From contig SYGM01000167.1 in assembly GCA_005799545.1 (NCBI GenBank), forward strand, positions 18,661-82,660: a DNA stretch of 64,000 nucleotides, in the 5' to 3' direction. Below are positions 1 to 64,000 of this stretch, piece after piece. Under the pieces are notes generated by a model. That model searched no databases. It worked only from the letters and a program-made list of their open reading frames with translations, and had not been told where the DNA came from. The translations under genes and the position numbers were made by a program. Source of the DNA: Planctomycetia bacterium (GTDB lineage Bacteria; Planctomycetota; UBA1135; GCA-002686595). Position 1 is the first letter of the stretch, and each line of letters starts with the position of its first letter.

Positions 1-1794
1 ATGGATCCCGGCGGCCACGGCATCTTCGATTTCATTCACCGCGATCCGATGACGCGCGATGTCGCACCGTCGGTGACCAAGTCCGAGGTTGCGCGCAACA
101 TCCCCTTCGGCGATTGGCAATTCCCCGTCGGCGGCGACAGCGAGTCGAATCGCACGGGCCGGGCCTTCTGGGAGCTGCTTCAGGAAGCGGGAGTGCCTGC
201 GGACATCTGGCGCATGCCCGCCAACTTCCCGGTGGTGGAGAGCGAAGGCTGGTCCTTCTCGGGAATGATGACGCCGGCCGTGGACTCGGCCTATGGCGAG
301 TACCACCTCTACACGACCAACCCGCCGCCGAGCGCCGTGATCGGCGAAGGGCGCATCGAGGGCGTGCGACGCTACGGCGACCTGATCGAGCTGGTGCTGC
401 GCGGCCCCGTCAATCCGTTCCGCAAGGACATGGCGCGGGCGACGACGCCGCTGCGCGTGCACATCGACCCCGCGGCCGATGCCGCGGTGCTGGAAGTCGG
501 CGGTCAGCCGCTGATCCTCAAGCCCGGTCAGTGGAGCGAGTTTGCCGGCGTCAGCTTCGACCTGCTGCCCGCCGGCGCGATGAAGATCGACGGCACGGTG
601 CGCTTCCTGCTGAAGAGCATCACGCCGGTGTTCGAGTTGTACGCATCCCCGATCAACATCGATCCGGAAAGCCCGATGACGCCTGTTTCGGAGCCGAACT
701 CCGCGAGTGCAGACGTTGCACGCGAGATCGGACGCTTCTACACGCAGGGCATGCCGGAGGATGTCAACGCGCTGAAGGACAAGGCCCTCAGCGATCGGGA
801 ATTCCTGGGCCAGTCCGATCTGGTGCACGATGAAGGCGTGCGCATGATGGATCTGGCACTGCGGCGCTGGCGCGAGAACGAACGCGGGGGCTTCGCCTTC
901 TTCTACTTCTCCGGGGTCGACCTGTGCGGTCACATGCTGTGGCGGCATCACGACGAGGATCACCCGCATCATGACGCCGATTTCGCCGCACGCGATCTCT
1001 CGGACTGGAGCGGGATCCCGGGCGATGTATGGAAGAACATCGTCTTTGATCTGTACCTGCGCATGGATCCCGTGCTGGGCCGGATTCGCGAGGCCATGCC
1101 TCCCGATGCGCTGCTGATCGTGATGAGCGATCACGGATTCGAGTCGTACCGGCGCAAGTTCAACCTCAACACCTGGCTCCTTGAGAACGGCTATCTCGTG
1201 CTCAAGCCGGGTCTCACGAAGGAGCTGCCGCGCGAGGATCCGCAGTACCGGCCGATCACGCTTGTCAACGATGTCGACTGGTCGAAGACCCGCGCGTACG
1301 GAGTGGGCTTCAACGCGCTCTATCTCAATCTCAAAGGCCGCGAGCTGGACAATCCGGCCACGCCCGAAGACGAGAGCGGGATCGTCGATGCGGGTGCGCA
1401 GGCCGATGCCCTGATGGCGGAGATTGCCGCGAAGCTCGTGGCGACCCGCGACGGCGAGCGCCAGCCCGTGCTGCGCGTGGACAGGGCCGTCGACGCATAC
1501 CACGGCCCGCGCGTGCCCGAAGCGCCGGATCTCCTCGTGGGCTACAACGCCGGTTACGGCAACTCGGATCCTTCCACGCTCGGTCGCGTGCCGGGTGTCA
1601 TCGTCGAGGACAATCTCGGTGGCACCTTCAACGGCAACCACCTGATGGCGCCGGAAGTGGTCGAGGGCACCCTGCTGACCAATGGCAAGGTGCTGCCCGG
1701 CACGCACAAGCTGGAGGATCTCACCGTGGAGATCCTGCGGCAGTATGGAATCCAGCCCGGAGCGGACATGCGCGGCCGCCCGGTGCTTGAATGA
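1..1794 (+). CDS. Alkaline phosphatase superfamily protein (nucleotide pyrophosphatase/phosphodiesterase-like), 5' end outside window
   Basis: Metal-dependent phosphoester hydrolase fold; the substrate is unknown. The ATG at base 1 is almost certainly internal, because the protein opens at the conserved PGGHGIFDFIHR segment that in relatives follows the signal peptide, first metal-binding region and nucleophile. Visible two-metal ligands are D307 and H311 (GVDLCGH), D377 and H378 (MSDHGF) and H547 (NGNH). The C-terminus is complete and ends MRGRPVLE. The next gene starts 17 nt downstream and two more follow closely, so this is the first visible gene of a four-gene cluster. Seen: the ligands and the missing N-terminus. 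Known: the superfamily chemistry. Inferred: action on an exported phosphoester or phosphonate. Arylsulfatase is less likely because no C-x-P-S-R motif is visible in the part present. Confidence 0.85.
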   Translation: MDPGGHGIFDFIHRDPMTRDVAPSVTKSEVARNIPFGDWQFPVGGDSESNRTGRAFWELLQEAGVPADIWRMPANFPVVESEGWSFSGMMTPAVDSAYGEYHLYTTNPPPSAVIGEGRIEGVRRYGDLIELVLRGPVNPFRKDMARATTPLRVHIDPAADAAVLEVGGQPLILKPGQWSEFAGVSFDLLPAGAMKIDGTVRFLLKSITPVFELYASPINIDPESPMTPVSEPNSASADVAREIGRFYTQGMPEDVNALKDKALSDREFLGQSDLVHDEGVRMMDLALRRWRENERGGFAFFYFSGVDLCGHMLWRHHDEDHPHHDADFAARDLSDWSGIPGDVWKNIVFDLYLRMDPVLGRIREAMPPDALLIVMSDHGFESYRRKFNLNTWLLENGYLVLKPGLTKELPREDPQYRPITLVNDVDWSKTRAYGVGFNALYLNLKGRELDNPATPEDESGIVDAGAQADALMAEIAAKLVATRDGERQPVLRVDRAVDAYHGPRVPEAPDLLVGYNAGYGNSDPSTLGRVPGVIVEDNLGGTFNGNHLMAPEVVEGTLLTNGKVLPGTHKLEDLTVEILRQYGIQPGADMRGRPVLE

Positions 1795-1811
1795 CGCGCG
1801 GAGGCACAGAC

Positions 1812-2009
1812 ATGTTCGGCAGCGGCAACAAGGTCAAGATCGACAAGAACCTTCTGGAGCGCATCAAGGTGATCTCCAAGGCGGCGGGCTACGCCTCTCA
1901 CGAGGAGTTCATCCAGCACGTGCTCGAGAAGGAAATCGCCAAGTTCGATGACGCGAAGAACGATGCGGACATCACCGAGAAGCTGAAGGGCCTGGGATAC
2001 ATCAGCTAG
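1812..2009 (+). CDS. Small 65-aa protein with ribbon-helix-helix-like N-terminus
   Basis: Start chosen at ATG 1812 because GGAGG lies at 1800-1804 with 7 nt spacing; the upstream ATG at 1791 overlaps the previous stop and lacks such a site. The sequence runs KVKIDKNLLERIKVIS, then a helix AGYASHEEFIQHVLEKEI, which resembles short ribbon-helix-helix or CopG-type folds. It ends ITEKLKGLGYIS; a similar short 'LKxLGY' tail is common at the ends of planctomycete sulfatase and phosphatase proteins. It sits 17 nt after the phosphatase and 4 nt before a membrane protein, so it is probably co-transcribed with both. Function is not established: it could be a small regulator or an accessory subunit of the phosphatase. 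Confidence 0.75.
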   Translation: MFGSGNKVKIDKNLLERIKVISKAAGYASHEEFIQHVLEKEIAKFDDAKNDADITEKLKGLGYIS

Positions 2010-2013
2010 CTCC

Positions 2014-2889
2014 ATGGACGCCCTCAACGGCCTCTTCACGGCGATCTTCGACCTCCTGTGCGCCCCGCGCGCATGGGTTGGCGATGTCGCCGTGCTGGTG
2101 CTGATCTCGGGCGTCTTCGGCGTTCTGGCGCTGCTGGCCTTCAAGTACATCAGCTTTCAGAAGCGCATCGCGCGCGCCAAGAACCTCATCAAGGCGCACC
2201 TGATCGAGATCCGCATCTATCAGGACAACCTGCGCATCGTCTCGCTGGCGATCGTCAAGGTGCTGGGTCGCAATCTGCAGTATCTGCTGCTGAACTTCCT
2301 GCCCTTCGTCCCGCTCTCGATCCCGTTCGCCTTCGTGCTGGCCCAGCTGGTGACCCGCTTCGCGTACGGACCGATCGCCGTCGAGTCGCAGCCGGAACAC
2401 CGTCTCGCGGGCAGCGGTGTCGTGATCGAGGTGCAGCTGGCGGACGAGTCGCGCTATGACGCGGTGCGCGATGTGCGCATCGAATACCCCTCCGGCATCG
2501 AAGCCGTTTCACCGCTCGTGCGCGTGCCCTTCGAGGGACGCGCCTATCAGGAAGTCGCCGTGCGCCAGCCCGGGTTGCATGCGATCACCGTGAGCCTCGG
2601 CGGCGAATCCCAGCTCAAACTGCTTGATGCGGCACCGGGCGCCGGCATGCGTCAAGCCTCGCGCGAGCAGGGCTTCTTCCACGCGCTGCTGTGGCCTGCG
2701 GAGGCCTCCCTGCCGTCCGACTCGGTCTTTGAGCGCATCGCGCTGCGTTCGCTGCGCCACGCCGAGACCTACCCGCCCTCCGATCTGGGCTGGCTGCCTT
2801 CGGGAGCCGGCGGCATCGTGCTGGTCTTCCTGGTGGCTTCAATGCTGTTCGGCGCGCTCGCGATCAAGCCGCTCAAGGTCCAGATCTGA
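2014..2889 (+). CDS. Conserved integral membrane protein (possible Oxa1/EMC3-like fold)
   Basis: A 291-aa protein with hydrophobic segments near residues 22-45 and 86-112 and a terminal one near 265-288. Between the first two lies an amphipathic, charged stretch (RIARAKNLIKAHLIEIRIYQ). The region between about 125 and 250 looks extracytoplasmic. The order hydrophobic segment, basic amphipathic helices, hydrophobic segments recalls DUF106/EMC3/TMCO1-type members of the Oxa1 superfamily, but this is inference from layout only. The gene overlaps the following HD gene by a TGATG stop/start and follows the 65-aa gene by 4 nt, so all are likely one transcript with the phosphatase. No catalytic motif is visible. 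Confidence 0.7.
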   Translation: MDALNGLFTAIFDLLCAPRAWVGDVAVLVLISGVFGVLALLAFKYISFQKRIARAKNLIKAHLIEIRIYQDNLRIVSLAIVKVLGRNLQYLLLNFLPFVPLSIPFAFVLAQLVTRFAYGPIAVESQPEHRLAGSGVVIEVQLADESRYDAVRDVRIEYPSGIEAVSPLVRVPFEGRAYQEVAVRQPGLHAITVSLGGESQLKLLDAAPGAGMRQASREQGFFHALLWPAEASLPSDSVFERIALRSLRHAETYPPSDLGWLPSGAGGIVLVFLVASMLFGALAIKPLKVQI

Positions 2890-3449
2890 TGTTCTCGCCC
2901 CGGGTGGAGCTTGGCTTGCGCTGCTGCGCGGAGGCACACGCCGGTCAAGTTCGCAAGGGTCCCTCCGGCGGGCCATATGCGCTGCACCCCATCCACATGG
3001 CGCTGATGCTGGCCCGGCTCGGCGAGAGCGAAACGGTGCTGATCGCTGCGCTGCTGCACGATGTCGTGGAGGACTGTCCTGGGTGGGATCTTGCCCGCGT
3101 GGAACAGCTCTTCGATGCGGAGATTGCCGCGGTCGTGGGGGAGTTGACCGAAGAAAAGGGTCGCAGCTGGCAGGAACGCAAGGCCCGGCAGGTGGAGCAG
3201 ATTCCCGCGCTCTCGGAAACGGCATTGCGCGTGAAGGCGGCGGACAAGCTGCACAATCTGTGCTCGCTGGCCGCCGATCTCGAGAGCCATTCGCCTGAGT
3301 CCGTCTGGACGCGCTTCAACGGCGGACGCGATCGCACCCTGGAGATGTCGCGCCGGCTCGTGGATGCGATCTGCGCGCGTCTCGAAGGTCCGCTCGCGAC
3401 CGCTCTGCAGGAAAGCATGGACCGCCTCGAACGGCTGGAGTCGCGCTGA
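2889..3449 (+). CDS. HD-domain metal-dependent phosphohydrolase (RelA/SpoT-hydrolase-like, Mesh1-like)
   Basis: A 186-aa stand-alone HD domain. The H...HD...D metal-binding set is visible as H33 (ALHPIH), H57-D58 (LLHDVVED, with the following E61-D62 typical of ppGpp hydrolases) and D119 (KAADKLHN). In SpoT and Mesh1 proteins these residues bind Mn and cleave the 3'-pyrophosphate of (p)ppGpp; other small nucleotides are possible here. No synthetase or regulatory domain is attached. The ATG overlaps the previous gene's stop, implying translational coupling. The gene is followed by a hairpin that mainly serves the opposite strand. Confidence 0.85.
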   Translation: MFSPRVELGLRCCAEAHAGQVRKGPSGGPYALHPIHMALMLARLGESETVLIAALLHDVVEDCPGWDLARVEQLFDAEIAAVVGELTEEKGRSWQERKARQVEQIPALSETALRVKAADKLHNLCSLAADLESHSPESVWTRFNGGRDRTLEMSRRLVDAICARLEGPLATALQESMDRLERLESR

Positions 3450-3455
3450 AAAGCA

Positions 3456-3485
3456 GCGAGCCCCGCGCATGGGCGCAGGGCTCGC
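3456..3485 (-). terminator. Intrinsic terminator for the 40-aa basic protein gene
   Basis: A perfect 8-bp stem GCGAGCCC/GGGCTCGC (3456-3463 with 3478-3485) with a 14-nt loop. Read on the minus strand it is followed by TGCTTTTC, a short U-run. It lies between two convergent genes, 21 nt after the stop of the small basic protein gene, and may also stop rightward transcripts from the HD gene. Confidence 0.7.
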
Positions 3486-3506
3486 CGTTGTCCGATGGGA
3501 CTCGCG

Positions 3507-3629
3507 TCACTTCTTGGCGGTCTTGGTCTTGGCGCCCGCCGCGCGACGGCGCTTGGCGGCTTCCTTCTTCTTCTTCTGACCGGTGCGACGGCGCATCTTC
3601 TTGGACTTGCGATTGTCACCGCGTGCCAT
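3507..3629 (-). CDS. Very basic 40-aa protein (ribosome-associated-like)
   Basis: An ATG-to-TGA ORF of 40 codons. The protein begins MARGDNRKSKKMRRRTGQKK and continues with Lys/Arg/Ala-rich sequence; roughly half the residues are basic. AAGGA lies 6-7 nt upstream of the ATG on the minus strand and a terminator follows (3456-3485), so it has all parts of a free-standing gene. The M-x-(R/K)-G-D-x-R opening resembles small ribosomal proteins such as Thx, but it is not a clear member of that family. Likely role, inferred from composition only: RNA or ribosome binding. It is too short for routine ORF callers. Confidence 0.7.
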   Translation of the reverse strand: MARGDNRKSKKMRRRTGQKKKKEAAKRRRAAGAKTKTAKK

Positions 3630-3719
3630 GTGAGTTCCTTTGCGTGTGTTCGTTGAGGGGCGTGATCGATCCGAAGGCGGATCCGACCCGCATGGTGTAA
3701 CCCGCCGCGCGGCTGCGCG

Positions 3720-4517
3720 TCAACGCTGCGCTCGGGCTCCCGAGTCGAGCAGGGCCTGCATCAGCGCGGCCTGATTGCCCGGACGGACGACGATGAACTC
3801 GTCGTTGCGCGGATCCTGCCGGTTGTAGCGCTGCTCGCTGCCATCAAAGCGCGTCACCCGCCAGCCCAGCGCCCGCGCCACCACCTCGGGTGCGGCCGTA
3901 TCCCATTCCTTGAGGCCTTTGCGATGCGCGTAGAGATCGGCCTCGCCCAACAGGAGCAGCGCAACCTTGTTGCCCACCGATCCGGACGGCACGAGTTCGG
4001 CGTCGAGCAGCTGGGCCGTTGCCGGCATCCACGAAGGGGTGTGCGAGCGGCTGACGGCGATGCGCAGGCGCCCGTTGCGGGGCGCATCGCCGCGCGTCAG
4101 CGCCCCGGATCCGATCAGCCCCGCTTCCGGCTGAGGTCCGAGCCGGCCCCACAGCACGCGCTGCTGCGCCGGCAGTGCCACCACGCCGAGAGCCAGCTCC
4201 CCGTCGACACACAGCGCGATATGGACGGCCCAGTCATCGCGCTGTTGGCTGTACTCGCGCGTGCCGTCGAGAGGATCGACGATCCAGACGCGGCGGCTTG
4301 CGAGGCGCCGAGGAGTGTCCGCGGTCTCCTCGGAGAGAATGGCATCGCCCGGAAAACGACCCTGCAGCATGCCCTGCAGATAACCGTCGGCTGCCTGGTC
4401 GGCGACATCGGCCAGCATGGCCTCTTCCTTCCAGCGATCCGCGGCGCGCAGACCCAGCACGCGTTCTCCCGCGCGCTGCGCGGCCTCGATGGCGAAGGCA
4501 AGTTCGGCTTCCAGCAT
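3720..4517 (-). CDS. Inositol monophosphatase-family phosphatase, CysQ-like (3'-phosphoadenosine 5'-phosphate or sugar-phosphate phosphatase)
   Basis: 265 aa. Family signatures are visible: SEE in the first metal site (DAILSEET), WIVDPLDGTREY for the Mg/Li-sensitive core, and EWDTAAPEVVARALG near the end. CysQ/BPNT proteins remove the 3'-phosphate from PAP, and IMPase relatives act on inositol phosphates; the -DGTREY- form favours CysQ, but specificity is not proven. The start is the ATG at 4517 rather than the TTG at 4553: a TAGACT hexamer (4531 to 4526 on the minus strand) ends 8 nt before this ATG and would lie inside the longer ORF. The promoter is divergent from the peroxiredoxin gene's. 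Confidence 0.85.
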   Translation of the reverse strand: MLEAELAFAIEAAQRAGERVLGLRAADRWKEEAMLADVADQAADGYLQGMLQGRFPGDAILSEETADTPRRLASRRVWIVDPLDGTREYSQQRDDWAVHIALCVDGELALGVVALPAQQRVLWGRLGPQPEAGLIGSGALTRGDAPRNGRLRIAVSRSHTPSWMPATAQLLDAELVPSGSVGNKVALLLLGEADLYAHRKGLKEWDTAAPEVVARALGWRVTRFDGSEQRYNRQDPRNDEFIVVRPGNQAALMQALLDSGARAQR

Positions 4518-4525
4518 GGGGGGAG

Positions 4526-4572
4526 AGTCTAGGGTCTGCGCATCTGGATCCAATGGTGGACGAAGCTAGACT
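4526..4572. promoter_or_regulatory. Divergent promoter pair (TAGACT facing left and right)
   Basis: TAGACT occurs on the minus strand at 4531-4526 and on the plus strand at 4567-4572, so the two -10-like elements form an inverted repeat. The left one is 8 nt from the phosphatase ATG (predicted leaderless). The right one is 30 nt from the peroxiredoxin ATG, which has its own AAAGGAG ribosome site. Confidence 0.55.
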
Positions 4573-4602
4573 GTTCGCCCAACCCAAGCAAAGGAGACCC
4601 CC

Positions 4603-5055
4603 ATGGCCATCAAGGTGGGAGCCAACGCTCCCGATTTCACGCTCAAGACCCAAGACGAGAAGGACTGGAAGCTCTCGGATCACAAGGGCAAGAACATTGT
4701 CCTGCTGTGGTATCCGCTGGACTGGTCGCCGACCTGCGAGAAGGAGAACTGCAAGATCTCCAACGAGCCCGTCCTCGCCGGCGCCGACACCGTGGTCGTC
4801 GGGATCAGCCGCGACTCGACCTGGTCGCACAAGGCGTGGAAGAACCACTACAAGATCAAGCATGACCTCCTCGCGGATGTGATGCTCGATGTCACCAGGC
4901 AGTATGACCTGCAGCATCCCAAGGCCCCGTTCATCAGCCATCGCGCCACGGTGATCGTGGACAAGAGCGGCAAAGTGGCCTTCGTGGAAGTTCAGGAGAA
5001 CACCGGTGCCGAGCGCAACTGGGCTCCGATCCAGGCTGCTCTCAAGGCTCTCTGA
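4603..5055 (+). CDS. Thioredoxin-dependent peroxiredoxin, BCP/PrxQ type
   Basis: 150 aa, an AhpC/TSA thioredoxin fold. The peroxidatic Cys is C45 in PLDWSPTCEKENC, with Ser in place of the usual Thr of PxxxTxxC. C50 lies five residues later, the spacing of the resolving Cys in E. coli BCP, so this is predicted to be an atypical 2-Cys enzyme reducing H2O2 and organic hydroperoxides with thioredoxin. A strong ribosome site AAAGGAG precedes the ATG, and the gene ends in a classical terminator (5080-5117), so it is probably monocistronic. Cytoplasmic; no signal peptide. Confidence 0.9.
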   Translation: MAIKVGANAPDFTLKTQDEKDWKLSDHKGKNIVLLWYPLDWSPTCEKENCKISNEPVLAGADTVVVGISRDSTWSHKAWKNHYKIKHDLLADVMLDVTRQYDLQHPKAPFISHRATVIVDKSGKVAFVEVQENTGAERNWAPIQAALKAL

Positions 5056-5079
5056 CAGGCGCCACCGTCCGATTTTCAA

Positions 5080-5117
5080 CCGAAGCCTGCCCTCCATGGG
5101 CAGGCTTCGGCCGTTTT
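5080..5117 (+). terminator. Rho-independent terminator of the peroxiredoxin gene
   Basis: A perfect 12-bp stem CCGAAGCCTGCC/GGCAGGCTTCGG (5080-5091 with 5099-5110), extendable to 13 bp with a 5-nt loop, followed by CCGTTTT. It lies 24 nt after the stop codon and is the clearest terminator in the window. Confidence 0.9.
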
Positions 5118-5130
5118 CGGCCCGTGCAGG

Positions 5131-5136
5131 TACACT
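5131..5136 (+). promoter_or_regulatory. -10-like hexamer TACACT
   Basis: It lies just after the upstream terminator and 13 nt before the ATG at 5150. It matches the TANNNT hexamers seen close to many starts in the window and predicts a very short leader. Confidence 0.45.
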
Positions 5137-5149
5137 CGATGATCTCCCC

Positions 5150-8100
5150 ATGAAGCTCTCTCTCCTTGCCCTGGCGTTGCTGACCCCGCTGGCTGCTTCC
5201 CAGTCGACTTTCGTCAACTTCGAGAGCCCGCATGTGCACCCGCTGGAGCTGACCCCGGACAACCAGCGTCTGCTCGCGGTGAACACCCCCGACAATCGCC
5301 TGGAGGTATTCGATGTCACCGCCGCGCTGCCGCAGCTGGTGCTGGAGATCCCGGTCGGTCTTGATCCCGTCAGCGTTCGTGCGCGCTCTTCTTCCGAAGC
5401 GTGGGTCGTGAACGTGATCTCCGACTCGATCAGCATCATCGATCTCGCGACCGGTCATGTGAAGGCGACGCTGAAGACGCTCGATGAGCCAGCGGATGTG
5501 ATCTTCGCCGGAACGCCGGAGCGCGCCTATGTGTCGTGTGCAGGAGCGGGGAAGCTGCAGGTCTTCGATCCCGCCAACCTCGCGGCCGCCCCGGCGGAAA
5601 TCGCCATTGCCGGCGAGCAGCCGCGCGCGCTTGCGCGCAGCGCCGATGGCTCGCGCGTCTACGTGGCGATCTTCGAGTCGGGCAACGGCACCACGGTGCT
5701 CGGCGGCGGGTCCACCACCAACAACGCGACGCCTCCGAACGTCGTCAGCAATCCGGCCGGCCCCTACGGCGGCCAGAATCCTCCTCCGAACAGCGGCAAC
5801 AGCTTCAACCCGCCGATCGCCGCAGGACTGCCCACGCCGCCCCGCGTCAGCCTGATCGTCCGCAGAAACTCCGCCAACCAGTGGAAGGATGACAACAACC
5901 GCGACTGGACGAGCTTTGTCAGCGGCGCCAACGCCAGCGCCTCGGGGCGACCCGCGGGTTGGACGATGACCGACAATGACATCGGAGTGATCCAGACCGC
6001 CACGAACGCGGTGAGCTACTCGCGCAGACTGATGAACATCTGCATGGGACTCGCCGTGAATCCTGCCAACGGACAAGTGACCTTGGTGGGAACCGAAGCG
6101 GCCAACGAAATCCGCTTCGAACCCAATCTCAAGGGCAAGTTCGTGCGGGTGAATCTGGCGCGCGTGGATGCCACGGGCGCGACCACTCAGGGCATCAGCG
6201 ATCTCAATCCGCACCTGACCTACGCCGCTGCCACCGTTCCGCAGGCCGATCGCACCAAGTCGATCGGCGATCCCCGCGGCATCGTCTGGAACAGCAGCGG
6301 CACGCGCGCCTACGTCAGCGGCATGGGCTCGAACAACGTGATCGTGATCGATGCGCTGGGTGCACGCGCCGGCCTCGCGCAGACCATCGAAGTGGGCGAG
6401 GGGCCCACGGGCGTCGCGCTGCATGAGTCCGCGAGCCGGCTCTATGCGCTCAACAAGTTCGAAGGTTCCATTTCGGTCATCAGCACCGGCACGGAGCTGG
6501 AGATCGCGCGCGTTCCGTTCTTTGATCCGTCGCCTGCCGCGATCAAGCTGGGCCGCCGCCATCTCTACGGCACGCACGAGACGAGCGGTCTCGGACAGGC
6601 TTCCTGCGCCGCCTGCCACATCGATTCGCGCATGGATCGCCTGGCATGGGACCTCGGCGATCCTCAAGGAGCGATGAAAGCCACGACGGGCCAGAATGTT
6701 CAAGGCGGTGCCGGGCAGCCTTGGCACCCGATGAAGGGGCCGATGACGACGCAGACGCTGCAGGACATCGTCGGCAAGGAGCCGCTGCACTGGCGCGGAG
6801 ATCGCGCCGGGCTGGAGGAGTTCAACCCTGCGTTCGTGGCGCTCAACGGCGATGACGTCCAGTTGACGGCCGCGCAGATGCAGGAGTTCGAGAACTTTCT
6901 GGCGACGATTCACTATCCGCCGAACCCTTTCCGCAACCTCGACAACACGCTGCCGACCAATCTGGCGCTGCCGGGCCATTTCACGACGGGACGCTTTGGG
7001 CCGGCCGGCCAGCCGCTGCCCAACGGCAACGCGGTCGCGGGTCTCAATGCGTACCGCACGGCAGGGCTGGACGGCGGCATCAATTGCGTCACCTGTCATA
7101 CCCTGCCGACCGGCGTGGGCACGGACTATCGACTCGTGGGAGCGCAGTTGCAGCCTTTCCCGATCGGTCCGAACGGCGAGAATCACACCGCACTGGTCAC
7201 GGTCGACGGCTTCACGAACGTGACGATGAAGATTTCCCAGCTGCGGAACATGCACAAGAAGGGCGGCTTCAACTTCACGCAGACCTCGAACACGCAGGGG
7301 TTCGGCTTTGCCCATGACGGCAGCGTGGACTCCCTCGAGCGTTTCGTGAACGAGCCTGTCTTCAACCTGACCGGTGATCAGATGACCGCGGACATGGTGG
7401 CTTTCATGAAGGCCTTCAGCGGATCCGAACTGCCGGTGGGATCCCCGACGAACATCACGGAACCGCCCGGACCTCCCAGCAAGGATTCCCATGCCGCAGT
7501 CGGCGCCCAAATAACGATCAACGCACCCGCGCCGACGCCGGCGCTGCTGACGACGATGCTCTCGCTCGCGTCCGCCAACAAGGTCGGACTGGTGGCGAAG
7601 AGCCGCCAGGGCGGGATCGCGCGCGGTTACACGTTCATCGGAGGGAACAACTTCCAGTCCGACCGGGTTTCGCAGGTGCTGAGCGCCAGCGCGCTGCAGG
7701 CGCTGGCGACCGTCGGCAGCGAGATCACCTACACGATCGTCCCCAAGGGCAGTGAAACGCGCATCGGCATCGATCGCGATCTGGATGGGTGCTTCGATCG
7801 GGACGAGCTGGATTTGCTGTCCAATCCAGCCGACCCGGCCAGCAACTCCTGCGGCATGCTGATCGCCTACTGCTTCGGCGACGGATCCACGGCCGCGGCC
7901 TGCCCGTGTGCCAACAATGGCTCAGCGGGTCGCGGCTGTGCCAACTCGCAGCCCGGATCCACCGGAGCTCAGCTGACTTCCAGCGGCGCACCGACGCCGA
8001 ACGACACGCTGGTTCTGCAGTCCGCGGGCATGCTGCCCACGGCGACGGCCGTCTTCCTGCAAGGCAACTCCAACGTCAGCGCGGGCGTGGTCTTCGGTGA

Positions 8101-8353
8101 CGGCGTGCGCTGCGTCGGCGGCAGCCTCAAGCGTCTCGCGGTGAAGAGCAGCGTCGGAGGTGCCGCCATCTATCCCGATGCCGCCCTGAGCGAGCTTTCC
8201 ATCCGCAACCGCTCCGCAGCGCTGGGTGATCCGATTCCGGCGGGGGGCGTGCGTTACTACCAGACCTACTACCGCGATCCGAGCGTAACGTTCTGCGCCA
8301 ATCCGCCGGGCAGCACCTACAACATCACCAACGGTCTGATCGTCCAGTGGTGA
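5150..8353 (+). CDS. Exported YVTN-type beta-propeller fused to a di-haem (MauG/CCP-like) cytochrome domain and C-terminal secreted-protein domain
   Basis: 1067 aa. The start is the ATG at 5150, giving a clean signal peptide (MKLSLLALALLTPLAAS); the longer in-frame ORF would run through the terminator. Residues about 20-470 are propeller repeats (NTPDNRLEVFDV, LATGHVKATLKT, GEGPTGVALHES). Two CxxCH haem sites follow, C486-A-A-C-H490 and C646-V-T-C-H650. With a LGRRHLYG opening and an ISQLRNMHKKGGF...AHDGS segment, this matches the di-haem peroxidase/MauG layout. Residues about 905-1067 are a Cys-rich domain beginning YCFGDGS...CPCANNG and ending LIVQW, seen in many planctomycete exported proteins. 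A periplasmic or surface redox role is inferred; the substrate is unknown. Confidence 0.8.
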   Translation: MKLSLLALALLTPLAASQSTFVNFESPHVHPLELTPDNQRLLAVNTPDNRLEVFDVTAALPQLVLEIPVGLDPVSVRARSSSEAWVVNVISDSISIIDLATGHVKATLKTLDEPADVIFAGTPERAYVSCAGAGKLQVFDPANLAAAPAEIAIAGEQPRALARSADGSRVYVAIFESGNGTTVLGGGSTTNNATPPNVVSNPAGPYGGQNPPPNSGNSFNPPIAAGLPTPPRVSLIVRRNSANQWKDDNNRDWTSFVSGANASASGRPAGWTMTDNDIGVIQTATNAVSYSRRLMNICMGLAVNPANGQVTLVGTEAANEIRFEPNLKGKFVRVNLARVDATGATTQGISDLNPHLTYAAATVPQADRTKSIGDPRGIVWNSSGTRAYVSGMGSNNVIVIDALGARAGLAQTIEVGEGPTGVALHESASRLYALNKFEGSISVISTGTELEIARVPFFDPSPAAIKLGRRHLYGTHETSGLGQASCAACHIDSRMDRLAWDLGDPQGAMKATTGQNVQGGAGQPWHPMKGPMTTQTLQDIVGKEPLHWRGDRAGLEEFNPAFVALNGDDVQLTAAQMQEFENFLATIHYPPNPFRNLDNTLPTNLALPGHFTTGRFGPAGQPLPNGNAVAGLNAYRTAGLDGGINCVTCHTLPTGVGTDYRLVGAQLQPFPIGPNGENHTALVTVDGFTNVTMKISQLRNMHKKGGFNFTQTSNTQGFGFAHDGSVDSLERFVNEPVFNLTGDQMTADMVAFMKAFSGSELPVGSPTNITEPPGPPSKDSHAAVGAQITINAPAPTPALLTTMLSLASANKVGLVAKSRQGGIARGYTFIGGNNFQSDRVSQVLSASALQALATVGSEITYTIVPKGSETRIGIDRDLDGCFDRDELDLLSNPADPASNSCGMLIAYCFGDGSTAAACPCANNGSAGRGCANSQPGSTGAQLTSSGAPTPNDTLVLQSAGMLPTATAVFLQGNSNVSAGVVFGDGVRCVGGSLKRLAVKSSVGGAAIYPDAALSELSIRNRSAALGDPIPAGGVRYYQTYYRDPSVTFCANPPGSTYNITNGLIVQW

Positions 8354-8380
8354 TCCGGAGTCGTTGAATCGAAGCGAGGC

Positions 8381-8977
8381 TCAGCGGGGCGCCGGCGCGC
8401 TCTGCGGAGCCTTGCTCACCCTGGTGATCACCAGCGACTCTTCGGCCTGCGCGCGCCATGGAGCGTTGTCGGGAGCACGCGAAAGGGCGCTCTCCAGGCA
8501 TGCGCCCGCTTCGTCCATCCGCTGCATGCTCAGCAGCAGCATGCCCCGGTCGAAATCCACTTCGGGTTTGGCGCCGGGCATGGCTGCAGCCTTGGCAAAG
8601 GCCTGCTCGGCACCGACCTTGTCGTTGAGTCCGCGCCACTTCAGCAGTCCCAGATCGTGCCAGATCTCCGCGTGGTTCGGCGCGCCTTCGGCGGCAAGGA
8701 CCAGCTCGCGCGTGGCCCGCTCGACCTGCCCCAGCTGCGTCAGCGCACGAGACAGCGATGCGCGCAGCACCGGGTCGTCTTTCAGAGCCAGCGCGGATTC
8801 GTAGGAGCGCACAGCCTCGCCGAAGCGGCCGTCCCTGTGCAGCCCGACGGCTTCGCGGGCGTGCTTGTCGGGATCCCGACTGTCCGCGGTGAGGCGCAGG
8901 TAGATCGCAGCTCCCATGCCGAGCAGTGCACCCGCATAGATGCCGGCGATGATCCAGTAGCGGCGGCGTGATTTCAT
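8381..8977 (-). CDS. Membrane-anchored TPR protein
   Basis: 198 aa with one N-terminal transmembrane helix (about residues 9-27, YWIIAGIYAGALLGMGAAIY). Tetratricopeptide-like repeats follow (HAREAVGLHRDGRFGEAVRS, and further A-x-x-P-N-H-A-E-I-W-x-D-L-G-type units). It ends in a short Ala/Pro-rich tail. It is the last gene of the leftward FIST-rhodanese-TPR operon; its ATG overlaps the rhodanese stop (ATGA). TPRs usually mediate protein contacts, so an assembly or scaffold role is likely, but no partner is shown. Confidence 0.8.
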   Translation of the reverse strand: MKSRRRYWIIAGIYAGALLGMGAAIYLRLTADSRDPDKHAREAVGLHRDGRFGEAVRSYESALALKDDPVLRASLSRALTQLGQVERATRELVLAAEGAPNHAEIWHDLGLLKWRGLNDKVGAEQAFAKAAAMPGAKPEVDFDRGMLLLSMQRMDEAGACLESALSRAPDNAPWRAQAEESLVITRVSKAPQSAPAPR

Positions 8978-9519
8978 GACTGCGCGCGCGGTCCCGTCCA
9001 GGCCGAGAAGCCGCCTTCGAGGTTGTGGAGCTCGTCGAAGCCCTGGCGGGCAAGGAACTCGCAGGCAGCCGCCGAGCGACCGCCGGCGGCGCAGTAAATC
9101 AGCTTGGGGCGCGCGTCCTTGGGGACTTCGCGCAGACGGGACTCGAGTTCGTCGACGGGGATCAGCTTGGCGCCCGGGATGATCCCCAGCCGAGTCTCCT
9201 GCGGCGTGCGCACATCGATGATGTGCACGGAGCCGCGCTCGAGCATGGCGATCGCCGCCGCGGCCGGGATGTCGTGCCACAGTCGGCCCTCCTCGATCAT
9301 CTCCGGCGTCAGCTTCGCACCGCCGGCGAGCTTGGCGATCAGCTTGCGTTGAATTGCCAGTTCCTGCGCAAACTCCTCCTTGGCGTTTTCGATGCGGCGG
9401 CGCTGGTCCGCAATCGAGTCCTCTTGGGAAGGAGCGGTCCGGCTGCGACTGGCGCGCTGCAGCGCGATCAGTGCAACCACAAGGGCGGAAAGTGCCAGTC
9501 CGGAGGATGCGAAATCCAT
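8974..9519 (-). CDS. Membrane-anchored rhodanese-like domain protein
   Basis: 181 aa. An N-terminal membrane helix (LALSALVVALIALQ) and a charged coiled-coil-like linker (DQRRRIENAKEEFAQELAIQ) precede a rhodanese domain with VHIIDVRTPQE and the active loop LIYCAAGGRSAAA, whose Cys would carry the persulfide. Start ATG 9519 is preferred over TTG 9525 because GGAG is 8 nt upstream of the ATG but only 2 nt from the TTG. It begins 2 nt after the FIST stop and overlaps the TPR gene start by 4 nt. Sulfurtransferase or sulfide-related sensing is possible. Confidence 0.85.
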   Translation of the reverse strand: MDFASSGLALSALVVALIALQRASRSRTAPSQEDSIADQRRRIENAKEEFAQELAIQRKLIAKLAGGAKLTPEMIEEGRLWHDIPAAAAIAMLERGSVHIIDVRTPQETRLGIIPGAKLIPVDELESRLREVPKDARPKLIYCAAGGRSAAACEFLARQGFDELHNLEGGFSAWTGPRAQS

Positions 9520-9521
9520 GT

Positions 9522-10727
9522 TCAAGTCTCCATGTCGGCGCGCGGGCGGAACAGCGCGACGCTGGCGGTGAAGCCGTGCAGGAAATTGCGGCCGCCCACC
9601 GGCCCGATCTCTCCTGCAGCGAAGAAACCGGCGGCCGGGATCGGCGCCGCAAAGGCTGACTGCATGCGCGTGATGTCGTGGTTGGGCTCGTCAAACATGC
9701 GGCTGCCGCGGCCATTGCAGGTGAACAGCAGTGCTCCCAAGGCCCCCTGTGCGGACTCCAAACCCGCTTCGCGCATCAGCTGGGTGAGATCCTCGCCGGC
9801 CGTGGATGCATCACGGGCCAGAAACTGGACCGTCATGCCCACTCGCAGCGAGTCGTCCGCGACCGCGATCGCGCCCGCCTGCGGGTCGATGCCCATCAGG
9901 CCGCGTACGAGGAAATCGCCGCGCTGGAAGCTGCTCTTGCGCGCGTCGAGCGCCAGACCGAGGAACGGCGCACGCGTGAAGAGCTCGCGCTCCTCGTCGT
10001 CGATCCCCTGCAGCATCTCCATCAGCGTGTCGAGCGCCTTGCGACCGCCGAGCTTCTGGACGAGGTTGTCCTTGCAGGCTGTGATCACCAGCGGGCGCCC
10101 GATCGGGCGGCAGCCCTGGCTGACGACGGAACGCAGCTCGACGGCTCCCTCGAGCACGATGCCGATCGCACCGACCTCGCGGATGCCGTCCGAAGTGAAA
10201 AGCATGTTCTGCCCGGGCCCCATGCCGCCGCTCGCCATGCCGCCGGTCACCGGCAGTCCGGGCAATTGCTCATTGAGGATCGCAAGGTAATCGGTGGCAG
10301 GGAACGTGTACGGATCCGCGAGCAGCAGCACGCTGGCCCGGTCGCGATCCTCGATGGGCGGCAGCCCCGAGAACGCAAAGCCGCCATCGGCCTCCTGCGC
10401 AGCGGAAACTTCAAATGCCCGCAGCTGAGTCCAGGGCAGCACCGCGGCAAAAGCCGACAACGCCGGTCCGTTTTCGATCTCCTGCGTGCTGCCGACGATC
10501 GACTCGCCCGTGCAGCCGATCAGAGTGCGGGCCTGCAATGCCCGGCCGAGCGCCGGCCCGAGTTGTTCGATGCCCTCGCCGTGGTGGTGGGACACGAACA
10601 CCACCAGCAGGTCAGGCTTGGCATCTGCCAGCTGAGTCCGGAGAGCTTGCGTCACGGCCGCGACCGCGCGGGCCGTGTCCGACTCACGGCTGAGGCTGCT
10701 GGCGAAGACCGGCGCAGGCGGGCGCAT
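9522..10727 (-). CDS. FIST N/C-domain sensory protein
   Basis: 401 aa without signal peptide. The N-terminal half has the FIST_N pattern (PDLLVVFVSHHHGEG...LIGCTGESIVG...GGMASGG). The C-terminal half carries FIST_C features (RPLVITACKDNLV, GALLFTCNGRGSRMF near residue 340, then an FFAAGEIGPVGG end). FIST proteins are small-ligand sensors, often placed beside signal-transduction genes, and some bind amino acids. Here the domain stands alone at the head of an operon with rhodanese and TPR proteins, with a 91-aa protein gene 3 nt upstream. The cytoplasmic location and ligand are not determined. Confidence 0.9.
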   Translation of the reverse strand: MRPPAPVFASSLSRESDTARAVAAVTQALRTQLADAKPDLLVVFVSHHHGEGIEQLGPALGRALQARTLIGCTGESIVGSTQEIENGPALSAFAAVLPWTQLRAFEVSAAQEADGGFAFSGLPPIEDRDRASVLLLADPYTFPATDYLAILNEQLPGLPVTGGMASGGMGPGQNMLFTSDGIREVGAIGIVLEGAVELRSVVSQGCRPIGRPLVITACKDNLVQKLGGRKALDTLMEMLQGIDDEERELFTRAPFLGLALDARKSSFQRGDFLVRGLMGIDPQAGAIAVADDSLRVGMTVQFLARDASTAGEDLTQLMREAGLESAQGALGALLFTCNGRGSRMFDEPNHDITRMQSAFAAPIPAAGFFAAGEIGPVGGRNFLHGFTASVALFRPRADMET

Positions 10728-10730
10728 GGT

Positions 10731-11006
10731 TCAGGTCAGCTTGGGGATGTCGCCCAATCGGCGCCAGCGGACGACCTCGGCGGCGCTGAAGGAATAGTCC
10801 CGCTCCTTGACGTCCACACCGTACGTTGCGGTCTCGCGGATGTAGGCCTCGGGGTCGGTACCCGGTGCGGGCTGATGGATGTCGCAGTCGTGCATGTGCA
10901 CCTGAAAGGCATCGGCACTGTCAAAGCGTCCAAGGATCACCCGGCCGCTGCGGGTTTCGATGACTAGGTTGATGCCATGAGGGGCGGTGTGGATCGGCTC
11001 CGTCAT
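10731..11006 (-). CDS. Conserved 91-aa protein of unknown function
   Basis: First gene of a leftward operon; the FIST gene starts 3 nt after its stop. The sequence is rich in His, Asp and Tyr, with HMHDCDIHQPAPGTDPEAY in the middle and SFSAAEVVRWRRLGDIPKL at the end. The opening (INLVIETRSGRVILGRFDSA) resembles an Sm-like or PilZ-like small beta barrel, but I cannot assign a family. The TAGGCT hexamer at 11019-11014 lies 7 nt before the ATG, predicting an almost leaderless transcript. Confidence 0.75.
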   Translation of the reverse strand: MTEPIHTAPHGINLVIETRSGRVILGRFDSADAFQVHMHDCDIHQPAPGTDPEAYIRETATYGVDVKERDYSFSAAEVVRWRRLGDIPKLT

Positions 11007-11013
11007 GGAGAAA

Positions 11014-11045
11014 AGCCTAGCGCAGTCCGTACTTCTGCGTAGGCT
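11014..11045. promoter_or_regulatory. Divergent promoter inverted repeat (AGCCTA...TAGGCT)
   Basis: AGCCTA-G-CGCAG (11014-11025) pairs with CTGCG-TAGGCT (11035-11045): 11 bp with a single bulge and a 9-nt loop. Each arm contains a TAGGCT -10-like hexamer facing outward, one for the 91-aa gene (7 nt to its ATG) and one for the secreted propeller gene (29 nt to its ATG). It could also be an operator or form a hairpin. Confidence 0.5.
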
Positions 11046-11074
11046 AGAAAGCGCACTCCCGAAAGCTCCCCCTT

Positions 11075-12640
11075 ATGCGCGTCGCACTCGTGCTCGGTTT
11101 CCTTCTGCATGCGCCGGCCCTCGCGGGCAACGGCTTCTGGCAGCATGTCGGCACCGGCCCGATCAGCGAAGGCGGTGCCATCTGCACTCGTCTGTGCTTC
11201 CATCCGGCCGGGGATCCGATCATCGCCTACCACGACATGGCCGCCGGCGGGAAAGCCAGCGTGCAGCGCTTCCGCGCCGGTGCGTGGGAGTATCTGGGAG
11301 CCCCTGCGTCGGCCAGCGTGGGCACGGCCTGGTACAACGCGATCGCCTGCGACGCCGCCGGCAGTGTGTTCCTCGGATCGCGCGACTACATGGTCGGCGG
11401 CAAATTCGTGGTGCGCGTGCTGCATCCGGGTTCCGGCAGCTGGGAAACGGTCGGTACCAGCGGCGCTTCGCCCGATGAAGCGCACCACACCTGGCTGGAG
11501 CTCGATCCCTCCGGCATGCCCGTGATCGCCTTTCAGGATCGGGGCACGAACCCGATCGACATGGCGTCCGTCATGCGCTTCGATCCGGCCAACGGGGCGT
11601 GGAACTTCGTCGGCCCGCGCGGCTTCTCCCATGACACGAGCGCCTACAACAGCGTCAAGGTCGCCGCGGATGGGACGCTCTATGCCGCCCACTCCGATGT
11701 GGGGCTGATCAGCGGCGCAGAGGTCGGCCTCCTTAGCGTGCGGCGCTACGACCCTGCCGCGAACAGCTGGGTGACGCTTGGAAACCCGCTCTTCAGCGAG
11801 GTGTCGTCGCTCAACGCCGTGCTCGAGCTGGATCGCAACGGCACGCCGTGGGTTGCGCTGCATCGCTATCACCAGTCGATCCGCGTGTATCGCTTCGATG
11901 GCACGGATTGGCAGGCCGTGGGCGGTTCCGCCTCCGGAACCGAGCGGCCCACCTTCGAGAGCGAAGGGTATCGGCAGTGGACTTCGCTGTGCTTCGACAG
12001 CCAGAACAGGCCACACGTCGCCTATCAGCTCTTTGACTACGGCCACAAGGGCAAGGTGCGCCGCTTCAACGGGACGGACTGGGTCGCGCTGACGGATACG
12101 CCCTTCTCCATCGGAGGAGCGGACTATCTCGTCCTCGGCATCAGTCCTCAGGATGTGCCTTACGTTGCCTATCGCGACATGGGCGCCTCGACGCGTCTGG
12201 TGGTGCAGCGCTTCATCGAAGACCCCGTGATCTACGGATCGCCCGCCTCGAACTCGCTGGGCTGTGCGGCGGATGTGTGGGCGAGCGGGGGACTGTCGAG
12301 CTCGAACGCCAACCCCTGCTGGTTCGGGGCGAATCAGCTGTTCAGCCAGAAGAACGCGATGCCGCTGTGGTCACGCACGGCCGGCAACACGCCGTTCGGC
12401 GGCAGCACGCTGTTGCTGGGGCCGCCGATCCGTCGCACCGTCCTGCTTTCCACGGGAGGGGGCACGCACGGCCCGGATTGCTCAGGCACGCTGCTGCACG
12501 ACTGGAATGCGTACTTCCTCACGAGTCCCTCGGGCCTGAACCCGGGCGAATTTCTCTTCGCGCAGTACTGGATTCGCGATCCGGGCCTGCAGGGTTCGAC
12601 CTACCTGACGCGCGCGGTTCGCTATCTGGTCCAGCCTTGA
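11075..12640 (+). CDS. Secreted beta-propeller-like protein with planctomycete C-terminal domain
   Basis: 521 aa with signal peptide MRVALVLGFLLHAPALAG. Repeats of about 50-60 residues follow a common pattern (G-x-P-I-I-A-Y-H-D, V-x-R-F-D-P-A-N-G-A-W-x-x-V-G, Y-V-A-Y-R-D), typical of Kelch/BNR-like propeller blades. From about residue 386 a Cys-containing domain starts (YGSPASNSLGCAADVWASG) and ends YWIRDP...YLVQP, resembling the end of the exported protein at 5150-8353. Catalytic residues are not evident. It is probably a surface-displayed or secreted binding protein. Confidence 0.75.
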   Translation: MRVALVLGFLLHAPALAGNGFWQHVGTGPISEGGAICTRLCFHPAGDPIIAYHDMAAGGKASVQRFRAGAWEYLGAPASASVGTAWYNAIACDAAGSVFLGSRDYMVGGKFVVRVLHPGSGSWETVGTSGASPDEAHHTWLELDPSGMPVIAFQDRGTNPIDMASVMRFDPANGAWNFVGPRGFSHDTSAYNSVKVAADGTLYAAHSDVGLISGAEVGLLSVRRYDPAANSWVTLGNPLFSEVSSLNAVLELDRNGTPWVALHRYHQSIRVYRFDGTDWQAVGGSASGTERPTFESEGYRQWTSLCFDSQNRPHVAYQLFDYGHKGKVRRFNGTDWVALTDTPFSIGGADYLVLGISPQDVPYVAYRDMGASTRLVVQRFIEDPVIYGSPASNSLGCAADVWASGGLSSSNANPCWFGANQLFSQKNAMPLWSRTAGNTPFGGSTLLLGPPIRRTVLLSTGGGTHGPDCSGTLLHDWNAYFLTSPSGLNPGEFLFAQYWIRDPGLQGSTYLTRAVRYLVQP

Positions 12641-12763
12641 CTTGGAAATGGTTTCCTTGGACGATCTCTCGGTCTTGATCTAGAAACTCGCAAATTAGTT
12701 GGGAATCCGCGTTCGGTCTGACGATGCACCCCTCGGCAGACAACCCAACACAGGGAGCAATTC

Positions 12764-15016
12764 GTGAATACAGGCAGGCATGGCAGGCTTGCCCCGCTCG
12801 CACTCGCGCTGGCCTTGGCAGGCTGCGCAGGTGGCGGGTCAGGGGCAGAGGAGCAGGGACCGCTTCCCAGCGCGGGAGAGCATGCGATTCTCTTCTGCAC
12901 GCAGGTTCCCAACCCGCAGGATTTCACCACGATCACATCGACGTTTGGCAACCATCTGCCGGGTGTCGGAGCCGCGCCGCGCGGCGGCGATCTGTACATC
13001 CGCTACGCCGACGGCACGCTCAAGAACCTGACGCAGGCCGCCGGCTTCGGAATGGAGGGCCTGCAGGGCGCCCAGTCGATCGCCGTCCGCGAACCCTGCG
13101 TGCACTGGTCCGGCAACAAGGCGCTCTTCAGCATGGTGATCGGCGCTCCGGCGCAATTCGAGCAGGAGAGCTCGCGCTGGCAGATCTACGAGATCAGCGG
13201 GCTTGGCCGCGACGAAGTGCCGGTCATCACGCACGTTGCCAACCAGCCTGAGCAGTACAACAGCATCAGCCCGATCTACGCCAGCGATGACACGATCCTC
13301 TTCACGTCGGATCGGCCGCGCAACGGGGCGCAGCATCTCTATCCCCAACTCGATGAATACGAGGAAGCGCCGACCGTCACGGGGATCTGGAAGCTCGATC
13401 CGCTCACGGGTGCCCTGGAAATCCTCAACCACGCGCCCTCGGGTGCGTTTTCGCCCAGCATCGACAGCTTCGGTCGCGTGATCTTCACACGCTGGGACCA
13501 CCTCGTGAGGGATCAGCAGGCGGATGATGACAACATCTGCAACTGTGATCAGTTCGGCACGTTCAACTACACGAGCGAAGCCGCCGATGCCGTCTCCACA
13601 GGCAACAACGACGAGGTCTTCCCTGAGCCGCGTCCGCAGTGGCTGGGCTTCGTTGGCAATCAGATGCCCGGCTATTTCGGCGAACTTAACGGTTACCAGC
13701 CGCATCTGGTCGGATCCGAGGTCAACCACTTCTTCCCCTGGATGATGAACCAGAACGGGACGGAGGAGGAAACCCTCAACCACATCGGACGTCACGAACT
13801 GCACAGCTACGTGCCGCTCGTGCGTACGGATGATCCGGCCATCGTGTCGCATCTGGGATTCACTCCTTTCACCGCCAACGCCAACCCGGTCAACAACATC
13901 TTCCAGATCCGCGAGGATCCGCTCGTGCCAGGCAGCTACTTCGCGATCCATGCGCCCGAGTTCTTTACGCACGGAGCCGGGCAGGTGATCCGCCTCGACG
14001 GGCCGGCGGGCATGAACGCGGATTCGATGACGGTGGATTACGTCACGCATCCCGACACCGCCAATTTCGATGAGACGCCAGGTGTCCAGCACAGCGGCAT
14101 GTACCGCTCCATCCTGCCGCTCTCGAACGGGGATCGGGTCGTCGTGCATGCCGATACCACCCGCGAGGCCGGCAACGACGGTTCCGGCGGCGTCATCGAT
14201 CCTGTGTACAAGTTCCGCCTGAAGCTGCTGGTCGCGGAGGGCAACCATCACGTGGCCGGGGCCGCGCTCACCGCCGGCATCGTGAAGAACGTCTCCTGGT
14301 ACAGTCCCAACGAGCTTCTGACCTACAACGGCCCGCTGTGGGAGCTGTGGCCGGTGGAAGTGGTTGCGCGTCAGGCCCCTGCTCCTTCCATGCCGGCTCT
14401 GGCTGCGCCGGAACAGCAGGTCCTTGCGGAGGAGGGCGTCAGTCTGGCCTCGCTGCGCAGCTTCCTGCGCACGAACAATCTCGCGCTGATCATCAGCCGG
14501 AATGTGACGCGACGGGATCGCAACGACCTGCAGCAACCCTTCAATCTGCGAGTCGAGGGCGGCGGCGTGGAGACCGCGGTGGGCACGGGTGCCGTGTACG
14601 ATATTGCGCATCTGCAGATCTTCCAAGGCGATCAGATCCGCGGACTGACGATGGGCGGAGCGCAACCGATCGCAGGACGCCGCGTGCTGGCGCAGCCGAT
14701 GCACGATGCGGGGGCCACGAGCCGCAACCCTTCGACGCTCGGTGCGCCCGAGGGCAGCGTGCGCATCGCCGCCGATGGTTCGATGGCGGCACTGGTGCCG
14801 GCCAAGCGCGCGCTCAGCTGGCAGTTGACGGACTCAGCGGGCGAGCCGGTGGTGCGTGAGCGCTACTGGCTGACGTTCCAGCCCGGGGAAATCCGCACTT
14901 GCGCGGCCTGTCACGGTTTCTCCAGCGCGGATCAGAGCGGGAACGCGACGCCGATGAACCCGCCGGCCGCGCTCGGGGATCTGCTGCAGCATCTCAAGGA
15001 CACGGGCGAGCTGTGA
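12764..15016 (+). CDS. Haem c lipoprotein, hydrazine-synthase-alpha-like propeller family (paralogue 1)
   Basis: 750 aa. The GTG start at 12764 has GGGAG upstream and gives a lipoprotein signal with lipobox LAGC, followed by Gly/Ser-rich sequence. The body is a TolB-like propeller (ILFTSDRPRNG, LYPQLDEYEEAPTVTGIWKL, FGRVIFTRWDHLVRDQQADD). Near the C-terminus is one haem c site C713-A-A-C-H717 in RTCAACHGFSSADQ. Overall the layout resembles the family annotated after the middle domain of anammox hydrazine synthase alpha, but that enzyme's other subunits are absent here, so hydrazine chemistry is not implied. A very similar gene follows directly. Expected location: outer face of a membrane. Confidence 0.75.
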   Translation: MNTGRHGRLAPLALALALAGCAGGGSGAEEQGPLPSAGEHAILFCTQVPNPQDFTTITSTFGNHLPGVGAAPRGGDLYIRYADGTLKNLTQAAGFGMEGLQGAQSIAVREPCVHWSGNKALFSMVIGAPAQFEQESSRWQIYEISGLGRDEVPVITHVANQPEQYNSISPIYASDDTILFTSDRPRNGAQHLYPQLDEYEEAPTVTGIWKLDPLTGALEILNHAPSGAFSPSIDSFGRVIFTRWDHLVRDQQADDDNICNCDQFGTFNYTSEAADAVSTGNNDEVFPEPRPQWLGFVGNQMPGYFGELNGYQPHLVGSEVNHFFPWMMNQNGTEEETLNHIGRHELHSYVPLVRTDDPAIVSHLGFTPFTANANPVNNIFQIREDPLVPGSYFAIHAPEFFTHGAGQVIRLDGPAGMNADSMTVDYVTHPDTANFDETPGVQHSGMYRSILPLSNGDRVVVHADTTREAGNDGSGGVIDPVYKFRLKLLVAEGNHHVAGAALTAGIVKNVSWYSPNELLTYNGPLWELWPVEVVARQAPAPSMPALAAPEQQVLAEEGVSLASLRSFLRTNNLALIISRNVTRRDRNDLQQPFNLRVEGGGVETAVGTGAVYDIAHLQIFQGDQIRGLTMGGAQPIAGRRVLAQPMHDAGATSRNPSTLGAPEGSVRIAADGSMAALVPAKRALSWQLTDSAGEPVVRERYWLTFQPGEIRTCAACHGFSSADQSGNATPMNPPAALGDLLQHLKDTGEL

Positions 15017-15021
15017 GTCCA

Positions 15022-15036
15022 CGGGCATCGTGCCCG
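15022..15036 (+). other. Short hairpin between the two haem lipoprotein genes
   Basis: CGGGCA-TCG-TGCCCG, a 6-bp stem with a 3-nt loop, 5 nt after the stop of the first paralogue. There is no U-run, so it may be a processing or stability hairpin rather than a terminator. Confidence 0.4.
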
Positions 15037-15106
15037 CGGTTCAAGAAACGCTCGCCCGTCAACCGACATCTCTCTCGGCAGTTTGCGCATCACAGAGGAG
15101 GTGAGC

Positions 15107-17350
15107 GTGAGGGGAGAGATTGCATGTGTGTGCTTGATTGTGCTCGGTTCCTGCGGCGGCGGTGGCTCGGGGGGCGATGACGGCTCGGCGGAGCCGTTGG
15201 CCCTGTTGGGCGGCAACCCCATTCTGTTCTGCACGCAAACGCCGAATCCGGTGGACTTCACGACGATCGCGTCGAGCTTCGGCAACCATGGCAGCAGCGT
15301 GGATGCCTGTCCGCGGGGGGGTGACCTGTGCATTCGCTACCCGAACGGGACCGTACGCAAGCTGACGGCCCTGGCGGGTTGGGGGCAGGGTGGCCAGCAG
15401 GGCGCGCAGTCGATCGCCGTTCGCGAACCCTGCGTGCACTGGTCGGGCAACAAAGCGCTCTTCAGCATGGTGGTCGGATCGCCGGGACCCGGCGAGGCGG
15501 ACACCTCGCGCTGGCAGATCTACGAGGTCTCGGGTCTTGGCATCAACGACACGCCGCTGATCACTCGAGTCGCCAACCAGCCGGAGGAGTACAACAATAT
15601 CAGCCCCATCTACGGAAGCGATGACTCGATCCTGTTCACTTCCGATCGTCCGCGCAATGGACGGGCACACCTCTACCCGCAGCTCGATGAGTACGAGGAG
15701 GTACCGACGGTTACGGGGATCTGGAAGCTCGATCCGGTCAGCGGGGATCTGCACATCCTGAACCACACGCCGTCCGGCGCCTTTTCTCCCTGCATCGACA
15801 GCTTCGGACGCGTGATCTTCACGCGCTGGGACCATCTGGTGCGCGATCAGCAGGCCGATGACGACAACATGTGCCAATGCAACCAGTTCGGCACCTTCAA
15901 CTACACAAGCGAATCGGCGGATGCGATTTCGACGGGCAACAATGACGAGGTGTTTCCTGAGCCTCGTCCGGAATGGCTTGGCCATGTGGGCAGTCACATG
16001 CCCGGCTACAGCGGCGAAATGAACGGCTACCAACCCCACCTCACAGGTTCGGAGGTCAACCATTTCTTCCCGTGGATGATGAATCAGGACGGCTCAGGCG
16101 AAGAGACGCTCAATCACATCGGACGCCACGAGCTGCACGCCTACATTCCGCTCGTGCGCGTGGATGACCCCAATATCGTCTCCCAGCTTGAGATCGGCCC
16201 CTTCTCGGCCAATCAGACGGCGATTCCGCACTGGTACCAGCTGCGCGAAGACCCGAATGACCCCGGGAGTTACTTTGCGATCCACGCGCCGGAGTTCTTC
16301 ACGCACGGAGCGGGTCAGGTAGTCAGGATCCACGCGCCGCCGGGACTGGAAGCCGATGACGTCACAACCCAGATGCTGACGCATCCCGACACGGCAAATT
16401 ACGACACGACGCCCGGCACGAACCACAGCGGGATGTACCGCAGCATCCTGCCGCTGACCAACGGCAAGAAAGTCGTTGTCCACGCCGCCACGGCGCAGCC
16501 CGCAGGCAATCTCGGTAGCGGCAACGTGATCAACCCGGTCTACAAGTTCCGTCTGCGCGAACTGCAGCTGGTCGGCAGCTGGTACAAGGCCGGTGCCGCG
16601 TTGACACGCGGCATCACGAAGAGCGTGTCGTGGTATCGCAACGGACAGCTGATGAGCTTCCAGGGTGCGCTGTGGGAGCTGTGGCCCGTGGAGGTCGCAG
16701 CACGGGCGGTGCCTCAGCCGACTGCCGTGCCGCTGGAGCAGCCTGAGCAGCAGATTCTCGACGAAGAGGGTGTCAGCAGCGCGACCCTGCGAGCCTTCCT
16801 GCGCTCCAAGGGCCTCGCGCTGATCGTGAGCAGGAACGTCACGCGCCGCGACCGCAACGATCTGCAGCAGCCTTTCAACTTGCGTGTCACGGAAGGCGGC
16901 GTGCAGACGATCGCCAAGCCAGGACGCGTGTACGACATCTCGCACCTGCAGATCTTTCAGGCCGATCAGATCCGCGGCCTCACGATGGGCGGCAGCGAGC
17001 CGATTCCGGGCCGCCGCGCGCTTGCGCAGGCATTGCACGACCCGACTGCGCTGGCACACAATCCTCCGGATCCCAACGGTCCTTCCGGAAGCGTGCGAAT
17101 CGCTGCTGATGGTTCCATGGCCGCGCTGGTGCCGGCGCGGCGAGCTCTCAGCTGGCAACTGACGGATCCCATGGGCGAACCCGTGGTGCGCGAGCGTTAC
17201 TGGCTGACGTTCCAGCCCGGAGAGATCCGCACCTGCGCCGCCTGTCACGGCTTCTCCAGCGCGGATCAGAACGGAAACGGGGTGCCGCGCAATCCGCCGC
17301 AGGCTCTGGGAGAACTCCTGCAGCATCTCAAGGACACGGGCGCGTTCTGA
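15107..17350 (+). CDS. Haem c lipoprotein, hydrazine-synthase-alpha-like propeller family (paralogue 2)
   Basis: 747 aa, a tandem paralogue of the preceding gene with long identical stretches through the whole length, including HWSGNKALFSMV, FGRVIFTRWDHLVRDQQADD and QPGEIRTCAACHGFSSADQ. Start GTG 15107 is chosen because AGGAGG ends 5 nt upstream and it gives a short lipoprotein signal MRGEIACVCLIVLGSC; the TTG at 15083 and GTG at 15101 are alternatives. The haem site is C710-A-A-C-H714. It lacks some N-terminal spacing of paralogue 1 and has extra Cys in the first blade region (CPRGGDLC). Probably exported to the same compartment; it may be co-transcribed or separately expressed. Confidence 0.75.
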   Translation: MRGEIACVCLIVLGSCGGGGSGGDDGSAEPLALLGGNPILFCTQTPNPVDFTTIASSFGNHGSSVDACPRGGDLCIRYPNGTVRKLTALAGWGQGGQQGAQSIAVREPCVHWSGNKALFSMVVGSPGPGEADTSRWQIYEVSGLGINDTPLITRVANQPEEYNNISPIYGSDDSILFTSDRPRNGRAHLYPQLDEYEEVPTVTGIWKLDPVSGDLHILNHTPSGAFSPCIDSFGRVIFTRWDHLVRDQQADDDNMCQCNQFGTFNYTSESADAISTGNNDEVFPEPRPEWLGHVGSHMPGYSGEMNGYQPHLTGSEVNHFFPWMMNQDGSGEETLNHIGRHELHAYIPLVRVDDPNIVSQLEIGPFSANQTAIPHWYQLREDPNDPGSYFAIHAPEFFTHGAGQVVRIHAPPGLEADDVTTQMLTHPDTANYDTTPGTNHSGMYRSILPLTNGKKVVVHAATAQPAGNLGSGNVINPVYKFRLRELQLVGSWYKAGAALTRGITKSVSWYRNGQLMSFQGALWELWPVEVAARAVPQPTAVPLEQPEQQILDEEGVSSATLRAFLRSKGLALIVSRNVTRRDRNDLQQPFNLRVTEGGVQTIAKPGRVYDISHLQIFQADQIRGLTMGGSEPIPGRRALAQALHDPTALAHNPPDPNGPSGSVRIAADGSMAALVPARRALSWQLTDPMGEPVVRERYWLTFQPGEIRTCAACHGFSSADQNGNGVPRNPPQALGELLQHLKDTGAF

Positions 17351-17373
17351 TCGCGCGGGCGGTGCCCGGCCGC

Positions 17374-17379
17374 TAGCAT
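17374..17379 (+). promoter_or_regulatory. -10-like hexamer TAGCAT for ilvE
   Basis: It ends 8 nt before the ilvE ATG at 17388, so the transcript would start at or next to the A of ATG. No ribosome site is visible between. Confidence 0.5.
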
Positions 17380-17387
17380 GGAGCGCG

Positions 17388-18308
17388 ATGAAACTCGTGC
17401 CCTCCAAATGGATCTGGTCCAGCGGCAAGCTCGTCCCGTGGGAGCAAGCCACCGTCCATGTCATGACCCACGCGCTGCACTACGGCTCCGCGGTCTTCGA
17501 GGGCATCCGCGCCTACGAAACGAAGAACGGTCCGGCGATCTTCGGTCTGCGCGAGCACGTCAAGCGCCTCTTTCACTCCTGCCGCATCGTGCACCTGCCG
17601 CTGCGCTGGACCGAAACGGAGGTCGAGCAGGCCATCCGCCAGACGGTGCGCGAGAACGGCCATCCGCATTGTTACATCCGCCCGCTGGCCTTCCGTGGGT
17701 ACGGCGCCTTGGGCGTGCACGGAGGAGACAACCCTGTCGAGCTGGTCATCGCGACCTTCCCCTGGGGTGTCACGTTCAGCCCGGAGGCACTGGCCGCCGG
17801 CATCGATGTGTGCGTGTCGAGCTGGCGTCGCATGGCGCCCGACACGCACCCGGCGATGGCGAAGAGCGCCGGCAACTACGTCAACAGCCAGCTGATCGTG
17901 CACGAAGCGCGCGCACTGGGCTTTCACGACGGCTTGGCGCTTGACGTCAACGGCTACGTCGCCGAAGGAAGCGGCCAGAACCTGTTCCTGGTGCGCGATG
18001 GCAAGCTCTATACGCCGCCTGTCGGTGCTTCTATCCTCGCGGGCTTCACGCGGCATGCCGTGTTGTCTCTGGCGCAGGAACTTTCGATTCCGATCAGCGA
18101 GCAGCTCATCTCCCGCGAGATGCTCTACACCTCCGAGGAAGCCTTCCTGACCGGCACGGTTGCCGAGCTGACGCCGATTCGCAGTGTCGACCGTCATGCG
18201 GTGGGCATCGGCCGAAGGGGTCCGGTCACCGAGCGCATCCAGCAGCGTTTCTTCGCGCTCGTGCGTGGTGAGATCGCCGACCGTCACCAGTGGCTGACGC
18301 TCGCCTGA
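17388..18308 (+). CDS. ilvE: Branched-chain amino acid aminotransferase
   Basis: 306 aa, the usual length of class IV PLP aminotransferases. It catalyses the reversible transfer of the amino group between Leu/Ile/Val and 2-oxoglutarate. Visible: the start KWIWSSGKLVPWEQATVHV, the HALHYGSAVFEGIRAY segment, the PLP lysine K159 in AMAKSAGNYVNSQ, LDVNGYVAEGSGQNLF and EEAFLTGTVAELTPI, all diagnostic for IlvE. It overlaps the next gene by 19 nt. The start is only 8 nt from TAGCAT, suggesting a leaderless message. Confidence 0.95.
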   Translation: MKLVPSKWIWSSGKLVPWEQATVHVMTHALHYGSAVFEGIRAYETKNGPAIFGLREHVKRLFHSCRIVHLPLRWTETEVEQAIRQTVRENGHPHCYIRPLAFRGYGALGVHGGDNPVELVIATFPWGVTFSPEALAAGIDVCVSSWRRMAPDTHPAMAKSAGNYVNSQLIVHEARALGFHDGLALDVNGYVAEGSGQNLFLVRDGKLYTPPVGASILAGFTRHAVLSLAQELSIPISEQLISREMLYTSEEAFLTGTVAELTPIRSVDRHAVGIGRRGPVTERIQQRFFALVRGEIADRHQWLTLA

Positions 18309-19387
18309 TCCTGTTGTTGTGCCTGGGCCTGCTGTGCGGAGAGCTCCGCGCCGCAGGTTCCCACCCCGATTCGGTCTCCAGCACGCGCATCACGGTCGCG
18401 GGGGAGCGGTTGGAGCTGCGCATCCGCACGGAGCTGCGCACATGGCATGAGGCCGTGGCCGTCGATGCTGATCTCAGCGGAACCCTCGAGCAAGGCGAGC
18501 TTGCTGCCGCACGCCAGCAGCTTGCAGCATATGTTCGCGCGCATCTGGAGCTGCAGCCAGTGCGCGACGGAGAACGGCTGGCCGCTGCAGTTCTGGAGCC
18601 GCAGCAGGTGGAAGAAGTGCAGCGTCCGCGCGGCTCCTATCCCATCTACGAGCTTGCGCTCGTCGCCGCACTGCCGCTCTCCTGCAACGGGCTCTTCCTT
18701 AACTCCAGCCTGTTTGAAGTCGAGAATCCGCTGCACAGGGATCAGTGCACGGTTCAGTGGGGAAGCCTGCCGCCGGTGACGCGGCTCGTCTGGGCGGAAG
18801 ACCCGAGCTTCCTGTTCCGTGCGGACGACGTGGAGTCATCCTCGCTGTTCGGCGGATATCTGCGTTCCGGGGTGGAGCACATCCTGCTGGGCTATGACCA
18901 CCTGGCCTTCGTGCTGGTTCTGCTGGTGGCTTCGCGCCGCCTGCGCCAGCTGGGTTGGGTAAGCCTCGCCTTCACGCTCTCGCATTCGCTGACGCTTGCG
19001 GCATCCACCTTCGGCTGGGTGAGCGTTCCCTCGCGGCCCGTGGAGGTCGTGATCGCGCTCACCGTCGCGTGGGTGGCGCTATGGAATCTGCGTGAGCGAG
19101 AACGCCGGCTGTGGCCCGAAGCGCTGGGCTTCGGCCTCGTGCACGGATTCGGCTTCGCAGGCGCGATCGGCGGAACCCTGGCGGCGGAGCCGGAAAAGCT
19201 CACTGCGCTGCTGGGTTTCAATCTCGGAGTCGAGCTGGGGCAGCTGGCGGCGCTGGGTGCTGGCCTGCTGCTGCTGCGGTTGCTCGGACGGAGCTGGTTC
19301 GCCACCGCGCGCGTGCGGATCGTGGTGTCGAGTCTCGTGGCGGCGCTGGCTCTTTACTGGGCGTTCTCGCGCGTGCTCGAAGCCTGA
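18290..19387 (+). CDS. HupE/UreJ-family membrane protein with extracytoplasmic N-terminal domain
   Basis: 365 aa starting at GTG 18290, inside the end of ilvE. A signal peptide (LILLLCLGLLCGELRAAG) is followed by about 150 residues of soluble domain, then about six membrane helices from residue 180. The core motif GVEHILLGYDHLAFVLVLL with its His/Asp pair and the later HSLTLAASTFG and HGFGFAGAIG are hallmarks of HupE/UreJ_2 proteins. Some HupE/UreJ members move Ni or Co, but this subfamily with a long N-terminal domain has unknown cargo. The 3' end overlaps the convergent gene by 34 nt. Confidence 0.85.
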   Translation: MADARLILLLCLGLLCGELRAAGSHPDSVSSTRITVAGERLELRIRTELRTWHEAVAVDADLSGTLEQGELAAARQQLAAYVRAHLELQPVRDGERLAAAVLEPQQVEEVQRPRGSYPIYELALVAALPLSCNGLFLNSSLFEVENPLHRDQCTVQWGSLPPVTRLVWAEDPSFLFRADDVESSSLFGGYLRSGVEHILLGYDHLAFVLVLLVASRRLRQLGWVSLAFTLSHSLTLAASTFGWVSVPSRPVEVVIALTVAWVALWNLRERERRLWPEALGFGLVHGFGFAGAIGGTLAAEPEKLTALLGFNLGVELGQLAALGAGLLLLRLLGRSWFATARVRIVVSSLVAALALYWAFSRVLEA

Positions 19388-19989
19388 TCGGCATCCTCCG
19401 CGTTGGCCGCGGCGGTCTGCAGCACATCCTGAACCAGCGGATGTTCGCGGTCGAGTCGAATGCCTGTGACAGGGAATTCAGGCTGCTTGGGATTGGGAAC
19501 CTTGTGCATCACGATGATGCCGGCATCCGTGGCTTCCTGTATCAGGCGCCGCGGCATGTCCGGATCGAACGCCCAGGCAAACCCGCGCTTCTGCAGGTAG
19601 GTGTCGCGGAACCACTTGAGTGCGATGAAGGACAGATGCGGGTCGCGTTCGGCGTGATCGAGCGCGATCACGAAGTCCACCATGGGCTCACCCGTGCCCG
19701 GATCGGTCTGCATGTTCTCCTGCTGCGGCACCTCGTAGACCACCCAGACCGCGGAATTGCGGGGCTGAAAGGAATCCAGCGGCTGATTGCGCCGCAGTTG
19801 ACGGCCGCTCTCGCGGGCCCGCAGCGAGACATGCACGCTCGAGCCGTCCGGCGGCGCGATGTGGAGCAGCGGTTGCAAGGAAACCGGAAGCCTGCCCATG
19901 CGCTCCAGTTCGCGCAGCGACTCCAGAGCTCCCTGAACCTCGAACTCCAACTGGGCAATGGTCGCGGGCGGGACGCGATGCTGGTTCAT
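19354..19989 (-). CDS. Conserved cytoplasmic protein of unknown function (211 aa)
   Basis: No membrane segment or signal. The sequence has features of a well-folded alpha/beta protein (VWVVYEVPQQENMQ, PMVDFVIALDHAERDPHLSF, IALKWFRDTYLQKRGF, and a basic, proline-containing end). I do not recognise the family. The start is ATG 19989 with no convincing ribosome site. It converges on the HupE-like gene, overlapping it by 34 bp, and is divergent from the DUF1592 gene. Confidence 0.65.
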   Translation of the reverse strand: MNQHRVPPATIAQLEFEVQGALESLRELERMGRLPVSLQPLLHIAPPDGSSVHVSLRARESGRQLRRNQPLDSFQPRNSAVWVVYEVPQQENMQTDPGTGEPMVDFVIALDHAERDPHLSFIALKWFRDTYLQKRGFAWAFDPDMPRRLIQEATDAGIIVMHKVPNPKQPEFPVTGIRLDREHPLVQDVLQTAAANAEDADQASSTRENAQ

Positions 19990-20128
19990 ACAAGGTTATG
20001 CGGTGATAAGCAGCGGACAGGCGCAGCGCGTTGCGGACGCACAGCGACGGAAGAACACGGAGAACTTTCCCATGCTACCCGGGAATCCAGATCCCGCCAC
20101 TCCCCCCGCAGGGGATATTCTGAAAGCA

Positions 20129-22291
20129 GTGATCTCCCTGGCCCTTCTGCTGCTTTGGTCCGGCGACGTGCTGGATGCGCGCGCACAGTCACTCGTGCGC
20201 CGGCACTGTCTAGAGTGTCACGCCGGCGCACAGGCCAAAGCAGAGCTGCGTTTCGATCTGGAGCAGCCGGGGGCGGGGCTGGATGCCGCTGCATGGCGTG
20301 AAGCATGGACACGCGTTCACGCCGGGGAAATGCCGCCGCGCAAGCATGGCGTGCTCCCGCCGGACGATCGGAAACTCCTACTGGAGCTTGCTGTGACGCT
20401 CGCCGGGCAGGGCGAGGAGCGCTCCGTGCTGCGCAGGCTCTCACGCCGCGAGTACGAGAACACCGTGCGCGACCTGTTCGGGATCGTATTCGATGCCCGA
20501 GAGCACTTTGCGCCCGATGAAATCGGTGGGGGCTTCGACAATCAAGGTGCCGCGCTCTCGCTCAGTGAGGCCGACTTCGAGCGCTACCTGCAGGCGGGTG
20601 AGCGTGTGGCGGCTGCCGCGATACAGGTACGCGATCCCGGCGCGCCGAACCATCAGCGCGTGCGCGCGGAAGCCATGGACGGCGGTGCGTTGCGACACGA
20701 CGTGCGGACACTCTCCAGCAACGGTCAGATCCGCGCCAGCTTCCGCATCGAAGCGGAAGGGCGCTACCGCGTGCGCGCGCGTTGCTTCGGCACCCAAGCC
20801 GGTCCGGATCCTGTGCGCTGGGCGATGTCTTCGGGTGGTCGCGAATTCGCGCGAGGCGCCACAAGGGCCACGCTCAAGCAGCGCGAAGAAGTGATGGGCG
20901 AGCTGACCCTGACGACCGGCTCGCGTAGCATCGAATTCGCGTTCCTCAACGACTACTACAAGCCTGACGATCCCGATCCGCGGCAGCGCGATCGCAACTG
21001 TCACCTTGAGTGGATCGAAATCGAAGGCCCGCTCGATCCGCCGCGCTACTCTCCGTACCAGAGCGCGGCGCTGGCGGATCTGGGGGAGTCCAATCTGCGC
21101 AGCAAGCTCGCAGCGCTGGCAACGCGCGTGTGGCGCGGCCCCGTCAGTTCATCCGATATGGATGCGCTGCTGGCGCTGACGAACGCCGCACATCGTCCCG
21201 TGGAACGCATGCGCTCGGCTCTGGCGGCCATGCTGGCGGCGCCGCGCTTCGTGTTCCGGGTCGAAACAGATCCGGAATCCGCCGCGCCCGGCAGCCTGCG
21301 CCGGCTGAACGGCCATGAGCTCGCGGTCAGGCTTTCCTATCTGGTGTGGGGCAGCTTGCCCGACGATGTGCTGCTGCAGCGCGCTGCCGATGGATCGCTG
21401 CTCAAAGATGAGGTGCTGGAGGCGGAGCTTGCACGCATGCTGCGCGACCCGCGGGCTTCCGAGCTCTCGCGCAGCTTCGCGCTCCAGTGGCTGCAGCTTG
21501 AGGCGCTCGGCAATCATGCGCTGGATGCTGGGCTTCGTGAGTCAATGCTGGCAGAGACATCGCTGCTCTTTGAGTGCGTGCTCCGCGAGGAGCGTCCGAT
21601 CCGCGAGTTGTTGTGTGCGGAGTACAGCTTCATCGACGAACGCCTGGCTGCGCTTTACGGGATGGCTCTGCCGCGCGGTCCGGGAATGCAGCGTGTTGCC
21701 TTGCCTGCCGGCGATCGGCGCGGGGTGCTCGGACATGCCAGCGTGCTGACCGTGACGAGCAACCCGACGCGCACGTCACCGGTCAAGCGCGGCAAGTGGG
21801 TGCTGGAAGTGCTGCTCGATGCGCCGCCGCCACCCCCTCCGCCAGGCGTGGGAGTGCTGACGGAGGCGGATGCCACCGGCGCGCAGCTGCCCATGCGCGA
21901 GCAATTGGCACTGCATCGTTCCAAGCCGGAATGCGCGGTGTGTCACGACCGCCTCGATCCGCTGGGATTGGGCCTCGAGAACTACGATCGCATGGGCCGG
22001 ACGCGCAGCGCGGACGAAGGCGGCCTGATCGACGGTGCCGGCGCGCTTCCGGACGGGCGTGCGTTTCACGGAGTCGGCGAGATGGCTCAGTTGCTGGCTT
22101 CCGATGGTGCGCTGGCCCGCTCGCTCGCCCGCCACCTGATGACCTGGTCGCTGGGGCGTTCGCTCAGCGTCGCCGAACGAGCCGCGCTGGAGCAACGCAT
22201 GGCGGCGCTGGATGCGCAGCAACTTACGTTGCCCGGGCTGTTGAGAGCGATCGTGCTCTCGGAGCCGTTCCGAACGAAGCGAGTGGAGTGA
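20129..22291 (+). CDS. Planctomycete-type cytochrome protein with DUF1587/DUF1592/DUF1588/DUF1585 domains
   Basis: About 720 aa. A signal peptide (MISLALLLLWSGDVLDARA) is followed by a haem site C27-L-E-C-H31, then RRLSRREYENTVRDLFG (DUF1587 start), a carbohydrate-binding-like insert, and PFAM-type DUF1592, DUF1588 and DUF1585 blocks containing a second CxxCH (PECAVCHDRLDPLGLGLENY). The GTG at 20129 is chosen because TATTCT (20116-20121) ends 7 nt before it and the signal peptide is then compact; ATG 20072 with a weak GGAG is the alternative. This gene is paired with a DUF1552 gene starting 2 nt after its stop. Such pairs occur widely in Planctomycetes and are proposed, not proven, to act in exported polysaccharide or redox degradation. 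Confidence 0.85.
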   Translation: MISLALLLLWSGDVLDARAQSLVRRHCLECHAGAQAKAELRFDLEQPGAGLDAAAWREAWTRVHAGEMPPRKHGVLPPDDRKLLLELAVTLAGQGEERSVLRRLSRREYENTVRDLFGIVFDAREHFAPDEIGGGFDNQGAALSLSEADFERYLQAGERVAAAAIQVRDPGAPNHQRVRAEAMDGGALRHDVRTLSSNGQIRASFRIEAEGRYRVRARCFGTQAGPDPVRWAMSSGGREFARGATRATLKQREEVMGELTLTTGSRSIEFAFLNDYYKPDDPDPRQRDRNCHLEWIEIEGPLDPPRYSPYQSAALADLGESNLRSKLAALATRVWRGPVSSSDMDALLALTNAAHRPVERMRSALAAMLAAPRFVFRVETDPESAAPGSLRRLNGHELAVRLSYLVWGSLPDDVLLQRAADGSLLKDEVLEAELARMLRDPRASELSRSFALQWLQLEALGNHALDAGLRESMLAETSLLFECVLREERPIRELLCAEYSFIDERLAALYGMALPRGPGMQRVALPAGDRRGVLGHASVLTVTSNPTRTSPVKRGKWVLEVLLDAPPPPPPPGVGVLTEADATGAQLPMREQLALHRSKPECAVCHDRLDPLGLGLENYDRMGRTRSADEGGLIDGAGALPDGRAFHGVGEMAQLLASDGALARSLARHLMTWSLGRSLSVAERAALEQRMAALDAQQLTLPGLLRAIVLSEPFRTKRVE

Positions 22292-22293
22292 AC

Positions 22294-23619
22294 ATGACAC
22301 GCCGGAGTCTGGATCGACGAACTGTTCTCCGCGGTGCGGCCGTGACGCTTGCGCTGCCCTGGCTGGAGGCGATGCTGCCCAACGGAAGACTGGGTGTGCG
22401 CGCTCAGCAGGCCTCGCCGCCTGCTCCCCGCCGTGCGGTCTGGGTCTACGTGCCCAATGGTCTCGCTCAGCAGCCGCTCAAGGCCGCCGCGGGATTCCAG
22501 CTGCAGGGCGCGCTGGCACCGCTGGCGCCGCTCTCCTCGTCGGTGCTGCTGATTCACGGATTGGCTCAGGATGCTGCGCGTGCCCACGGTGACGGGCCGG
22601 GGGACCATGCGCGCGCCTGCGCTGCGTTCCTGACGGGAGTTCACCCGCTCAAGAAGGACGGTGCGGTGCTGGTGGGCGCTTCTGCCGACCAGCTGGCTGC
22701 GCAGCAGATCGGCAACCGCACGCGTCTGCGTTCGCTGGTCGTGGGCGCCGAGGGCAGCAACACTTCCGGCCAGTGCGACTCGGGTTACGCCTGCGCCTAC
22801 TCGAGCCAGTTGTCCTGGGCCGGACCTTCAACGCCGGCGGGCAAGGAGCACCGGCCGATGCGTGTGTATGAGCGTTTGTTTCTCGACGAGGAGGATCCCG
22901 CTTTCCTCGAAACCATGGCCGAGCGTCGTGCGCGTCGCCGCAGCGTGCTGGACTTCGTGCGCGGCGAAGCCAGACGCCTCGAACAGCGTCTCGGTCAGGC
23001 CGATCGGCAGAAGCTCGAGGAGTATCAGGACGGCATCCGGGAACTCGAGCGTCGGCTGGAGCGCATGCAGCAGGGCGAACAGCAAGCGCGCGCGCTGCCT
23101 GCGCCGCCCAAGGATGCGGAGAAGAACTATCCCGAGCTGGTGCGGGCGCACTACGACCTGATCGCCATGGCTCTGGCCACCGATTCCACGCGCATTGCCA
23201 CCTTCCTGCTCGCGAATGAAGGCTCCAACCGCGGCTATCCGCACCTTGGGATCCCCGAAGGCCACCATGAGCTCTCGCACCACGGCAAGGATCCCCACAA
23301 GCTGACCCAGTGGGAAAAGATCGGCGCATGGCATGTGGATGCGTTCGCGGCCTTCCTGAAGCGTCTGACCGAGCTGCGCGAGGGCGAGAGCAGCGTGCTG
23401 GACAGCACGATGGTCCTGTTCGGCAGCGCGATCGGCGACGGCAACCGCCACAACCACGACCAGCTGCCGATTCTGCTGGCGGGCGCGGTGCGCGGCGGTC
23501 GCGAAGTCGAGTTTGCGCAGGAGACCTCACTCAACCGGCTGCACCTTGCGATGACCGCCTACACGGGGGCATCACTGCCCCGTCTGGGCGATGCGGACCT
23601 GCCGCTCGATCTGGCCTAG
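22294..23619 (+). CDS. DUF1552 protein with Tat signal
   Basis: 441 aa. A twin-arginine signal (SLDRRTVLRGAAVTLALPW) starts it, so it is exported folded, probably with a bound cofactor or metal. The core matches DUF1552 (PAPRRAVWVYVPNGLAQQ, DHARACAAFLTGVHP, HHELSHHGKDPHKL and a terminal MVLFGSAIGDGNRHNHDQL). A central charged coiled-coil region lies around residues 215-270. The spacing of 2 nt from the DUF1592 gene implies translational coupling. Its TAG stop overlaps the stop of the opposite-strand exonuclease gene in one CTAG. Confidence 0.9.
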   Translation: MTRRSLDRRTVLRGAAVTLALPWLEAMLPNGRLGVRAQQASPPAPRRAVWVYVPNGLAQQPLKAAAGFQLQGALAPLAPLSSSVLLIHGLAQDAARAHGDGPGDHARACAAFLTGVHPLKKDGAVLVGASADQLAAQQIGNRTRLRSLVVGAEGSNTSGQCDSGYACAYSSQLSWAGPSTPAGKEHRPMRVYERLFLDEEDPAFLETMAERRARRRSVLDFVRGEARRLEQRLGQADRQKLEEYQDGIRELERRLERMQQGEQQARALPAPPKDAEKNYPELVRAHYDLIAMALATDSTRIATFLLANEGSNRGYPHLGIPEGHHELSHHGKDPHKLTQWEKIGAWHVDAFAAFLKRLTELREGESSVLDSTMVLFGSAIGDGNRHNHDQLPILLAGAVRGGREVEFAQETSLNRLHLAMTAYTGASLPRLGDADLPLDLA

Positions 23620-24323
23620 ACCCGCACGCTGGCGGGGAACCAGGCCGTGAACTTCGCCGGCGGAATCGGTGTGTCCATCCAGGACTGATCGGGCGGCGGA
23701 AGACGCAGCACTTCGCGCGTGGTCAACAGCGCGGCCATGCGCTCGCTGGAGATCGTGCCGCGCTTGGTGTTCCAGCGCACTTCGCGGGCTTTTTCGATCG
23801 CGCGCGCAATCTCCAGCGTCATGCGGCAGTCGCCCTGCACATATTCGATCACCTGCTGAAAATTACCCTTGGCCCACTGCTCCGGAGCGTCGGCGCCGCT
23901 CATGGACTTCTTCAGGCCCAGACCCATGCCTCCGGCCACGGCCTGCAACCCGATCGGGAAGCCTCTGCGGTAGAAGAACTGCAGCATCGGATCATAGGAG
24001 TCCAGCGCCACCTCCGCGGCGAGCTGCAGGTCTCCGGCCGCGTGGCCGATCATCTTCAGGTCAAAACTGACTCCGTTCCAAGCCACGATGCGCGCCCCGC
24101 TGCGCTGCTGCTCGCGCAGCCATTTCAGGAAAGCGGCTGCGTCCGCCTGGGTCAGCCGGGGTGCAGGCCTGCCGTCCTGCACGGAGTGGACGACCCTTGC
24201 ACCGCCGTCATCGCCGACGGCCGCGACCACCGAGATGTCGAGCGGGCCGAAAGAGTCCAGATCCGCCCCTTCGGGCAGCAGATTGGCTGTTTCAATGTCA
24301 AAGGCCAGCCAAGGTGCGCTCAT
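23616..24323 (-). CDS. 3'-5' exonuclease-like (RNase H-fold, DnaQ-type) protein
   Basis: 235 aa from ATG 24323. The first acidic motif is FDIET (D8, E10) at the N-terminus. A second block IVAWNGVSFDLKMIGH and a later DCRMTLEIARAIEK fit the ExoII and ExoIII motifs of the DEDD family, as in predicted poly(A)/oligo nucleases. The sequence between is hydrophobic and compact, without other domains. Its stop overlaps the DUF1552 stop on the other strand. It overlaps the upstream NHL gene by 4 nt (ATGA), so both are probably one message. Confidence 0.8.
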   Translation of the reverse strand: MSAPWLAFDIETANLLPEGADLDSFGPLDISVVAAVGDDGGARVVHSVQDGRPAPRLTQADAAAFLKWLREQQRSGARIVAWNGVSFDLKMIGHAAGDLQLAAEVALDSYDPMLQFFYRRGFPIGLQAVAGGMGLGLKKSMSGADAPEQWAKGNFQQVIEYVQGDCRMTLEIARAIEKAREVRWNTKRGTISSERMAALLTTREVLRLPPPDQSWMDTPIPPAKFTAWFPASVRV

Positions 24324-25312
24324 CGCACTCGCTCGAGCTTGGTCACGCGGCCCAGATAGTTCCAGTCGAGCACGTACAGGTTGCCCTTGCTGTCCCACTT
24401 GGCGAAGTGCGGTGCCGTGAAGCAGCCATCCTGCCACTGCTCGCGCGGCACGCCGTTCTGCGCGCGCAGCCCCTCGTTGGGGTTGTCGCCGATGTGGGTG
24501 AACACCTCGTTCTTCGCGTTGAGGATGGTCACGCGGCCCGCAAGGTCGGCCACCAGCGCGAACTCACCCTGCACATCCACGCTGCAGGGGCGGCGGAAGC
24601 CCTCGATCACGCCCAGATGCCGACCTTCGAAGTCAAAACGCTGCAGCCGGTGATTCTCGCGGTCCGCGACCAGCAGCGTCGGCGGATCCGTGCGTGTATC
24701 GACGGCAATGCCGTGCGGGGTCTGGAACTTGCCGGGCTCGTTGCCAGGTCCACCGAAGCTGCCGAGATATTTGCGCTCCGCATCGAAGCGGTGCACGAAT
24801 CCCTTGCCGTAACCATCAGCGACGAACAACTCGCCCTTGGGGCCGATCGCGATGCCAGTCGGGTGGTAGCCAGCACCACCTTCGTACTTGCTCGACTCCA
24901 CAGGGCAGGGCAGTGCCCACACGAGCTCGCCATCGAGCTTGCGCTTTTGCAATTCGCCTTTGCCGGTGTGGACGAGATAGAGAAACTCCGCGTCGCCTTC
25001 CTTGCGAATCACCATGCCGTGGACGCCGCCGGCGAGTTCGGGGCCGAAGGAACGCAGGTACTTGCCCTTCTCGTCGTACACCATCACGGCGCGCTCCGTG
25101 TCGGTGTTGAAGTATAGGTTGCCCTTCGCGTCAAAGGCGATGCCACCGTGGGTATTGCCCAGTTCCTTGCCGCCCGGCTGTTCCAACCAGCCGGCAACCC
25201 AGCGGTACTGGTGCGCTCCGGTACCCAGGGTTGCCGCCGCGGGAGCTGACGGGGCCTTTTCCTGTGACGGGGGCGAGTAGGAGAGCAGTGTCAGCAGCAG
25301 TGCGGTGAGCAT
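24320..25312 (-). CDS. Exported NHL-repeat six-bladed propeller protein
   Basis: About 330 aa. It begins with an export signal (MLTALLLTLLSYSPPS) and a Pro/Ala-rich linker. NHL-type blades follow (HGGIAFDAKGNLYFNTDTER, HPTGIAIGPKGELFVADGYG, TPHGIAVDTRTDPPTLLVAD, PHFAKWDSKGNLYVLDWN), as in peptidylglycine-amidating lyase-like proteins. No catalytic set is obvious. Start ATG 25312 is preferred over 25330 because TATCAT (25326-25321) ends 8 nt before it; the longer form adds MLSFIA. Confidence 0.75.
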   Translation of the reverse strand: MLTALLLTLLSYSPPSQEKAPSAPAAATLGTGAHQYRWVAGWLEQPGGKELGNTHGGIAFDAKGNLYFNTDTERAVMVYDEKGKYLRSFGPELAGGVHGMVIRKEGDAEFLYLVHTGKGELQKRKLDGELVWALPCPVESSKYEGGAGYHPTGIAIGPKGELFVADGYGKGFVHRFDAERKYLGSFGGPGNEPGKFQTPHGIAVDTRTDPPTLLVADRENHRLQRFDFEGRHLGVIEGFRRPCSVDVQGEFALVADLAGRVTILNAKNEVFTHIGDNPNEGLRAQNGVPREQWQDGCFTAPHFAKWDSKGNLYVLDWNYLGRVTKLERVR

Positions 25313-25320
25313 GGCGATGA

Positions 25321-25330
25321 ATGATAGCAT
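25321..25330. promoter_or_regulatory. Overlapping divergent -10 elements
   Basis: ATGATAGCAT holds TATCAT on the minus strand (25326-25321) and TAGCAT on the plus strand (25325-25330). Each is followed by exactly 8 nt and then an ATG (25312 leftward, 25339 rightward). The two promoters overlap by two bases, so they should exclude each other at a given moment. Confidence 0.6.
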
Positions 25331-25338
25331 TCGAGCGC

Positions 25339-28056
25339 ATGCAACGGATGCTCCTCCTGCTGCTATGGGTCCTGCTGGCCCTTTCGCTCTACGCTCAGAC
25401 CCCGGCGTTCAAAGCGGCTCGCGACCTTGAGGGCTTCGAAGGCGTGGAGCTCTCCGAGCATCGCGATGTCTACGACCTCACGAGCTTTCGAGAACTCGAC
25501 GGAAAGCCGCTCACGGCCGAGGAGCTTGAAGCGCAGCGCAAGCGCTGGAAAGCGGAGTGGGAGTGCGGCAACGCCCATGTCGCCAAGCTCGAATCCGACC
25601 CCGCGGAGTTGTGGTCTTGGAATCTGCGTCGCCGCCTGCTTCGACACCGCTATTTCTCGAAGATCTCCTGGACGCTGGAACGGCCCGCGCCCGGCTTCGT
25701 GCTGGTCGTGCAGCGCCCGGCCAAGGACGATCCGAAGTACATCGAGCGCCTCGCGGCCTTGTACATTCCCTCGGCAACCAAGACCTTCGCGCAATTCGAG
25801 AAGGAGATCCTGACTCCCACGGGCCTGCAGCGCCGCAGCAGTCATGAACTCACCGCCATCGCGGTGCTCGCCAGCCAGGGCGATCTCGACAACTTCCGCA
25901 AGTTCGTCAACGATCCCACGGGGTACACATCGGCGACCGCCTACGACTATGAGTTGCAGTTGACCGTCGCCTGCCAGGACCCATTCACGGAAGTCAGCCC
26001 GGGCGTGCAGCAGGCCGCAATGAACTACCAGCTGATCAAGGCGCTGCAGCATGCCTATCTCGCGGTTCCCGGCAATCGACCCGCCTCGATCGGGCTCTAC
26101 GAAGGTCTCGCGATGTACTACGGCAGCCTGCGGGATGACAAGGCCACGCCGAAAGCAGAGAGCGCCGGTTGGCTGCTCGATGCGGTCAATGCTGCGGAGA
26201 CTCGCGAGTTGCTCTTGCTGCCGCTCGATCAGTGGCTGCAGATCTCCTCCTGGCAGGATTATGCAGGTCAGGTGGCCAAGCGTGCGGAAGCAGCGCAGCA
26301 GCCCGTGCCGGAAGGCAATCAGATCGGACGCGCCTACGTGGCCCAGTGCGAAAGGTGGCCCCATTTTCTGATGCAGGCTGCCGATGGCCGCTATCGTCTG
26401 CCCTTCCTGACCTTCGCCGGCTCGGCCTTGCGCGGCAAGGGCAAGGCTGCCGATCTGCAGTCGGCCTTTCCGGGCATGGATCTGCGCGCCGTGTCACGCG
26501 AGTTTCTGCTCGCCATGTGCACGGAGGCCGCGAAGCGCAACCCGAAGACCAAGTTCGATCCCAAGGCCATCGAGTCCATGTTTTCGGCAGCCGTGAACAT
26601 CGATGCCGGGCCCATCGTCGTGGGTCCGCAGGTCGAGGAGCAGGTGGCGGAATTCGCTCCGCAGGCCTTGGCTCCCGATGCCGGGGATGTACAGGCCGTG
26701 CATGCGCTGGCTCTGTCGCGCGCCAGAGAGGGTGACTTCGCCGGTGCGCTCGACGAATTGCGCGGTGCGCTTGCCGGCGCGGTTTCGCCAGCCAAGGAGC
26801 GCATCGAACGTGAGTTGATGAGGCTAGAGCAGCTCAATGAGCTGCGCAACGGCTGGCTGCGCGCGCAGATCGCGGCCAAGGGGCGCATCAAGGTCGCCGT
26901 GCGGGGCAGGGAATTCTCCGCGCCCGTCGTCGCCCTCGACAATGGTCTTGTCCGACTCGGTGAAAACGGCGGGGGCGTGGGTAGCGTCGCGCTCCGCGAA
27001 GTCGTGTGGCAGGAAGCCGTCAAGGCTGCTACGAAAACCGAGCATCAAGGCAGTGCGCGGCCGTGGACGCGCGCCTTCGGATTGCTGCTGGCGGGGGATG
27101 AACGCTGGGAAAAGCAGCTCAAGAGCCGCGATGCGGAAGTCGAGGCACTCGCAAAGGACGCGCCGAGCTACGCGGCACTGAAAGCAACCAGCGAGGTGGC
27201 ACGCAGCCTGTATCTGCTCAGCCGCAATCCGATTCCGCGCACGTCGGCGGAGATCGACCAACGGCTCGGCGAAGTGAAGCGCCTGCTGAACATCTACGGC
27301 ACGGATCCCTTGCTGAAACGTCGCATCGACCTGCTGCGTCAGTACGCCACGGCCTGCATCGTGGAACGGATGCGCAGCCTTCCGATGGGTGCCGGCCTGC
27401 ACGGAAAGCTCACCGATCTCGGCGACGGACGCGTGCGCATCGAGTACTCCTTCGACAGCGACCCTGAGGTCGCCGACTGGATCCAGGTGCCGCGTGAATC
27501 CATGCCGCTTCAGCCCGCAGCCAAGGTCCCGGCGGGATCCGTCAGGGCATCCAAGGGGGTGCTGACGGGCACGGGCGGCATGTACCTGCGCTTCGCGCGC
27601 ACGTTTCAGGGAGATGTTTCCGTGCGGTATTCCTTCCATTTCAAGGAGCCCGATGGTGCCTACGGAACACCGCGGATGCTGTGGATCCTGGGGGAGACCC
27701 CGGACGGCAGCTACGTCGGCTGCGATCCGATGGGGGATATCTACGTGCGTTACAGCGATCCGGAAGACTCGCGCAGCCTGCGCCCTAAGCAGCGCGCGCA
27801 GCTGGATTGGAATCAGGACGCGGAGATTGGCATCGAACTCAAGTCCGGTGTTGTCACCACAAGCTTCGAAGACAAGCCGGTCGCGACGCTCGAGAATGCT
27901 CCCGTGAAGGGGGGCAGCATGGCCTTGTTCACGGAGATGGACCTGACCTTCTCGATCAGCAGGATCGTCCTCGAGGGACGCCTGGATGCCCGGCAGGATG
28001 CCAGCCAGCGCAATGCTCTGATCGCCGATGAGCTCAGGAAGCTGGGATTCCCCTGA
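25339..28056 (+). CDS. Large exported protein with degenerate gluzincin-like region and C-terminal lectin-like domain
   Basis: 905 aa; the ATG at 25339 gives signal MQRMLLLLLWVLLALSLYAQ. The region around residues 215-260 (NYQLIKALQHAYLAVPGN...LYEGLAMYYG) resembles planctomycete DUF1570/peptidase-MA proteins, but the expected HExxH is replaced by ALQHAY, so it is probably catalytically inactive. Alpha-helical, charged repeats occupy roughly 300-700. The C-terminal ~180 residues look like a beta-sandwich (LamG or DUF1080-like; SVRYSFHFKEPDGAYGTP). Functional assignment is not possible. It is divergent from the NHL gene and followed 28 nt later by a Tm-1-like gene. Confidence 0.65.
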   Translation: MQRMLLLLLWVLLALSLYAQTPAFKAARDLEGFEGVELSEHRDVYDLTSFRELDGKPLTAEELEAQRKRWKAEWECGNAHVAKLESDPAELWSWNLRRRLLRHRYFSKISWTLERPAPGFVLVVQRPAKDDPKYIERLAALYIPSATKTFAQFEKEILTPTGLQRRSSHELTAIAVLASQGDLDNFRKFVNDPTGYTSATAYDYELQLTVACQDPFTEVSPGVQQAAMNYQLIKALQHAYLAVPGNRPASIGLYEGLAMYYGSLRDDKATPKAESAGWLLDAVNAAETRELLLLPLDQWLQISSWQDYAGQVAKRAEAAQQPVPEGNQIGRAYVAQCERWPHFLMQAADGRYRLPFLTFAGSALRGKGKAADLQSAFPGMDLRAVSREFLLAMCTEAAKRNPKTKFDPKAIESMFSAAVNIDAGPIVVGPQVEEQVAEFAPQALAPDAGDVQAVHALALSRAREGDFAGALDELRGALAGAVSPAKERIERELMRLEQLNELRNGWLRAQIAAKGRIKVAVRGREFSAPVVALDNGLVRLGENGGGVGSVALREVVWQEAVKAATKTEHQGSARPWTRAFGLLLAGDERWEKQLKSRDAEVEALAKDAPSYAALKATSEVARSLYLLSRNPIPRTSAEIDQRLGEVKRLLNIYGTDPLLKRRIDLLRQYATACIVERMRSLPMGAGLHGKLTDLGDGRVRIEYSFDSDPEVADWIQVPRESMPLQPAAKVPAGSVRASKGVLTGTGGMYLRFARTFQGDVSVRYSFHFKEPDGAYGTPRMLWILGETPDGSYVGCDPMGDIYVRYSDPEDSRSLRPKQRAQLDWNQDAEIGIELKSGVVTTSFEDKPVATLENAPVKGGSMALFTEMDLTFSISRIVLEGRLDARQDASQRNALIADELRKLGFP

Positions 28057-28084
28057 ACGCCGCATGCGTGCTTCAATGGCATGC

Positions 28085-29293
28085 ATGAGCGTTCACCTCT
28101 TCACCACTCTCGATACCAAGGGTCAGGAGGCGCAGTTCCTGCGCAACGCGCTGCAGTCTCTCGGCGTGGCGGTGACGCTCGTCGACACCGGGTGCCTCGG
28201 TGAGCCTGCCGTGACCGCCGATGTTTCGCGTGAATCGGTGTTCGAGGCCGCCGGCACCACGTTGGCCGCGATGCGCGCGCGCAATGACCGCGGCGAAGCC
28301 GTCAGCGCCGCCGCACGCGGCGCAGAGGCGATCGCGTGCGCGGCGCATGCGCAGGGTCGGCTGCACGGCGTGCTGGGCCTGGGCGGCGGGGCCGGAACCA
28401 CGATCGGCACGGCGGCGATGCGTTGCCTGCCGATCGGTGTGCCCAAGATGATGGTCAGCACGCTGGCCTCCGGGCAGGTCAACCACTTCGTCGGCAGCAG
28501 TGACATCCTGATGCTCAACAGCATCGTCGATATCAGCGGGATCAACCGGATCTCGCGCGTCGTGCTGACGCGTGCGGCTCAGGCCATGGCCGGAATGGCG
28601 CTCGGTGCGACACCCGCCGTTTCAGCTAACGATAAACCGCTGGTCGCCGCCAGCATGTTCGGTGTCACGACACCGTGCGTGGAGGCGGCGCGCGCCGTGC
28701 TGGAGGCGGCCGGTTGCGAGGTGCTGGTGTTCCACGCCACCGGGAGCGGCGGTCGCACGCTGGAGTCGCTTGCGGCCAGCGGGATGCTGGCCGGTGTGCT
28801 CGACATCACCACCACCGAGCTCGCCGATGAGCTCGTGGGCGGATTTCTCAGCGCCGGGCCGGAGCGGCTCACGGCGGCGGGCAAGCGCGGCATTCCGCAG
28901 GTTGTCAGCGCGGGCGCGCTCGATATGGTCAACTTCCACGGCATCGACACCGTGCCCGAAGCCTTCCGCGACCGCACGCTCTACCGACACAATGCAAATG
29001 TCACGCTGATGCGAACCACTGCGGCGGAATGCGCCGAACTGGGCCGCATCATCGGTCGCAAGCTTGCGGCGGCACAGGGACCGACCCGCTTCCTGTTCCC
29101 GACGAAGGGTGTTTCCGGCATCGACCGCGCAGGTCAGCCCTTCGATGATCCGGCCGCGCGCGCGGCCCTGCTGGCGGGTCTGAAGGAAACGCATGGCACC
29201 GTTCCGCTCGAGGTGCGTGAGGAGCACATCAATGACGTCGGTTTTGCACAAGCGGCGGCTCGCGAGCTGCTGCGGATGATGGGTCGCGGCTGA
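28085..29293 (+). CDS. Tm-1-like ATP-binding domain protein (UPF0261)
   Basis: 402 aa. The family signature is visible: start VHLFTTLDTKGQEAQFLRN, glycine-rich LHGVLGLGGGAGTTIGTAAM, SDILMLNSIVDISGINRISR, and C-terminal PTRFLFPTKGVSGIDRAGQP, a layout shared by UPF0261/Tm-1 proteins of bacteria, fungi and plants. The plant Tm-1 protein binds viral replication proteins; the bacterial enzymes are predicted retro-aldol or C-C hydrolases, mostly uncharacterised. The ATG 28085 is used because several upstream codons overlap the preceding gene's end. Cytoplasmic. Confidence 0.85.
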   Translation: MSVHLFTTLDTKGQEAQFLRNALQSLGVAVTLVDTGCLGEPAVTADVSRESVFEAAGTTLAAMRARNDRGEAVSAAARGAEAIACAAHAQGRLHGVLGLGGGAGTTIGTAAMRCLPIGVPKMMVSTLASGQVNHFVGSSDILMLNSIVDISGINRISRVVLTRAAQAMAGMALGATPAVSANDKPLVAASMFGVTTPCVEAARAVLEAAGCEVLVFHATGSGGRTLESLAASGMLAGVLDITTTELADELVGGFLSAGPERLTAAGKRGIPQVVSAGALDMVNFHGIDTVPEAFRDRTLYRHNANVTLMRTTAAECAELGRIIGRKLAAAQGPTRFLFPTKGVSGIDRAGQPFDDPAARAALLAGLKETHGTVPLEVREEHINDVGFAQAAARELLRMMGRG

Positions 29294-29315
29294 GAGAGCC
29301 TAGTTGTTGAGCGCG

Positions 29316-31775
29316 TCAGCCGCGCGGGACGATGCGCGTGCCGAGCAGACGGTCCACGAGGGTGGCATGGGGCCAGGCGATGCTGCTGAGCAGGAAGGTC
29401 GCGTAGATTCCCAGCGCGGTCAGCGCCAGTACCATCGTGCCGCCATCCTCGAGCCCGGCCCAGATGCCCAGCAGGGTGATCGCAGGCAACACGAACAGCA
29501 GGGTTCGCAGTCCGCAGAGCAGCGCTCCGGCGCGCATTCCGCGCCGTGTGCGCAGCAGCATGCCGAACATGCGGAACAGCAGACCGCCGCGCGTCAGCAT
29601 GGAAAGCGGGACGAACAGCAGAACGATTGACAACGCGCCTCCGAGAGCCGTGACGATGCGGTCACTGTTGGGATCCAGCAGCGGCTCTGCCTTGTCTGCC
29701 GTCATCACCATTGCCAGGACAAGAGCCAAGGTGATGAATCCGATGCCCATGGAGGTCAGCAAGGCCTGGAATCCACGCTGCCGGCGCGTCACAGAAAGCG
29801 GCCCCTGAGTCATCGGGGCGAGCGCTGCTGCCGCTGCGGCAACGTTGTCATAGCCGTGCTTCAAGCCAAGGATGCGCTGCAGCACTTCATCCCCTGAACC
29901 GGGCATATCGCGGGGCAGCACATGCTGTTCGCCGATCAACAGGCGTGCAGCATGTCCGAGCAGTTGCACCGCACTCATGCGCCGTGCCTCGCCTTCCAGA
30001 ATGGCAAACGACAGCAGCTTCAGGCGTCCGTGACGATCGACCCAGAGCTGACCAAGCTGGTACTCCCCGGCCTCCTCACCGGAAAGTGCATCCGCGAGTT
30101 CCAGCAACAGCCGCAGGAGGACCTCCCAGGCGAGCTCCCCCTGAGCCGCGCGCCAGTTCACCAACGTGTCGCCGCCGGGTGCTTCGAGCACCTGACACTG
30201 CAGGCCCTCGGCCTCGAAGGCGCCCAGCCAGTGCAGGCGCGAGTGGTTGGCCTGAGTGTCGAACCGAATCGGCTGCTGCGCGCCCAGAATCCAGACCTTG
30301 CGTGTCAGCAGCGCATCCTCCGCGCTGTAGAGCTCGCCATGGCTTGTGGTCGCGATGTGGGCTTCGAGCCTGTGCAGCCCAAGGATGCTCGTTTCGGCGT
30401 TCACAGGCCTCGACGTGCGCTCCACATCGTTCAGCTGCTTGGTGAAGCGGGGGAAAGGCAGGGTTGTCTGCGTCGTGCGCGTTCGGCTGGCCCACTCATG
30501 CAGGTACATCCATCCGTTGTTGCGTCGACCTGGGATGATCAGCAGCATCTGCAGGGGGATCACTACGATGCCCGTGATCTGGTCATCGTAATTCCAGAAC
30601 AGATAGGGCAGGGCGCTGGGAACCATGAAGATGGCGGTGCGCAGCATCGTTCGATTCCAGACCGGGACGCCGTTCTCGGTATCGTGAACGCGCAGGCCAA
30701 GAACCCACTTGCCGAGACTCATCCCCAGCCACCCCTCCAGAATGGAGAAGTACAAGAACATCGTCGGGAAGCCCGCAATCAGGCTGTAAAGCTGCAATTC
30801 CTCCTTCGTCGTCCCTGTACTGGCGACAAGGACGGCAACCAGCGCTCCGATGACGAGCGTGTTGAAAAGCGCGAGCACGGCCGTGTCGACAAGGTAGGCG
30901 GCGAGCCTGCGTGCCGGGTGTGCCGGCAGGGCGAACTGAGCGAAGGGATGCAGTGCTTCGTGCAGTTCCTGCAGGGTCTGATGCCGCTTGGCGGGGTCCT
31001 TCTCCATCGCGCGGGCGATGATCTTCGCCAAGGGGCCCGGAACCTCCTTGCGTAGGCTGCGGATGTCATCCGCTGGTTCGGAAAGGATGCGCGCGAAAAC
31101 TTCCTGCACATTGCTGCCCTGCCAGCCCGGTCGACCGGTCAGAAGCGCATAGAGGGTCGCAGCTGCGGAGTACAGATCGCTGCGTTCATCGACTGCGCGG
31201 CCGCGGATCTGCTCCGGTGAGGCATACAGTGGCGAGCCGATGAATTGCCCCGGATCGGTGAGATGCACCTGGGTTTCGATCGAGCGCGAAAGCCCGAAGT
31301 CACCGACCTTGATCCTGCCGTCGGCGCCAAGGAAGCAGTTCGACGGCTTCACATCGCGGTGCAGCACATTGGCACGGTGCGCAGCCTCGAGGCCCTCCAG
31401 AAGTTCGATCGTCCAGCGTACCGCCTGTGCGACGGGGATCCTCTCGCCGCCCTGGATGACGTGCTCGAGCGTCTGACCTTCAACCAGCTCCATGGCGATG
31501 GCCGGTGATTGCTCCACCGAATGCGCCCCATAGACGAAGACACAGCGCGGATCCGAGATCGACGCCGCCAGAATTGCCTCGCGGTGGAAGCGGTCGAAAG
31601 CCGTCTCCTTGTCCTGCATCGAATAGGGCAGGACCTTGAGAGCGACGACTCTGTTGGTCGAGAGTTCGCGGGCGCGATAGACGATGCCCATGCCGCCGCG
31701 ACCAAGCTCCTCGATCAGCTCGAATCCGTCCGCGACACGCGGAAGCTCTCTGGGAACTATGCGGCTGGATTCCAC
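29316..31775 (-). CDS. Membrane Ser/Thr protein kinase with RDD domain, second pseudokinase-like domain and second RDD-like end
   Basis: 819 aa, GTG start. Residues 18-280 are an active-looking kinase: GRGGMG (25-30), K47 in VALKVL, H139-R-D141 in HRDVKPSN, D159-F-G161, SPEQ (186-189) and SDLYS in the F helix. Residues 285-435 form an RDD membrane domain (AAYLVDTAVLALFNTLVIG... LGKWVLGLRV...LHEWAS). Residues about 463-660 repeat the kinase pattern in degenerate form: LGLHRLEAH instead of a Gly loop, a Trp-rich core, and LWVDRHGRLKLLSFA where the catalytic and DFG motifs would be, lacking HRD and DFG. Four more membrane helices (about 671-801) end DRLLGTRIVPR, again RDD-like. A TAGACT hexamer is 9 nt before the GTG. 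A sensor role at the membrane is inferred. Confidence 0.85.
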   Translation of the reverse strand: MESSRIVPRELPRVADGFELIEELGRGGMGIVYRARELSTNRVVALKVLPYSMQDKETAFDRFHREAILAASISDPRCVFVYGAHSVEQSPAIAMELVEGQTLEHVIQGGERIPVAQAVRWTIELLEGLEAAHRANVLHRDVKPSNCFLGADGRIKVGDFGLSRSIETQVHLTDPGQFIGSPLYASPEQIRGRAVDERSDLYSAAATLYALLTGRPGWQGSNVQEVFARILSEPADDIRSLRKEVPGPLAKIIARAMEKDPAKRHQTLQELHEALHPFAQFALPAHPARRLAAYLVDTAVLALFNTLVIGALVAVLVASTGTTKEELQLYSLIAGFPTMFLYFSILEGWLGMSLGKWVLGLRVHDTENGVPVWNRTMLRTAIFMVPSALPYLFWNYDDQITGIVVIPLQMLLIIPGRRNNGWMYLHEWASRTRTTQTTLPFPRFTKQLNDVERTSRPVNAETSILGLHRLEAHIATTSHGELYSAEDALLTRKVWILGAQQPIRFDTQANHSRLHWLGAFEAEGLQCQVLEAPGGDTLVNWRAAQGELAWEVLLRLLLELADALSGEEAGEYQLGQLWVDRHGRLKLLSFAILEGEARRMSAVQLLGHAARLLIGEQHVLPRDMPGSGDEVLQRILGLKHGYDNVAAAAAALAPMTQGPLSVTRRQRGFQALLTSMGIGFITLALVLAMVMTADKAEPLLDPNSDRIVTALGGALSIVLLFVPLSMLTRGGLLFRMFGMLLRTRRGMRAGALLCGLRTLLFVLPAITLLGIWAGLEDGGTMVLALTALGIYATFLLSSIAWPHATLVDRLLGTRIVPRG

Positions 31776-31784
31776 GGCCTGCGC

Positions 31785-31833
31785 AGTCTAGCGCGGACGG
31801 GCGATGGTTGCACCGTCACGCTTGCGATATCAT
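31785..31833. promoter_or_regulatory. Divergent -10 elements of the kinase and SPFH genes
   Basis: TAGACT on the minus strand (31790-31785) lies 9 nt before the kinase GTG; TATCAT on the plus strand (31828-31833) lies 9 nt before the SPFH ATG at 31843. Both predict leaderless transcripts. Confidence 0.55.
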
Positions 31834-31842
31834 GGCCTGACG

Positions 31843-32748
31843 ATGAACAACCAGAATGCCTCGCGTGAGATTCCGTTCAAGGCTCTGTCCGGCTATCTGA
31901 TGCTGCTGCCTTGGTTTCTCTCGCTGGGCCTCGCGGTGCTGCTGTTCGCCGCCGCCTCCGGTCACGGCGTCAGCAAGGATGAACAACTCGCCGCAGTGTT
32001 GACGGGTTTCGTGCTGCTGGTGTGCTTCGTGCTGCTCTCGATCGGTTTCTTCATCGTCGAGCCCAACATGGGGCGCGCGCTGATCCTGTTCGGCCGCTAT
32101 CGCGGAACGGTGCGCAGCTCCGGCTTCTGGTGGACCAACCCCTTCACCGTCAAACGCCGGATCTCGCTGCGCGCGCACAACCTCAACGGCAAGACGCTGA
32201 AGGTCAACGATCTGCTCGGCAACCCGATCGAAATTGCCGCCGTCGTGGTGTGGCAGATCCGCGATACGGCGCAGGCATTGTTCGATGTGGAGCAGTTCGA
32301 GCACTTCGTCGAGGTGCAGGGTGAGGCTGCGGTTCGCTGCGTGGCCGCAAAGCATCCTTACGATGACGGTCAGGCCTCTGAGGTCAGCACGACACTCCGG
32401 GGCAGTGCCGATGCCGTGGCAGAGGAACTGGCGGTGGAGCTGCGCCAGCGTCTCGCCATCGCCGGCATCGAAGTGCAGGAAGCGCGGCTGTCGCACCTTG
32501 CCTATGCTCCGGAGATCGCAGCGGCGATGCTGCAGCGACAGCAGGCGGGAGCGATCATCGCTGCGCGCGCCAAGATCGTCGAAGGCGCGGTGTCGATGGT
32601 TGAAATGGCGCTGGCGGATCTCTCGAAGAAGAACATCGTGCACCTAGACGATGAGCGCAAGGCCGCCCTGGTCGGCAATCTGCTGGTGGTGCTGTGCGGA
32701 CAGCAGGCTCCCTCGCCGGTGGTGAACGCCGGCAGCCCCCACAGCTGA
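31843..32748 (+). CDS. SPFH/band-7 (prohibitin-like) membrane protein
   Basis: 301 aa. Two N-terminal membrane helices ([20 protein letters not shown] and [20 protein letters not shown]) precede an SPFH domain: the segment [19 protein letters not shown] is followed by [20 protein letters not shown] and [21 protein letters not shown]-type helical sequence. The C-terminus is short, ending in [16 protein letters not shown] proteins form cage-like oligomers on membranes and organise proteases or fluid domains. It is divergent from the kinase gene, and its 3' end faces the reductase gene. Confidence 0.9.
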
Positions 32749-32776
32749 ACGCAGCCCGACATGGGGGGCGGGGAAG

Positions 32777-32795
32777 AAGCGCGAAGGTCGCGCTT
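32777..32795. terminator. Hairpin between convergent SPFH and reductase genes
   Basis: AAGCGCGA-AGG-TCGCGCTT, 8-bp perfect stem (32777-32784 with 32788-32795), 3-nt loop. It overlaps the stop codon of the reductase gene. No U-run on either side, so termination strength is uncertain. Confidence 0.45.
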
Positions 32796-33606
32796 ACCAG
32801 TAGCGCTCGAGGCGGATCCCGCCCAGACCGCCGCCTTCCTTGCCCGCTGCGCTGTCGACGCGGAAACCGCGCGCTTCGAGCAGCGCGCGCACCTCGACGA
32901 TCATGTCGGGGTTTCCGCACAGCAGGGCGTGCGTCCGCGACGGATCGAGTTCGATTCCGAACTTGCGGCACAGGGCTTCATCCGCGAGCACGCTCTGTAC
33001 GCGGCCGCGCAGTCCGGGCCACTCCTCGCGCGAGACCACCGGGATGTACGTGGTGGCGAATTCCAGCTTGCGGCGATGCTCCAGTTCGTCGCGGTAGCAC
33101 AGGTCCGCGCATTCGCGCACGCCGTGCAGGATCACGAAGCGCCGCGCGCTGCCCGTGCGGCGTGCTTCCCGAAGCATCGAAACAAAGGGCGCCAGACCCG
33201 TGCCCGTGGAGATGCACAGCAGCGTCTTGTCCGCCGGGATGCCTTCCAGCGTGAAATGGCCCATCGGCTTCTCGTCGATCCACAGCTTGCCGCCGACGGC
33301 CAGCTTCCACAGCTCCGGCGTCAGCTTGCCGCCCTGCACCAGCGCCACGCACAGCTCGTACTCGCCCGCTGCTCCGGGGTCGGAGGCGATCGAGTAGGAG
33401 CGCTTGAGGACGCGCACGCGCGGCGGACTGGTTCCATCGCGTGAGGGCAGCTCCATCGGCAGTCCGATCTGCACGAACTGTCCCGGCACGAAGGGTGCCG
33501 GCGGCTGGGCATCGGGCCGGATGCGCAGCAGCGCAACGCGCGGAGACAGGTCGATGCGGTGGACGAGGGTCGCGTTCACGTCGACCATCATGGTCGAGCG
33601 TGGCAT
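32794..33606 (-). CDS. fpr: Ferredoxin/flavodoxin--NADP+ reductase
   Basis: 270 aa. The family motifs are present in order: FAD-binding RSYSIAS (near residue 70), the GHFTLEG loop, NADP-binding [15 protein letters not shown], and the C-terminal YW expected to stack on FAD (LERYW end). It moves electrons between NADPH and ferredoxin or flavodoxin. Alternative starts at 33591 and 33588 ([10 protein letters not shown]) are possible; the chosen ATG 33606 has no clear ribosome site. It is divergent from hrpB, with 19 bp between starts. Confidence 0.9.
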
Positions 33607-33625
33607 CGTGTACAACAATCAGGAC

Positions 33626-36202
33626 ATGGGCCTGACTCCGCTGCCGATCGATGGCGTCCTGCCGCAGCTGCTCGCGCAGCTGCGGCAGCGTGAGGCCGTC
33701 GTCCTGCGTGCGCCGACGGGCGCCGGCAAGACCACGCGGGTTCCGCCGGCGATCCTGAGGGCGGGCCTGGCGGGAGACAAGCAGATCGTGATGCTCGAGC
33801 CCCGGCGCATCGCCGCACGCGCGGCCGCGCGGCGCATGGCGGAGGAAATGGGCGTCGAGCTGGGCGCCGAGGTCGGTTATCAAGTGCGATTCGAGCGTAA
33901 GGCCTCGCGCCGGACGCGCATTCTCGTGGTGACCGAGGGACTTCTGGTGCGGATGCTCCAGGACGACCCTTTTCTCGAGGATGTGGGCGTGGTCGTGTTT
34001 GATGAGTTCCACGAGCGCAGCCTGCATACCGACCTCGCTCTCGCCCTGACGCGTCGTGTGCAGGCCGATGCGCGCCCAGATCTCAAGCTGGTGGTGATGT
34101 CCGCCACGCTGGCAACGGAAGAGCTCTCGGCCTGGCTCGGGAACGCCCCGATCGTGGTGAGCGAGGGGCGGCTGTTCCCCGTCGACATCCAGTACAGCGA
34201 GACCGACAGCGAAGTGCCGCTGCCCGTGCAGGCGGCCGCCGGCGCGATGCGCGCGCTGCAGGCGACGCGCGGCGATGTGCTGGTTTTCCTGCCGGGCGTC
34301 GGCGAGATCATCCGCACTCATGAGGAGCTGGCTGCGCGCGCCGAGCGTGCCGGCGCGCAGATTCACGAGCTCTACGGCGATCTGGCACCTGCCGAACAGG
34401 ACGCCGTGCTGCGACCGGGCCCGCGCCGCAAGATCGTGCTTTCGACGAACGTTGCGGAGACTTCGGTGACGATCGAGGGCGTGTCGGCCGTGGTTGACAC
34501 GGGCCTTGCTCGCGTGCTGCGCTTCGATGTCGGCGTGGGGCTAGATCGTCTGGAGCTGGAGCGGATCTCACGCGCCTCCGCCGATCAGCGCGCCGGTCGC
34601 GCCGGCCGGACGCAGGCGGGTGTCTGCCTGCGGCTGTGGACCGAGCGCGCACAGCGCTCGCTTTCCGAGCAGGATGACCCGGAGCTGATGCGCGTCGATC
34701 TGTGCGCCAGCGTGCTGCAGCTGCTTTCGTTCGGCGAGCACGCCGTCTTCGGCTTTCCGTGGTTTCAGGCTCCGCAGCGCTCCAGTCTGGAGCGCGCGCT
34801 CCTGCTGCTGACCGGCATCGGCGCCGCGGAGTGGAAGCCGGGTGAGGAAACGGCCACGCTGACTGCGCTGGGTCGGGAACTGGCCCGCTTTCCGCTGCAT
34901 CCGCGTCTAGCGCGCCTGCTGCACGAAGGTCAGCGAGGCGGCGTGCTGCGGGAAGCTGCGCTGGTCGGTGCTCTGCTGTCGGAACGCGACCCCTTCGCGC
35001 GTGGTCCGCGCGGTCCGCGCGGATTGCGCCATGCGCAGCATCATTCCGACTGCGATGTATGGGACCGCGTGCTGGCGCTGGAGGCCTGGGAGGCGCACGG
35101 TCGCTCAGGCAGCGAGCTGGGTGAGCTCAACAAGGGGGCGGCGAACTTCGTACTGCGCGCGCGCGATGGGCTCGTGCGCGATTGCATGCGCATCTTCGGT
35201 GAGGAAGACACCCAAGCCGCCTCGGACAGCGAAGCCGAGCACGCGCTGCGCATGGCCCTGCTGGCGGCCTATCCCGATCGCGTCGTCGCGCGTCGTTCGG
35301 GCGATCGCGAGCGCGGGGTCATGGTCGGTGGTCGCGGCGTGCGTCTGTCTCCGACGAGCGCGGTGCAGGATGGCGATCTGTACCTCGCGGTGGAGCTCGA
35401 CGCAGGCCGGGCCGGCGAGCGCGCGGAGGCCGAAGTGCGCCTGGCGACGCGACTGGATCCCGCCTGGCTGGATCCCGCGCTGATGCACACGCGCGTCGAA
35501 TCCGGCTTCGATCCGCGCACGGAGCGCGTCGGCGCGTGGAAGCGACGCTACTTCCTGGATCTGCTGCTGGAGGAGTCGCAGGCTGCGCTGACGGGCGAAC
35601 TGGCGGCGAGTGCGCTTGCAGCGGCGGCGCGCCAGGATCCTGCGCGTGCGCTGCCGCTGACGGAATCCGATGTCGAGCAACTGATCGCGCGACTGCGCTG
35701 TCTGCGGGCATGGATCCCCCAGCTTGCCGTGCCGGAGATCACGGACTCGTGGATCCTGGAGGATCTGGAGAGCTACGCGGTCGGCAAGCGCTCGTTCGAG
35801 GATCTCAAGCGCGGCGATTTTGCGGGATATCTGCGCGGGCGTCTGGATTGGAAACTGCAACAGGCGCTCGATCGGGAGGCGCCCGCGCGGATCAGCGTGC
35901 CGACCGGCAGCGCGATCGCGCTGCAGTACGAGGCAGGCAAGGCACCCGTTCTGGCGGTGCGGATTCAGGAGGTCTTCGGTCTGGCTGAGACGCCACGCAT
36001 CGCGGGCGGACGCGTGAAGGTCCTGATGCACCTGCTCGCGCCCAACTACCGGCCGCAGCAGGTGACGGACGATCTGGCGAGCTTCTGGAAGTCGGCGTAC
36101 TTCGAGGTGCGCAAGGATCTGCGCGCGCGCTATCCCAAGCACTCCTGGCCCGAAGATCCGTGGAACGCACCGCCGGTGCGCAAGGGACGCAGCTCGAAGT
36201 AG
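33626..36202 (+). CDS. hrpB: ATP-dependent RNA helicase HrpB
   Basis: 858 aa, the normal HrpB length. DEAH-box motifs are visible: APTGAGKTT (Walker A), DEFHERSLHTD, SATLATEELS, LSTNVAETSVTIEGV and QRAGRAGR. The C-terminal half has the HrpB-specific domain with YLRGRLDWKLQQALDREAP and HSWPEDPW near the end. It unwinds RNA with ATP; the cellular role is not well defined, with mRNA processing suggested for some relatives. Start ATG 33626 lies 9 nt after TACAAC (33611-33616); a longer in-frame ORF upstream is antisense to the reductase and was rejected. Confidence 0.95.
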   Translation: MGLTPLPIDGVLPQLLAQLRQREAVVLRAPTGAGKTTRVPPAILRAGLAGDKQIVMLEPRRIAARAAARRMAEEMGVELGAEVGYQVRFERKASRRTRILVVTEGLLVRMLQDDPFLEDVGVVVFDEFHERSLHTDLALALTRRVQADARPDLKLVVMSATLATEELSAWLGNAPIVVSEGRLFPVDIQYSETDSEVPLPVQAAAGAMRALQATRGDVLVFLPGVGEIIRTHEELAARAERAGAQIHELYGDLAPAEQDAVLRPGPRRKIVLSTNVAETSVTIEGVSAVVDTGLARVLRFDVGVGLDRLELERISRASADQRAGRAGRTQAGVCLRLWTERAQRSLSEQDDPELMRVDLCASVLQLLSFGEHAVFGFPWFQAPQRSSLERALLLLTGIGAAEWKPGEETATLTALGRELARFPLHPRLARLLHEGQRGGVLREAALVGALLSERDPFARGPRGPRGLRHAQHHSDCDVWDRVLALEAWEAHGRSGSELGELNKGAANFVLRARDGLVRDCMRIFGEEDTQAASDSEAEHALRMALLAAYPDRVVARRSGDRERGVMVGGRGVRLSPTSAVQDGDLYLAVELDAGRAGERAEAEVRLATRLDPAWLDPALMHTRVESGFDPRTERVGAWKRRYFLDLLLEESQAALTGELAASALAAAARQDPARALPLTESDVEQLIARLRCLRAWIPQLAVPEITDSWILEDLESYAVGKRSFEDLKRGDFAGYLRGRLDWKLQQALDREAPARISVPTGSAIALQYEAGKAPVLAVRIQEVFGLAETPRIAGGRVKVLMHLLAPNYRPQQVTDDLASFWKSAYFEVRKDLRARYPKHSWPEDPWNAPPVRKGRSSK

Positions 36203-36211
36203 GCGCGCCGC

Positions 36212-36886
36212 TCAGCCCATGCAGCGGTTGAACCAGCCGCCGATGTCGGCGAGCTCCTCTTCGCAGACGCTGTGCTGCATGGGATAGGTGTGCCATTCGA
36301 CTTCACAGCCCAGCTGCGTCAACCGCTCGCGCAGATTCTGTCCGCGGCTGATCGGCACCATCGGATCCATCAGGCCGTGGGCCACGAAGCAGCGGATGCC
36401 GCGGTTCGCCGACTGCAGTTGAGCCTCCAGCGTGTCGCCGCAGACCAGATAGGTCGAGAGTGCGAGCACGCCGGCCAGCGGCTGCTCATGACGCAGGGCG
36501 ACATGCACCGCCATGGCACCGCCCTGCGAGAAGCCCGCCAGGAAGATGCGCTGGGAAGGAATGCCGCGGCCGATCTCGCGCGCGATCAGTGCCCGGATGC
36601 GCAGCGCGGAAGCGGCGATGCCCTGTTCGTCATGCCGCGTACGCAGGTCACCGTCGCGGATGTCATACCAGGCGGGCATCACGAAGCCGTTGTTAATGCT
36701 GACAGGCATGCGCGGGGCGTGCGGAAACACGAAGCGCACGGCATGGCGCTGCTCGATGCCCAGATGCGGGGGAACGGGCGCGAAGTCATGGCCGTCCGCG
36801 CCCAAGCCATGCATCCAGATGACCGACCATTGAGCGGCCTTCTCAGGTTCCAGTTCGACGCAGGGCAGCAGGGTGGCGGAGCTCAT
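36212..36886 (-). CDS. Carboxylesterase/lysophospholipase-like serine hydrolase
   Basis: 224 aa, alpha/beta-hydrolase of the carboxylesterase 2 (EstB, APT1-like) group. Visible: opening WSVIWMHGLGADGHDF (oxyanion region), nucleophile in LAGFSQGGAMA, acid in HGLMDPMVP and His in MQHSVCEEE, the expected triad. Cytoplasmic, no signal peptide from ATG 36886; the ORF extends upstream to 36925 but CACACT (36901-36896) lies 9 nt before the chosen ATG. Likely acts on short-chain esters or lysophospholipids; specificity is not shown by sequence. Confidence 0.9.
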   Translation of the reverse strand: MSSATLLPCVELEPEKAAQWSVIWMHGLGADGHDFAPVPPHLGIEQRHAVRFVFPHAPRMPVSINNGFVMPAWYDIRDGDLRTRHDEQGIAASALRIRALIAREIGRGIPSQRIFLAGFSQGGAMAVHVALRHEQPLAGVLALSTYLVCGDTLEAQLQSANRGIRCFVAHGLMDPMVPISRGQNLRERLTQLGCEVEWHTYPMQHSVCEEELADIGGWFNRCMG

Positions 36887-36987
36887 GGAGCGCGAAGTGT
36901 GGCGCGCGGGAAGCCCTCTGTCCATGCAGCGGAGTCGGGAGAAGCGTTCGTGACAGTCTCACGGCCGCGGTTAGAATGAGCCGCTTC

Positions 36988-38535
36988 ATGAACGGACCCG
37001 GAGACCAGCCGCAGGGGGACCTCCCGCCGCGCCGCAGCATCGGCTCGGACCTGCTGGGGGAATTTCCGATCCGCCTGCCGGAGCGCACCTTCGCGGTGTC
37101 CTGGATCCTCGGGATCAATCTGGCGGTGATGGCAGCGCTGGCTCTGCGCGGGGTGTCACTGCTCGATCCTTCGCTCGAAGATGTGCTGCGCAACGGCGGC
37201 AACCACGGGCCTTACGTGGCTCAGGGCGAGTGGTGGAGGCTGCTCACGAGCGCGTTCGTGCATGTCGGCCTGTTTCACCTCGCCTTCAACCTGTTCGCCA
37301 TGCACTCGCTGAGAGTCGTGGAAGGCATCTACGGCAGCGGGGCTTTCCTGCTGATCTATTTGTGCTCCGCGATCGGAGCGTCGATCCTGAGCATCCTGTG
37401 GAGGCCCGATGCGGTTTCGGCGGGCGCCTCGGGAGCCGTATTCGGCATGGCGGGCGCGCTGATCGCTTTCTTCCAGGCACACAAGGACACGATCCCCGAG
37501 TCGCTGTTCCGCCCGGTGATGCGAAACATGCTGTTCCTGCTGGGGCTCAACGTGCTGTTCGGCCTGCTGGTTCCAGGCATCGACAATGCCGCGCACTTCG
37601 GCGGACTGGCCTGCGGGTATGTCGCCGCGCGACTCTGCGACCGGGATCCGGAAGACAGCCCGCAGCTCACGCCCCGCCGCGCACAGCGCATTCTGCCGCT
37701 GATCGGAGCGCTGTTTGTCGCCGCGGCGCTGATCCCCTGGCGCGCCAGCGGGGCGGAGGATATTCAGCATGCGCTGGCGCAGGATGCCGCGCTGCGTTCG
37801 CTGCGGCGCGGACAGTGGGATGAGTGCATTCAGAGCGCGACGCAGTCCCTTGAGAAGGACGGATCCAACGCGCTCCTCTTCGCGATCCGCGCCGAAGCGC
37901 ATGTGCAGAAGCGCGAGTTCCAGGCCGCGCTCGCGGACCTCGACCGCGCACTGGCCATCGACAGTCAACTGTCGGACGCGCGCAAGGCGAGGATGTTCCT
38001 GCGCTGGCGCATGAATCGCACGCCGGAAGCCCTCGCCGATGCACAGGCGCTGGTGGAGCAGGGCGATCGCGACGGCAACTCACGCCAGGTGCGCGGCGAG
38101 CTGCTGCTGGCCCTCGGCGAGCATGCAAAGGCTGAAGAGGCCTTCCGCGAGCTCGCTCGCGGCGTTCAGGAGGAGCGCTCGCAGGCCGAGCTGTTCCTGT
38201 GGATCGCTTGCGGGCTGCAGGGCCGTCGTGCACCGGCGACCGAGCGCATTCGCGAATGGGTGCAGGGCCCGCGCTCGATCCAGGGCTCACCGCTCGAGGG
38301 CATGCTTGCGGCGCTCTACGCCGGCGAGGTCCCCGAATCCGAGTTGCTCGATGCCTTTGATCGCCGGGACACGGAGCGGGTCGAGCTGACGCGCCTGTTC
38401 TGGTTCCTCGGCGCGCGCCGCTGGGTGCTGGGCGACCGCGAGGGTGCCCGCCAGTACTTCGCGCGTGTCATCGAGCGCGGGACGAGCGAGGAAAGCACGT
38501 ATCTCCTCGCGCGCGACGGATTGACCAAGCTCTGA
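36988..38535 (+). CDS. Rhomboid intramembrane protease fused to TPR domain
   Basis: 515 aa. Rhomboid core of six membrane helices with catalytic S148 in GASGAVFG and H203 in DNAAHFGG; the L1-loop WWRLLTSAFVHVGLFHLAFN is typical. From residue 245 helical repeats start (DAALRSLRRGQWDECIQSAT, LFAIRAEAHVQKREFQAALA, LDRALAIDSQLSDARKARMF), i.e. TPR-like units, running to the C-terminus. It presumably cuts membrane-anchored proteins, with TPRs recognising partners. ATG 36988 lies 10 nt after TAGAAT (36972-36977); the ATG 36976 used by simple callers overlaps that hexamer. Confidence 0.85.
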   Translation: MNGPGDQPQGDLPPRRSIGSDLLGEFPIRLPERTFAVSWILGINLAVMAALALRGVSLLDPSLEDVLRNGGNHGPYVAQGEWWRLLTSAFVHVGLFHLAFNLFAMHSLRVVEGIYGSGAFLLIYLCSAIGASILSILWRPDAVSAGASGAVFGMAGALIAFFQAHKDTIPESLFRPVMRNMLFLLGLNVLFGLLVPGIDNAAHFGGLACGYVAARLCDRDPEDSPQLTPRRAQRILPLIGALFVAAALIPWRASGAEDIQHALAQDAALRSLRRGQWDECIQSATQSLEKDGSNALLFAIRAEAHVQKREFQAALADLDRALAIDSQLSDARKARMFLRWRMNRTPEALADAQALVEQGDRDGNSRQVRGELLLALGEHAKAEEAFRELARGVQEERSQAELFLWIACGLQGRRAPATERIREWVQGPRSIQGSPLEGMLAALYAGEVPESELLDAFDRRDTERVELTRLFWFLGARRWVLGDREGARQYFARVIERGTSEESTYLLARDGLTKL

Positions 38536-38561
38536 CTTCCCACTACTGTCTCGCCCCGCAC

Positions 38562-40640
38562 ATGGAGCACCTGCTGAAGGGACTGAACGAGGGGCAGCGT
38601 GCCGCCGTGCTCGCCACCGAAGGCCCGGTGCTTGTGCTCGCAGGTGCAGGGTCGGGAAAAACGCGCGTCATCACGCTGCGCACGGGGCATCTGCTGGAGC
38701 GTCGCGTCGCGCCCGAAAACATCCTGGCGATGACCTTCACCAAGAAGGCTGCAGGCGAGATGCGCGAGCGCATCGGTGCGCTCGTGGGCAAGGATCGCGC
38801 GGAGCTGCTGACGATCGGCACCTTCCACTCCTTCTGCGTCAAGCTGCTGCGCCACTACCACGAAGCGGCCGGATTGCCGCCCAACTTCACGATCTGCGAT
38901 GCCTCCGACCAGCTGAGCGCGGCGCGCGGGGCGCTGCGTGAGCTGCGCATCGGCGATGCCACGCTGCAGCCGGCGGCGCTGCAGGCGCGGATCTCGCTGC
39001 TCAAGAACAAGCTGGCCACGCCGGAGAGCGTGCTGGCGGGTGCTGGCGATGACCGCGACGAGCTGATCGGTCGCGCCTGGGCCAAGTACCAGGAGCATCT
39101 CGACCGCGCGCGGCTGGTTGACTTCGACGATCTGCTTCTGATGGCCTGCAGGCTGCTCAAGAAGGACGAGCGCGTCCGTCAGGAGCTGGAGCGCATCTTC
39201 CGCTATGTGATGGTGGATGAATACCAAGACACCAACGGACCGCAGTACGAGATCGTGCGGGCCATCGCCGGGCGTCACCAGAATCTGTGCGTTGTGGGCG
39301 ATGACGTCCAATCGATCTTTGGGTGGCGCGGCGCGGATGTCACCAAGATCCTCTCCTTTGAGAAGGACTTCCCCAAGGCCAAGGTCGTGCGGCTGGAAGT
39401 CAACTACCGCTCGACCGCGCCCATCCTGGAAGCCGCCAACCAGCTGATCGCGAACAATCCCAAGCGCCACGGCAAAGTGCTTCGCTCTGCGCAGGGCTCG
39501 GGCGAGCCGATTCGCTTCCTGCGCTCCGAGGATGAAGCCGGCGAGGCGGACTGGATTGCGCTCGACATCCTCGAGGGTGTGCGCAAGCGCATGTTCCATT
39601 ACATGGACTGTGCGATCCTGTTCCGCTCCAACACCCAGCCGCGCGTCTTTGAGCAGAGCTTTCGCACGCGCAACGTGCCCTACGTCCTAATCGGAGGCAT
39701 GAGCTTCTTCGATCGCAAGGAAGTGCGCGATGTGCTGGCGTATCTCAGGCTGGCGCAGAACCCGCTGGATGAGCCCTCGTTCCTGCGCGTGCTCAACTGT
39801 CCGCCGCGCGGCATCGGCAAGACCACCATCGAGAAGACGCTCGCCTTTGCCACCGAGCACGGCATCACCGTGCCGCAGGCCTTCGCACGCGCCAGCGAGA
39901 TCGGGGGACTCCCGCAGGCTGCGGTGGAGTCCGTGCACATCCTGCGCGACAAGCTGGCACGCTTCGGCAAGCAGGACCCGGGTCGTACGCTGGTGCACTG
40001 GATCCGTGAGCTGCTGGAGGCCGTCGACTATCGCTCCGAGGTCGACCGCGCATATCCCGATCCGAAGATGCGCGAAGACCGCTGGAATGCCGTGACCCAG
40101 GTGCTCGACATGGCCGAGAACCATGTGCGCCGGGGCAAGCAGCCCGGGCTGGCCTCGTTCCTCGAGGACCTGTCGCTTTCCGCCGAGGATGAGCGCGACG
40201 AGGGCGAGGGCCAGAAGAAGAACGCCGTGACTCTGATGACGGTGCACTCCTCCAAGGGCCTCGAGTTCCCGCGGGTCTATCTGGCGGGCGTAGAGGAGGG
40301 CATTCTGCCGCACCTGCGCTCCGTCGCCGAAGACACGGTCGAGGAAGAGCGCCGCCTGATGTATGTGGCCATCACGCGCGCGCAGAAGCACCTCACCGTC
40401 ACCTGGACCAAGTCACGCTCGAAGTACGGTACGCGCATCGAGAGCATGCCTTCGCGTTTCGTGTTCGAGATGCGTGGCGAGAAGCCTCCCAAGGGATGGC
40501 GCGCCGCCGGCATCGACGAGAAGGATGCCGAGCGCACGGAGCGCAGCGAAAAGGCCAAGGAGCGGAAGGCCAAGAACGAATCCAAGGCCGCTGCGAAGGC
40601 CACGACGCGCAAGCGCAAGCAGCGCCCTGCTGCCAGCTGA
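38562..40640 (+). CDS. uvrD: UvrD/PcrA-family superfamily-1 DNA helicase
   Basis: 692 aa. SF1A motifs occur in the normal order: QRAAV (Q motif), AGAGSGKTRVITLRTGHLL (Walker A), MTFTKKAAGEM (Ia), VDEYQDTN (II), VGDDVQSIFGWRGAD (III), LEVNYRST (IV), TVHSSKGLEFPRVYLAG (V) and EERRLMYVAITRAQKHL (VI). The C-terminal Lys/Arg/Glu-rich tail (KAKERKAKNESKAAAKATTR) is a common nonconserved region. It unwinds DNA 3'-5' in repair or replication restart. It could equally be called PcrA or Rep. TACTGT (38544-38549) lies 12 nt upstream of the ATG. Confidence 0.92.
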   Translation: MEHLLKGLNEGQRAAVLATEGPVLVLAGAGSGKTRVITLRTGHLLERRVAPENILAMTFTKKAAGEMRERIGALVGKDRAELLTIGTFHSFCVKLLRHYHEAAGLPPNFTICDASDQLSAARGALRELRIGDATLQPAALQARISLLKNKLATPESVLAGAGDDRDELIGRAWAKYQEHLDRARLVDFDDLLLMACRLLKKDERVRQELERIFRYVMVDEYQDTNGPQYEIVRAIAGRHQNLCVVGDDVQSIFGWRGADVTKILSFEKDFPKAKVVRLEVNYRSTAPILEAANQLIANNPKRHGKVLRSAQGSGEPIRFLRSEDEAGEADWIALDILEGVRKRMFHYMDCAILFRSNTQPRVFEQSFRTRNVPYVLIGGMSFFDRKEVRDVLAYLRLAQNPLDEPSFLRVLNCPPRGIGKTTIEKTLAFATEHGITVPQAFARASEIGGLPQAAVESVHILRDKLARFGKQDPGRTLVHWIRELLEAVDYRSEVDRAYPDPKMREDRWNAVTQVLDMAENHVRRGKQPGLASFLEDLSLSAEDERDEGEGQKKNAVTLMTVHSSKGLEFPRVYLAGVEEGILPHLRSVAEDTVEEERRLMYVAITRAQKHLTVTWTKSRSKYGTRIESMPSRFVFEMRGEKPPKGWRAAGIDEKDAERTERSEKAKERKAKNESKAAAKATTRKRKQRPAAS

Positions 40641-40652
40641 GCCGACGGCGAT

Positions 40653-41693
40653 CTAGCCCTGCTTGTCGTCGCCACCCTTGCGGCGCGAAGTTCGCAGGTG
40701 CGCTGCGCGCGCCCGCAGCTGTCCGCAGCCGCCATCGACATCCTGTCCCGCCGAACGCCGCAGCTTGGTGAGGATGCCGCGCGAGTGCAGATACCGCGCC
40801 ATCTCCCGTGCGCGCTCCAGGCCCGGGCGCCGCCACGGCATGCCCTCGACGCTGTTGTAGGGGATGAAGTTCATGACGGCATACTGCCCGCGCAGCAGCC
40901 GTTCGAGCGCCTCAAGCTCGTCGTCGCCGTCGTTGATGCCTTCGAGCAGGGTGTACTGGTACTGAATCGGATAACCGACTGTGCGTGAGTATTCCTGCGC
41001 GAGCGCCACCAGCTCCTCAGGCGCGATGCGCGGCGCTCTCGGCAGCAGCTCTTCGCGCAGCTGCGCCTTGGTGGTGTGCAGGGAAATCGCCAGCGCGGGT
41101 TTGACCGGTCCCTGCGGCAGGCGTTCGAAGACGCGCCGATCGCCCACGGTCGAGAAGACGAGGTTCTTGTGACCCAGTCCGCCCTCGGTGCCCAGCAGCG
41201 TGATCGCTGACATCACCTCATCGAGATTGTGGGCGGGTTCGCCCATTCCCATGAACACCACGCGGCGAACCCTGCGCATGCGGCGCGCCAAGGCGACCTG
41301 CGCCACGATCTCCATGTCTGTCAGCTGTCGGATCAGGCCCGACTTGCCGGTCATGCAGAACACGCAACCGACCGCACAACCCACCTGGGTCGAGACGCAC
41401 ACGCCATCGCGCAGGAGCAGCACGCTCTCGACTTCCTGACCATCCGCCAGCCGCACCAGCAGGCGCGCCGAGCCGTCTTCGCCGGGATGCTCGGAAATCA
41501 CGCTGGCTGCGCGGTTGAGTTCGGCCTGCAGCGCAGGCAGCTCGTCGCGCAGCGCGCCGGGAAAGCGCGCGTGGCCGCGCTCTGCGCTCTCATCGGGTGT
41601 TTTTCCGCGCACAAACGCTTCTACGAACAGGCGCTCCTGCTGGGTCTTGGCCCCCAGAGCCCGTAGTCGTTCCCGAAGCGCGGAGATGTGCAC
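40653..41693 (-). CDS. rlmN: Radical SAM 23S rRNA (adenine2503-C2)-methyltransferase
   Basis: 346 aa, GTG start. Radical SAM cluster ligands C106, C110 and C113 in CAVGCVFC; GMGEPAHNLDEV binds SAM; the second catalytic Cys C323 in DVDGGCGQLR is present and the first is probably among the N-terminal Cys (C99 or nearby). It methylates C2 of A2503 in 23S rRNA and A37 of some tRNAs. TAGAAT (41705-41700) lies 6 nt before the GTG. It converges on uvrD with a 12-nt gap and is followed upstream by the fluoride channel. Confidence 0.92.
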   Translation of the reverse strand: MHISALRERLRALGAKTQQERLFVEAFVRGKTPDESAERGHARFPGALRDELPALQAELNRAASVISEHPGEDGSARLLVRLADGQEVESVLLLRDGVCVSTQVGCAVGCVFCMTGKSGLIRQLTDMEIVAQVALARRMRRVRRVVFMGMGEPAHNLDEVMSAITLLGTEGGLGHKNLVFSTVGDRRVFERLPQGPVKPALAISLHTTKAQLREELLPRAPRIAPEELVALAQEYSRTVGYPIQYQYTLLEGINDGDDELEALERLLRGQYAVMNFIPYNSVEGMPWRRPGLERAREMARYLHSRGILTKLRRSAGQDVDGGCGQLRARAAHLRTSRRKGGDDKQG

Positions 41694-41702
41694 GCCTCGA
41701 TT

Positions 41703-42071
41703 CTATCCGTTGGTCGCGCGGCCGACCCAGAGGCCGAGCGCGCCGCTGATCCAGGCCCCGACCATGGTTCCGGCCACATAGAGTGCAGCACTGAGGCGCA
41801 GACCGCTGTTCCAGAGCGCCAAGGTCTCGTGGTTGAAAGCCGAGTAGGTCGTGAAGCCGCCGAGCACTCCCGTCACGAGCAGGAGTTTCAGTTCCGGCGT
41901 GCTTGCGACGCGCGCTGTCGGGCTGGCAAGCAGCCATCCGATGGCGAACGAGCCGATCAGATTGACCACCAGCGTGCCCCAGGGAAACGCATCGGGCAGC
42001 ATCCGGACCACCAGGAAACGCGCCACGGCTCCCAACGCTCCCCCCAGAGCCACGAGCGCGATCATCTTCAT
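41703..42071 (-). CDS. crcB: Fluoride channel FluC/CrcB
   Basis: 122 aa with four membrane helices. The conserved FluC motifs are visible: GGALGAVARF at the start, GTLVVNLIGSFAIG, and GVLGGFTTYSAFNHE that lines the double-barrelled fluoride pore. It exports F- as a dimer. The ATG lies inside a tandem 14-bp repeat (42067-42104). There is no fluoride riboswitch hairpin that I can see upstream. Confidence 0.9.
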   Translation of the reverse strand: MKMIALVALGGALGAVARFLVVRMLPDAFPWGTLVVNLIGSFAIGWLLASPTARVASTPELKLLLVTGVLGGFTTYSAFNHETLALWNSGLRLSAALYVAGTMVGAWISGALGLWVGRATNG

Positions 42072-42104
42072 CCGTGCGCCTTCATCCGTGCACCTTCATC
42101 AGTG
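42067..42104. repeat. Short tandem repeat of about 14 bp at the crcB start
   Basis: TTCATCCGTGCGCC and TTCATCCGTGCACC are adjacent (42067-42080, 42081-42094), followed by partial TTCATCAGTG. The first copy contains the crcB start codon (CAT on the plus strand) and the third overlaps the end of the L,D-transpeptidase gene. Confidence 0.8.
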
Positions 42105-42935
42105 AGTCAGCGCAACGCTGGTGCCTTCGAGCGCCAGATGGAACACGCGATCGATGTCGGGCTGCAGCATGCGCACGCAGCCGTGCGAGGCGGGCTTCTG
42201 GATCCAGTTGGCGCTGGGCTCGCCGGTGTAGCCGTGGAAGCCGATCCCGCTCTTGCCGATGCCATCCGAGGACAGCGCGATCCAGTAGCCGCCGAGGATG
42301 TTCTCGGGATCTCCGGCGGGAATGACCTTCCTGGTCTCGGGGTGCGTCCAGACCGGGTTCAGCACGCGCTTCTCGATTCTTGTGGCACCAGCCGGCGTGG
42401 GGGACTTCTCCGCGCCGAGCCCCACAGGCATCGTCGCCATGAGGAGCTCGCCGCCGCCCGGAGCCTTGCGCCAGACGAACATGCGGAAGAGATCGCGGCG
42501 CACTTCGATGCGCAGACTGCGGTCTGACAGGTCAATCAGCTTGAGCTTCTGACCGACACGCAGCTTGCGCTCGTCGAAGCCGGCGTTGAGGTAGCCCAGC
42601 ATTCCCGCGCCGATGCGGTGCGCAGCGGCGATCTTCGAGGGCAAATCACCCTTCTGGACGACATGAGTAACGATGCCCAGTTGCTCCGCGCCGGGGATGG
42701 CTTCGGGACTGAAGTACGCGCGGCGGCACCAGGGTTCCAGCGTGTCCGCCAGCAGCACCGCGCGACGCGGGTCGCTCTCCAGCAGTTTTGTGAGTTCTCC
42801 GCTGCCCTGCCGGACCAGCGCCGGGATCGCGGCCTTGTCGCGCGCGGCCTCGTCAAAGCGCTGCTGAAGGCTTTGCGCGGAAGCAGCGAGTGTGAGGAAC
42901 GGCACGCAGACCAGAAGCAGCAAGGCACGCAGCAT
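42099..42935 (-). CDS. Exported LysM-containing L,D-transpeptidase (YkuD)
   Basis: 278 aa. Signal peptide MLRALLLLVCVPFLTLAASA. Residues 90-130 form a LysM-like unit (THVVQKGDLPSKIAAAHRIG). The C-terminal ~115 residues are a YkuD catalytic domain, with SHGCVRML holding the nucleophilic Cys and HGY the His. It makes 3-3 cross-links or attaches proteins in peptidoglycan. Planctomycetes do have peptidoglycan, so the presence is informative. TAGGCT (42950-42945) lies 9 nt before the ATG. Confidence 0.9.
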   Translation of the reverse strand: MLRALLLLVCVPFLTLAASAQSLQQRFDEAARDKAAIPALVRQGSGELTKLLESDPRRAVLLADTLEPWCRRAYFSPEAIPGAEQLGIVTHVVQKGDLPSKIAAAHRIGAGMLGYLNAGFDERKLRVGQKLKLIDLSDRSLRIEVRRDLFRMFVWRKAPGGGELLMATMPVGLGAEKSPTPAGATRIEKRVLNPVWTHPETRKVIPAGDPENILGGYWIALSSDGIGKSGIGFHGYTGEPSANWIQKPASHGCVRMLQPDIDRVFHLALEGTSVALTH

Positions 42936-42944
42936 GGGGCTGCG

Positions 42945-42950
42945 AGCCTA
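42945..42950 (-). promoter_or_regulatory. -10-like hexamer TAGGCT of the L,D-transpeptidase gene
   Basis: It lies 9 nt before the ATG at 42935; no ribosome-binding site lies in between. Confidence 0.45.
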
Positions 42951-42956
42951 GAGGCC

Positions 42957-43508
42957 TCAGGCGTCCGATTCCAGCGGCCGAAAGCGGTGAATCGGTCCCG
43001 TGAAGGTGCCCCGGCCGGTGTCGACGATCAATTCGCCATCGCTCACGGTGACATGCCAGCGATTGTTGCGATCGAGCGTGGCCGCCAGTCGCGCCACCAG
43101 CTCCGGCTCAGGCACCACCGCCTCGATTTCCCCGGCCCTGTGGATGCGCATGCCCGCCCAGTTCTTCTCCAGCGCCTGCGGACTGCGATGAGGGAAGACC
43201 AGCACGCGGTCGGAGGCCTTCGAGGCCTTGTGGATGCGCTCCCCGGTCGGCAAGCCGATCTCCACCCACAGGCGGATGCGGCCGTGCGGGTCGCGCACGG
43301 ACAACGCCGGCTCCTCGGCCTGGCACAGTTCCGGTGCGATCACCAGTTCCAGCTCCCAGCACAGGCACCAGGCCAGCACGCGCGTCACGAGGTAGTCATC
43401 CGACTCGCTCTTGTGCTGCGCGAGCCGCAGCTCGAGCGATTCGTAGACGCCGCGGTCGGCATCGGCGAGCTCGAGCTCGAACTTGCGCAGCAACGAGCCT
43501 TGTGACAT
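42957..43508 (-). CDS. yaeQ: YaeQ-family protein
   Basis: 183 aa, the full family length. The sequence fits the YaeQ fold: start KFELELADADRGVYESLEL, the double LAWCLCWELELVIAPELC block, PHGRIRLWVEIGLPTGERIHKASKASDRVLVF, and a PIHRFRPLE end. YaeQ has a PD-(D/E)xK-like core and was linked to transcription antitermination suppression in E. coli relatives; its biochemical action is unknown. It follows an ankyrin gene by 6 nt, likely in one operon. Confidence 0.85.
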   Translation of the reverse strand: MSQGSLLRKFELELADADRGVYESLELRLAQHKSESDDYLVTRVLAWCLCWELELVIAPELCQAEEPALSVRDPHGRIRLWVEIGLPTGERIHKASKASDRVLVFPHRSPQALEKNWAGMRIHRAGEIEAVVPEPELVARLAATLDRNNRWHVTVSDGELIVDTGRGTFTGPIHRFRPLESDA

Positions 43509-43514
43509 CGCGCA

Positions 43515-44168
43515 TCAGCCCTGCAGCAGGCGCAGCAGGGCTTCATCACCCTTCTCGCGCGCCAGATCGAGCGGTGTCTGCTCGAAATCGTTTTCCTGAA
43601 CCGGATTTGCGCCTGCGGTCAGCAGCACACGCGTCATGGCGTGATCGCCGTTGTTGACGGCCGCATGCAGCGCAGTCCAGCCGCCGTGCTGCGCAGCATG
43701 GACATTCACACCGCGCGCCAGCAGCAGCTCCATGATCTCCATGCTGCGGCTGGCGGCCGCGGAGTGAATGGCGCGCAGCTCCATGCCGTTGCGTGAAACC
43801 GCCTCCGGATCGGCGCCGCGCTCCAGCAGCAACACCGCCGTGTCCTTGGAGGCGAAGAAGCAGGCCAGCTGCAGCGGCGTGAAGCCATCGCCCTGAAAGG
43901 ACTCCGCAGCCGCCGCATCCGCATCCAGCAGCGGCCGCAGGCGACGAACATCGCCCAGAGCGGCGGCCGTGCAGACATCGATCGTCGGCGCGAGCCCCAT
44001 CAGCGTGTCGAGCGCATCGCCATTGTGGCGATACATGGCACGCAGGACCATCGAGACGCCCTGTTCGTCGCGCGCACTCGCCAGTTCCGGCTGCTCCTGC
44101 AGCAGCTCCTTGAGCCGTGTCGTGTTGCCCTGCTCGATCGCCTGCAACACGTCGTAATGGTGAGACAT
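43515..44168 (-). CDS. Ankyrin-repeat protein
   Basis: 217 aa built of about six ankyrin repeats: TTRLKELLQEQPELASARDE, GDVRRLRPLLDADAAA, FTPLQLACFFASKDTAVLLL, LRAIHSAAASRSMEIMELLL, WTALHAAVNNGDHAMTRVLL and TPLDLAREKGDEALLRLLQG. No signal peptide or membrane helix, so it is cytoplasmic. Ankyrins bind proteins; the partner is unknown. It sits 5 nt after the M24 peptidase stop and 6 nt before yaeQ. Confidence 0.85.
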   Translation of the reverse strand: MSHHYDVLQAIEQGNTTRLKELLQEQPELASARDEQGVSMVLRAMYRHNGDALDTLMGLAPTIDVCTAAALGDVRRLRPLLDADAAAAESFQGDGFTPLQLACFFASKDTAVLLLERGADPEAVSRNGMELRAIHSAAASRSMEIMELLLARGVNVHAAQHGGWTALHAAVNNGDHAMTRVLLTAGANPVQENDFEQTPLDLAREKGDEALLRLLQG

Positions 44169-44173
44169 GCTCG

Positions 44174-45475
44174 TCAGATGTGGGGACGCGTGAGGTTCTT
44201 CTGTCCGCCGGGGATGGCCACGACGTTGTCTTCGATGCGGATGCCGCCATGCGAGGCAAGTCGGTCCACCAGCTTCCAGTCGATCATGCTGGTCTGCGAT
44301 CCGCTGCGGAACGGCCGCAGCAGCATCTCGATGAAGTAAACGCCGGGTTCGATCGTGAAGACCTGATTGGCTTCGATCGTGCGCGTCGTGCGCAGGTAGG
44401 GGAAGGACTTCGGCGGCGGCATCACGCCGCCCTCGGGAGCCGCCTGGCGGCCGCCGACGTCGTGCACCTGAACGCCGAGGAAGTGACCGATGCCGTGCGG
44501 GAAGAACGGGCCGGTCAGGCCCTCGGCCACAGCCTGAGCGCCGCCGACCTTGAGGATGCCGTGCTTGTGCAGCAGGTCCGCGATCTTGACGTGCGCCGCC
44601 TCATGGATGGCCAGATAGGGCAGCCCCGGCCGCACCATCTCGCACAGCTCGCGCTGCAGCTGGTCCATGCCGTGCAGCAAGTCCTGGAACAGAGTGTCTG
44701 CGCTGCGCGAGGTCCACGTGCGCGTGATGTCGCTGCCGTAACCGTTGTGCTTGGCGCCGCAGTCGATCAGCAGCACCTTGCCGTTGCGCTGCGTGCGCTT
44801 GCCGCAGTAGTGCAGGATCGCGCCGCGGTCATCGAGCGCCACGATCGTTTCGTAGGGCAGCTCGCGATCCGTGCAGCCCACCGCCTCCACGAAGGCATGG
44901 TGGATCTCCAGTTCCGAGCCGCCCTCAAGGAAGCACTGCCGCGCCGCGGCGTGACCGCGCGCGCCCGAGATCGTGGCCTGCTCAAGGCACGCGATCTCGT
45001 ACTCGGTCTTGTAGGCGCGGTCCCAGTCGAGACGCTTGACCAGCGCATCGGGATTGCACTGCTCTGCGGCGATGCCGCTGCCTGCGGGGTCGTCCCCGAT
45101 GTAGGCGGTGCGGCCCGACTTCTGGATCAGCTTCCAGGCCTTGCCCAGATCCGCCACCTCATGGAACTCGAAGGCCTCCAGCCAGAACGGATTGCCCAGC
45201 GGTGCCTGCTCGTACCAGTAGTCCTCGGGCCGCACGCGCACCAGCAGCGGGCGCTCGCCGGGCCGGATGTGCAGCAGGTGATGCGGCCCGTCCAGAGGCA
45301 CCCAGTGCGTGAAGTGCGGCGTCGTGCGGAAGGGAGCGTCCTGATCGTCCGCGAAGTAGGTGAAGGGCATGCCTGCCTGAATCACCATCCCGTCGAAGCC
45401 GGCAGCGGCGAGCGCCGCCTCGGCAGCGTGCTGCCGGGCGGCGATGTGGGACTTGTAGAGCGTCGCGGACGACAT
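44174..45475 (-). CDS. M24 metallopeptidase, Xaa-Pro dipeptidase (PepQ-like)
   Basis: 433 aa, close to PepQ. Creatinase N-domain at the start and a pita-bread fold after residue 180. The five metal ligands appear as IDCGAKHNGYGSDITR (two Asp), PHGIGHFLGVQVHD (His), and E of FTIEPGVY and of RIEDNVV. It hydrolyses Xaa-Pro dipeptides or related bonds with two Mn/Co ions. It is flanked by a POT peptide transporter, 4 nt upstream in the transcript, a logical pair for imported dipeptides. Confidence 0.9.
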   Translation of the reverse strand: MSSATLYKSHIAARQHAAEAALAAAGFDGMVIQAGMPFTYFADDQDAPFRTTPHFTHWVPLDGPHHLLHIRPGERPLLVRVRPEDYWYEQAPLGNPFWLEAFEFHEVADLGKAWKLIQKSGRTAYIGDDPAGSGIAAEQCNPDALVKRLDWDRAYKTEYEIACLEQATISGARGHAAARQCFLEGGSELEIHHAFVEAVGCTDRELPYETIVALDDRGAILHYCGKRTQRNGKVLLIDCGAKHNGYGSDITRTWTSRSADTLFQDLLHGMDQLQRELCEMVRPGLPYLAIHEAAHVKIADLLHKHGILKVGGAQAVAEGLTGPFFPHGIGHFLGVQVHDVGGRQAAPEGGVMPPPKSFPYLRTTRTIEANQVFTIEPGVYFIEMLLRPFRSGSQTSMIDWKLVDRLASHGGIRIEDNVVAIPGGQKNLTRPHI

Positions 45476-45479
45476 GGGA

Positions 45480-46985
45480 TCACTTCACTCCGTGCATCAG
45501 CTTGTTGACCAGCGGGGAGAGCAGCGCCAAGGCGCCGCCCACGATCATGGTCATCCACACGATCGGCACGAAGGCCGCCTCGTAGCCTGCAAGCGCCTCT
45601 GCGCCGCCGGTGGCTCCCACGCTGGCTTCACCAGCAATCTTGGAGAACAAGCCGGCCGCATAGTTGGCCAGCGCGATCGAAACGAACCACGCGCCCATCA
45701 CCATGCCGGTGATTTGCGGCGGTGCGAGCTTGGTCACCATCGACAGACCCACGGGCGAGATGCACAGCTCACCGGTCGTGTGGATCAGGTACAGACCGGT
45801 CAGGAAGGTCCAAGGCACCTGTCCTTGAGCGTCCGCACCGCCGATGCCGGCCAGCAGCAGCATGAATCCCAGTCCGACCTGCAGCAGTCCCAGTCCGAAC
45901 TTCAGCGGGATCGAGGGGTTGAGGTTGCTGCGATCGAGCCACACCCACATTGCCGAGAAGATCGGGCCAAGCGCGACAATGAAGATGGCATTGACCGACT
46001 GGAACCACTCGAAAGGCATGACCCAGCTGCCCAGCTGCAGGTCGATGATGTGGTTCTGCGCGAAGAAGTTGAGCGAGTTACCCGCCTGTTCAAAGCTAGC
46101 CCAGAAGGCGATGTTGCAGGCCAGCAGCAGCAGCAGCGCGAACATGCGATGCCGGATCACGCGATCGCTGTTGAAGGCGATGTACAGGAGGTAGGCCACG
46201 ATGCCCACGCCAAGCGCCAGCAGGCTGTAGCCGACGAGATCCTTCTTCGACAGCAGGAAGTAGATCAGCGGCACGCAGACGATGCAGCCGATCGCGACCT
46301 GGATGATCGAGCCCATGCCTTCACGGCCCGCCGGGGGCAGGCCATGTCCGCGCAGGTGCTTGGCGCCCGCGCCGAAGACCACCAGGCCCAGCAGCATGCC
46401 GATGCCGGCCGCCATGAACCCGTAGCGGTAATCGGCCACTCCGTTCTCGCCGAACCGCACGGAAACCCACTGGCAGGCGATCGGCGCGAGGAAAGCCCCG
46501 AGGTTGATGCCCATGTAGAAGATGGTGAACCCGCCATCACGACGCGGATCGCCCTGCTTGTACAGCTTGCCGACCAGCGTGGAGATGTTGGGTTTGAACA
46601 GGCCGTTGCCGACCACCATCACCGCGAGGCCAAGCAGGAACATGTTCTGCGTCGGGACCAGCAAGCAGAATTCACCGATCGCCATCAGCAGGCCGCCCAG
46701 CAGGATCGAGCGCCGGTAGCCCAGGATCTTGTCCGCCACCGAACCTCCGAACACCCCCAGCGCATAGACCAGCGCGGTGAAGGCCCCGTAGGAGAGCGAG
46801 GCCTGATCCTGAGGCACGTTGAACTGCTGCACTACATACAGCGCCAGCAGCGCACGCATGCCGTAGTAGCAGAAGCGCTCCCACAGTTCGGCGAAGAACA
46901 GGACGAACAGTCCGGTGGGGTGCCCGAAGATCGTCGGGCCGTCATCTTGATACGAGTTGTCCGCAGCAGAGCCTTGGTCAGCCAT
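45480..46985 (-). CDS. POT/PTR-family proton-coupled oligopeptide transporter
   Basis: 501 aa, about 12-14 membrane helices. The PTR2 hallmark FFAELWERFCYYGMRALL carries the ExxER(F/Y) proton-coupling motif, and FYMGINLGAFLAPIACQWVS is the second family signature. It takes up di- and tripeptides with H+. Stop-to-start distance to the Xaa-Pro dipeptidase gene is 4 nt, so uptake and hydrolysis are likely co-expressed. The N-terminus has a hydrophilic stretch before the first helix. Confidence 0.92.
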   Translation of the reverse strand: MADQGSAADNSYQDDGPTIFGHPTGLFVLFFAELWERFCYYGMRALLALYVVQQFNVPQDQASLSYGAFTALVYALGVFGGSVADKILGYRRSILLGGLLMAIGEFCLLVPTQNMFLLGLAVMVVGNGLFKPNISTLVGKLYKQGDPRRDGGFTIFYMGINLGAFLAPIACQWVSVRFGENGVADYRYGFMAAGIGMLLGLVVFGAGAKHLRGHGLPPAGREGMGSIIQVAIGCIVCVPLIYFLLSKKDLVGYSLLALGVGIVAYLLYIAFNSDRVIRHRMFALLLLLACNIAFWASFEQAGNSLNFFAQNHIIDLQLGSWVMPFEWFQSVNAIFIVALGPIFSAMWVWLDRSNLNPSIPLKFGLGLLQVGLGFMLLLAGIGGADAQGQVPWTFLTGLYLIHTTGELCISPVGLSMVTKLAPPQITGMVMGAWFVSIALANYAAGLFSKIAGEASVGATGGAEALAGYEAAFVPIVWMTMIVGGALALLSPLVNKLMHGVK

Positions 46986-47057
46986 GGCGCTCTTGGTCTC
47001 AGGGTGGGGGGGATGGACTCGAGAACAGGTGCACGATCCTACTCGACGATCCGGTGG

Positions 47058-48344
47058 TTATCGATCCGCGCCGGTTGATTCTCCGGGTGCCTCGGCGGTT
47101 CGGCGGCGGTGCTCGCGGCCCAGCCAGGCCGATACCGCGCACCAGGCCAGTCCCAGCGGCGCGGCGCAGGCGCTGATCAGGCCGAGGGGCAGGGCGAGAG
47201 CCTTGAACAGTGCGTCGAAGCTCCACACTCCGAGCTGATCGCCAAGCCGGTAGGCGAAGGTGTCGAGGAAGTTCTTGGACTTGTAGCGCGCCTCGCGGCC
47301 GACCTCGGTGAACAGCATTTCACGCGCGGGGCGGGTCAGCGCGTGCTGCAGGCCGCGCAGCGTCACCTGGATGGCGATCAGGACGGGCAGCACGGGGTGC
47401 AATGCGAGCAGTCCGAGTGCGGCAACGGCCGCGACGGGCTGGGCGAGGAGGGCGAAGCGGATACCCAGCCGACGGATCACGGCAGAGGTGAGAAACAGCT
47501 GCACCAGCAGAGTGGCTCCGTTGGTCCACATGTCGATGCGGGCGAACAGCGCCGTGCGCTCCAGCTTGTCAGGAGCTGCCTCGCGCACCAGCTGGGCCTG
47601 CTGCATGTAGAGAATCGTTCCAATGGCGGTCGCCAGCAGGACATGCAGGGCAACCCCGCGGAGGAACGGCGATCGACGCAGCAGCATCAGCCCATTCCAG
47701 ATGCCGCCTGCTTCCTCGTCTTCGGGACGCGGGCTCGGTGCGCGGGCAGGCGCAGGTCTGCGGCGCGCGATGGCCAGCATGCACCAGGTCGCGCCCTCCA
47801 GCAGTGCAACGGAGACCAGCAGCAGATTGGCGTGCTTGAGCTCAGCTGCCCAAGTGTGCGTGATCCAGCCGCCAAAGATGCCGCCGAGCGTGCCGCCGAC
47901 GGCGATCATGCCGAAGGTGCGCTTGGATTCCTCGAGCGTGTGAACCTCGGTCATGAAGGACCAGAAGACCGAGACCACGAAGACATTGAAGACGCTTACC
48001 CAGATGAAGAAGGCGGCGGCGAGCCACGCGGGCGGCTCGTCCTGACGGCTCCAGAGCCACGCGAACAGCAGCAATTGCAGTGCGAAGGCGCGGTTGACGA
48101 TCGGGATCAGTCGCTCGCGTGCAAAGCGGTTGACGAGCCAGCCGAAGAGCGGCGCGATCGCCAGCATCACGGCCAGCGTGCCGCTGAACAGCAGGGCCAG
48201 TCGCCGCGAATCGCCGCTGGTGCCCACGGTCTCCCGCAACGGCCGGAGGATGTAGTAGCTCGCCAGAAGCAGGAAGAAGTAGCCTGCGCCCAGAAGCAGG
48301 ATCGGCCACTCGCGGCGGCGCACGCTGGTGACAGCGCTCAGCAT
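47058..48344 (-). CDS. MFS-type transporter, Npt1/Npt2 (nucleotide exchanger)-like
   Basis: About 428 aa from ATG 48344. It has 10-12 hydrophobic helices, opening RREWPILLLGAGYFFLLLAS and YYILRPLRETVGTSG, close to the ATP/ADP-exchanger and related MFS proteins found in free-living bacteria. Central charged stretch RRRPAPARAPSPRPEDEEAG lies between the two helical halves. Substrate unknown; not necessarily nucleotides. The longer ORF start at 48416 is rejected because CATCAT (48358-48353) lies 8 nt before the chosen ATG and the ORF would overlap the rhomboid gene end. Confidence 0.75.
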   Translation of the reverse strand: MLSAVTSVRRREWPILLLGAGYFFLLLASYYILRPLRETVGTSGDSRRLALLFSGTLAVMLAIAPLFGWLVNRFARERLIPIVNRAFALQLLLFAWLWSRQDEPPAWLAAAFFIWVSVFNVFVVSVFWSFMTEVHTLEESKRTFGMIAVGGTLGGIFGGWITHTWAAELKHANLLLVSVALLEGATWCMLAIARRRPAPARAPSPRPEDEEAGGIWNGLMLLRRSPFLRGVALHVLLATAIGTILYMQQAQLVREAAPDKLERTALFARIDMWTNGATLLVQLFLTSAVIRRLGIRFALLAQPVAAVAALGLLALHPVLPVLIAIQVTLRGLQHALTRPAREMLFTEVGREARYKSKNFLDTFAYRLGDQLGVWSFDALFKALALPLGLISACAAPLGLAWCAVSAWLGREHRRRTAEAPGESTGADR

Positions 48345-48372
48345 CGGCTGAAATGATGCGGGGAGTGGCCGC

Positions 48373-49323
48373 TCAGTGCGCGCGGAAAGCCAGAATCCAG
48401 GCCCCGAGGATTGCAAGCAATGCGCAAGCGCCGAGCAGGGAATCCGTCATGTCCCGGAAGGGAGGCAGGCGGCGCCTCCAGCCCAGCAGCGCGCCGTAGA
48501 GCAGGCCGGAAAGGAAACCGGTGATGTGCGCGACCACATCCGTGCGCTCCAGCAGCTGCTCGAAGCGACGTGATTCGGCTTCGATGTTGGTGATGTCGTG
48601 ACTGACGCCGCCCATGCCGAGCATGCCCAGCAGGATCAGTCCGATCACCAGCGGCAAGCGCTTCTTCCAGCTGGGCATGCGACCGTCCTTGCGTCGCACG
48701 AACTCATAGGCCACCTGTGCACCGAGCACTCCGAAGACGGCTGTCGATGCGCCGATGGAAACATGCTCCGACGGCTGCACCCACGCATTGACCAGATTGC
48801 CGATGGCGCCGGTGATCACGAAGCCCAGCGCAGCCAGACCCGAACCGACGCTGTGGGCAAGAAAGAGGCCGAAAATCGCCCCGAAAAGCATGTTGCCGGC
48901 GAGATGCACGATGTCTGCGTGGAGTGTCAGCGCCGTGATAGCCTGCCACCACTCGCCGGCTGTGATCTCCACGGCGCGCGCGCTGCCCGCATCCTTCCAG
49001 TCCAGCTGGAAGAGATCGCGCAGGACGGCGAGGTGCAGAATGCCGATCAGGGCCAGATAGCCCACGGCGAGCACGATGCCGTCGGAGTTGGGTTTCGGCA
49101 GCACTTCGCGCGGGGGCCAGCCACGATTCTCCTGCTCATAGCGTCGGAGCTCCGCGCTGGCCTGTGCGGCGCGGTCGACCGGCACCAGCAGCAGGTGCGT
49201 GCCCGGTTGCTGCGAGACCGCATGGGGAACGCCCAGCGACTGCAGCACCAACGCCCAGTGACGCACGGCGCGGGAATCCGCGCTGCGGGCCACTTCCAGC
49301 CATGCGTTCGGGGGGGCATCCAC
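48373..49323 (-). CDS. Rhomboid-family protease with N-terminal soluble domain
   Basis: 316 aa, GTG start. Residues 1-80 are a small soluble domain (RHWALVLQSLGVPHAVSQ, LLLVPVDRAAQASAELRRYE), resembling DUF2007. Then six membrane helices carry the dyad S193 in SIGASTAVFG and H266 in VVAHITGF. L1-loop sequence EWWQAITALTLHADIVHLAG is typical. It is the second rhomboid in the window and lacks the TPR tail of the first. TAGGAT (49340-49335) is 11 nt upstream. Confidence 0.88.
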   Translation of the reverse strand: MDAPPNAWLEVARSADSRAVRHWALVLQSLGVPHAVSQQPGTHLLLVPVDRAAQASAELRRYEQENRGWPPREVLPKPNSDGIVLAVGYLALIGILHLAVLRDLFQLDWKDAGSARAVEITAGEWWQAITALTLHADIVHLAGNMLFGAIFGLFLAHSVGSGLAALGFVITGAIGNLVNAWVQPSEHVSIGASTAVFGVLGAQVAYEFVRRKDGRMPSWKKRLPLVIGLILLGMLGMGGVSHDITNIEAESRRFEQLLERTDVVAHITGFLSGLLYGALLGWRRRLPPFRDMTDSLLGACALLAILGAWILAFRAH

Positions 49324-49423
49324 GCTTGCAGCCGATCCTAGGCCCGTATCGGCGGCTTTCGAGGGTGGATCCTCACGCTTTCGGCGCGGGCTTGCGTATT
49401 TGGGGGCGGGCAGCCGAAAGGAG

Positions 49424-49429
49424 TAGGCT
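49424..49429 (+). promoter_or_regulatory. -10-like hexamer TAGGCT of the rhamnosidase gene
   Basis: It lies 14 nt before ATG 49444, in the divergent gap with the rhomboid gene. Confidence 0.4.
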
Positions 49430-49443
49430 GTTCACCACCCCTC

Positions 49444-52400
49444 ATGATGCTGACCCGAATTCTTTTCCTGGCGCTCGCGTTCCTGCCCGTTTCGACCGCG
49501 TCGGCTCAATCGCAGGCACCCGCGCGCCTGCGCTTGGACTATCTGGAGAACCCTCTGGGCATCGATGAGCGCAAGCCGCGCTTCTCCTTTGAGCTGGTCG
49601 ATCCGCGCCGCGGTGCCGTGCAGAGCGCGTATCACATCCTTGTGGCGCGCACGGCGCAGGAACTGGAGCAGGACAAGGGCTCGGTCTGGGACAGCGGCAA
49701 GGTGCTTTCCAGCGCAACCTGCCAGATCGATTACGGCGGCTCTGCGCTCGAAGCCTGGACGCGCTACTTCTGGAAGGTCCGCAGCTACGACGGCGAAAAC
49801 AAGGCCTCGCCATGGAGCGCGACCGCGGGCTTTTCCACCGGAGCGTTGACGCTGCAGGACTGGTCTGCGCGCTGGATCGAGGATCCCACTCCGCAGCCGG
49901 CCTACAGGAAGGGCTCGATGGGCTGGCGCTCACAGCCTTCGAAGGCCGCGGATGACTACAAGTGGGTGACGATCGATGTCGGCGAGGGCGGCATCTGGGA
50001 CCGCACGCGCCTGTACCCCGTCACCACCGGCAAGCGCGGCGAGCGCTTCCCGCTCAAGGTCAAGATCTTCGGCTCGGATCGTCCGGGCTTCGACAGCTTC
50101 ACCACGGCCTACCGCGTCGAGCGCGACAAGAGCGATCCGGATCTGGTGCTGCCGGAGAACGGGCCGATCGAGATCGAGAACACCTCGCGCATGAAGATGC
50201 GCTACATGCGCGTGGGTATCTACGTGATGCGGCCGGCGGACGCTGGCGACTACTCAGTGGAACTTGCCGAAGTCGAACTGCTCGACGGCGCACAGGTTGT
50301 CTCGCGCGGCCTGCCCGTCACCGTCAGCGATTCGGTGGATGGCGAGGGCTGGAGTGCGGCGGCGCTGGTCGACGGTGTGACCACCTCGACTCCCGGTGCC
50401 GGCGAGGCGCCGATCCCCGCGACCACTCTGCGACGGGAATTCACGCTGCGTGCCGCTCCGGCGCAGGCCTGGCTGTCGTGCTCGGCGCAGGGCCTGTACG
50501 AGGCGCGCATCAACGGCTCCAAGGTCGGCGATGCGGTGCTCGCGCCCGGCTGGAACGACTATCGCTCGCGAGTCTTCGGCAACACGCATGACGTCACGGC
50601 GCTGCTGCGCGCGGGGCCCAACGCGATCGGAGTTCTGGTGGGTGACGGCTGGTATTCGGGCCGCGTCGGTCTGGCGCACCTGTTCCCCGACCTGCCTCCG
50701 CGCGGCATCTACGGTCGCAAGCCGAAGTTCTTCGGCCAGCTGCGCATCGAGTATGCGGATGGCTCCAGCGAGCTCATCAACACCGACGAGGAGTGGAAGT
50801 CGACGCTTGGCGGTCCGATTCTCTCCGCCGACATTCTCGACGGCGAGCATCATGATGCTCGCCGGGAACTGACCGGCTTCGATCAGCCGGGTTTCGATGA
50901 CAAGAGCTGGAGCAAGGCTGCGCTGGTGACGGGTTTCAATCCCGGCATCAATGCCACGCGCATGCTGCCCGTCGTGGTCCGCGAGGAACTGTTCCCCGTC
51001 AGCGTGCAGAAGCGCGGTGAAGGCGTGTGGCTCTACGATTTCGGCCGCAACATGGCCGGCTGGTGCCGTCTCGGCATCGAGGGCCCCGCCGGCACGCAAG
51101 TCAAGCTGCGCTACGCGGAGGCCCTTCAGCCCGACGGATCCATCTACGTCGACAATCTGCGCACCGCCTCGCAGACCGATCGTTATGTGCTCAAGGGCGG
51201 CGGCAAGGAAGTCTGGGAGCCCCGCTTCACGTATCACGGCTTCCGCTACGTGCAGGTCGAAAGCCCCGTGGCGATCGAGCTCGTGGCGCGGCCGATCAGC
51301 AATGCGGCACCGGATGCCGGCGAGTTCCGTTCGAGCAATCCGACGCTCAACGCGCTTTGGAAGAACATCGGCAACACCTTCCGCTCGAATTATCTCGGTT
51401 ACCCGACGGACAGCCCGCAGCGCGATGAGCGACTGGGTTGGACCGGAGATGCGCAGATCTTCGCACCGACCGCGATGCAGCTGGCGGATCTGCCGGCCTT
51501 CTTCACCAAGTGGATGCAGGACGTGCGTGACGGGTATTCCACGGAGTTCCGCTTCCCGGACATGGCTCCGCATCCGTTCGACAAGAACTCCTACTTCACG
51601 GGCGGCCCCGGCTGGGCGGATGCCGGCGTGCTGGTGACTCATCAGATGTGGCTGCGCTACGGCGACCGCCGCATCGTCGAGCTGATGCTGCCCTTCGCCA
51701 CGCGCTGGCTGGATGCGGTACGGACCTCCAACCCTCAGTTCGTTTTCACCAATGAGCGCGCCAACGACTATGGAGACTGGCTCAACGGCAGCCAGATCAA
51801 CGCACCGGGTTGGGACACCGCCGGCTGCGAGGTGCCCAAGGACCTCTTCGCCACGGCGTATTGGGCACATTCCGCCGAACTGGTCGGCGAAATGGCCGCC
51901 GCAATTGGCAAGGACGACATCGCCATCAAGGCCTTCGAGATGCGCGATGCGATCGCGGCCGCGTTCCAGAGCCGTTTTCTCTCCGCCGACGGATCGATGC
52001 CCGGCGACACGCAGGCGGGCTACGCCCTCGCGCTCGCTTTCAATCTCGTGCCGGCCAACCTCGTGCCGCAGGTCTCCGCCAAGCTGGCTCAGGCCGTCAC
52101 GATCAAGCGCCCCTTCAAGCTGACGACCGGATTCCCCACCACGATTCACGCGCTGATGGCGCTCTCCAACCACAACGGCGGGGAAACAGCCAGCCGCATC
52201 GTGCGCGATCGCAGCTTCCCCGGCTGGGGTTGGCAGCTCGAACAGGGTGCGACGACCATGTGGGAGCGCTGGGACGGGTACTCCAAGGAGCGCGGCTTCC
52301 AGGATCCCGCCATGAACTCGCTCAATCACTGCGCCTTCGCCTCGGTGGGCGAGTGGATGATTCACTGTGTCGCGGGCATCGAACCCGACAGTCAGGCCGC

Positions 52401-52716
52401 AGGATTCGCTCGCTTCCTCGTCCATCCCCGCTGCGGCATCCAGATTCCGACCGCCGGAGGCCGCTACCACTCCATCCGCGGCATCATCGACACGCAGTGG
52501 GCGATCGCGGACGGCCGCTTCCAGCTGTCGCTGACCGTGCCTCCGAATACGAGCGCGACGGTGATCATCCCTGCCAAGTCACTCGATGAGATCCGCGAGA
52601 GCGGCAAGCCGCTTGCCGAAGCGGCACCGCATGTCGTTCCGATCCTGGTGCAGGACGGCAAGGCGACGCTGGATGTGCGGGCGGGCAGCTACCGCTTCGA
52701 CAGCGCCATCCCCTGA
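49444..52716 (+). CDS. Alpha-L-rhamnosidase (GH78) with discoidin-like insert
   Basis: 1090 aa with signal peptide MMLTRILFLALAFLPVSTASA. Family order is visible: an N-terminal Ig-like domain (ARLRLDYLENPLGIDERKPR), a beta-sandwich, and the (alpha/alpha)6-barrel whose signature Y653-P-T-D-S-P-Q-R-D-E-R-L-G-W-T-G-D is conserved, with the catalytic acids nearby; a terminal beta domain closes it. A galactose-binding/discoidin-like insert lies at about residues 160-320 (TIDVGEGGIWDRTRLYPVTT, YSVELAEVELLDG). It hydrolyses terminal alpha-L-rhamnose from plant, algal or bacterial glycans, outside the cytoplasm. Its stop codon abuts the inverted-repeat element. Confidence 0.9.
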   Translation: MMLTRILFLALAFLPVSTASAQSQAPARLRLDYLENPLGIDERKPRFSFELVDPRRGAVQSAYHILVARTAQELEQDKGSVWDSGKVLSSATCQIDYGGSALEAWTRYFWKVRSYDGENKASPWSATAGFSTGALTLQDWSARWIEDPTPQPAYRKGSMGWRSQPSKAADDYKWVTIDVGEGGIWDRTRLYPVTTGKRGERFPLKVKIFGSDRPGFDSFTTAYRVERDKSDPDLVLPENGPIEIENTSRMKMRYMRVGIYVMRPADAGDYSVELAEVELLDGAQVVSRGLPVTVSDSVDGEGWSAAALVDGVTTSTPGAGEAPIPATTLRREFTLRAAPAQAWLSCSAQGLYEARINGSKVGDAVLAPGWNDYRSRVFGNTHDVTALLRAGPNAIGVLVGDGWYSGRVGLAHLFPDLPPRGIYGRKPKFFGQLRIEYADGSSELINTDEEWKSTLGGPILSADILDGEHHDARRELTGFDQPGFDDKSWSKAALVTGFNPGINATRMLPVVVREELFPVSVQKRGEGVWLYDFGRNMAGWCRLGIEGPAGTQVKLRYAEALQPDGSIYVDNLRTASQTDRYVLKGGGKEVWEPRFTYHGFRYVQVESPVAIELVARPISNAAPDAGEFRSSNPTLNALWKNIGNTFRSNYLGYPTDSPQRDERLGWTGDAQIFAPTAMQLADLPAFFTKWMQDVRDGYSTEFRFPDMAPHPFDKNSYFTGGPGWADAGVLVTHQMWLRYGDRRIVELMLPFATRWLDAVRTSNPQFVFTNERANDYGDWLNGSQINAPGWDTAGCEVPKDLFATAYWAHSAELVGEMAAAIGKDDIAIKAFEMRDAIAAAFQSRFLSADGSMPGDTQAGYALALAFNLVPANLVPQVSAKLAQAVTIKRPFKLTTGFPTTIHALMALSNHNGGETASRIVRDRSFPGWGWQLEQGATTMWERWDGYSKERGFQDPAMNSLNHCAFASVGEWMIHCVAGIEPDSQAAGFARFLVHPRCGIQIPTAGGRYHSIRGIIDTQWAIADGRFQLSLTVPPNTSATVIIPAKSLDEIRESGKPLAEAAPHVVPILVQDGKATLDVRAGSYRFDSAIP

Positions 52717-52718
52717 AG

Positions 52719-53034
52719 GGGATACTGCTCCCCGTCTCGGGACTCAAAGTCGGAGAAAAAGCGCGAGGTATCCGGGGCGATGACGTCCTTACCTTGCCGG
52801 GGCACCATTCGTCACCCCGGCGAGGAGACCGATGGAGCACTGAATACCGCAGGGAAGCCCGGACCACCGGGCCACGCCAACGCCTGATGAACGCAGAGGC
52901 TTCTGTCCGCGCAAGCGCAGCGGAGCCCACTGAGGTCTCTTGCGGCGGCGATAGAGCCCTGAATCAGGGGGCACCCCCAGGGCCTGGTCAAGAACCGCGG
53001 CCCGAGCGAGTCCCGGCAAAGGGAGCAGTATCCC
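52719..53034. other. Unrecognised structured non-coding element with inverted-repeat ends (316 bp)
   Basis: The 320-bp gap between two convergent genes (stops at 52716 and 53037) is filled by this element. Ends: GGGATACTGCTCCC at 52719-52732 and its exact inverted copy at 53021-53034; after a 5-nt mismatch the match resumes (CGGGACTC/GAGTCCCG), making a 27-bp imperfect terminal inverted repeat. Inside are several strong hairpins: GCCGGGG-12 nt-CCCCGGC, GCCCGG-ACCA-CCGGGC, CCCTG-AAT-CAGGG, GGCT...CCGC-GCAAGC-...GCGG-AGCC and GAGACC...GGTCTC. A TTTT follows the right end. No convincing ORF; candidates are a MITE or a large structured RNA. No target-site duplication is obvious. Confidence 0.6.
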
Positions 53035-53036
53035 TT

Positions 53037-53567
53037 TTAGAGGCCGCGTGCCGCCTGATCGAGCTCCATGGCCTTGGCCGGCGAGTAGCCCCGATCATGG
53101 AACCAGATCACCTTGCCACTGCGGTCGAGCAGCAGCACACGCGTGTTGCGCGGACTCTCCTCGCCCGTGAAGCTCGTGATCTTGCCCGCCTCGGAACCGT
53201 AGACTGTCACGACCGCGGGCCAGTCCTCACGGGGAATTCCGCTGCGCATGCCCGAGTCGATCCAGCCCGAGATCATCGAAGGCACGAGGCTGTCGATGGT
53301 CGGCACTTCGAGGATGCGCACGGGCGTTTGCGCCTGCATCAGACCCATCACCCAGCGATCGAGATCGAACTGCGTGCCCTGCACGTAGCCGACAAGCAGC
53401 ACCGCCGGCTTGCCCGAGAGCGCCTGCGGCAGGGTGGTCGCCTCTCCGCTGAGGCTCTTGCCCTGCACGGTCGGGAAGCTCTCGCCGACGGGAGCGCGGT
53501 TGGGCTTGGTGCTGGAGCAACCAGCCAGCAGCCCGAGCAGGGAAAGCGTGAGCGTTTGTGAATTCAT
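53037..53567 (-). CDS. Thioredoxin-fold lipoprotein without active-site Cys
   Basis: 176 aa. Lipoprotein signal MNSQTLTLSLLGLLAGC. The body has the order of a TlpA/peroxiredoxin-like fold: VGESFPTVQGKSLSG (N-terminal strand), KPAVLLVGYVQGTQFDLDRW where CxxC would be, PRNTRVLLLDRSGKVIWFHD (later strands, cis-Pro region). No Cys follows the lipobox, so redox activity by thiols is unlikely; a binding or chaperone role is possible, as in ATP10- or YtfJ-like proteins. Start ATG overlaps the stop of the upstream selenoprotein gene (ATGA). Confidence 0.75.
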   Translation of the reverse strand: MNSQTLTLSLLGLLAGCSSTKPNRAPVGESFPTVQGKSLSGEATTLPQALSGKPAVLLVGYVQGTQFDLDRWVMGLMQAQTPVRILEVPTIDSLVPSMISGWIDSGMRSGIPREDWPAVVTVYGSEAGKITSFTGEESPRNTRVLLLDRSGKVIWFHDRGYSPAKAMELDQAARGL

Positions 53568-54100
53568 GAGGCGATTTGTGGACAACAGTTCAGGAGCTGA
53601 TCCATGGGCAGATGGTTGCCCACATGTTCTGCACGGTGCGCCAGCAGGATCGTGCGGCCGTCGACCAGGAATTCGCCGCCCAGCCGCGCAGGGTCGCCCA
53701 CCGGCAGGCCGACGCCGTTGCCCTTGGCGAGCGCGCGGAACAGAGAGCCCAGCACGGCGGGACCCGCGATCTGACCCAAGCCCGCCCGCTCCAGACCGAA
53801 GGCCTGGTAGAAGACCGCCTCCGGGTCGGCGACGGCGCTGGCCTGCGGATCGAAGCGGCGGAAGAAATCCTCGGTCTGCGTGGTGTCACCCAGCGTGAAG
53901 AAGAGCACTCTGGGGATCGGCTGATGGGCCTCGCGCGCACGGCGCAGGTCGCGGACTCGCTCGCGGCAGAAGGTTCACCCGAAGTGTCGCAGGAAAACCA
54001 GCAGGCGCGGGGGCCCGGCCAGCTCGGCATCGAGGCTCGCGCCGTTCAAATGGAGGCCCGCGATTCGGTGCAGCCAGACGCTCTCGGAGATGCGATCCAT
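53564..54100 (-). CDS. Peroxiredoxin-like (PRXL2/AhpC-TSA type) probable selenoprotein with in-frame UGA
   Basis: 178 aa if UGA at 53977-53975 is read as Sec42. Upstream frame: MDRISESVWLHRIAGLHLNG...LLVFLRHFG; then UGA; then TFCRERVRDLRRAREAHQ..., in the same frame to TGA 53564. PRXL2/AAED1-type proteins have FLRHFGCxFCRE here, so UGA replaces the first Cys of CxxC, giving U42-T-F-C45. Later residues (FFTLGDTTQTEDFFRRFDPQ, AVFYQAFGLERAGL, DGRTILLAHRAEH) fit the fold, and both halves stay open. A hairpin CGCG-AGCGAGTC-CGCG lies 10-25 nt after the UGA (53965-53950), with G as second loop base. Downstream ATGA coupling supports a live gene. A nonsense mutation remains the alternative. Confidence 0.75.
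53950..53965 (-). promoter_or_regulatory. Candidate bacterial SECIS hairpin
   Basis: CGCG-AGCGAGTC-CGCG on the minus strand, 4-bp stem with an 8-nt loop, beginning 10 nt after the in-frame UGA. Bacterial SECIS elements lie directly downstream of the UGA and have a G among the first loop bases; the loop distance here is slightly short. Weak evidence on its own. Confidence 0.35.
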
Positions 54101-54110
54101 ACCCAAAAGT

Positions 54111-54170
54111 GTTCGCCCGCAGGCAGCGAACGGATGCCCGTGCGCAACCGGCGGGGGGCTTCGGGCGAAC
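54111..54170. promoter_or_regulatory. Inverted repeat in the divergent promoter region of the selenoprotein and glycosylase genes
   Basis: GTTCGCCCG (54111-54119) and CGGGCGAAC (54162-54170) are a perfect 9-bp inverted repeat 42 bp apart, placed between two divergent starts (54100 leftward, 54189 rightward). The left arm abuts AACACT, a -10-like hexamer 7 nt before the selenoprotein ATG. It may bind a dimeric regulator shared by both genes. Confidence 0.4.
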
Positions 54171-54188
54171 AAGCCCGAGGCACTCGCC

Positions 54189-54965
54189 ATGGCCGAAGGA
54201 CCTCAAGTACTGCTGCGCGCCGAATGGCTGGACCGGCAGCTGGGCGGCCGCACCCCCCTCGCCGTGGAGGGCTGGACCGAGGCCATGCGCCCGCTCGCCA
54301 TGCAGCTCTCCAACCGGCGAGTCGAGCGCGTCTTCGCCCGCGGCAAGAACCTGCTGCTGGAATTCGAGGGCGGAGCCTGCCTCCACAACCACCTGCGCAT
54401 GGGTGGGCGCTGGAGGGCCATCGGAGGCGAGGAGGCCCTGCCGGAGGATGCGTGGCTGTCCTTCCGCATGGGGGATCGGCGCATCGTCAACCTCGGCGGA
54501 GAGCTGCTGCAGCTACTGACCCGTGACGGTCTCGACACGCTGCTCGAAACGCTGGGGCCGGATGTCATGGCCGAGCCCTTTCCGCGCAGCGAGCTCCTGA
54601 TCGCCCTCGCGCGAGCACGCGGCAGCATCGCCTCGGCGCTGCTGGATCAGCACGTCGTGGCCGGCATCGGCAACATCGCACGCTGCGAAGCGCTGCACCG
54701 CGCACGCCTGGCTCCGCAGTCCGCCTGCAAGACGCTCTCGCCACGCGAACTCGACCGGCTGCTGGATGCGCTGCAGGCCGTGACCCAGGAGAGCTACCGC
54801 AACGCCGGGCGCTGGACGCCGCGCGCCTACGAGCGCACGGGCGAGCCCTGCGGTCACTGCGGGGAAGCGATCGCCGTGCTCAGCGTCGAGTCGACGCAGC
54901 GCAAGCTCTACGGCTGCGTGCGCTGTCAGGCGCGGGTGGTCAAGGATCTTTTCACGAACGGATAG
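54189..54965 (+). CDS. Fpg/Nei-family DNA glycosylase with Ala2
   Basis: 258 aa. H2TH block SALLDQHVVAGIGNIARCEA and a C-terminal zinc finger C-x2-C-x16-C-x2-C (CGHC...CVRC) are clear, and GKNLLLEF carries the beta-hairpin Lys. Start ATG 54189 is fixed by the N-terminus MAEGP: canonical enzymes have MPEGP or M(V)EGP, and the Pro2 amine is the nucleophile. Here it is Ala2, so the primary amine would have to serve, as Val2 does in NEIL3. The family removes oxidised bases and cleaves abasic sites. Being divergent from a peroxide-type selenoprotein fits an oxidative-stress context. Start ribosome site GAGG is 9 nt upstream. Confidence 0.9.
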   Translation: MAEGPQVLLRAEWLDRQLGGRTPLAVEGWTEAMRPLAMQLSNRRVERVFARGKNLLLEFEGGACLHNHLRMGGRWRAIGGEEALPEDAWLSFRMGDRRIVNLGGELLQLLTRDGLDTLLETLGPDVMAEPFPRSELLIALARARGSIASALLDQHVVAGIGNIARCEALHRARLAPQSACKTLSPRELDRLLDALQAVTQESYRNAGRWTPRAYERTGEPCGHCGEAIAVLSVESTQRKLYGCVRCQARVVKDLFTNG

Positions 54966-54967
54966 TC

Positions 54968-55948
54968 ATGCGGATTCTGCTGCTGAGTGCACTGTTGCTG
55001 CTGCTCGTGCTCGTCGTGGGCGTCGGCTGCCGATCGCTGTCGCGCAGTGATGTCGAAACGCGCGTGCGCTTGCTGAAGAAGAACCAGCCCCTGTCCGCCC
55101 ACACCCTCTCCGAGCGCCGGGTGGATGCCGTGCTCGCGGGTCAGGCCCTGCAGCTGCGGCTGCGCTGGTATCGCCTCGGCCCCGAGCGGTCCGAGCAGCC
55201 GCCGATCGTCTTCGTGCACGGAACGCCCGCTGTGGCCGAGCACTGGACCGAGCTGACGCTGGGTGCCGGCGGACTGGCAACGGATCGTGTCGTCTATCTG
55301 CTGGAGCTGATTGGACACGGCTATGCTCCCGATGAGCTGGCCCACACGAGCTTCCAGGCCTGTGCCGATCACGTGCGGGTGTTTCTCGAGTCCCTGGATC
55401 TGCGCAATGTGACGCTCGTGGGCCACTCCTACGGCGGCGAGTTCGCCTGGCGCTGTGCCCTTGATGCGCCTGAGCGCGTGGGCCGGCTCGTTCTGATTGA
55501 CTCCTCCGGGCCGCCGCGGCGCGATGGCGAATGGATGAGTGAAGAGGAGAAGATGCGCGAGTGGTCGATCGCGCGGTACGGTTGGATCGCCTCCACGCCG
55601 GAGCGCGTCGAGTCCGCCCTCGCCATCCACTTCCCCGGCCCCATTCCGGAAGATCGGCTGGAGGAGATGTACCTCGCCTGCGCGCATCGCAAGGCCTGGG
55701 AGGCGATGGTGGAGCTGTGCCGCGACGAGAATGGCGAGCGCTTCGAGGAGCTGGCCAAGCTTCAGGCTAAGGCCTTACTCATATGGGGAGCGCAGGACAT
55801 TGCCTACAAGCCGGAGCGCTTCCTGAAGGAGTTTCAGCGCGTTCTGCCCCAGGCGCAGACGATGCTGATCGAAGGAGCTGGTCACTACCCTCACGAGGTG
55901 TTCCCGGGAAAGGTCGCCGGGGCAATTCGAGAGTTCGCGCGTCCTTGA
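54968..55948 (+). CDS. Alpha/beta hydrolase with N-terminal membrane anchor or lipoprotein signal
   Basis: 326 aa, starting 2 nt after the glycosylase stop. Hydrophobic start RILLLSALLLLLVLVVGVGC ends at a Cys, so lipidation or a single anchor is possible. Catalytic region: PIVFVHGTPA (oxyanion), GHSYGGEF with the nucleophile Ser, a late Asp (WGAQDIAYKP) and His in EGAGHYPHEVF. Substrate unknown; ester or epoxide hydrolases and haloperoxidases share these motifs. Probably co-transcribed with the glycosylase gene. Confidence 0.85.
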   Translation: MRILLLSALLLLLVLVVGVGCRSLSRSDVETRVRLLKKNQPLSAHTLSERRVDAVLAGQALQLRLRWYRLGPERSEQPPIVFVHGTPAVAEHWTELTLGAGGLATDRVVYLLELIGHGYAPDELAHTSFQACADHVRVFLESLDLRNVTLVGHSYGGEFAWRCALDAPERVGRLVLIDSSGPPRRDGEWMSEEEKMREWSIARYGWIASTPERVESALAIHFPGPIPEDRLEEMYLACAHRKAWEAMVELCRDENGERFEELAKLQAKALLIWGAQDIAYKPERFLKEFQRVLPQAQTMLIEGAGHYPHEVFPGKVAGAIREFARP

Positions 55949-56402
55949 GGTGCCAATAATCCGAACTTGGCCAGACCACCGGCAGGGTCGGAGTCCGCCA
56001 TGCGCCTGAGCAGATGCGGATCAAGGCTCAAGTGCACGAGCGGGACCAGCGCCTACATCGTTGCGGCGTGTGCCGGTGGTGCCATTGCAGCGGTTGGAGA
56101 TCCACGCAGAGTTGGCAACATCGTCGAAGCTCACACGGTGGAAAGCTCGCAGCAAGATTCTGCTGGCGTTGGTCAGTGGATCATTGCGGCTGACCGCGCA
56201 TGGCAGCTCTCGATGAAGGGATCGATAACCCTCTTGAGAACCATGCAATTGACATCGTGCAAACCGACGTCGTTGGTCCGGTAGCCGCCCGCTTTCCGGT
56301 GACCGGCACTGGCATCGTTCAGCTTCCAACCCATTGCGACCGAGCGTCCCTTGTTGCGCCAATCCGCTCATGCGCTACGATCGCGCGCCGGAGTCCACCC
56401 TC
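55949..56402. other. Long non-coding gap of lower GC, content not identified
   Basis: About 450 bp without a convincing gene. Several short ORFs overlap on both strands but have no start signals or recognisable domains, and its base composition is visibly less G/C-rich than its neighbours. A TACGAT hexamer (56376-56381) probably belongs to the next gene. It may be decayed coding DNA or a regulatory/ncRNA region. Confidence 0.5.
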
Positions 56403-56711
56403 ATGATCATGCACATGGTGCTGCTGAAGATCCGCAAGGATGTCCCCGCCGCCGACGTCCGCAAGGCCTTTGATGCTCTGGCGGCTCTCCAGAAGGTCGT
56501 GCCCGGTCTGTTGAGCTTCCACGGCGGACCCTATTCCTCGCCGGAGAACTTCGAGAAGGGCTACACGCACGGCTTTTCGATGGTTTTCAAGGATGCCGCC
56601 TCGCGGGACATCTATCTGCCGCACTCCGAGCACGAAAAGTGCAAGGCGATGATCTTCCCGTTGCTGCAAGGCGGGCTCGATGGCGCGGTCGCCTTCGACT
56701 ACGAGTTCTGA
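56403..56711 (+). CDS. Stress-responsive alpha/beta-barrel (Dabb) protein
   Basis: 102 aa. Dimeric alpha-beta barrel family: MIMHMVLLKIRKDVPAADV start, LQKVVPGLLSFHGGPY, and the HSEHEKCKAMIFPLL end are typical; the His of HMV and the conserved Phe/Tyr are present. Members are small cytoplasmic proteins, some with decarboxylase or cyclase-like activities, others stress induced. Start ATG 56403 or 56409. Its 3' end overlaps the next gene by 32 nt. Confidence 0.85.
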   Translation: MIMHMVLLKIRKDVPAADVRKAFDALAALQKVVPGLLSFHGGPYSSPENFEKGYTHGFSMVFKDAASRDIYLPHSEHEKCKAMIFPLLQGGLDGAVAFDYEF

Positions 56712-57843
56712 GCCTGCACGGCACGCGCTGCCGGCACTGCTCGCTCTGTGCCTCGCGGGCTGCAGCCCGTCCGTGCAACCTGGCGGACAGTTGCTGACGC
56801 AGATCGAGGGCGCACGCTCACCCGCCTGGAGTGCGGACGCGCGACTCGTGTACGTTCTGCCCAATGAAGGCGGTGTGGAGCTGATCGCGGATGATCTCCG
56901 CGGTTACGCACAGCCTGTTGCGCAAGGTGAGCGCTGGTTCGTCAACTGGGCTGATGTGCCCGCGGCGAGTGTCGATGCGGACGCGCGCCTGTGGTTCTCC
57001 TTCCTGCCGATCGTCGGAGAGGGCACCTACGACTACGCGGCCTGGATCGGCACGCAGCCGCGCGCGACGGGTCATCCCATGCGGATCCACACCGATGAGG
57101 GCGCGGGCGAGCATGGCTTCGTGTCGATCGCCGGCGCGGGGAGCGGCGTGGCATGGTCGGTCTGGCTCGATGGTCGGGCGCACAAGCAGGCCGGCGGCGC
57201 CACCCGCGTCTATGCGCGGCGCTTCGATGCCGTTCAAGGTGCCGGGGCCGAGCTGCTCGTGGATGAACGCGCCTGCGATTGCTGTCCGACCTCTCTGGCA
57301 CGCTGGGGCGAGGGCAGCATCGTGGCCTATCGCGACCGCTCGGAGAGCGAGGTGCGCGACATCACGGTGTCCTATGTTCCCGATCAGGGCGAACCACGCG
57401 CGCTGACGACCTTTCCGGATGCCTGGGAGTTCCGCGGGTGTCCGGTCAACGGACCCGCGGTGATCGTGCAGGGCCGACAGATCCGCGTGCTGCGTTACAC
57501 GGAAGCTGGTGGATCGGCTCGCGTGATCCTCGCTGGCAGCTCATCGCTGGATCAGCAGTGGTCTTCCGTCGAGGTGGCGCGCGGCAATGTGCTGGGGCGT
57601 GTCGACATGTCTGCGGGGCCCGGCGGGGAAACGAGCCTGCTGTGGCTCGAGAAGTCCGCCGATGCCGCGGTGTGGAGGCTGCGGCGGATGGCGCGCGGCG
57701 AAGTTGCCGACTTCGAGATCGCCGCGGTGCCTGCCGGCCGTGAATCCGGGCGTGCCCGAGTGCTTGATCTGGGAACACGAGTGCTGGTGGCTGTACCCGG
57801 AGCTGCGGGCATCGAAGTGCGCGAGCTGAGCTTCCCGCACTGA
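56680..57843 (+). CDS. Sialidase-like propeller lipoprotein with Cys-rich CDCC motif
   Basis: 387 aa. The first part, translated inside the Dabb end, is a charged n-region leading to LLALCLAGC (lipobox). The body has exo-alpha-sialidase or BNR-like blades, e.g. SPAWSADARLVYVLPNEGG, VAWSVWLDGRAHKQAGG, ATRVYARRFDAV, and DERACDCCPTSLARW, a motif found in similar exported proteins. No catalytic Asp/Arg/Tyr set can be confirmed. It is exported and lipid-anchored; function unknown. The overlap with the Dabb gene suggests co-expression. Confidence 0.7.
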   Translation: MARSPSTTSSEPARHALPALLALCLAGCSPSVQPGGQLLTQIEGARSPAWSADARLVYVLPNEGGVELIADDLRGYAQPVAQGERWFVNWADVPAASVDADARLWFSFLPIVGEGTYDYAAWIGTQPRATGHPMRIHTDEGAGEHGFVSIAGAGSGVAWSVWLDGRAHKQAGGATRVYARRFDAVQGAGAELLVDERACDCCPTSLARWGEGSIVAYRDRSESEVRDITVSYVPDQGEPRALTTFPDAWEFRGCPVNGPAVIVQGRQIRVLRYTEAGGSARVILAGSSSLDQQWSSVEVARGNVLGRVDMSAGPGGETSLLWLEKSADAAVWRLRRMARGEVADFEIAAVPAGRESGRARVLDLGTRVLVAVPGAAGIEVRELSFPH

Positions 57844-57871
57844 AGCGCCTCATGCAGCCATCCCGGACGTA

Positions 57872-57906
57872 AGCACCTCCACGAAGCACTCCCGCAGGTG
57901 CTTCGT
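57872..57906 (+). promoter_or_regulatory. Mutually exclusive hairpins before the 1711-aa gene
   Basis: ACGAAGCAC-8 nt-GTGCTTCGT (57881-57889 with 57898-57906) is a perfect 9-bp stem. AGCACCT (57872-57878) could instead pair with AGGTGCT (57896-57902), which overlaps the same right arm. The structure lies between the lipoprotein stop and the TATCAT promoter and lacks a U-run; it may be a terminator or an operator. Confidence 0.45.
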
Positions 57907-57911
57907 CGCCG

Positions 57912-57917
57912 TATCAT
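57912..57917 (+). promoter_or_regulatory. -10-like hexamer TATCAT of the 1711-aa gene
   Basis: Ends 9 nt before ATG 57927, predicting a leaderless start; it follows directly after the hairpins. Confidence 0.5.
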
Positions 57918-57926
57918 GGCGGCGTC

Positions 57927-60900
57927 ATGAAGGCCCTCCCTGCGCTGCTGTCCTGCGTTCTGCCTTTCGTTTTCGCCGCTTGCGAGATCACGGGGCCGCG
58001 GCCCGTGCCCGTCACCCAGCCGGTATTCGAGCGTCAGCAGCTTTCCGGCAGCTTCTTCGCCGAAGGCGGCGCGTTTGCGGATCTCGATCGCGATGGATTT
58101 CAGGACGTCATCGCAGGCACATGCTGGTGGAGAGGACCTGAGTACACAGAGAAGCACGAACTGCTGGCTGAGAAAACCTACGATCCATTCGGCTACTCCG
58201 AGCACTTCTTCGCCTGGCCGATGGATGTCGATGCGGATGGCTGGATCGATCTGGTGACGGTCGGCTTTCCGGGCGAAGCAGGGCATTGGTTGCGCAATCC
58301 TCGAGGTGCGGAAGGGTACTGGGAGCGCTTCGTGATCCACGACCACGTGGACAACGAGTCACCGGCGTTCATCGACATCACGGGTGACGGGGTGGCGGAG
58401 CTCGTCTGTCAGGACGGCCAGTACTTCGGCTACGCCCAGCTCGATCCCGCGCAGCCTCGGGCGCCATGGCGCTTTCACCGCATCAGCGCCGCCATGGATG
58501 GGCTGGGCCGTTTCACGCACGGACTGGGCGTGGGCGACATCGACGGCGATGGACGCGCGGATGTGTGCTGGCGCGAAGGCTGGTTGCGTCAGCCGGAGTC
58601 GCTCGAAGGCGACCCGGCGTGGGCCTACACGACCTTCCGATTTTCGACGCAGGAAGGCGGCGCGCAGATGCTCATCACCGATGTGGACGGCGACGGCTTC
58701 AACGACATCGTGACCAGCCTCGCTGCCCATCATTTCGGTCTGTCGTGGTTCCGCCAGGTTCGCGACGGTTCGCAGATCGGCTTTGTCGAGCAGAAGGTGA
58801 TGACCGACAAGCACGAGGACAGCGCCGCGCAGATCAGCTTCTGCGAGCTGCATGCGCTGGCACTCAGTGACGTCAACCGCGATGGATTGGCGGATGTCGT
58901 CACGGGCAAGCGCTGGTGGTCGCACGGTCCGGACGGTGACTGCCAGCCGGGAGCGAAGTCGGTGACCTACTGGTACGAGTTGGTGCGCGAGCGGAACGGC
59001 GCGCGCTATGTGCCGCACCTCGCCGATGATGAGAGCGGTGTGGGGACGGCCGTGACCGTCGGCGACATCGACAAGGACCAGGATCAGGACATTCTCGTGG
59101 TCAACAAGCGCGGCGTGTTCGTGCTGTGGCAGCGCACGGCAGCCGAGCTGGAGGGGAAGTCCGCGCCGCGCCGCATCGTCACGCTCGATTTCGAACGGGG
59201 TGATCTGTTCGGCTGGACGGCCACGGGCGAGGCCTTCACCGGACAGCCTGTGCGCGGCGACACCGTCACGGCGCGCAAGCGCGAAGCCAGCCGCCATCAG
59301 GGCCAGTATTGGATCGGCGGCTACGAGCGCGTCGGGGACAAGGCAACCGGGAGGCTGATCTCGGATCCCATTCCCGTGACCGCGCCCTGGGTGAGCTTCC
59401 TCGTGGGCGGCGGCGGCAATGAGGAAACGCGCGTGGAGCTGCGCAGCGTTCCCGACGATGCGCTGCTGCACAAGACCGGCGGCGCCGACTACGAGTCCCT
59501 GCAGCGCGTGGCCTTTGACGTCTCGGCGCAGGTGGGCAAGGAGCTGCGCGTGGTGCTGATCGATGAGCACACGGGGCATTGGGGGCACATCAACTTCGAC
59601 GATCTGCGCTTCCATGCGGAAAAACCGGCGCTGGAGCGCTCCGAGGACACGCCGCCGATCCTCGCGCTCGATGCCGTGCCCAATGCCGGCCTCGCGCCGG
59701 AGGCCGCGCGGGCGGCGATGAGCACGCTGCCTGGCTTTGCGGTGGATCTGATCGCGGCGGAGCCGCGCGTGCACCAGCCCGTGGCATTTGCTCTGGATGC
59801 CGCGGGCCGTCTTTGGGTCGCCGAGGCGCATACCTATCCCGTGCGGGCGCGCGAGGGTGAAGGCAAGGATCGCATCGTCGTATTCGAGGATCGTGACGGC
59901 ACCGGTGACTACGAGACCCGCACCGTTTTTCTCGAAGGTCTCAACCTTGTCAGCGGCATCGAAGTTGGTTTCGGCGGCGTGTGGATCGGCGCCGCACCGC
60001 AGTTGTTGTTCGTGCCGGATGCAAACGATGACCTGGAGCCGGACGGTCCGCCGATCGTGAAGCTGGACGGTTGGGGCTACGAAGACACCCACGAGACTCT
60101 CAACTCGTTCCGCTGGGGACCGGATGGCTGGCTTTACGGCTGCCACGGAGTGTTCACGCACAGCCGCGTGGGCAGGCCCGGCAGCAAGGATGCCGAGCGC
60201 GTTGCGCTCAACGCCGGAGTCTGGCGCTACCACCCGACGCGTGAGGAATTCGAGGTGTTCGCCTGGGGCACTTCGAATCCCTGGGGTCTCGACTATGATG
60301 CGCAGGGCGAGCTCTTCATCACGGCATGCGTGATTCCGCACGCCTATCACGTGATTCAGGGCGGCCGCTACATTCGGCAGGCCGGTTCGCACTTTGATGC
60401 GCACGTCTATCGCGAGCTTGACACGATCGCGGATCACCGCCACTGGACGGGCGCCAATCCCTGGGCCGGCAACAACCGCTCCGGTGATTTCGGCGGCGGC
60501 CACGCGCATGCAGGCGCGCTGATCTACCAGGCGACGGCCTTCCCTGAGGAGCATCGGGGCGCGCTGCTGATGAACAACATTCACGGCAACCGCATCAACA
60601 GCGATCGGCTGCAGAAGAGCGGCTCGGGCTTCGTCGCGAGCCATGGGCCTGATCTTCTGCTGGCGAACGACAAGTGGTTTCGCGGCATCGCCCTGCAGCA
60701 GGGACCGATGGGTGAAGTCTTCGTGATCGACTGGTATGACGCGCAGGCCTGCCACCTCAACGACCCGGCGCGCTTCGACCGGGGCAACGGGCGGATTTAC
60801 AGGTTGCGTCACGGCGAGTGGAGCCGGCCGCGCGTCAAGCTCAGCGTGCTGGCCTCGCGCGAGCTGGCCTCGCGCATCGCGGATCCCAATGCATGGGCGG

Positions 60901-63062
60901 CACGCCACGCCCGCCGCATCCTTCAGGAGCGCGGCATCGGCCCCCAGCTGGTCGCGCAGCTCGAAAGCCAGATCGAGGACAAGGCCGGCAGGCAGCGCCT
61001 GGAGTCGCTGTGGACGCTGCAGGCCGCCAAGGGAATTCCGGAAGCGCGTCTGCGCGTCTGGTTGCGCGATGCTGATGAGGCGCTCGCGGCCTGGTGTGTG
61101 CGATTCGTCTGCGAAGATCGAACCATCGAGCCCGAGACGCTCGCAGCCTGCGTCGAACTCGCGCAGAGCTCCGCTTCGCCACGGGTCCGACTGGCGCTCG
61201 CCAGCGGCGCTCAGCGACTGCCTCTGGCTCAACGCAAGCCGCTGGTGGAGGCTCTCAGCCTGCGTGCCGAGGATGACAAGGATGCGAACATTCCGGCCGT
61301 GCTGTGGAGCGCGGCGGAGCCGCTTGTGGCGCTCGATGTGCAGTCGGCACTCGCCACCGCCATGCAATCGCGTCTCGGCGATCTGCGTCGTTTCATCGTG
61401 CGTCGTGCCGCTGCGGATCCCGCGCTGCATGAGGGCCTGTTCGCATTCCTCTCTGCGCGCACCGCAGCGGCGGATTGGAACTGGATGCTGCCGGAAGTGC
61501 AGCAGGGTCTCGCGGAACAGCGCGGCTTGCGCGCGCCGGAGAGCCTCGCCGCTTTCCTGAAGCGGCTCGCAGCGCAGCCGGAATGGTCCGAGACTCGCGA
61601 GCGGCTGCTGCTGGCCTTCGGCGACACCAGCGAGCTGCCGCGCCTGCGTGAGCGCGTGCAGGATTCGACGGTGGATGCGAAGGCGCGTCGCGACGCGCTG
61701 GAAGCGCTGGTCGCGGCCAAGGACCGCGAGACGGAAGCCCTGCTGCCTCGGTTGCTGCACGACCCCGCCCTGACTCAGACCGTGCTGCGCGCGTGGTCGG
61801 GCTTTGCATCGGCTGGCGTGCTGCTCGATCAATACGAGCAGATCCCCGCGGAATGGCGCGCCGAGGCGGTACGCACGCTGGCGGAGCGTCCCGACATGGG
61901 CGAGCGTCTCGTGTCGGCGCTGGAGAGCGGCAAGCTCGCCCGTGCCGATCTGGATGCGATCGCCGCGACCCATCTGCACGCTGGTGCCGGCCCGGATTTG
62001 CGGGCGCGGCTGGAGCGCGCGTGGGGCCGTGTCCGTCAGCCTGGCGCCGAAGCGGCCTCACGCGTTGCCGAGTGGAAGACGCGCCTGTCTGACGCGGTGC
62101 TGGCTCAGGCCGACCTCGCGCGAGGACGCGAGGTCTATTCGCGAACCTGCCAGAACTGTCACAGTCTGTTCGGTCGCGGTGCGAAGCTCGGCCCCGAGCT
62201 GACGGGCTCCAATCGCGCCGATCTCGACTACCTGCTGACCAATCTGATCGATCCCAGCGGCGTGGTGGGGCAGGACTATCAGGCGACACTGGTCTGGACC
62301 GAGGACGGACGCTTCTACAACGGCCTGCTGCGATCCGAGACGGACAGCAGTCTCACAATGGAAAACGAACGCGAGCGCATCACGCTCGACAAGCAGGAGA
62401 TCGAGAAGCGGGAACTCTCCAGCCATTCGCTGATGCCGGAAGGGCAGCTGGAAGCCCTGGGCTTCGAGGAGGCGCGCGACCTGATCGCGTACCTGCGCTC
62501 GCCGGTGCAGACGCCGATCCGGGCCACGCGCTTGAACGCAAAGGACTTCTTCGACAGCACCACATTAACCGGTTGGAAGGGAGATGGCGTGTCCTGGCGT
62601 GTCGAAGCCGGCCAGCTCGTCGGCAGCACGAGCGGCCTCGCGCGCAATGAGTTCCTGATCGGCGAGCTGGAGCTGGGTGATTTCCGCTTCAGCGCGGATG
62701 TGCAGCTGCTGCGCGACGAGGGCAACAGCGGGATCCAGTTCCGCTCGATGGAGCTGCCTGATCGTGAAGTGATGGGCTATCAGGCCGACATCGGCCCGGG
62801 TTGGTGGGGCAAGCTCTACGAGGAGCATGGCCGGGGGCTGCTGCACTCGAGCTACGATGCCAGCCACTTCGTGCCCGGGGCCTGGCATCGCTACGAGGTC
62901 GAAGCGCGCGGATCGCGCGTGCGCACCTGGATCGACGGCCAGCTGTGCGTTGATCTGGAGGATGCCGAGGGGCGGCGCCGCGGCGTGATCGCCTTCCAGC
63001 TGCACTCGGGTCCCGCGACGGAATTGCGCGTGCGCAATCCGCGCGTCGAGATCCTCGACTAG
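57927..63062 (+). CDS. Giant lipoprotein: FG-GAP repeats, PVC propeller, HEAT repeats, haem c and DUF1080 domains
   Basis: 1711 aa. Lipoprotein-type signal (LPFVFAAC, C19). FG-GAP/VCBS repeats with D-x-D-x-D-G motifs fill about residues 48-400 (DLDRDGFQD, DVDADGWID, DIDGDGRAD). A galactose-binding-like domain covers about 410-570. From about 600 to 960 a PVC-type propeller (PVAFALDAAGRLWVAEAHTY, SNPWGLDYDAQGELFITAC) resembles sorbosone/glucose dehydrogenases. HEAT-like helices cover about 980-1330. A cytochrome c-type domain has C1408-Q-N-C-H1412 in TCQNCHSLFGRGAKLGPELT. Residues about 1530-1711 are DUF1080 (3-keto-glycoside hydrolase-like; SGIQFRSMELPDREVMGYQA). It may oxidise or bind sugars outside the cell. 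Such fusions are typical of Planctomycetes. Confidence 0.85.
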   Translation: MKALPALLSCVLPFVFAACEITGPRPVPVTQPVFERQQLSGSFFAEGGAFADLDRDGFQDVIAGTCWWRGPEYTEKHELLAEKTYDPFGYSEHFFAWPMDVDADGWIDLVTVGFPGEAGHWLRNPRGAEGYWERFVIHDHVDNESPAFIDITGDGVAELVCQDGQYFGYAQLDPAQPRAPWRFHRISAAMDGLGRFTHGLGVGDIDGDGRADVCWREGWLRQPESLEGDPAWAYTTFRFSTQEGGAQMLITDVDGDGFNDIVTSLAAHHFGLSWFRQVRDGSQIGFVEQKVMTDKHEDSAAQISFCELHALALSDVNRDGLADVVTGKRWWSHGPDGDCQPGAKSVTYWYELVRERNGARYVPHLADDESGVGTAVTVGDIDKDQDQDILVVNKRGVFVLWQRTAAELEGKSAPRRIVTLDFERGDLFGWTATGEAFTGQPVRGDTVTARKREASRHQGQYWIGGYERVGDKATGRLISDPIPVTAPWVSFLVGGGGNEETRVELRSVPDDALLHKTGGADYESLQRVAFDVSAQVGKELRVVLIDEHTGHWGHINFDDLRFHAEKPALERSEDTPPILALDAVPNAGLAPEAARAAMSTLPGFAVDLIAAEPRVHQPVAFALDAAGRLWVAEAHTYPVRAREGEGKDRIVVFEDRDGTGDYETRTVFLEGLNLVSGIEVGFGGVWIGAAPQLLFVPDANDDLEPDGPPIVKLDGWGYEDTHETLNSFRWGPDGWLYGCHGVFTHSRVGRPGSKDAERVALNAGVWRYHPTREEFEVFAWGTSNPWGLDYDAQGELFITACVIPHAYHVIQGGRYIRQAGSHFDAHVYRELDTIADHRHWTGANPWAGNNRSGDFGGGHAHAGALIYQATAFPEEHRGALLMNNIHGNRINSDRLQKSGSGFVASHGPDLLLANDKWFRGIALQQGPMGEVFVIDWYDAQACHLNDPARFDRGNGRIYRLRHGEWSRPRVKLSVLASRELASRIADPNAWAARHARRILQERGIGPQLVAQLESQIEDKAGRQRLESLWTLQAAKGIPEARLRVWLRDADEALAAWCVRFVCEDRTIEPETLAACVELAQSSASPRVRLALASGAQRLPLAQRKPLVEALSLRAEDDKDANIPAVLWSAAEPLVALDVQSALATAMQSRLGDLRRFIVRRAAADPALHEGLFAFLSARTAAADWNWMLPEVQQGLAEQRGLRAPESLAAFLKRLAAQPEWSETRERLLLAFGDTSELPRLRERVQDSTVDAKARRDALEALVAAKDRETEALLPRLLHDPALTQTVLRAWSGFASAGVLLDQYEQIPAEWRAEAVRTLAERPDMGERLVSALESGKLARADLDAIAATHLHAGAGPDLRARLERAWGRVRQPGAEAASRVAEWKTRLSDAVLAQADLARGREVYSRTCQNCHSLFGRGAKLGPELTGSNRADLDYLLTNLIDPSGVVGQDYQATLVWTEDGRFYNGLLRSETDSSLTMENERERITLDKQEIEKRELSSHSLMPEGQLEALGFEEARDLIAYLRSPVQTPIRATRLNAKDFFDSTTLTGWKGDGVSWRVEAGQLVGSTSGLARNEFLIGELELGDFRFSADVQLLRDEGNSGIQFRSMELPDREVMGYQADIGPGWWGKLYEEHGRGLLHSSYDASHFVPGAWHRYEVEARGSRVRTWIDGQLCVDLEDAEGRRRGVIAFQLHSGPATELRVRNPRVEILD

Positions 63063-63089
63063 CGGGGTTTTCGCACCGAGGGGGCGCGC

Positions 63090-63095
63090 TAGAAT
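63090..63095 (+). promoter_or_regulatory. -10-like hexamer TAGAAT of the ThuA-fusion gene
   Basis: Ends 8 nt before ATG 63104, after the 1711-aa stop; predicts a leaderless transcript. Confidence 0.5.
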
Positions 63096-63103
63096 CGGCC
63101 TCC

Positions 63104-64000
63104 ATGTTCTCCGCCCTGTCTTCCGCCCTGTTCTTCGCAGCGTTGTCCATTCCGGCTCCTCAGGAGCCCCTCAACATCTTTCTGCGCGGTGGTCCCAAGA
63201 CGCACGGTCCTGGACAGCACGAGCACGAGCTGTGGGTCCGGGAATGGACTCCGCTGCTGCAGCAGCGCGGCGCCAAGGTCGAGGGCGCCCTGCGCTTTCC
63301 CACCGCCGAAGAGCTGGCGCGCACCGATGTGCTGGTGATGTTTGCCGCCGAGGCGGGTTCGATTCACGGCGAGGAGCGCAGGAATCTGGAGCAGTACCTC
63401 GCGCGCGGCGGCGGAATCGTCGCGATCCACGATGCGGTCTGCGGCGATGATCCGCAGTGGTGGAAGGGTGTCATCGGCGGCGCGTGGGAGCATGGACACG
63501 CCAAGTGGCACGAAGGCCTCACGGACATCTACTTCACCGATCGCGATCACCCGCTCACGGCCCAGGCGGGCAACTTCCGCTTCAACGACGAGATCTACAC
63601 GGATCTGCATCTCGATCCGACGGCACGCGTGCTTGCCCGCGGCTTCCACTCGGTCTTTGATGCCTCGCCGCAGACCTGGATCTTCGAGAAGGGCGACTAC
63701 CGCTCGTTCGTGACCATCCAGGGGCACGAGTGGACCTCGTTCTCGCATCCGGCCTGGCGTGCGCTCCTCTTGCGCGGAATCGCGTGGGCGGGCAAGCGTG
63801 ACATCGATCTGCTCGTATCGGCCGAAGAAAAGGCCGCAGTGCGCTACCCGCCCGGCGGCCCGATCGAACCGTCCAAGGCGGCCGCGGCGCTGGAGCTGCA
63901 CGACGAGTTCCAGCTCTCTCTGGCAGCAGCCGAGCCGATCGTGGTCAAGCCGATCTCGATCGACTGGGATGCGAAGGGCCGCATGTGGGTGGCGGAAACC
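63104..64000 (+). CDS. Exported ThuA-domain protein fused to a PVC-type propeller, 3' end outside window
   Basis: 299 codons present. Signal peptide MFSALSSALFFAALSIPAPQ. A ThuA (glutamine-amidotransferase-like) domain covers about 20-235: start LNIFLRGGPKTHGPGQHEHE, GIVAIHDAVCGDDPQWWKGV, and RFNDEIYTDLHLDPTARV, ending SFSHPAWRALLLRGIAWAG. Then EFQLSLAAAEPIVVKPISID and the final DAKGRMWVAET begin a propeller identical in type to that in the preceding gene. ThuA in other bacteria takes part in sugar utilisation, with 3-keto sugars suggested. The two consecutive genes probably act in one pathway. The end is cut by the window. Confidence 0.85.
   Translation, partial: MFSALSSALFFAALSIPAPQEPLNIFLRGGPKTHGPGQHEHELWVREWTPLLQQRGAKVEGALRFPTAEELARTDVLVMFAAEAGSIHGEERRNLEQYLARGGGIVAIHDAVCGDDPQWWKGVIGGAWEHGHAKWHEGLTDIYFTDRDHPLTAQAGNFRFNDEIYTDLHLDPTARVLARGFHSVFDASPQTWIFEKGDYRSFVTIQGHEWTSFSHPAWRALLLRGIAWAGKRDIDLLVSAEEKAAVRYPPGGPIEPSKAAAALELHDEFQLSLAAAEPIVVKPISIDWDAKGRMWVAET

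Follow-up and report, generated by a model that had tools for sequence, protein, structure and literature searches.

As far as we are aware, the alpha subunit of hydrazine synthase (HZS-alpha) was long thought to be unique to anammox, and the question raised by this locus is what two adjacent genes of HZS-alpha type encode in the genome examined here. The window, which is the whole stretch of 64,000 nucleotides that was analysed, carries the gene pair as follows.

12764 to 15016, plus strand: copy A, 750 aa, predicted exported lipoprotein (lipobox LAGC) with a TolB-like beta-propeller and an HZS-alpha middle domain
14900 to 14914, plus strand: CAACH of copy A, residues 713-717, its sole c-haem attachment site, which aligns with haem alphaI of HzsA
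15017 to 15106, plus strand: gap between the copies, 90 nt up to the likely GTG start of copy B
15107 to 17350, plus strand: copy B, about 747 aa, predicted exported lipoprotein (lipobox LGSC), 73% identical to copy A
17234 to 17248, plus strand: CAACH of copy B, its sole c-haem attachment site, matching the position of that of copy A in the alignment

Both open reading frames are intact, and the two products share 73% identity over 716 residues in an ungapped BLASTP alignment, far above chance, including the common block FGRVIFTRWDHLVRDQQADD. The translations contain exactly one CxxCH per copy, in each case CAACH close to the C-terminus, and their N-termini are unlike each other, each with its own lipobox. 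These observations agree with the initial annotation, which had described two adjacent lipoproteins of about 750 aa with long identical blocks, a single C-terminal CAACH and differing signal-peptide regions. The open reading frame of copy B opens at a TTG at 15083 (15083-17350, 755 aa); the GTG at 15107 has an AGGAGG ahead of it and is more likely to be the start. A promoter was not recognised at the gene pair, and since the gap between the copies has no intrinsic terminator that we could find, co-transcription is plausible. The genome search recovered copies A and B as the only proteins of the source genome that match the Pfam HZS_alpha family (PF18582).

We observed that both copies belong to the HZS_alpha superfamily. 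PF18582 matched copy A at 40.7 bits (E 3.5e-10, residues 664-717) and copy B at 38.3 bits (E 2e-9), against a curated gathering cut-off of 26.6 bits, and it matched all 36 members of the one-haem family that were scanned (E up to 0.05). The AlphaFold model of copy A, computed from an alignment of 36 family members, was confident (pLDDT 87.5, pTM 0.88), and its best Foldseek matches in the PDB were 5c2v_D and 5c2v_A (E 3e-18 to 7e-18, the best being 3.2e-18), over about 810 alignment columns with a TM of 0.48 and an rmsd of about 9 A, a loose superposition. The next matches were S9 peptidases and TolB at 1e-6 or worse (TolB 8e-6); HZS-alpha outranks TolB by twelve orders of magnitude and any other propeller by 11. 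Neither copy A nor the family profile found a relative in sequence searches of the PDB, so 5C2V was reached by fold comparison only. When the family was compared with true HzsA by hhalign, 55 columns around the haem were aligned at low probability, and because this direct comparison is short and weak, two-haem HZS-alpha-like proteins of planctomycetes were taken as the intermediate. The family aligns with these over 481 columns that span the propeller and the haem domain (E 3.5e-24, probability 99.6), and a further profile comparison, of the two-haem proteins with true HzsA, covers 541 columns (E 6.8e-34). The link is real, and the TM of 0.48 together with the 55-column direct alignment makes the relationship a distant one.

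The opposite reading, in which the proteins would be generic TolB-like propellers whose CxxCH arose by chance, the HZS_alpha label being an annotation artefact, could draw on the fact that the PF18582 match in the window proteins covers only profile positions 44-97 of 98, and on the PD40 propeller repeats matched in 10 of the 36 family members. It is contradicted by the Foldseek ranking, by a CxxCH that is invariant in 84/84 members, one per member, and by the 481-column alignment with the two-haem profile, and we find it scarcely credible. The assignment to an HZS-alpha-like family in the initial annotation, which named a missing HZS_alpha profile link or a generic TolB propeller as grounds for giving it up, is thus upheld: PF18582 passes its cut-off, 5C2V is the best fold match and HZS-alpha leads the Foldseek search.

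Membership of the superfamily leaves the question of which functional residues of HzsA are kept. The CAACH of the copies aligns with the CxxCH of haem alphaI in HzsA, where His587 of the motif binds zinc, together with Cys303, and Tyr591 binds the haem iron (PMC12758564, PMC12607021). The Tyr591 position, four residues after the CxxCH His, is occupied by Ser in both copies and by T, S, D, E, Q or K in all 84 one-haem family members, with Tyr in 0/84; ten anammox-clade HzsA sequences have Tyr there. No Cys column outside the CxxCH exceeds 20% occupancy among the 84 members, and the equivalent of Cys303 is not kept; this residue is absent in Scalinduaceae too (PMC12758564). As a second CxxCH is absent and only about 33 residues follow the haem site, alphaII is missing in copies A and B. 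The comparison of ligands that had been proposed for this pair consequently gives a divided result, the CxxCH at alphaI being kept and Tyr591 and Cys303 being lost. Judged by their residues, with Tyr591, the conserved Cys and alphaII all gone, the copies are not hydrazine synthase alpha, in line with the earlier expectation of a role other than hydrazine synthesis. The simplest inference is that the His of CAACH would be free to ligate the iron canonically, as in an ordinary c-type cytochrome, with haem attachment and ligands being predicted from the motif.

Whether the setting is one of anammox was examined in the source genome (3.4 Mb, 203 contigs, 77% complete). It lies in the same phylum as genomes with true HzsA, one member of which (L039) matches 5C2V_A with 1590 bits. 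In this 77% complete assembly we found neither HZS-gamma (hydrazine_gamma, NF052341; 0, compared with 3-4 per anammox control) nor a protein of HAO/HDH type (Multi-haem_cyto), for which the anammox controls were positive. Since the phylum is shared with HzsA carriers and no anammox genes were found, the pair sits in a genome of the anammox phylum that is itself non-anammox. The claim that the pair stands outside an anammox context therefore holds for the genes of the genome, with the reservation that its host shares a phylum with anammox bacteria. The related claim, that beta/gamma genes and anammox neighbours are lacking, stands as far as HZS-gamma and Multi-haem_cyto are concerned and has to be qualified for one gene of beta-gamma shape in the window.

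5006 to 8353, plus strand: protein with a beta-propeller and a di-haem CCP_MauG domain, an HZS beta-gamma layout according to domain matches, 4.4 kb upstream of the pair

This gene brings in a cryptic HZS-like complex, in which the alpha-like proteins and the 5006-8353 product would act on NO, hydroxylamine or a related nitrogen compound. Its beta-gamma layout, and the report that alpha and beta-gamma homologues lie close together in other bacteria (PMC12758564), speak for such a complex. The matches themselves are weak: the product scores 59.7 bits against the HZS beta-gamma fusion model, whose cut-off is 1250, falls far below the beta cut-off too, and matches 5c2v_B at E 3.9e-6, while its propeller is much closer to a surface-layer protein than to HZS-beta. 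Between this gene and the alpha-like pair lie three genes of the opposite strand, the beta-gamma-shaped gene occurs in 41/61 relatives as against 4/61 for the alpha-like gene, and no homologue of it lies near the other family loci (0/83). On account of this distribution, the intervening genes, the lack of nearby homologues and the surface-layer-like propeller, the product was rejected as a partner; the gene is near the alpha-like pair and probably not its partner. As the alpha-like copies also lack Tyr591 and alphaII, we consider an HZS-like complex very improbable. Residues about 952-1115 of the 5006-8353 product (about 165 residues, YCFGDGS...CPCANNGSAGRGCANS) have at least 11 further copies in the genome at 54-61% identity, and occur in several relatives as well; this C-terminal part is probably a sorting or anchoring domain.

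Beyond this genome, the contig scan confirmed 375 stretches that encode the one-haem family, and the best 80 of the 375 include Chloroflexota, Acidobacteriota, Verrucomicrobiota, Pseudomonadota (including methanotrophs), Planctomycetota, Deinococcota and Bacteroidota among their phyla. In the phylum sample the family was found in 8/392 genomes, and a PF18582 protein of any kind in 77/392. Some planctomycete families were seen to harbor a dozen or more PF18582 proteins per genome (e.g. G095, G200, G214, G322 and G363), a large expansion. In the domain tree, which rests on few columns and is limited in its finer resolution, the one-haem family forms a single clade with 100/100 support, to which neither HzsA nor the two-haem proteins belong; the phylogeny with HzsA suggested in the earlier work thus returns a separate clade. 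The one-haem clade is sparse across many phyla.

The family loci display no conserved gene neighbourhood, as clusters recur solely in close relatives such as Methylovulum and Chloroflexi. Cytochromes lie near family members at 9/80 loci, and the genes that neighbour the pair in the window (ilvE, HupE, PSD and others) are not found again at the other family loci, where the sole cross-match is a weak, rhodanese-like one at L069. Elsewhere in the window, a PSD/PSCyt multi-domain cytochrome protein adjoins a DUF1552 (HXXSHH) protein at 19958-23619, and a 1711-aa protein at 57927-63062 combines FG-GAP repeats, DUF7133, a cytochrome c domain and a 3-keto-disaccharide hydrolase domain.

The reading that we favour with moderate confidence is that the pair are tandem duplicates within a one-haem, apparently stand-alone subfamily of HZS-alpha and encode an envelope-anchored redox protein. 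The products would be exported and lipid-anchored in the envelope, each with a TolB-like beta-propeller and, behind it, an HZS-alpha middle domain holding a single c-type haem, whose iron would be bound by the CAACH His, unlike in HzsA, and with the second haem absent. Many charged residues and His are near-invariant across phyla, for example H223, H246, H340, D197, E198, E200, D245, D250, E272, E336, R584, R639 and R640, which suggests a fixed, polar and possibly active pocket, presumably near the haem. Such a protein could face the periplasm or sit in the outer membrane and act on a small molecule, as a redox enzyme or in electron transfer, and it would do so without HZS beta-gamma partners. 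A non-redox role, e.g. binding or scaffolding, may also apply. If the propeller were only a scaffold and the haem, performing no chemistry itself, relayed electrons from one envelope protein to another, the protein would be a pure electron-transfer cytochrome, which would fit the one CxxCH with its free His, the lipid anchor and the lack of a conserved partner enzyme; we think this rather doubtful, as dozens of invariant charged residues and His in the propeller and the segment before the haem exceed the needs of a scaffold, and no partner operon is conserved.

As regards the origin of the gene pair, copies A and B are sisters in the family tree, with dN 0.22 and dS 1.04 between them (NG86), and the pair is a lineage-specific tandem duplication. 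Conserved columns are altered at 6/206 in copy A and 5/206 in copy B, each keeping about 97%, and both copies look functional and under purifying selection. Among the loci with called open reading frames, tandem pairs are rare, and beyond the window only L067 has a second nearby copy. At that locus, in a Pedosphaera genome, the second copy (L067:4271-6751) follows immediately on an intact family member and is apparently frame-broken. That the second copy of the window is redundant or serves gene dosage only, rather than a different condition, is a real possibility to which we give somewhat less than even weight: the intactness of both copies, their conserved columns and the rarity of tandem pairs are compatible with it, whereas an amino-acid divergence of 27% and a dS of about 1 imply that both copies have been retained for long and so favour some difference in how they are used. 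Tuning of the two versions to different conditions, put forward in the initial annotation, is a conjecture that these data neither strengthen nor weaken.

In the literature, homologues of HZS-alpha outside anammox were described in 2025 as clades I-IV, in which Tyr591 and Cys303 are not kept, and of which clades II and III have neither alphaII nor the C-terminal 100 residues (PMC12758564). These homologues lie close to beta-gamma homologues, and those of clades I-III also near FG-GAP proteins (PMC12758564). It has also been suggested that hydrazine-synthase-like enzymes form a broader family whose members use other substrates (PMC10732223). The novelty of the present family is modest, since non-anammox homologues without Tyr591 and Cys303 were already published (PMC12758564); a partial literature search found no published description of a stand-alone one-haem clade. 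Our data indicate that many phyla, and a few cultured bacteria among them, such as Methylovulum miyakonense (L089) and Sulfidibacter corallicola (L048), have a pared-down version of the alphaI haem fold that lacks the Tyr ligand, alphaII and beta-gamma partners, and that annotation with PF18582 does not indicate anammox. A bolder view, which we judge unlikely, would make the family widespread stand-alone one-haem enzymes in which the HZS-alpha fold, a His-ligated haem and the polar pocket serve a reaction, as yet undescribed, on some small compound of nitrogen or carbon; if true, it would show what the HZS-alpha fold did outside anammox.

Compared with HzsA of Kuenenia (PDB 5C2V/5C2W), its best fold match, the pair shares the order of propeller and PF18582 middle domain and the CxxCH at alphaI, but differs in having neither Tyr at His+4, nor a conserved Cys outside the CxxCH, nor the alphaII haem domain, in consisting of lipoproteins, and in being encoded without hzsB or hzsC. 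The two-haem planctomycete proteins (L010-L028) resemble it over both the propeller and the haem domain, with a common CxxCH position and a ligand position that is not Tyr, whereas a second CxxCH domain and their grouping with HzsA in the tree set them apart; several of them are fused to FGE-sulfatase (sulfatase-modifying) or F5/8-type C domains, which hints at polysaccharide-related roles. With clades I-IV (PMC12758564) the one-haem family has in common its non-anammox setting and the loss of Tyr591 and Cys303, and with clades II and III also that of alphaII, but it has no beta-gamma or FG-GAP neighbours; it may fall inside one of these clades, for instance clade II or III. The one-haem family is a tractable comparison for the function of the fold without hydrazine chemistry.
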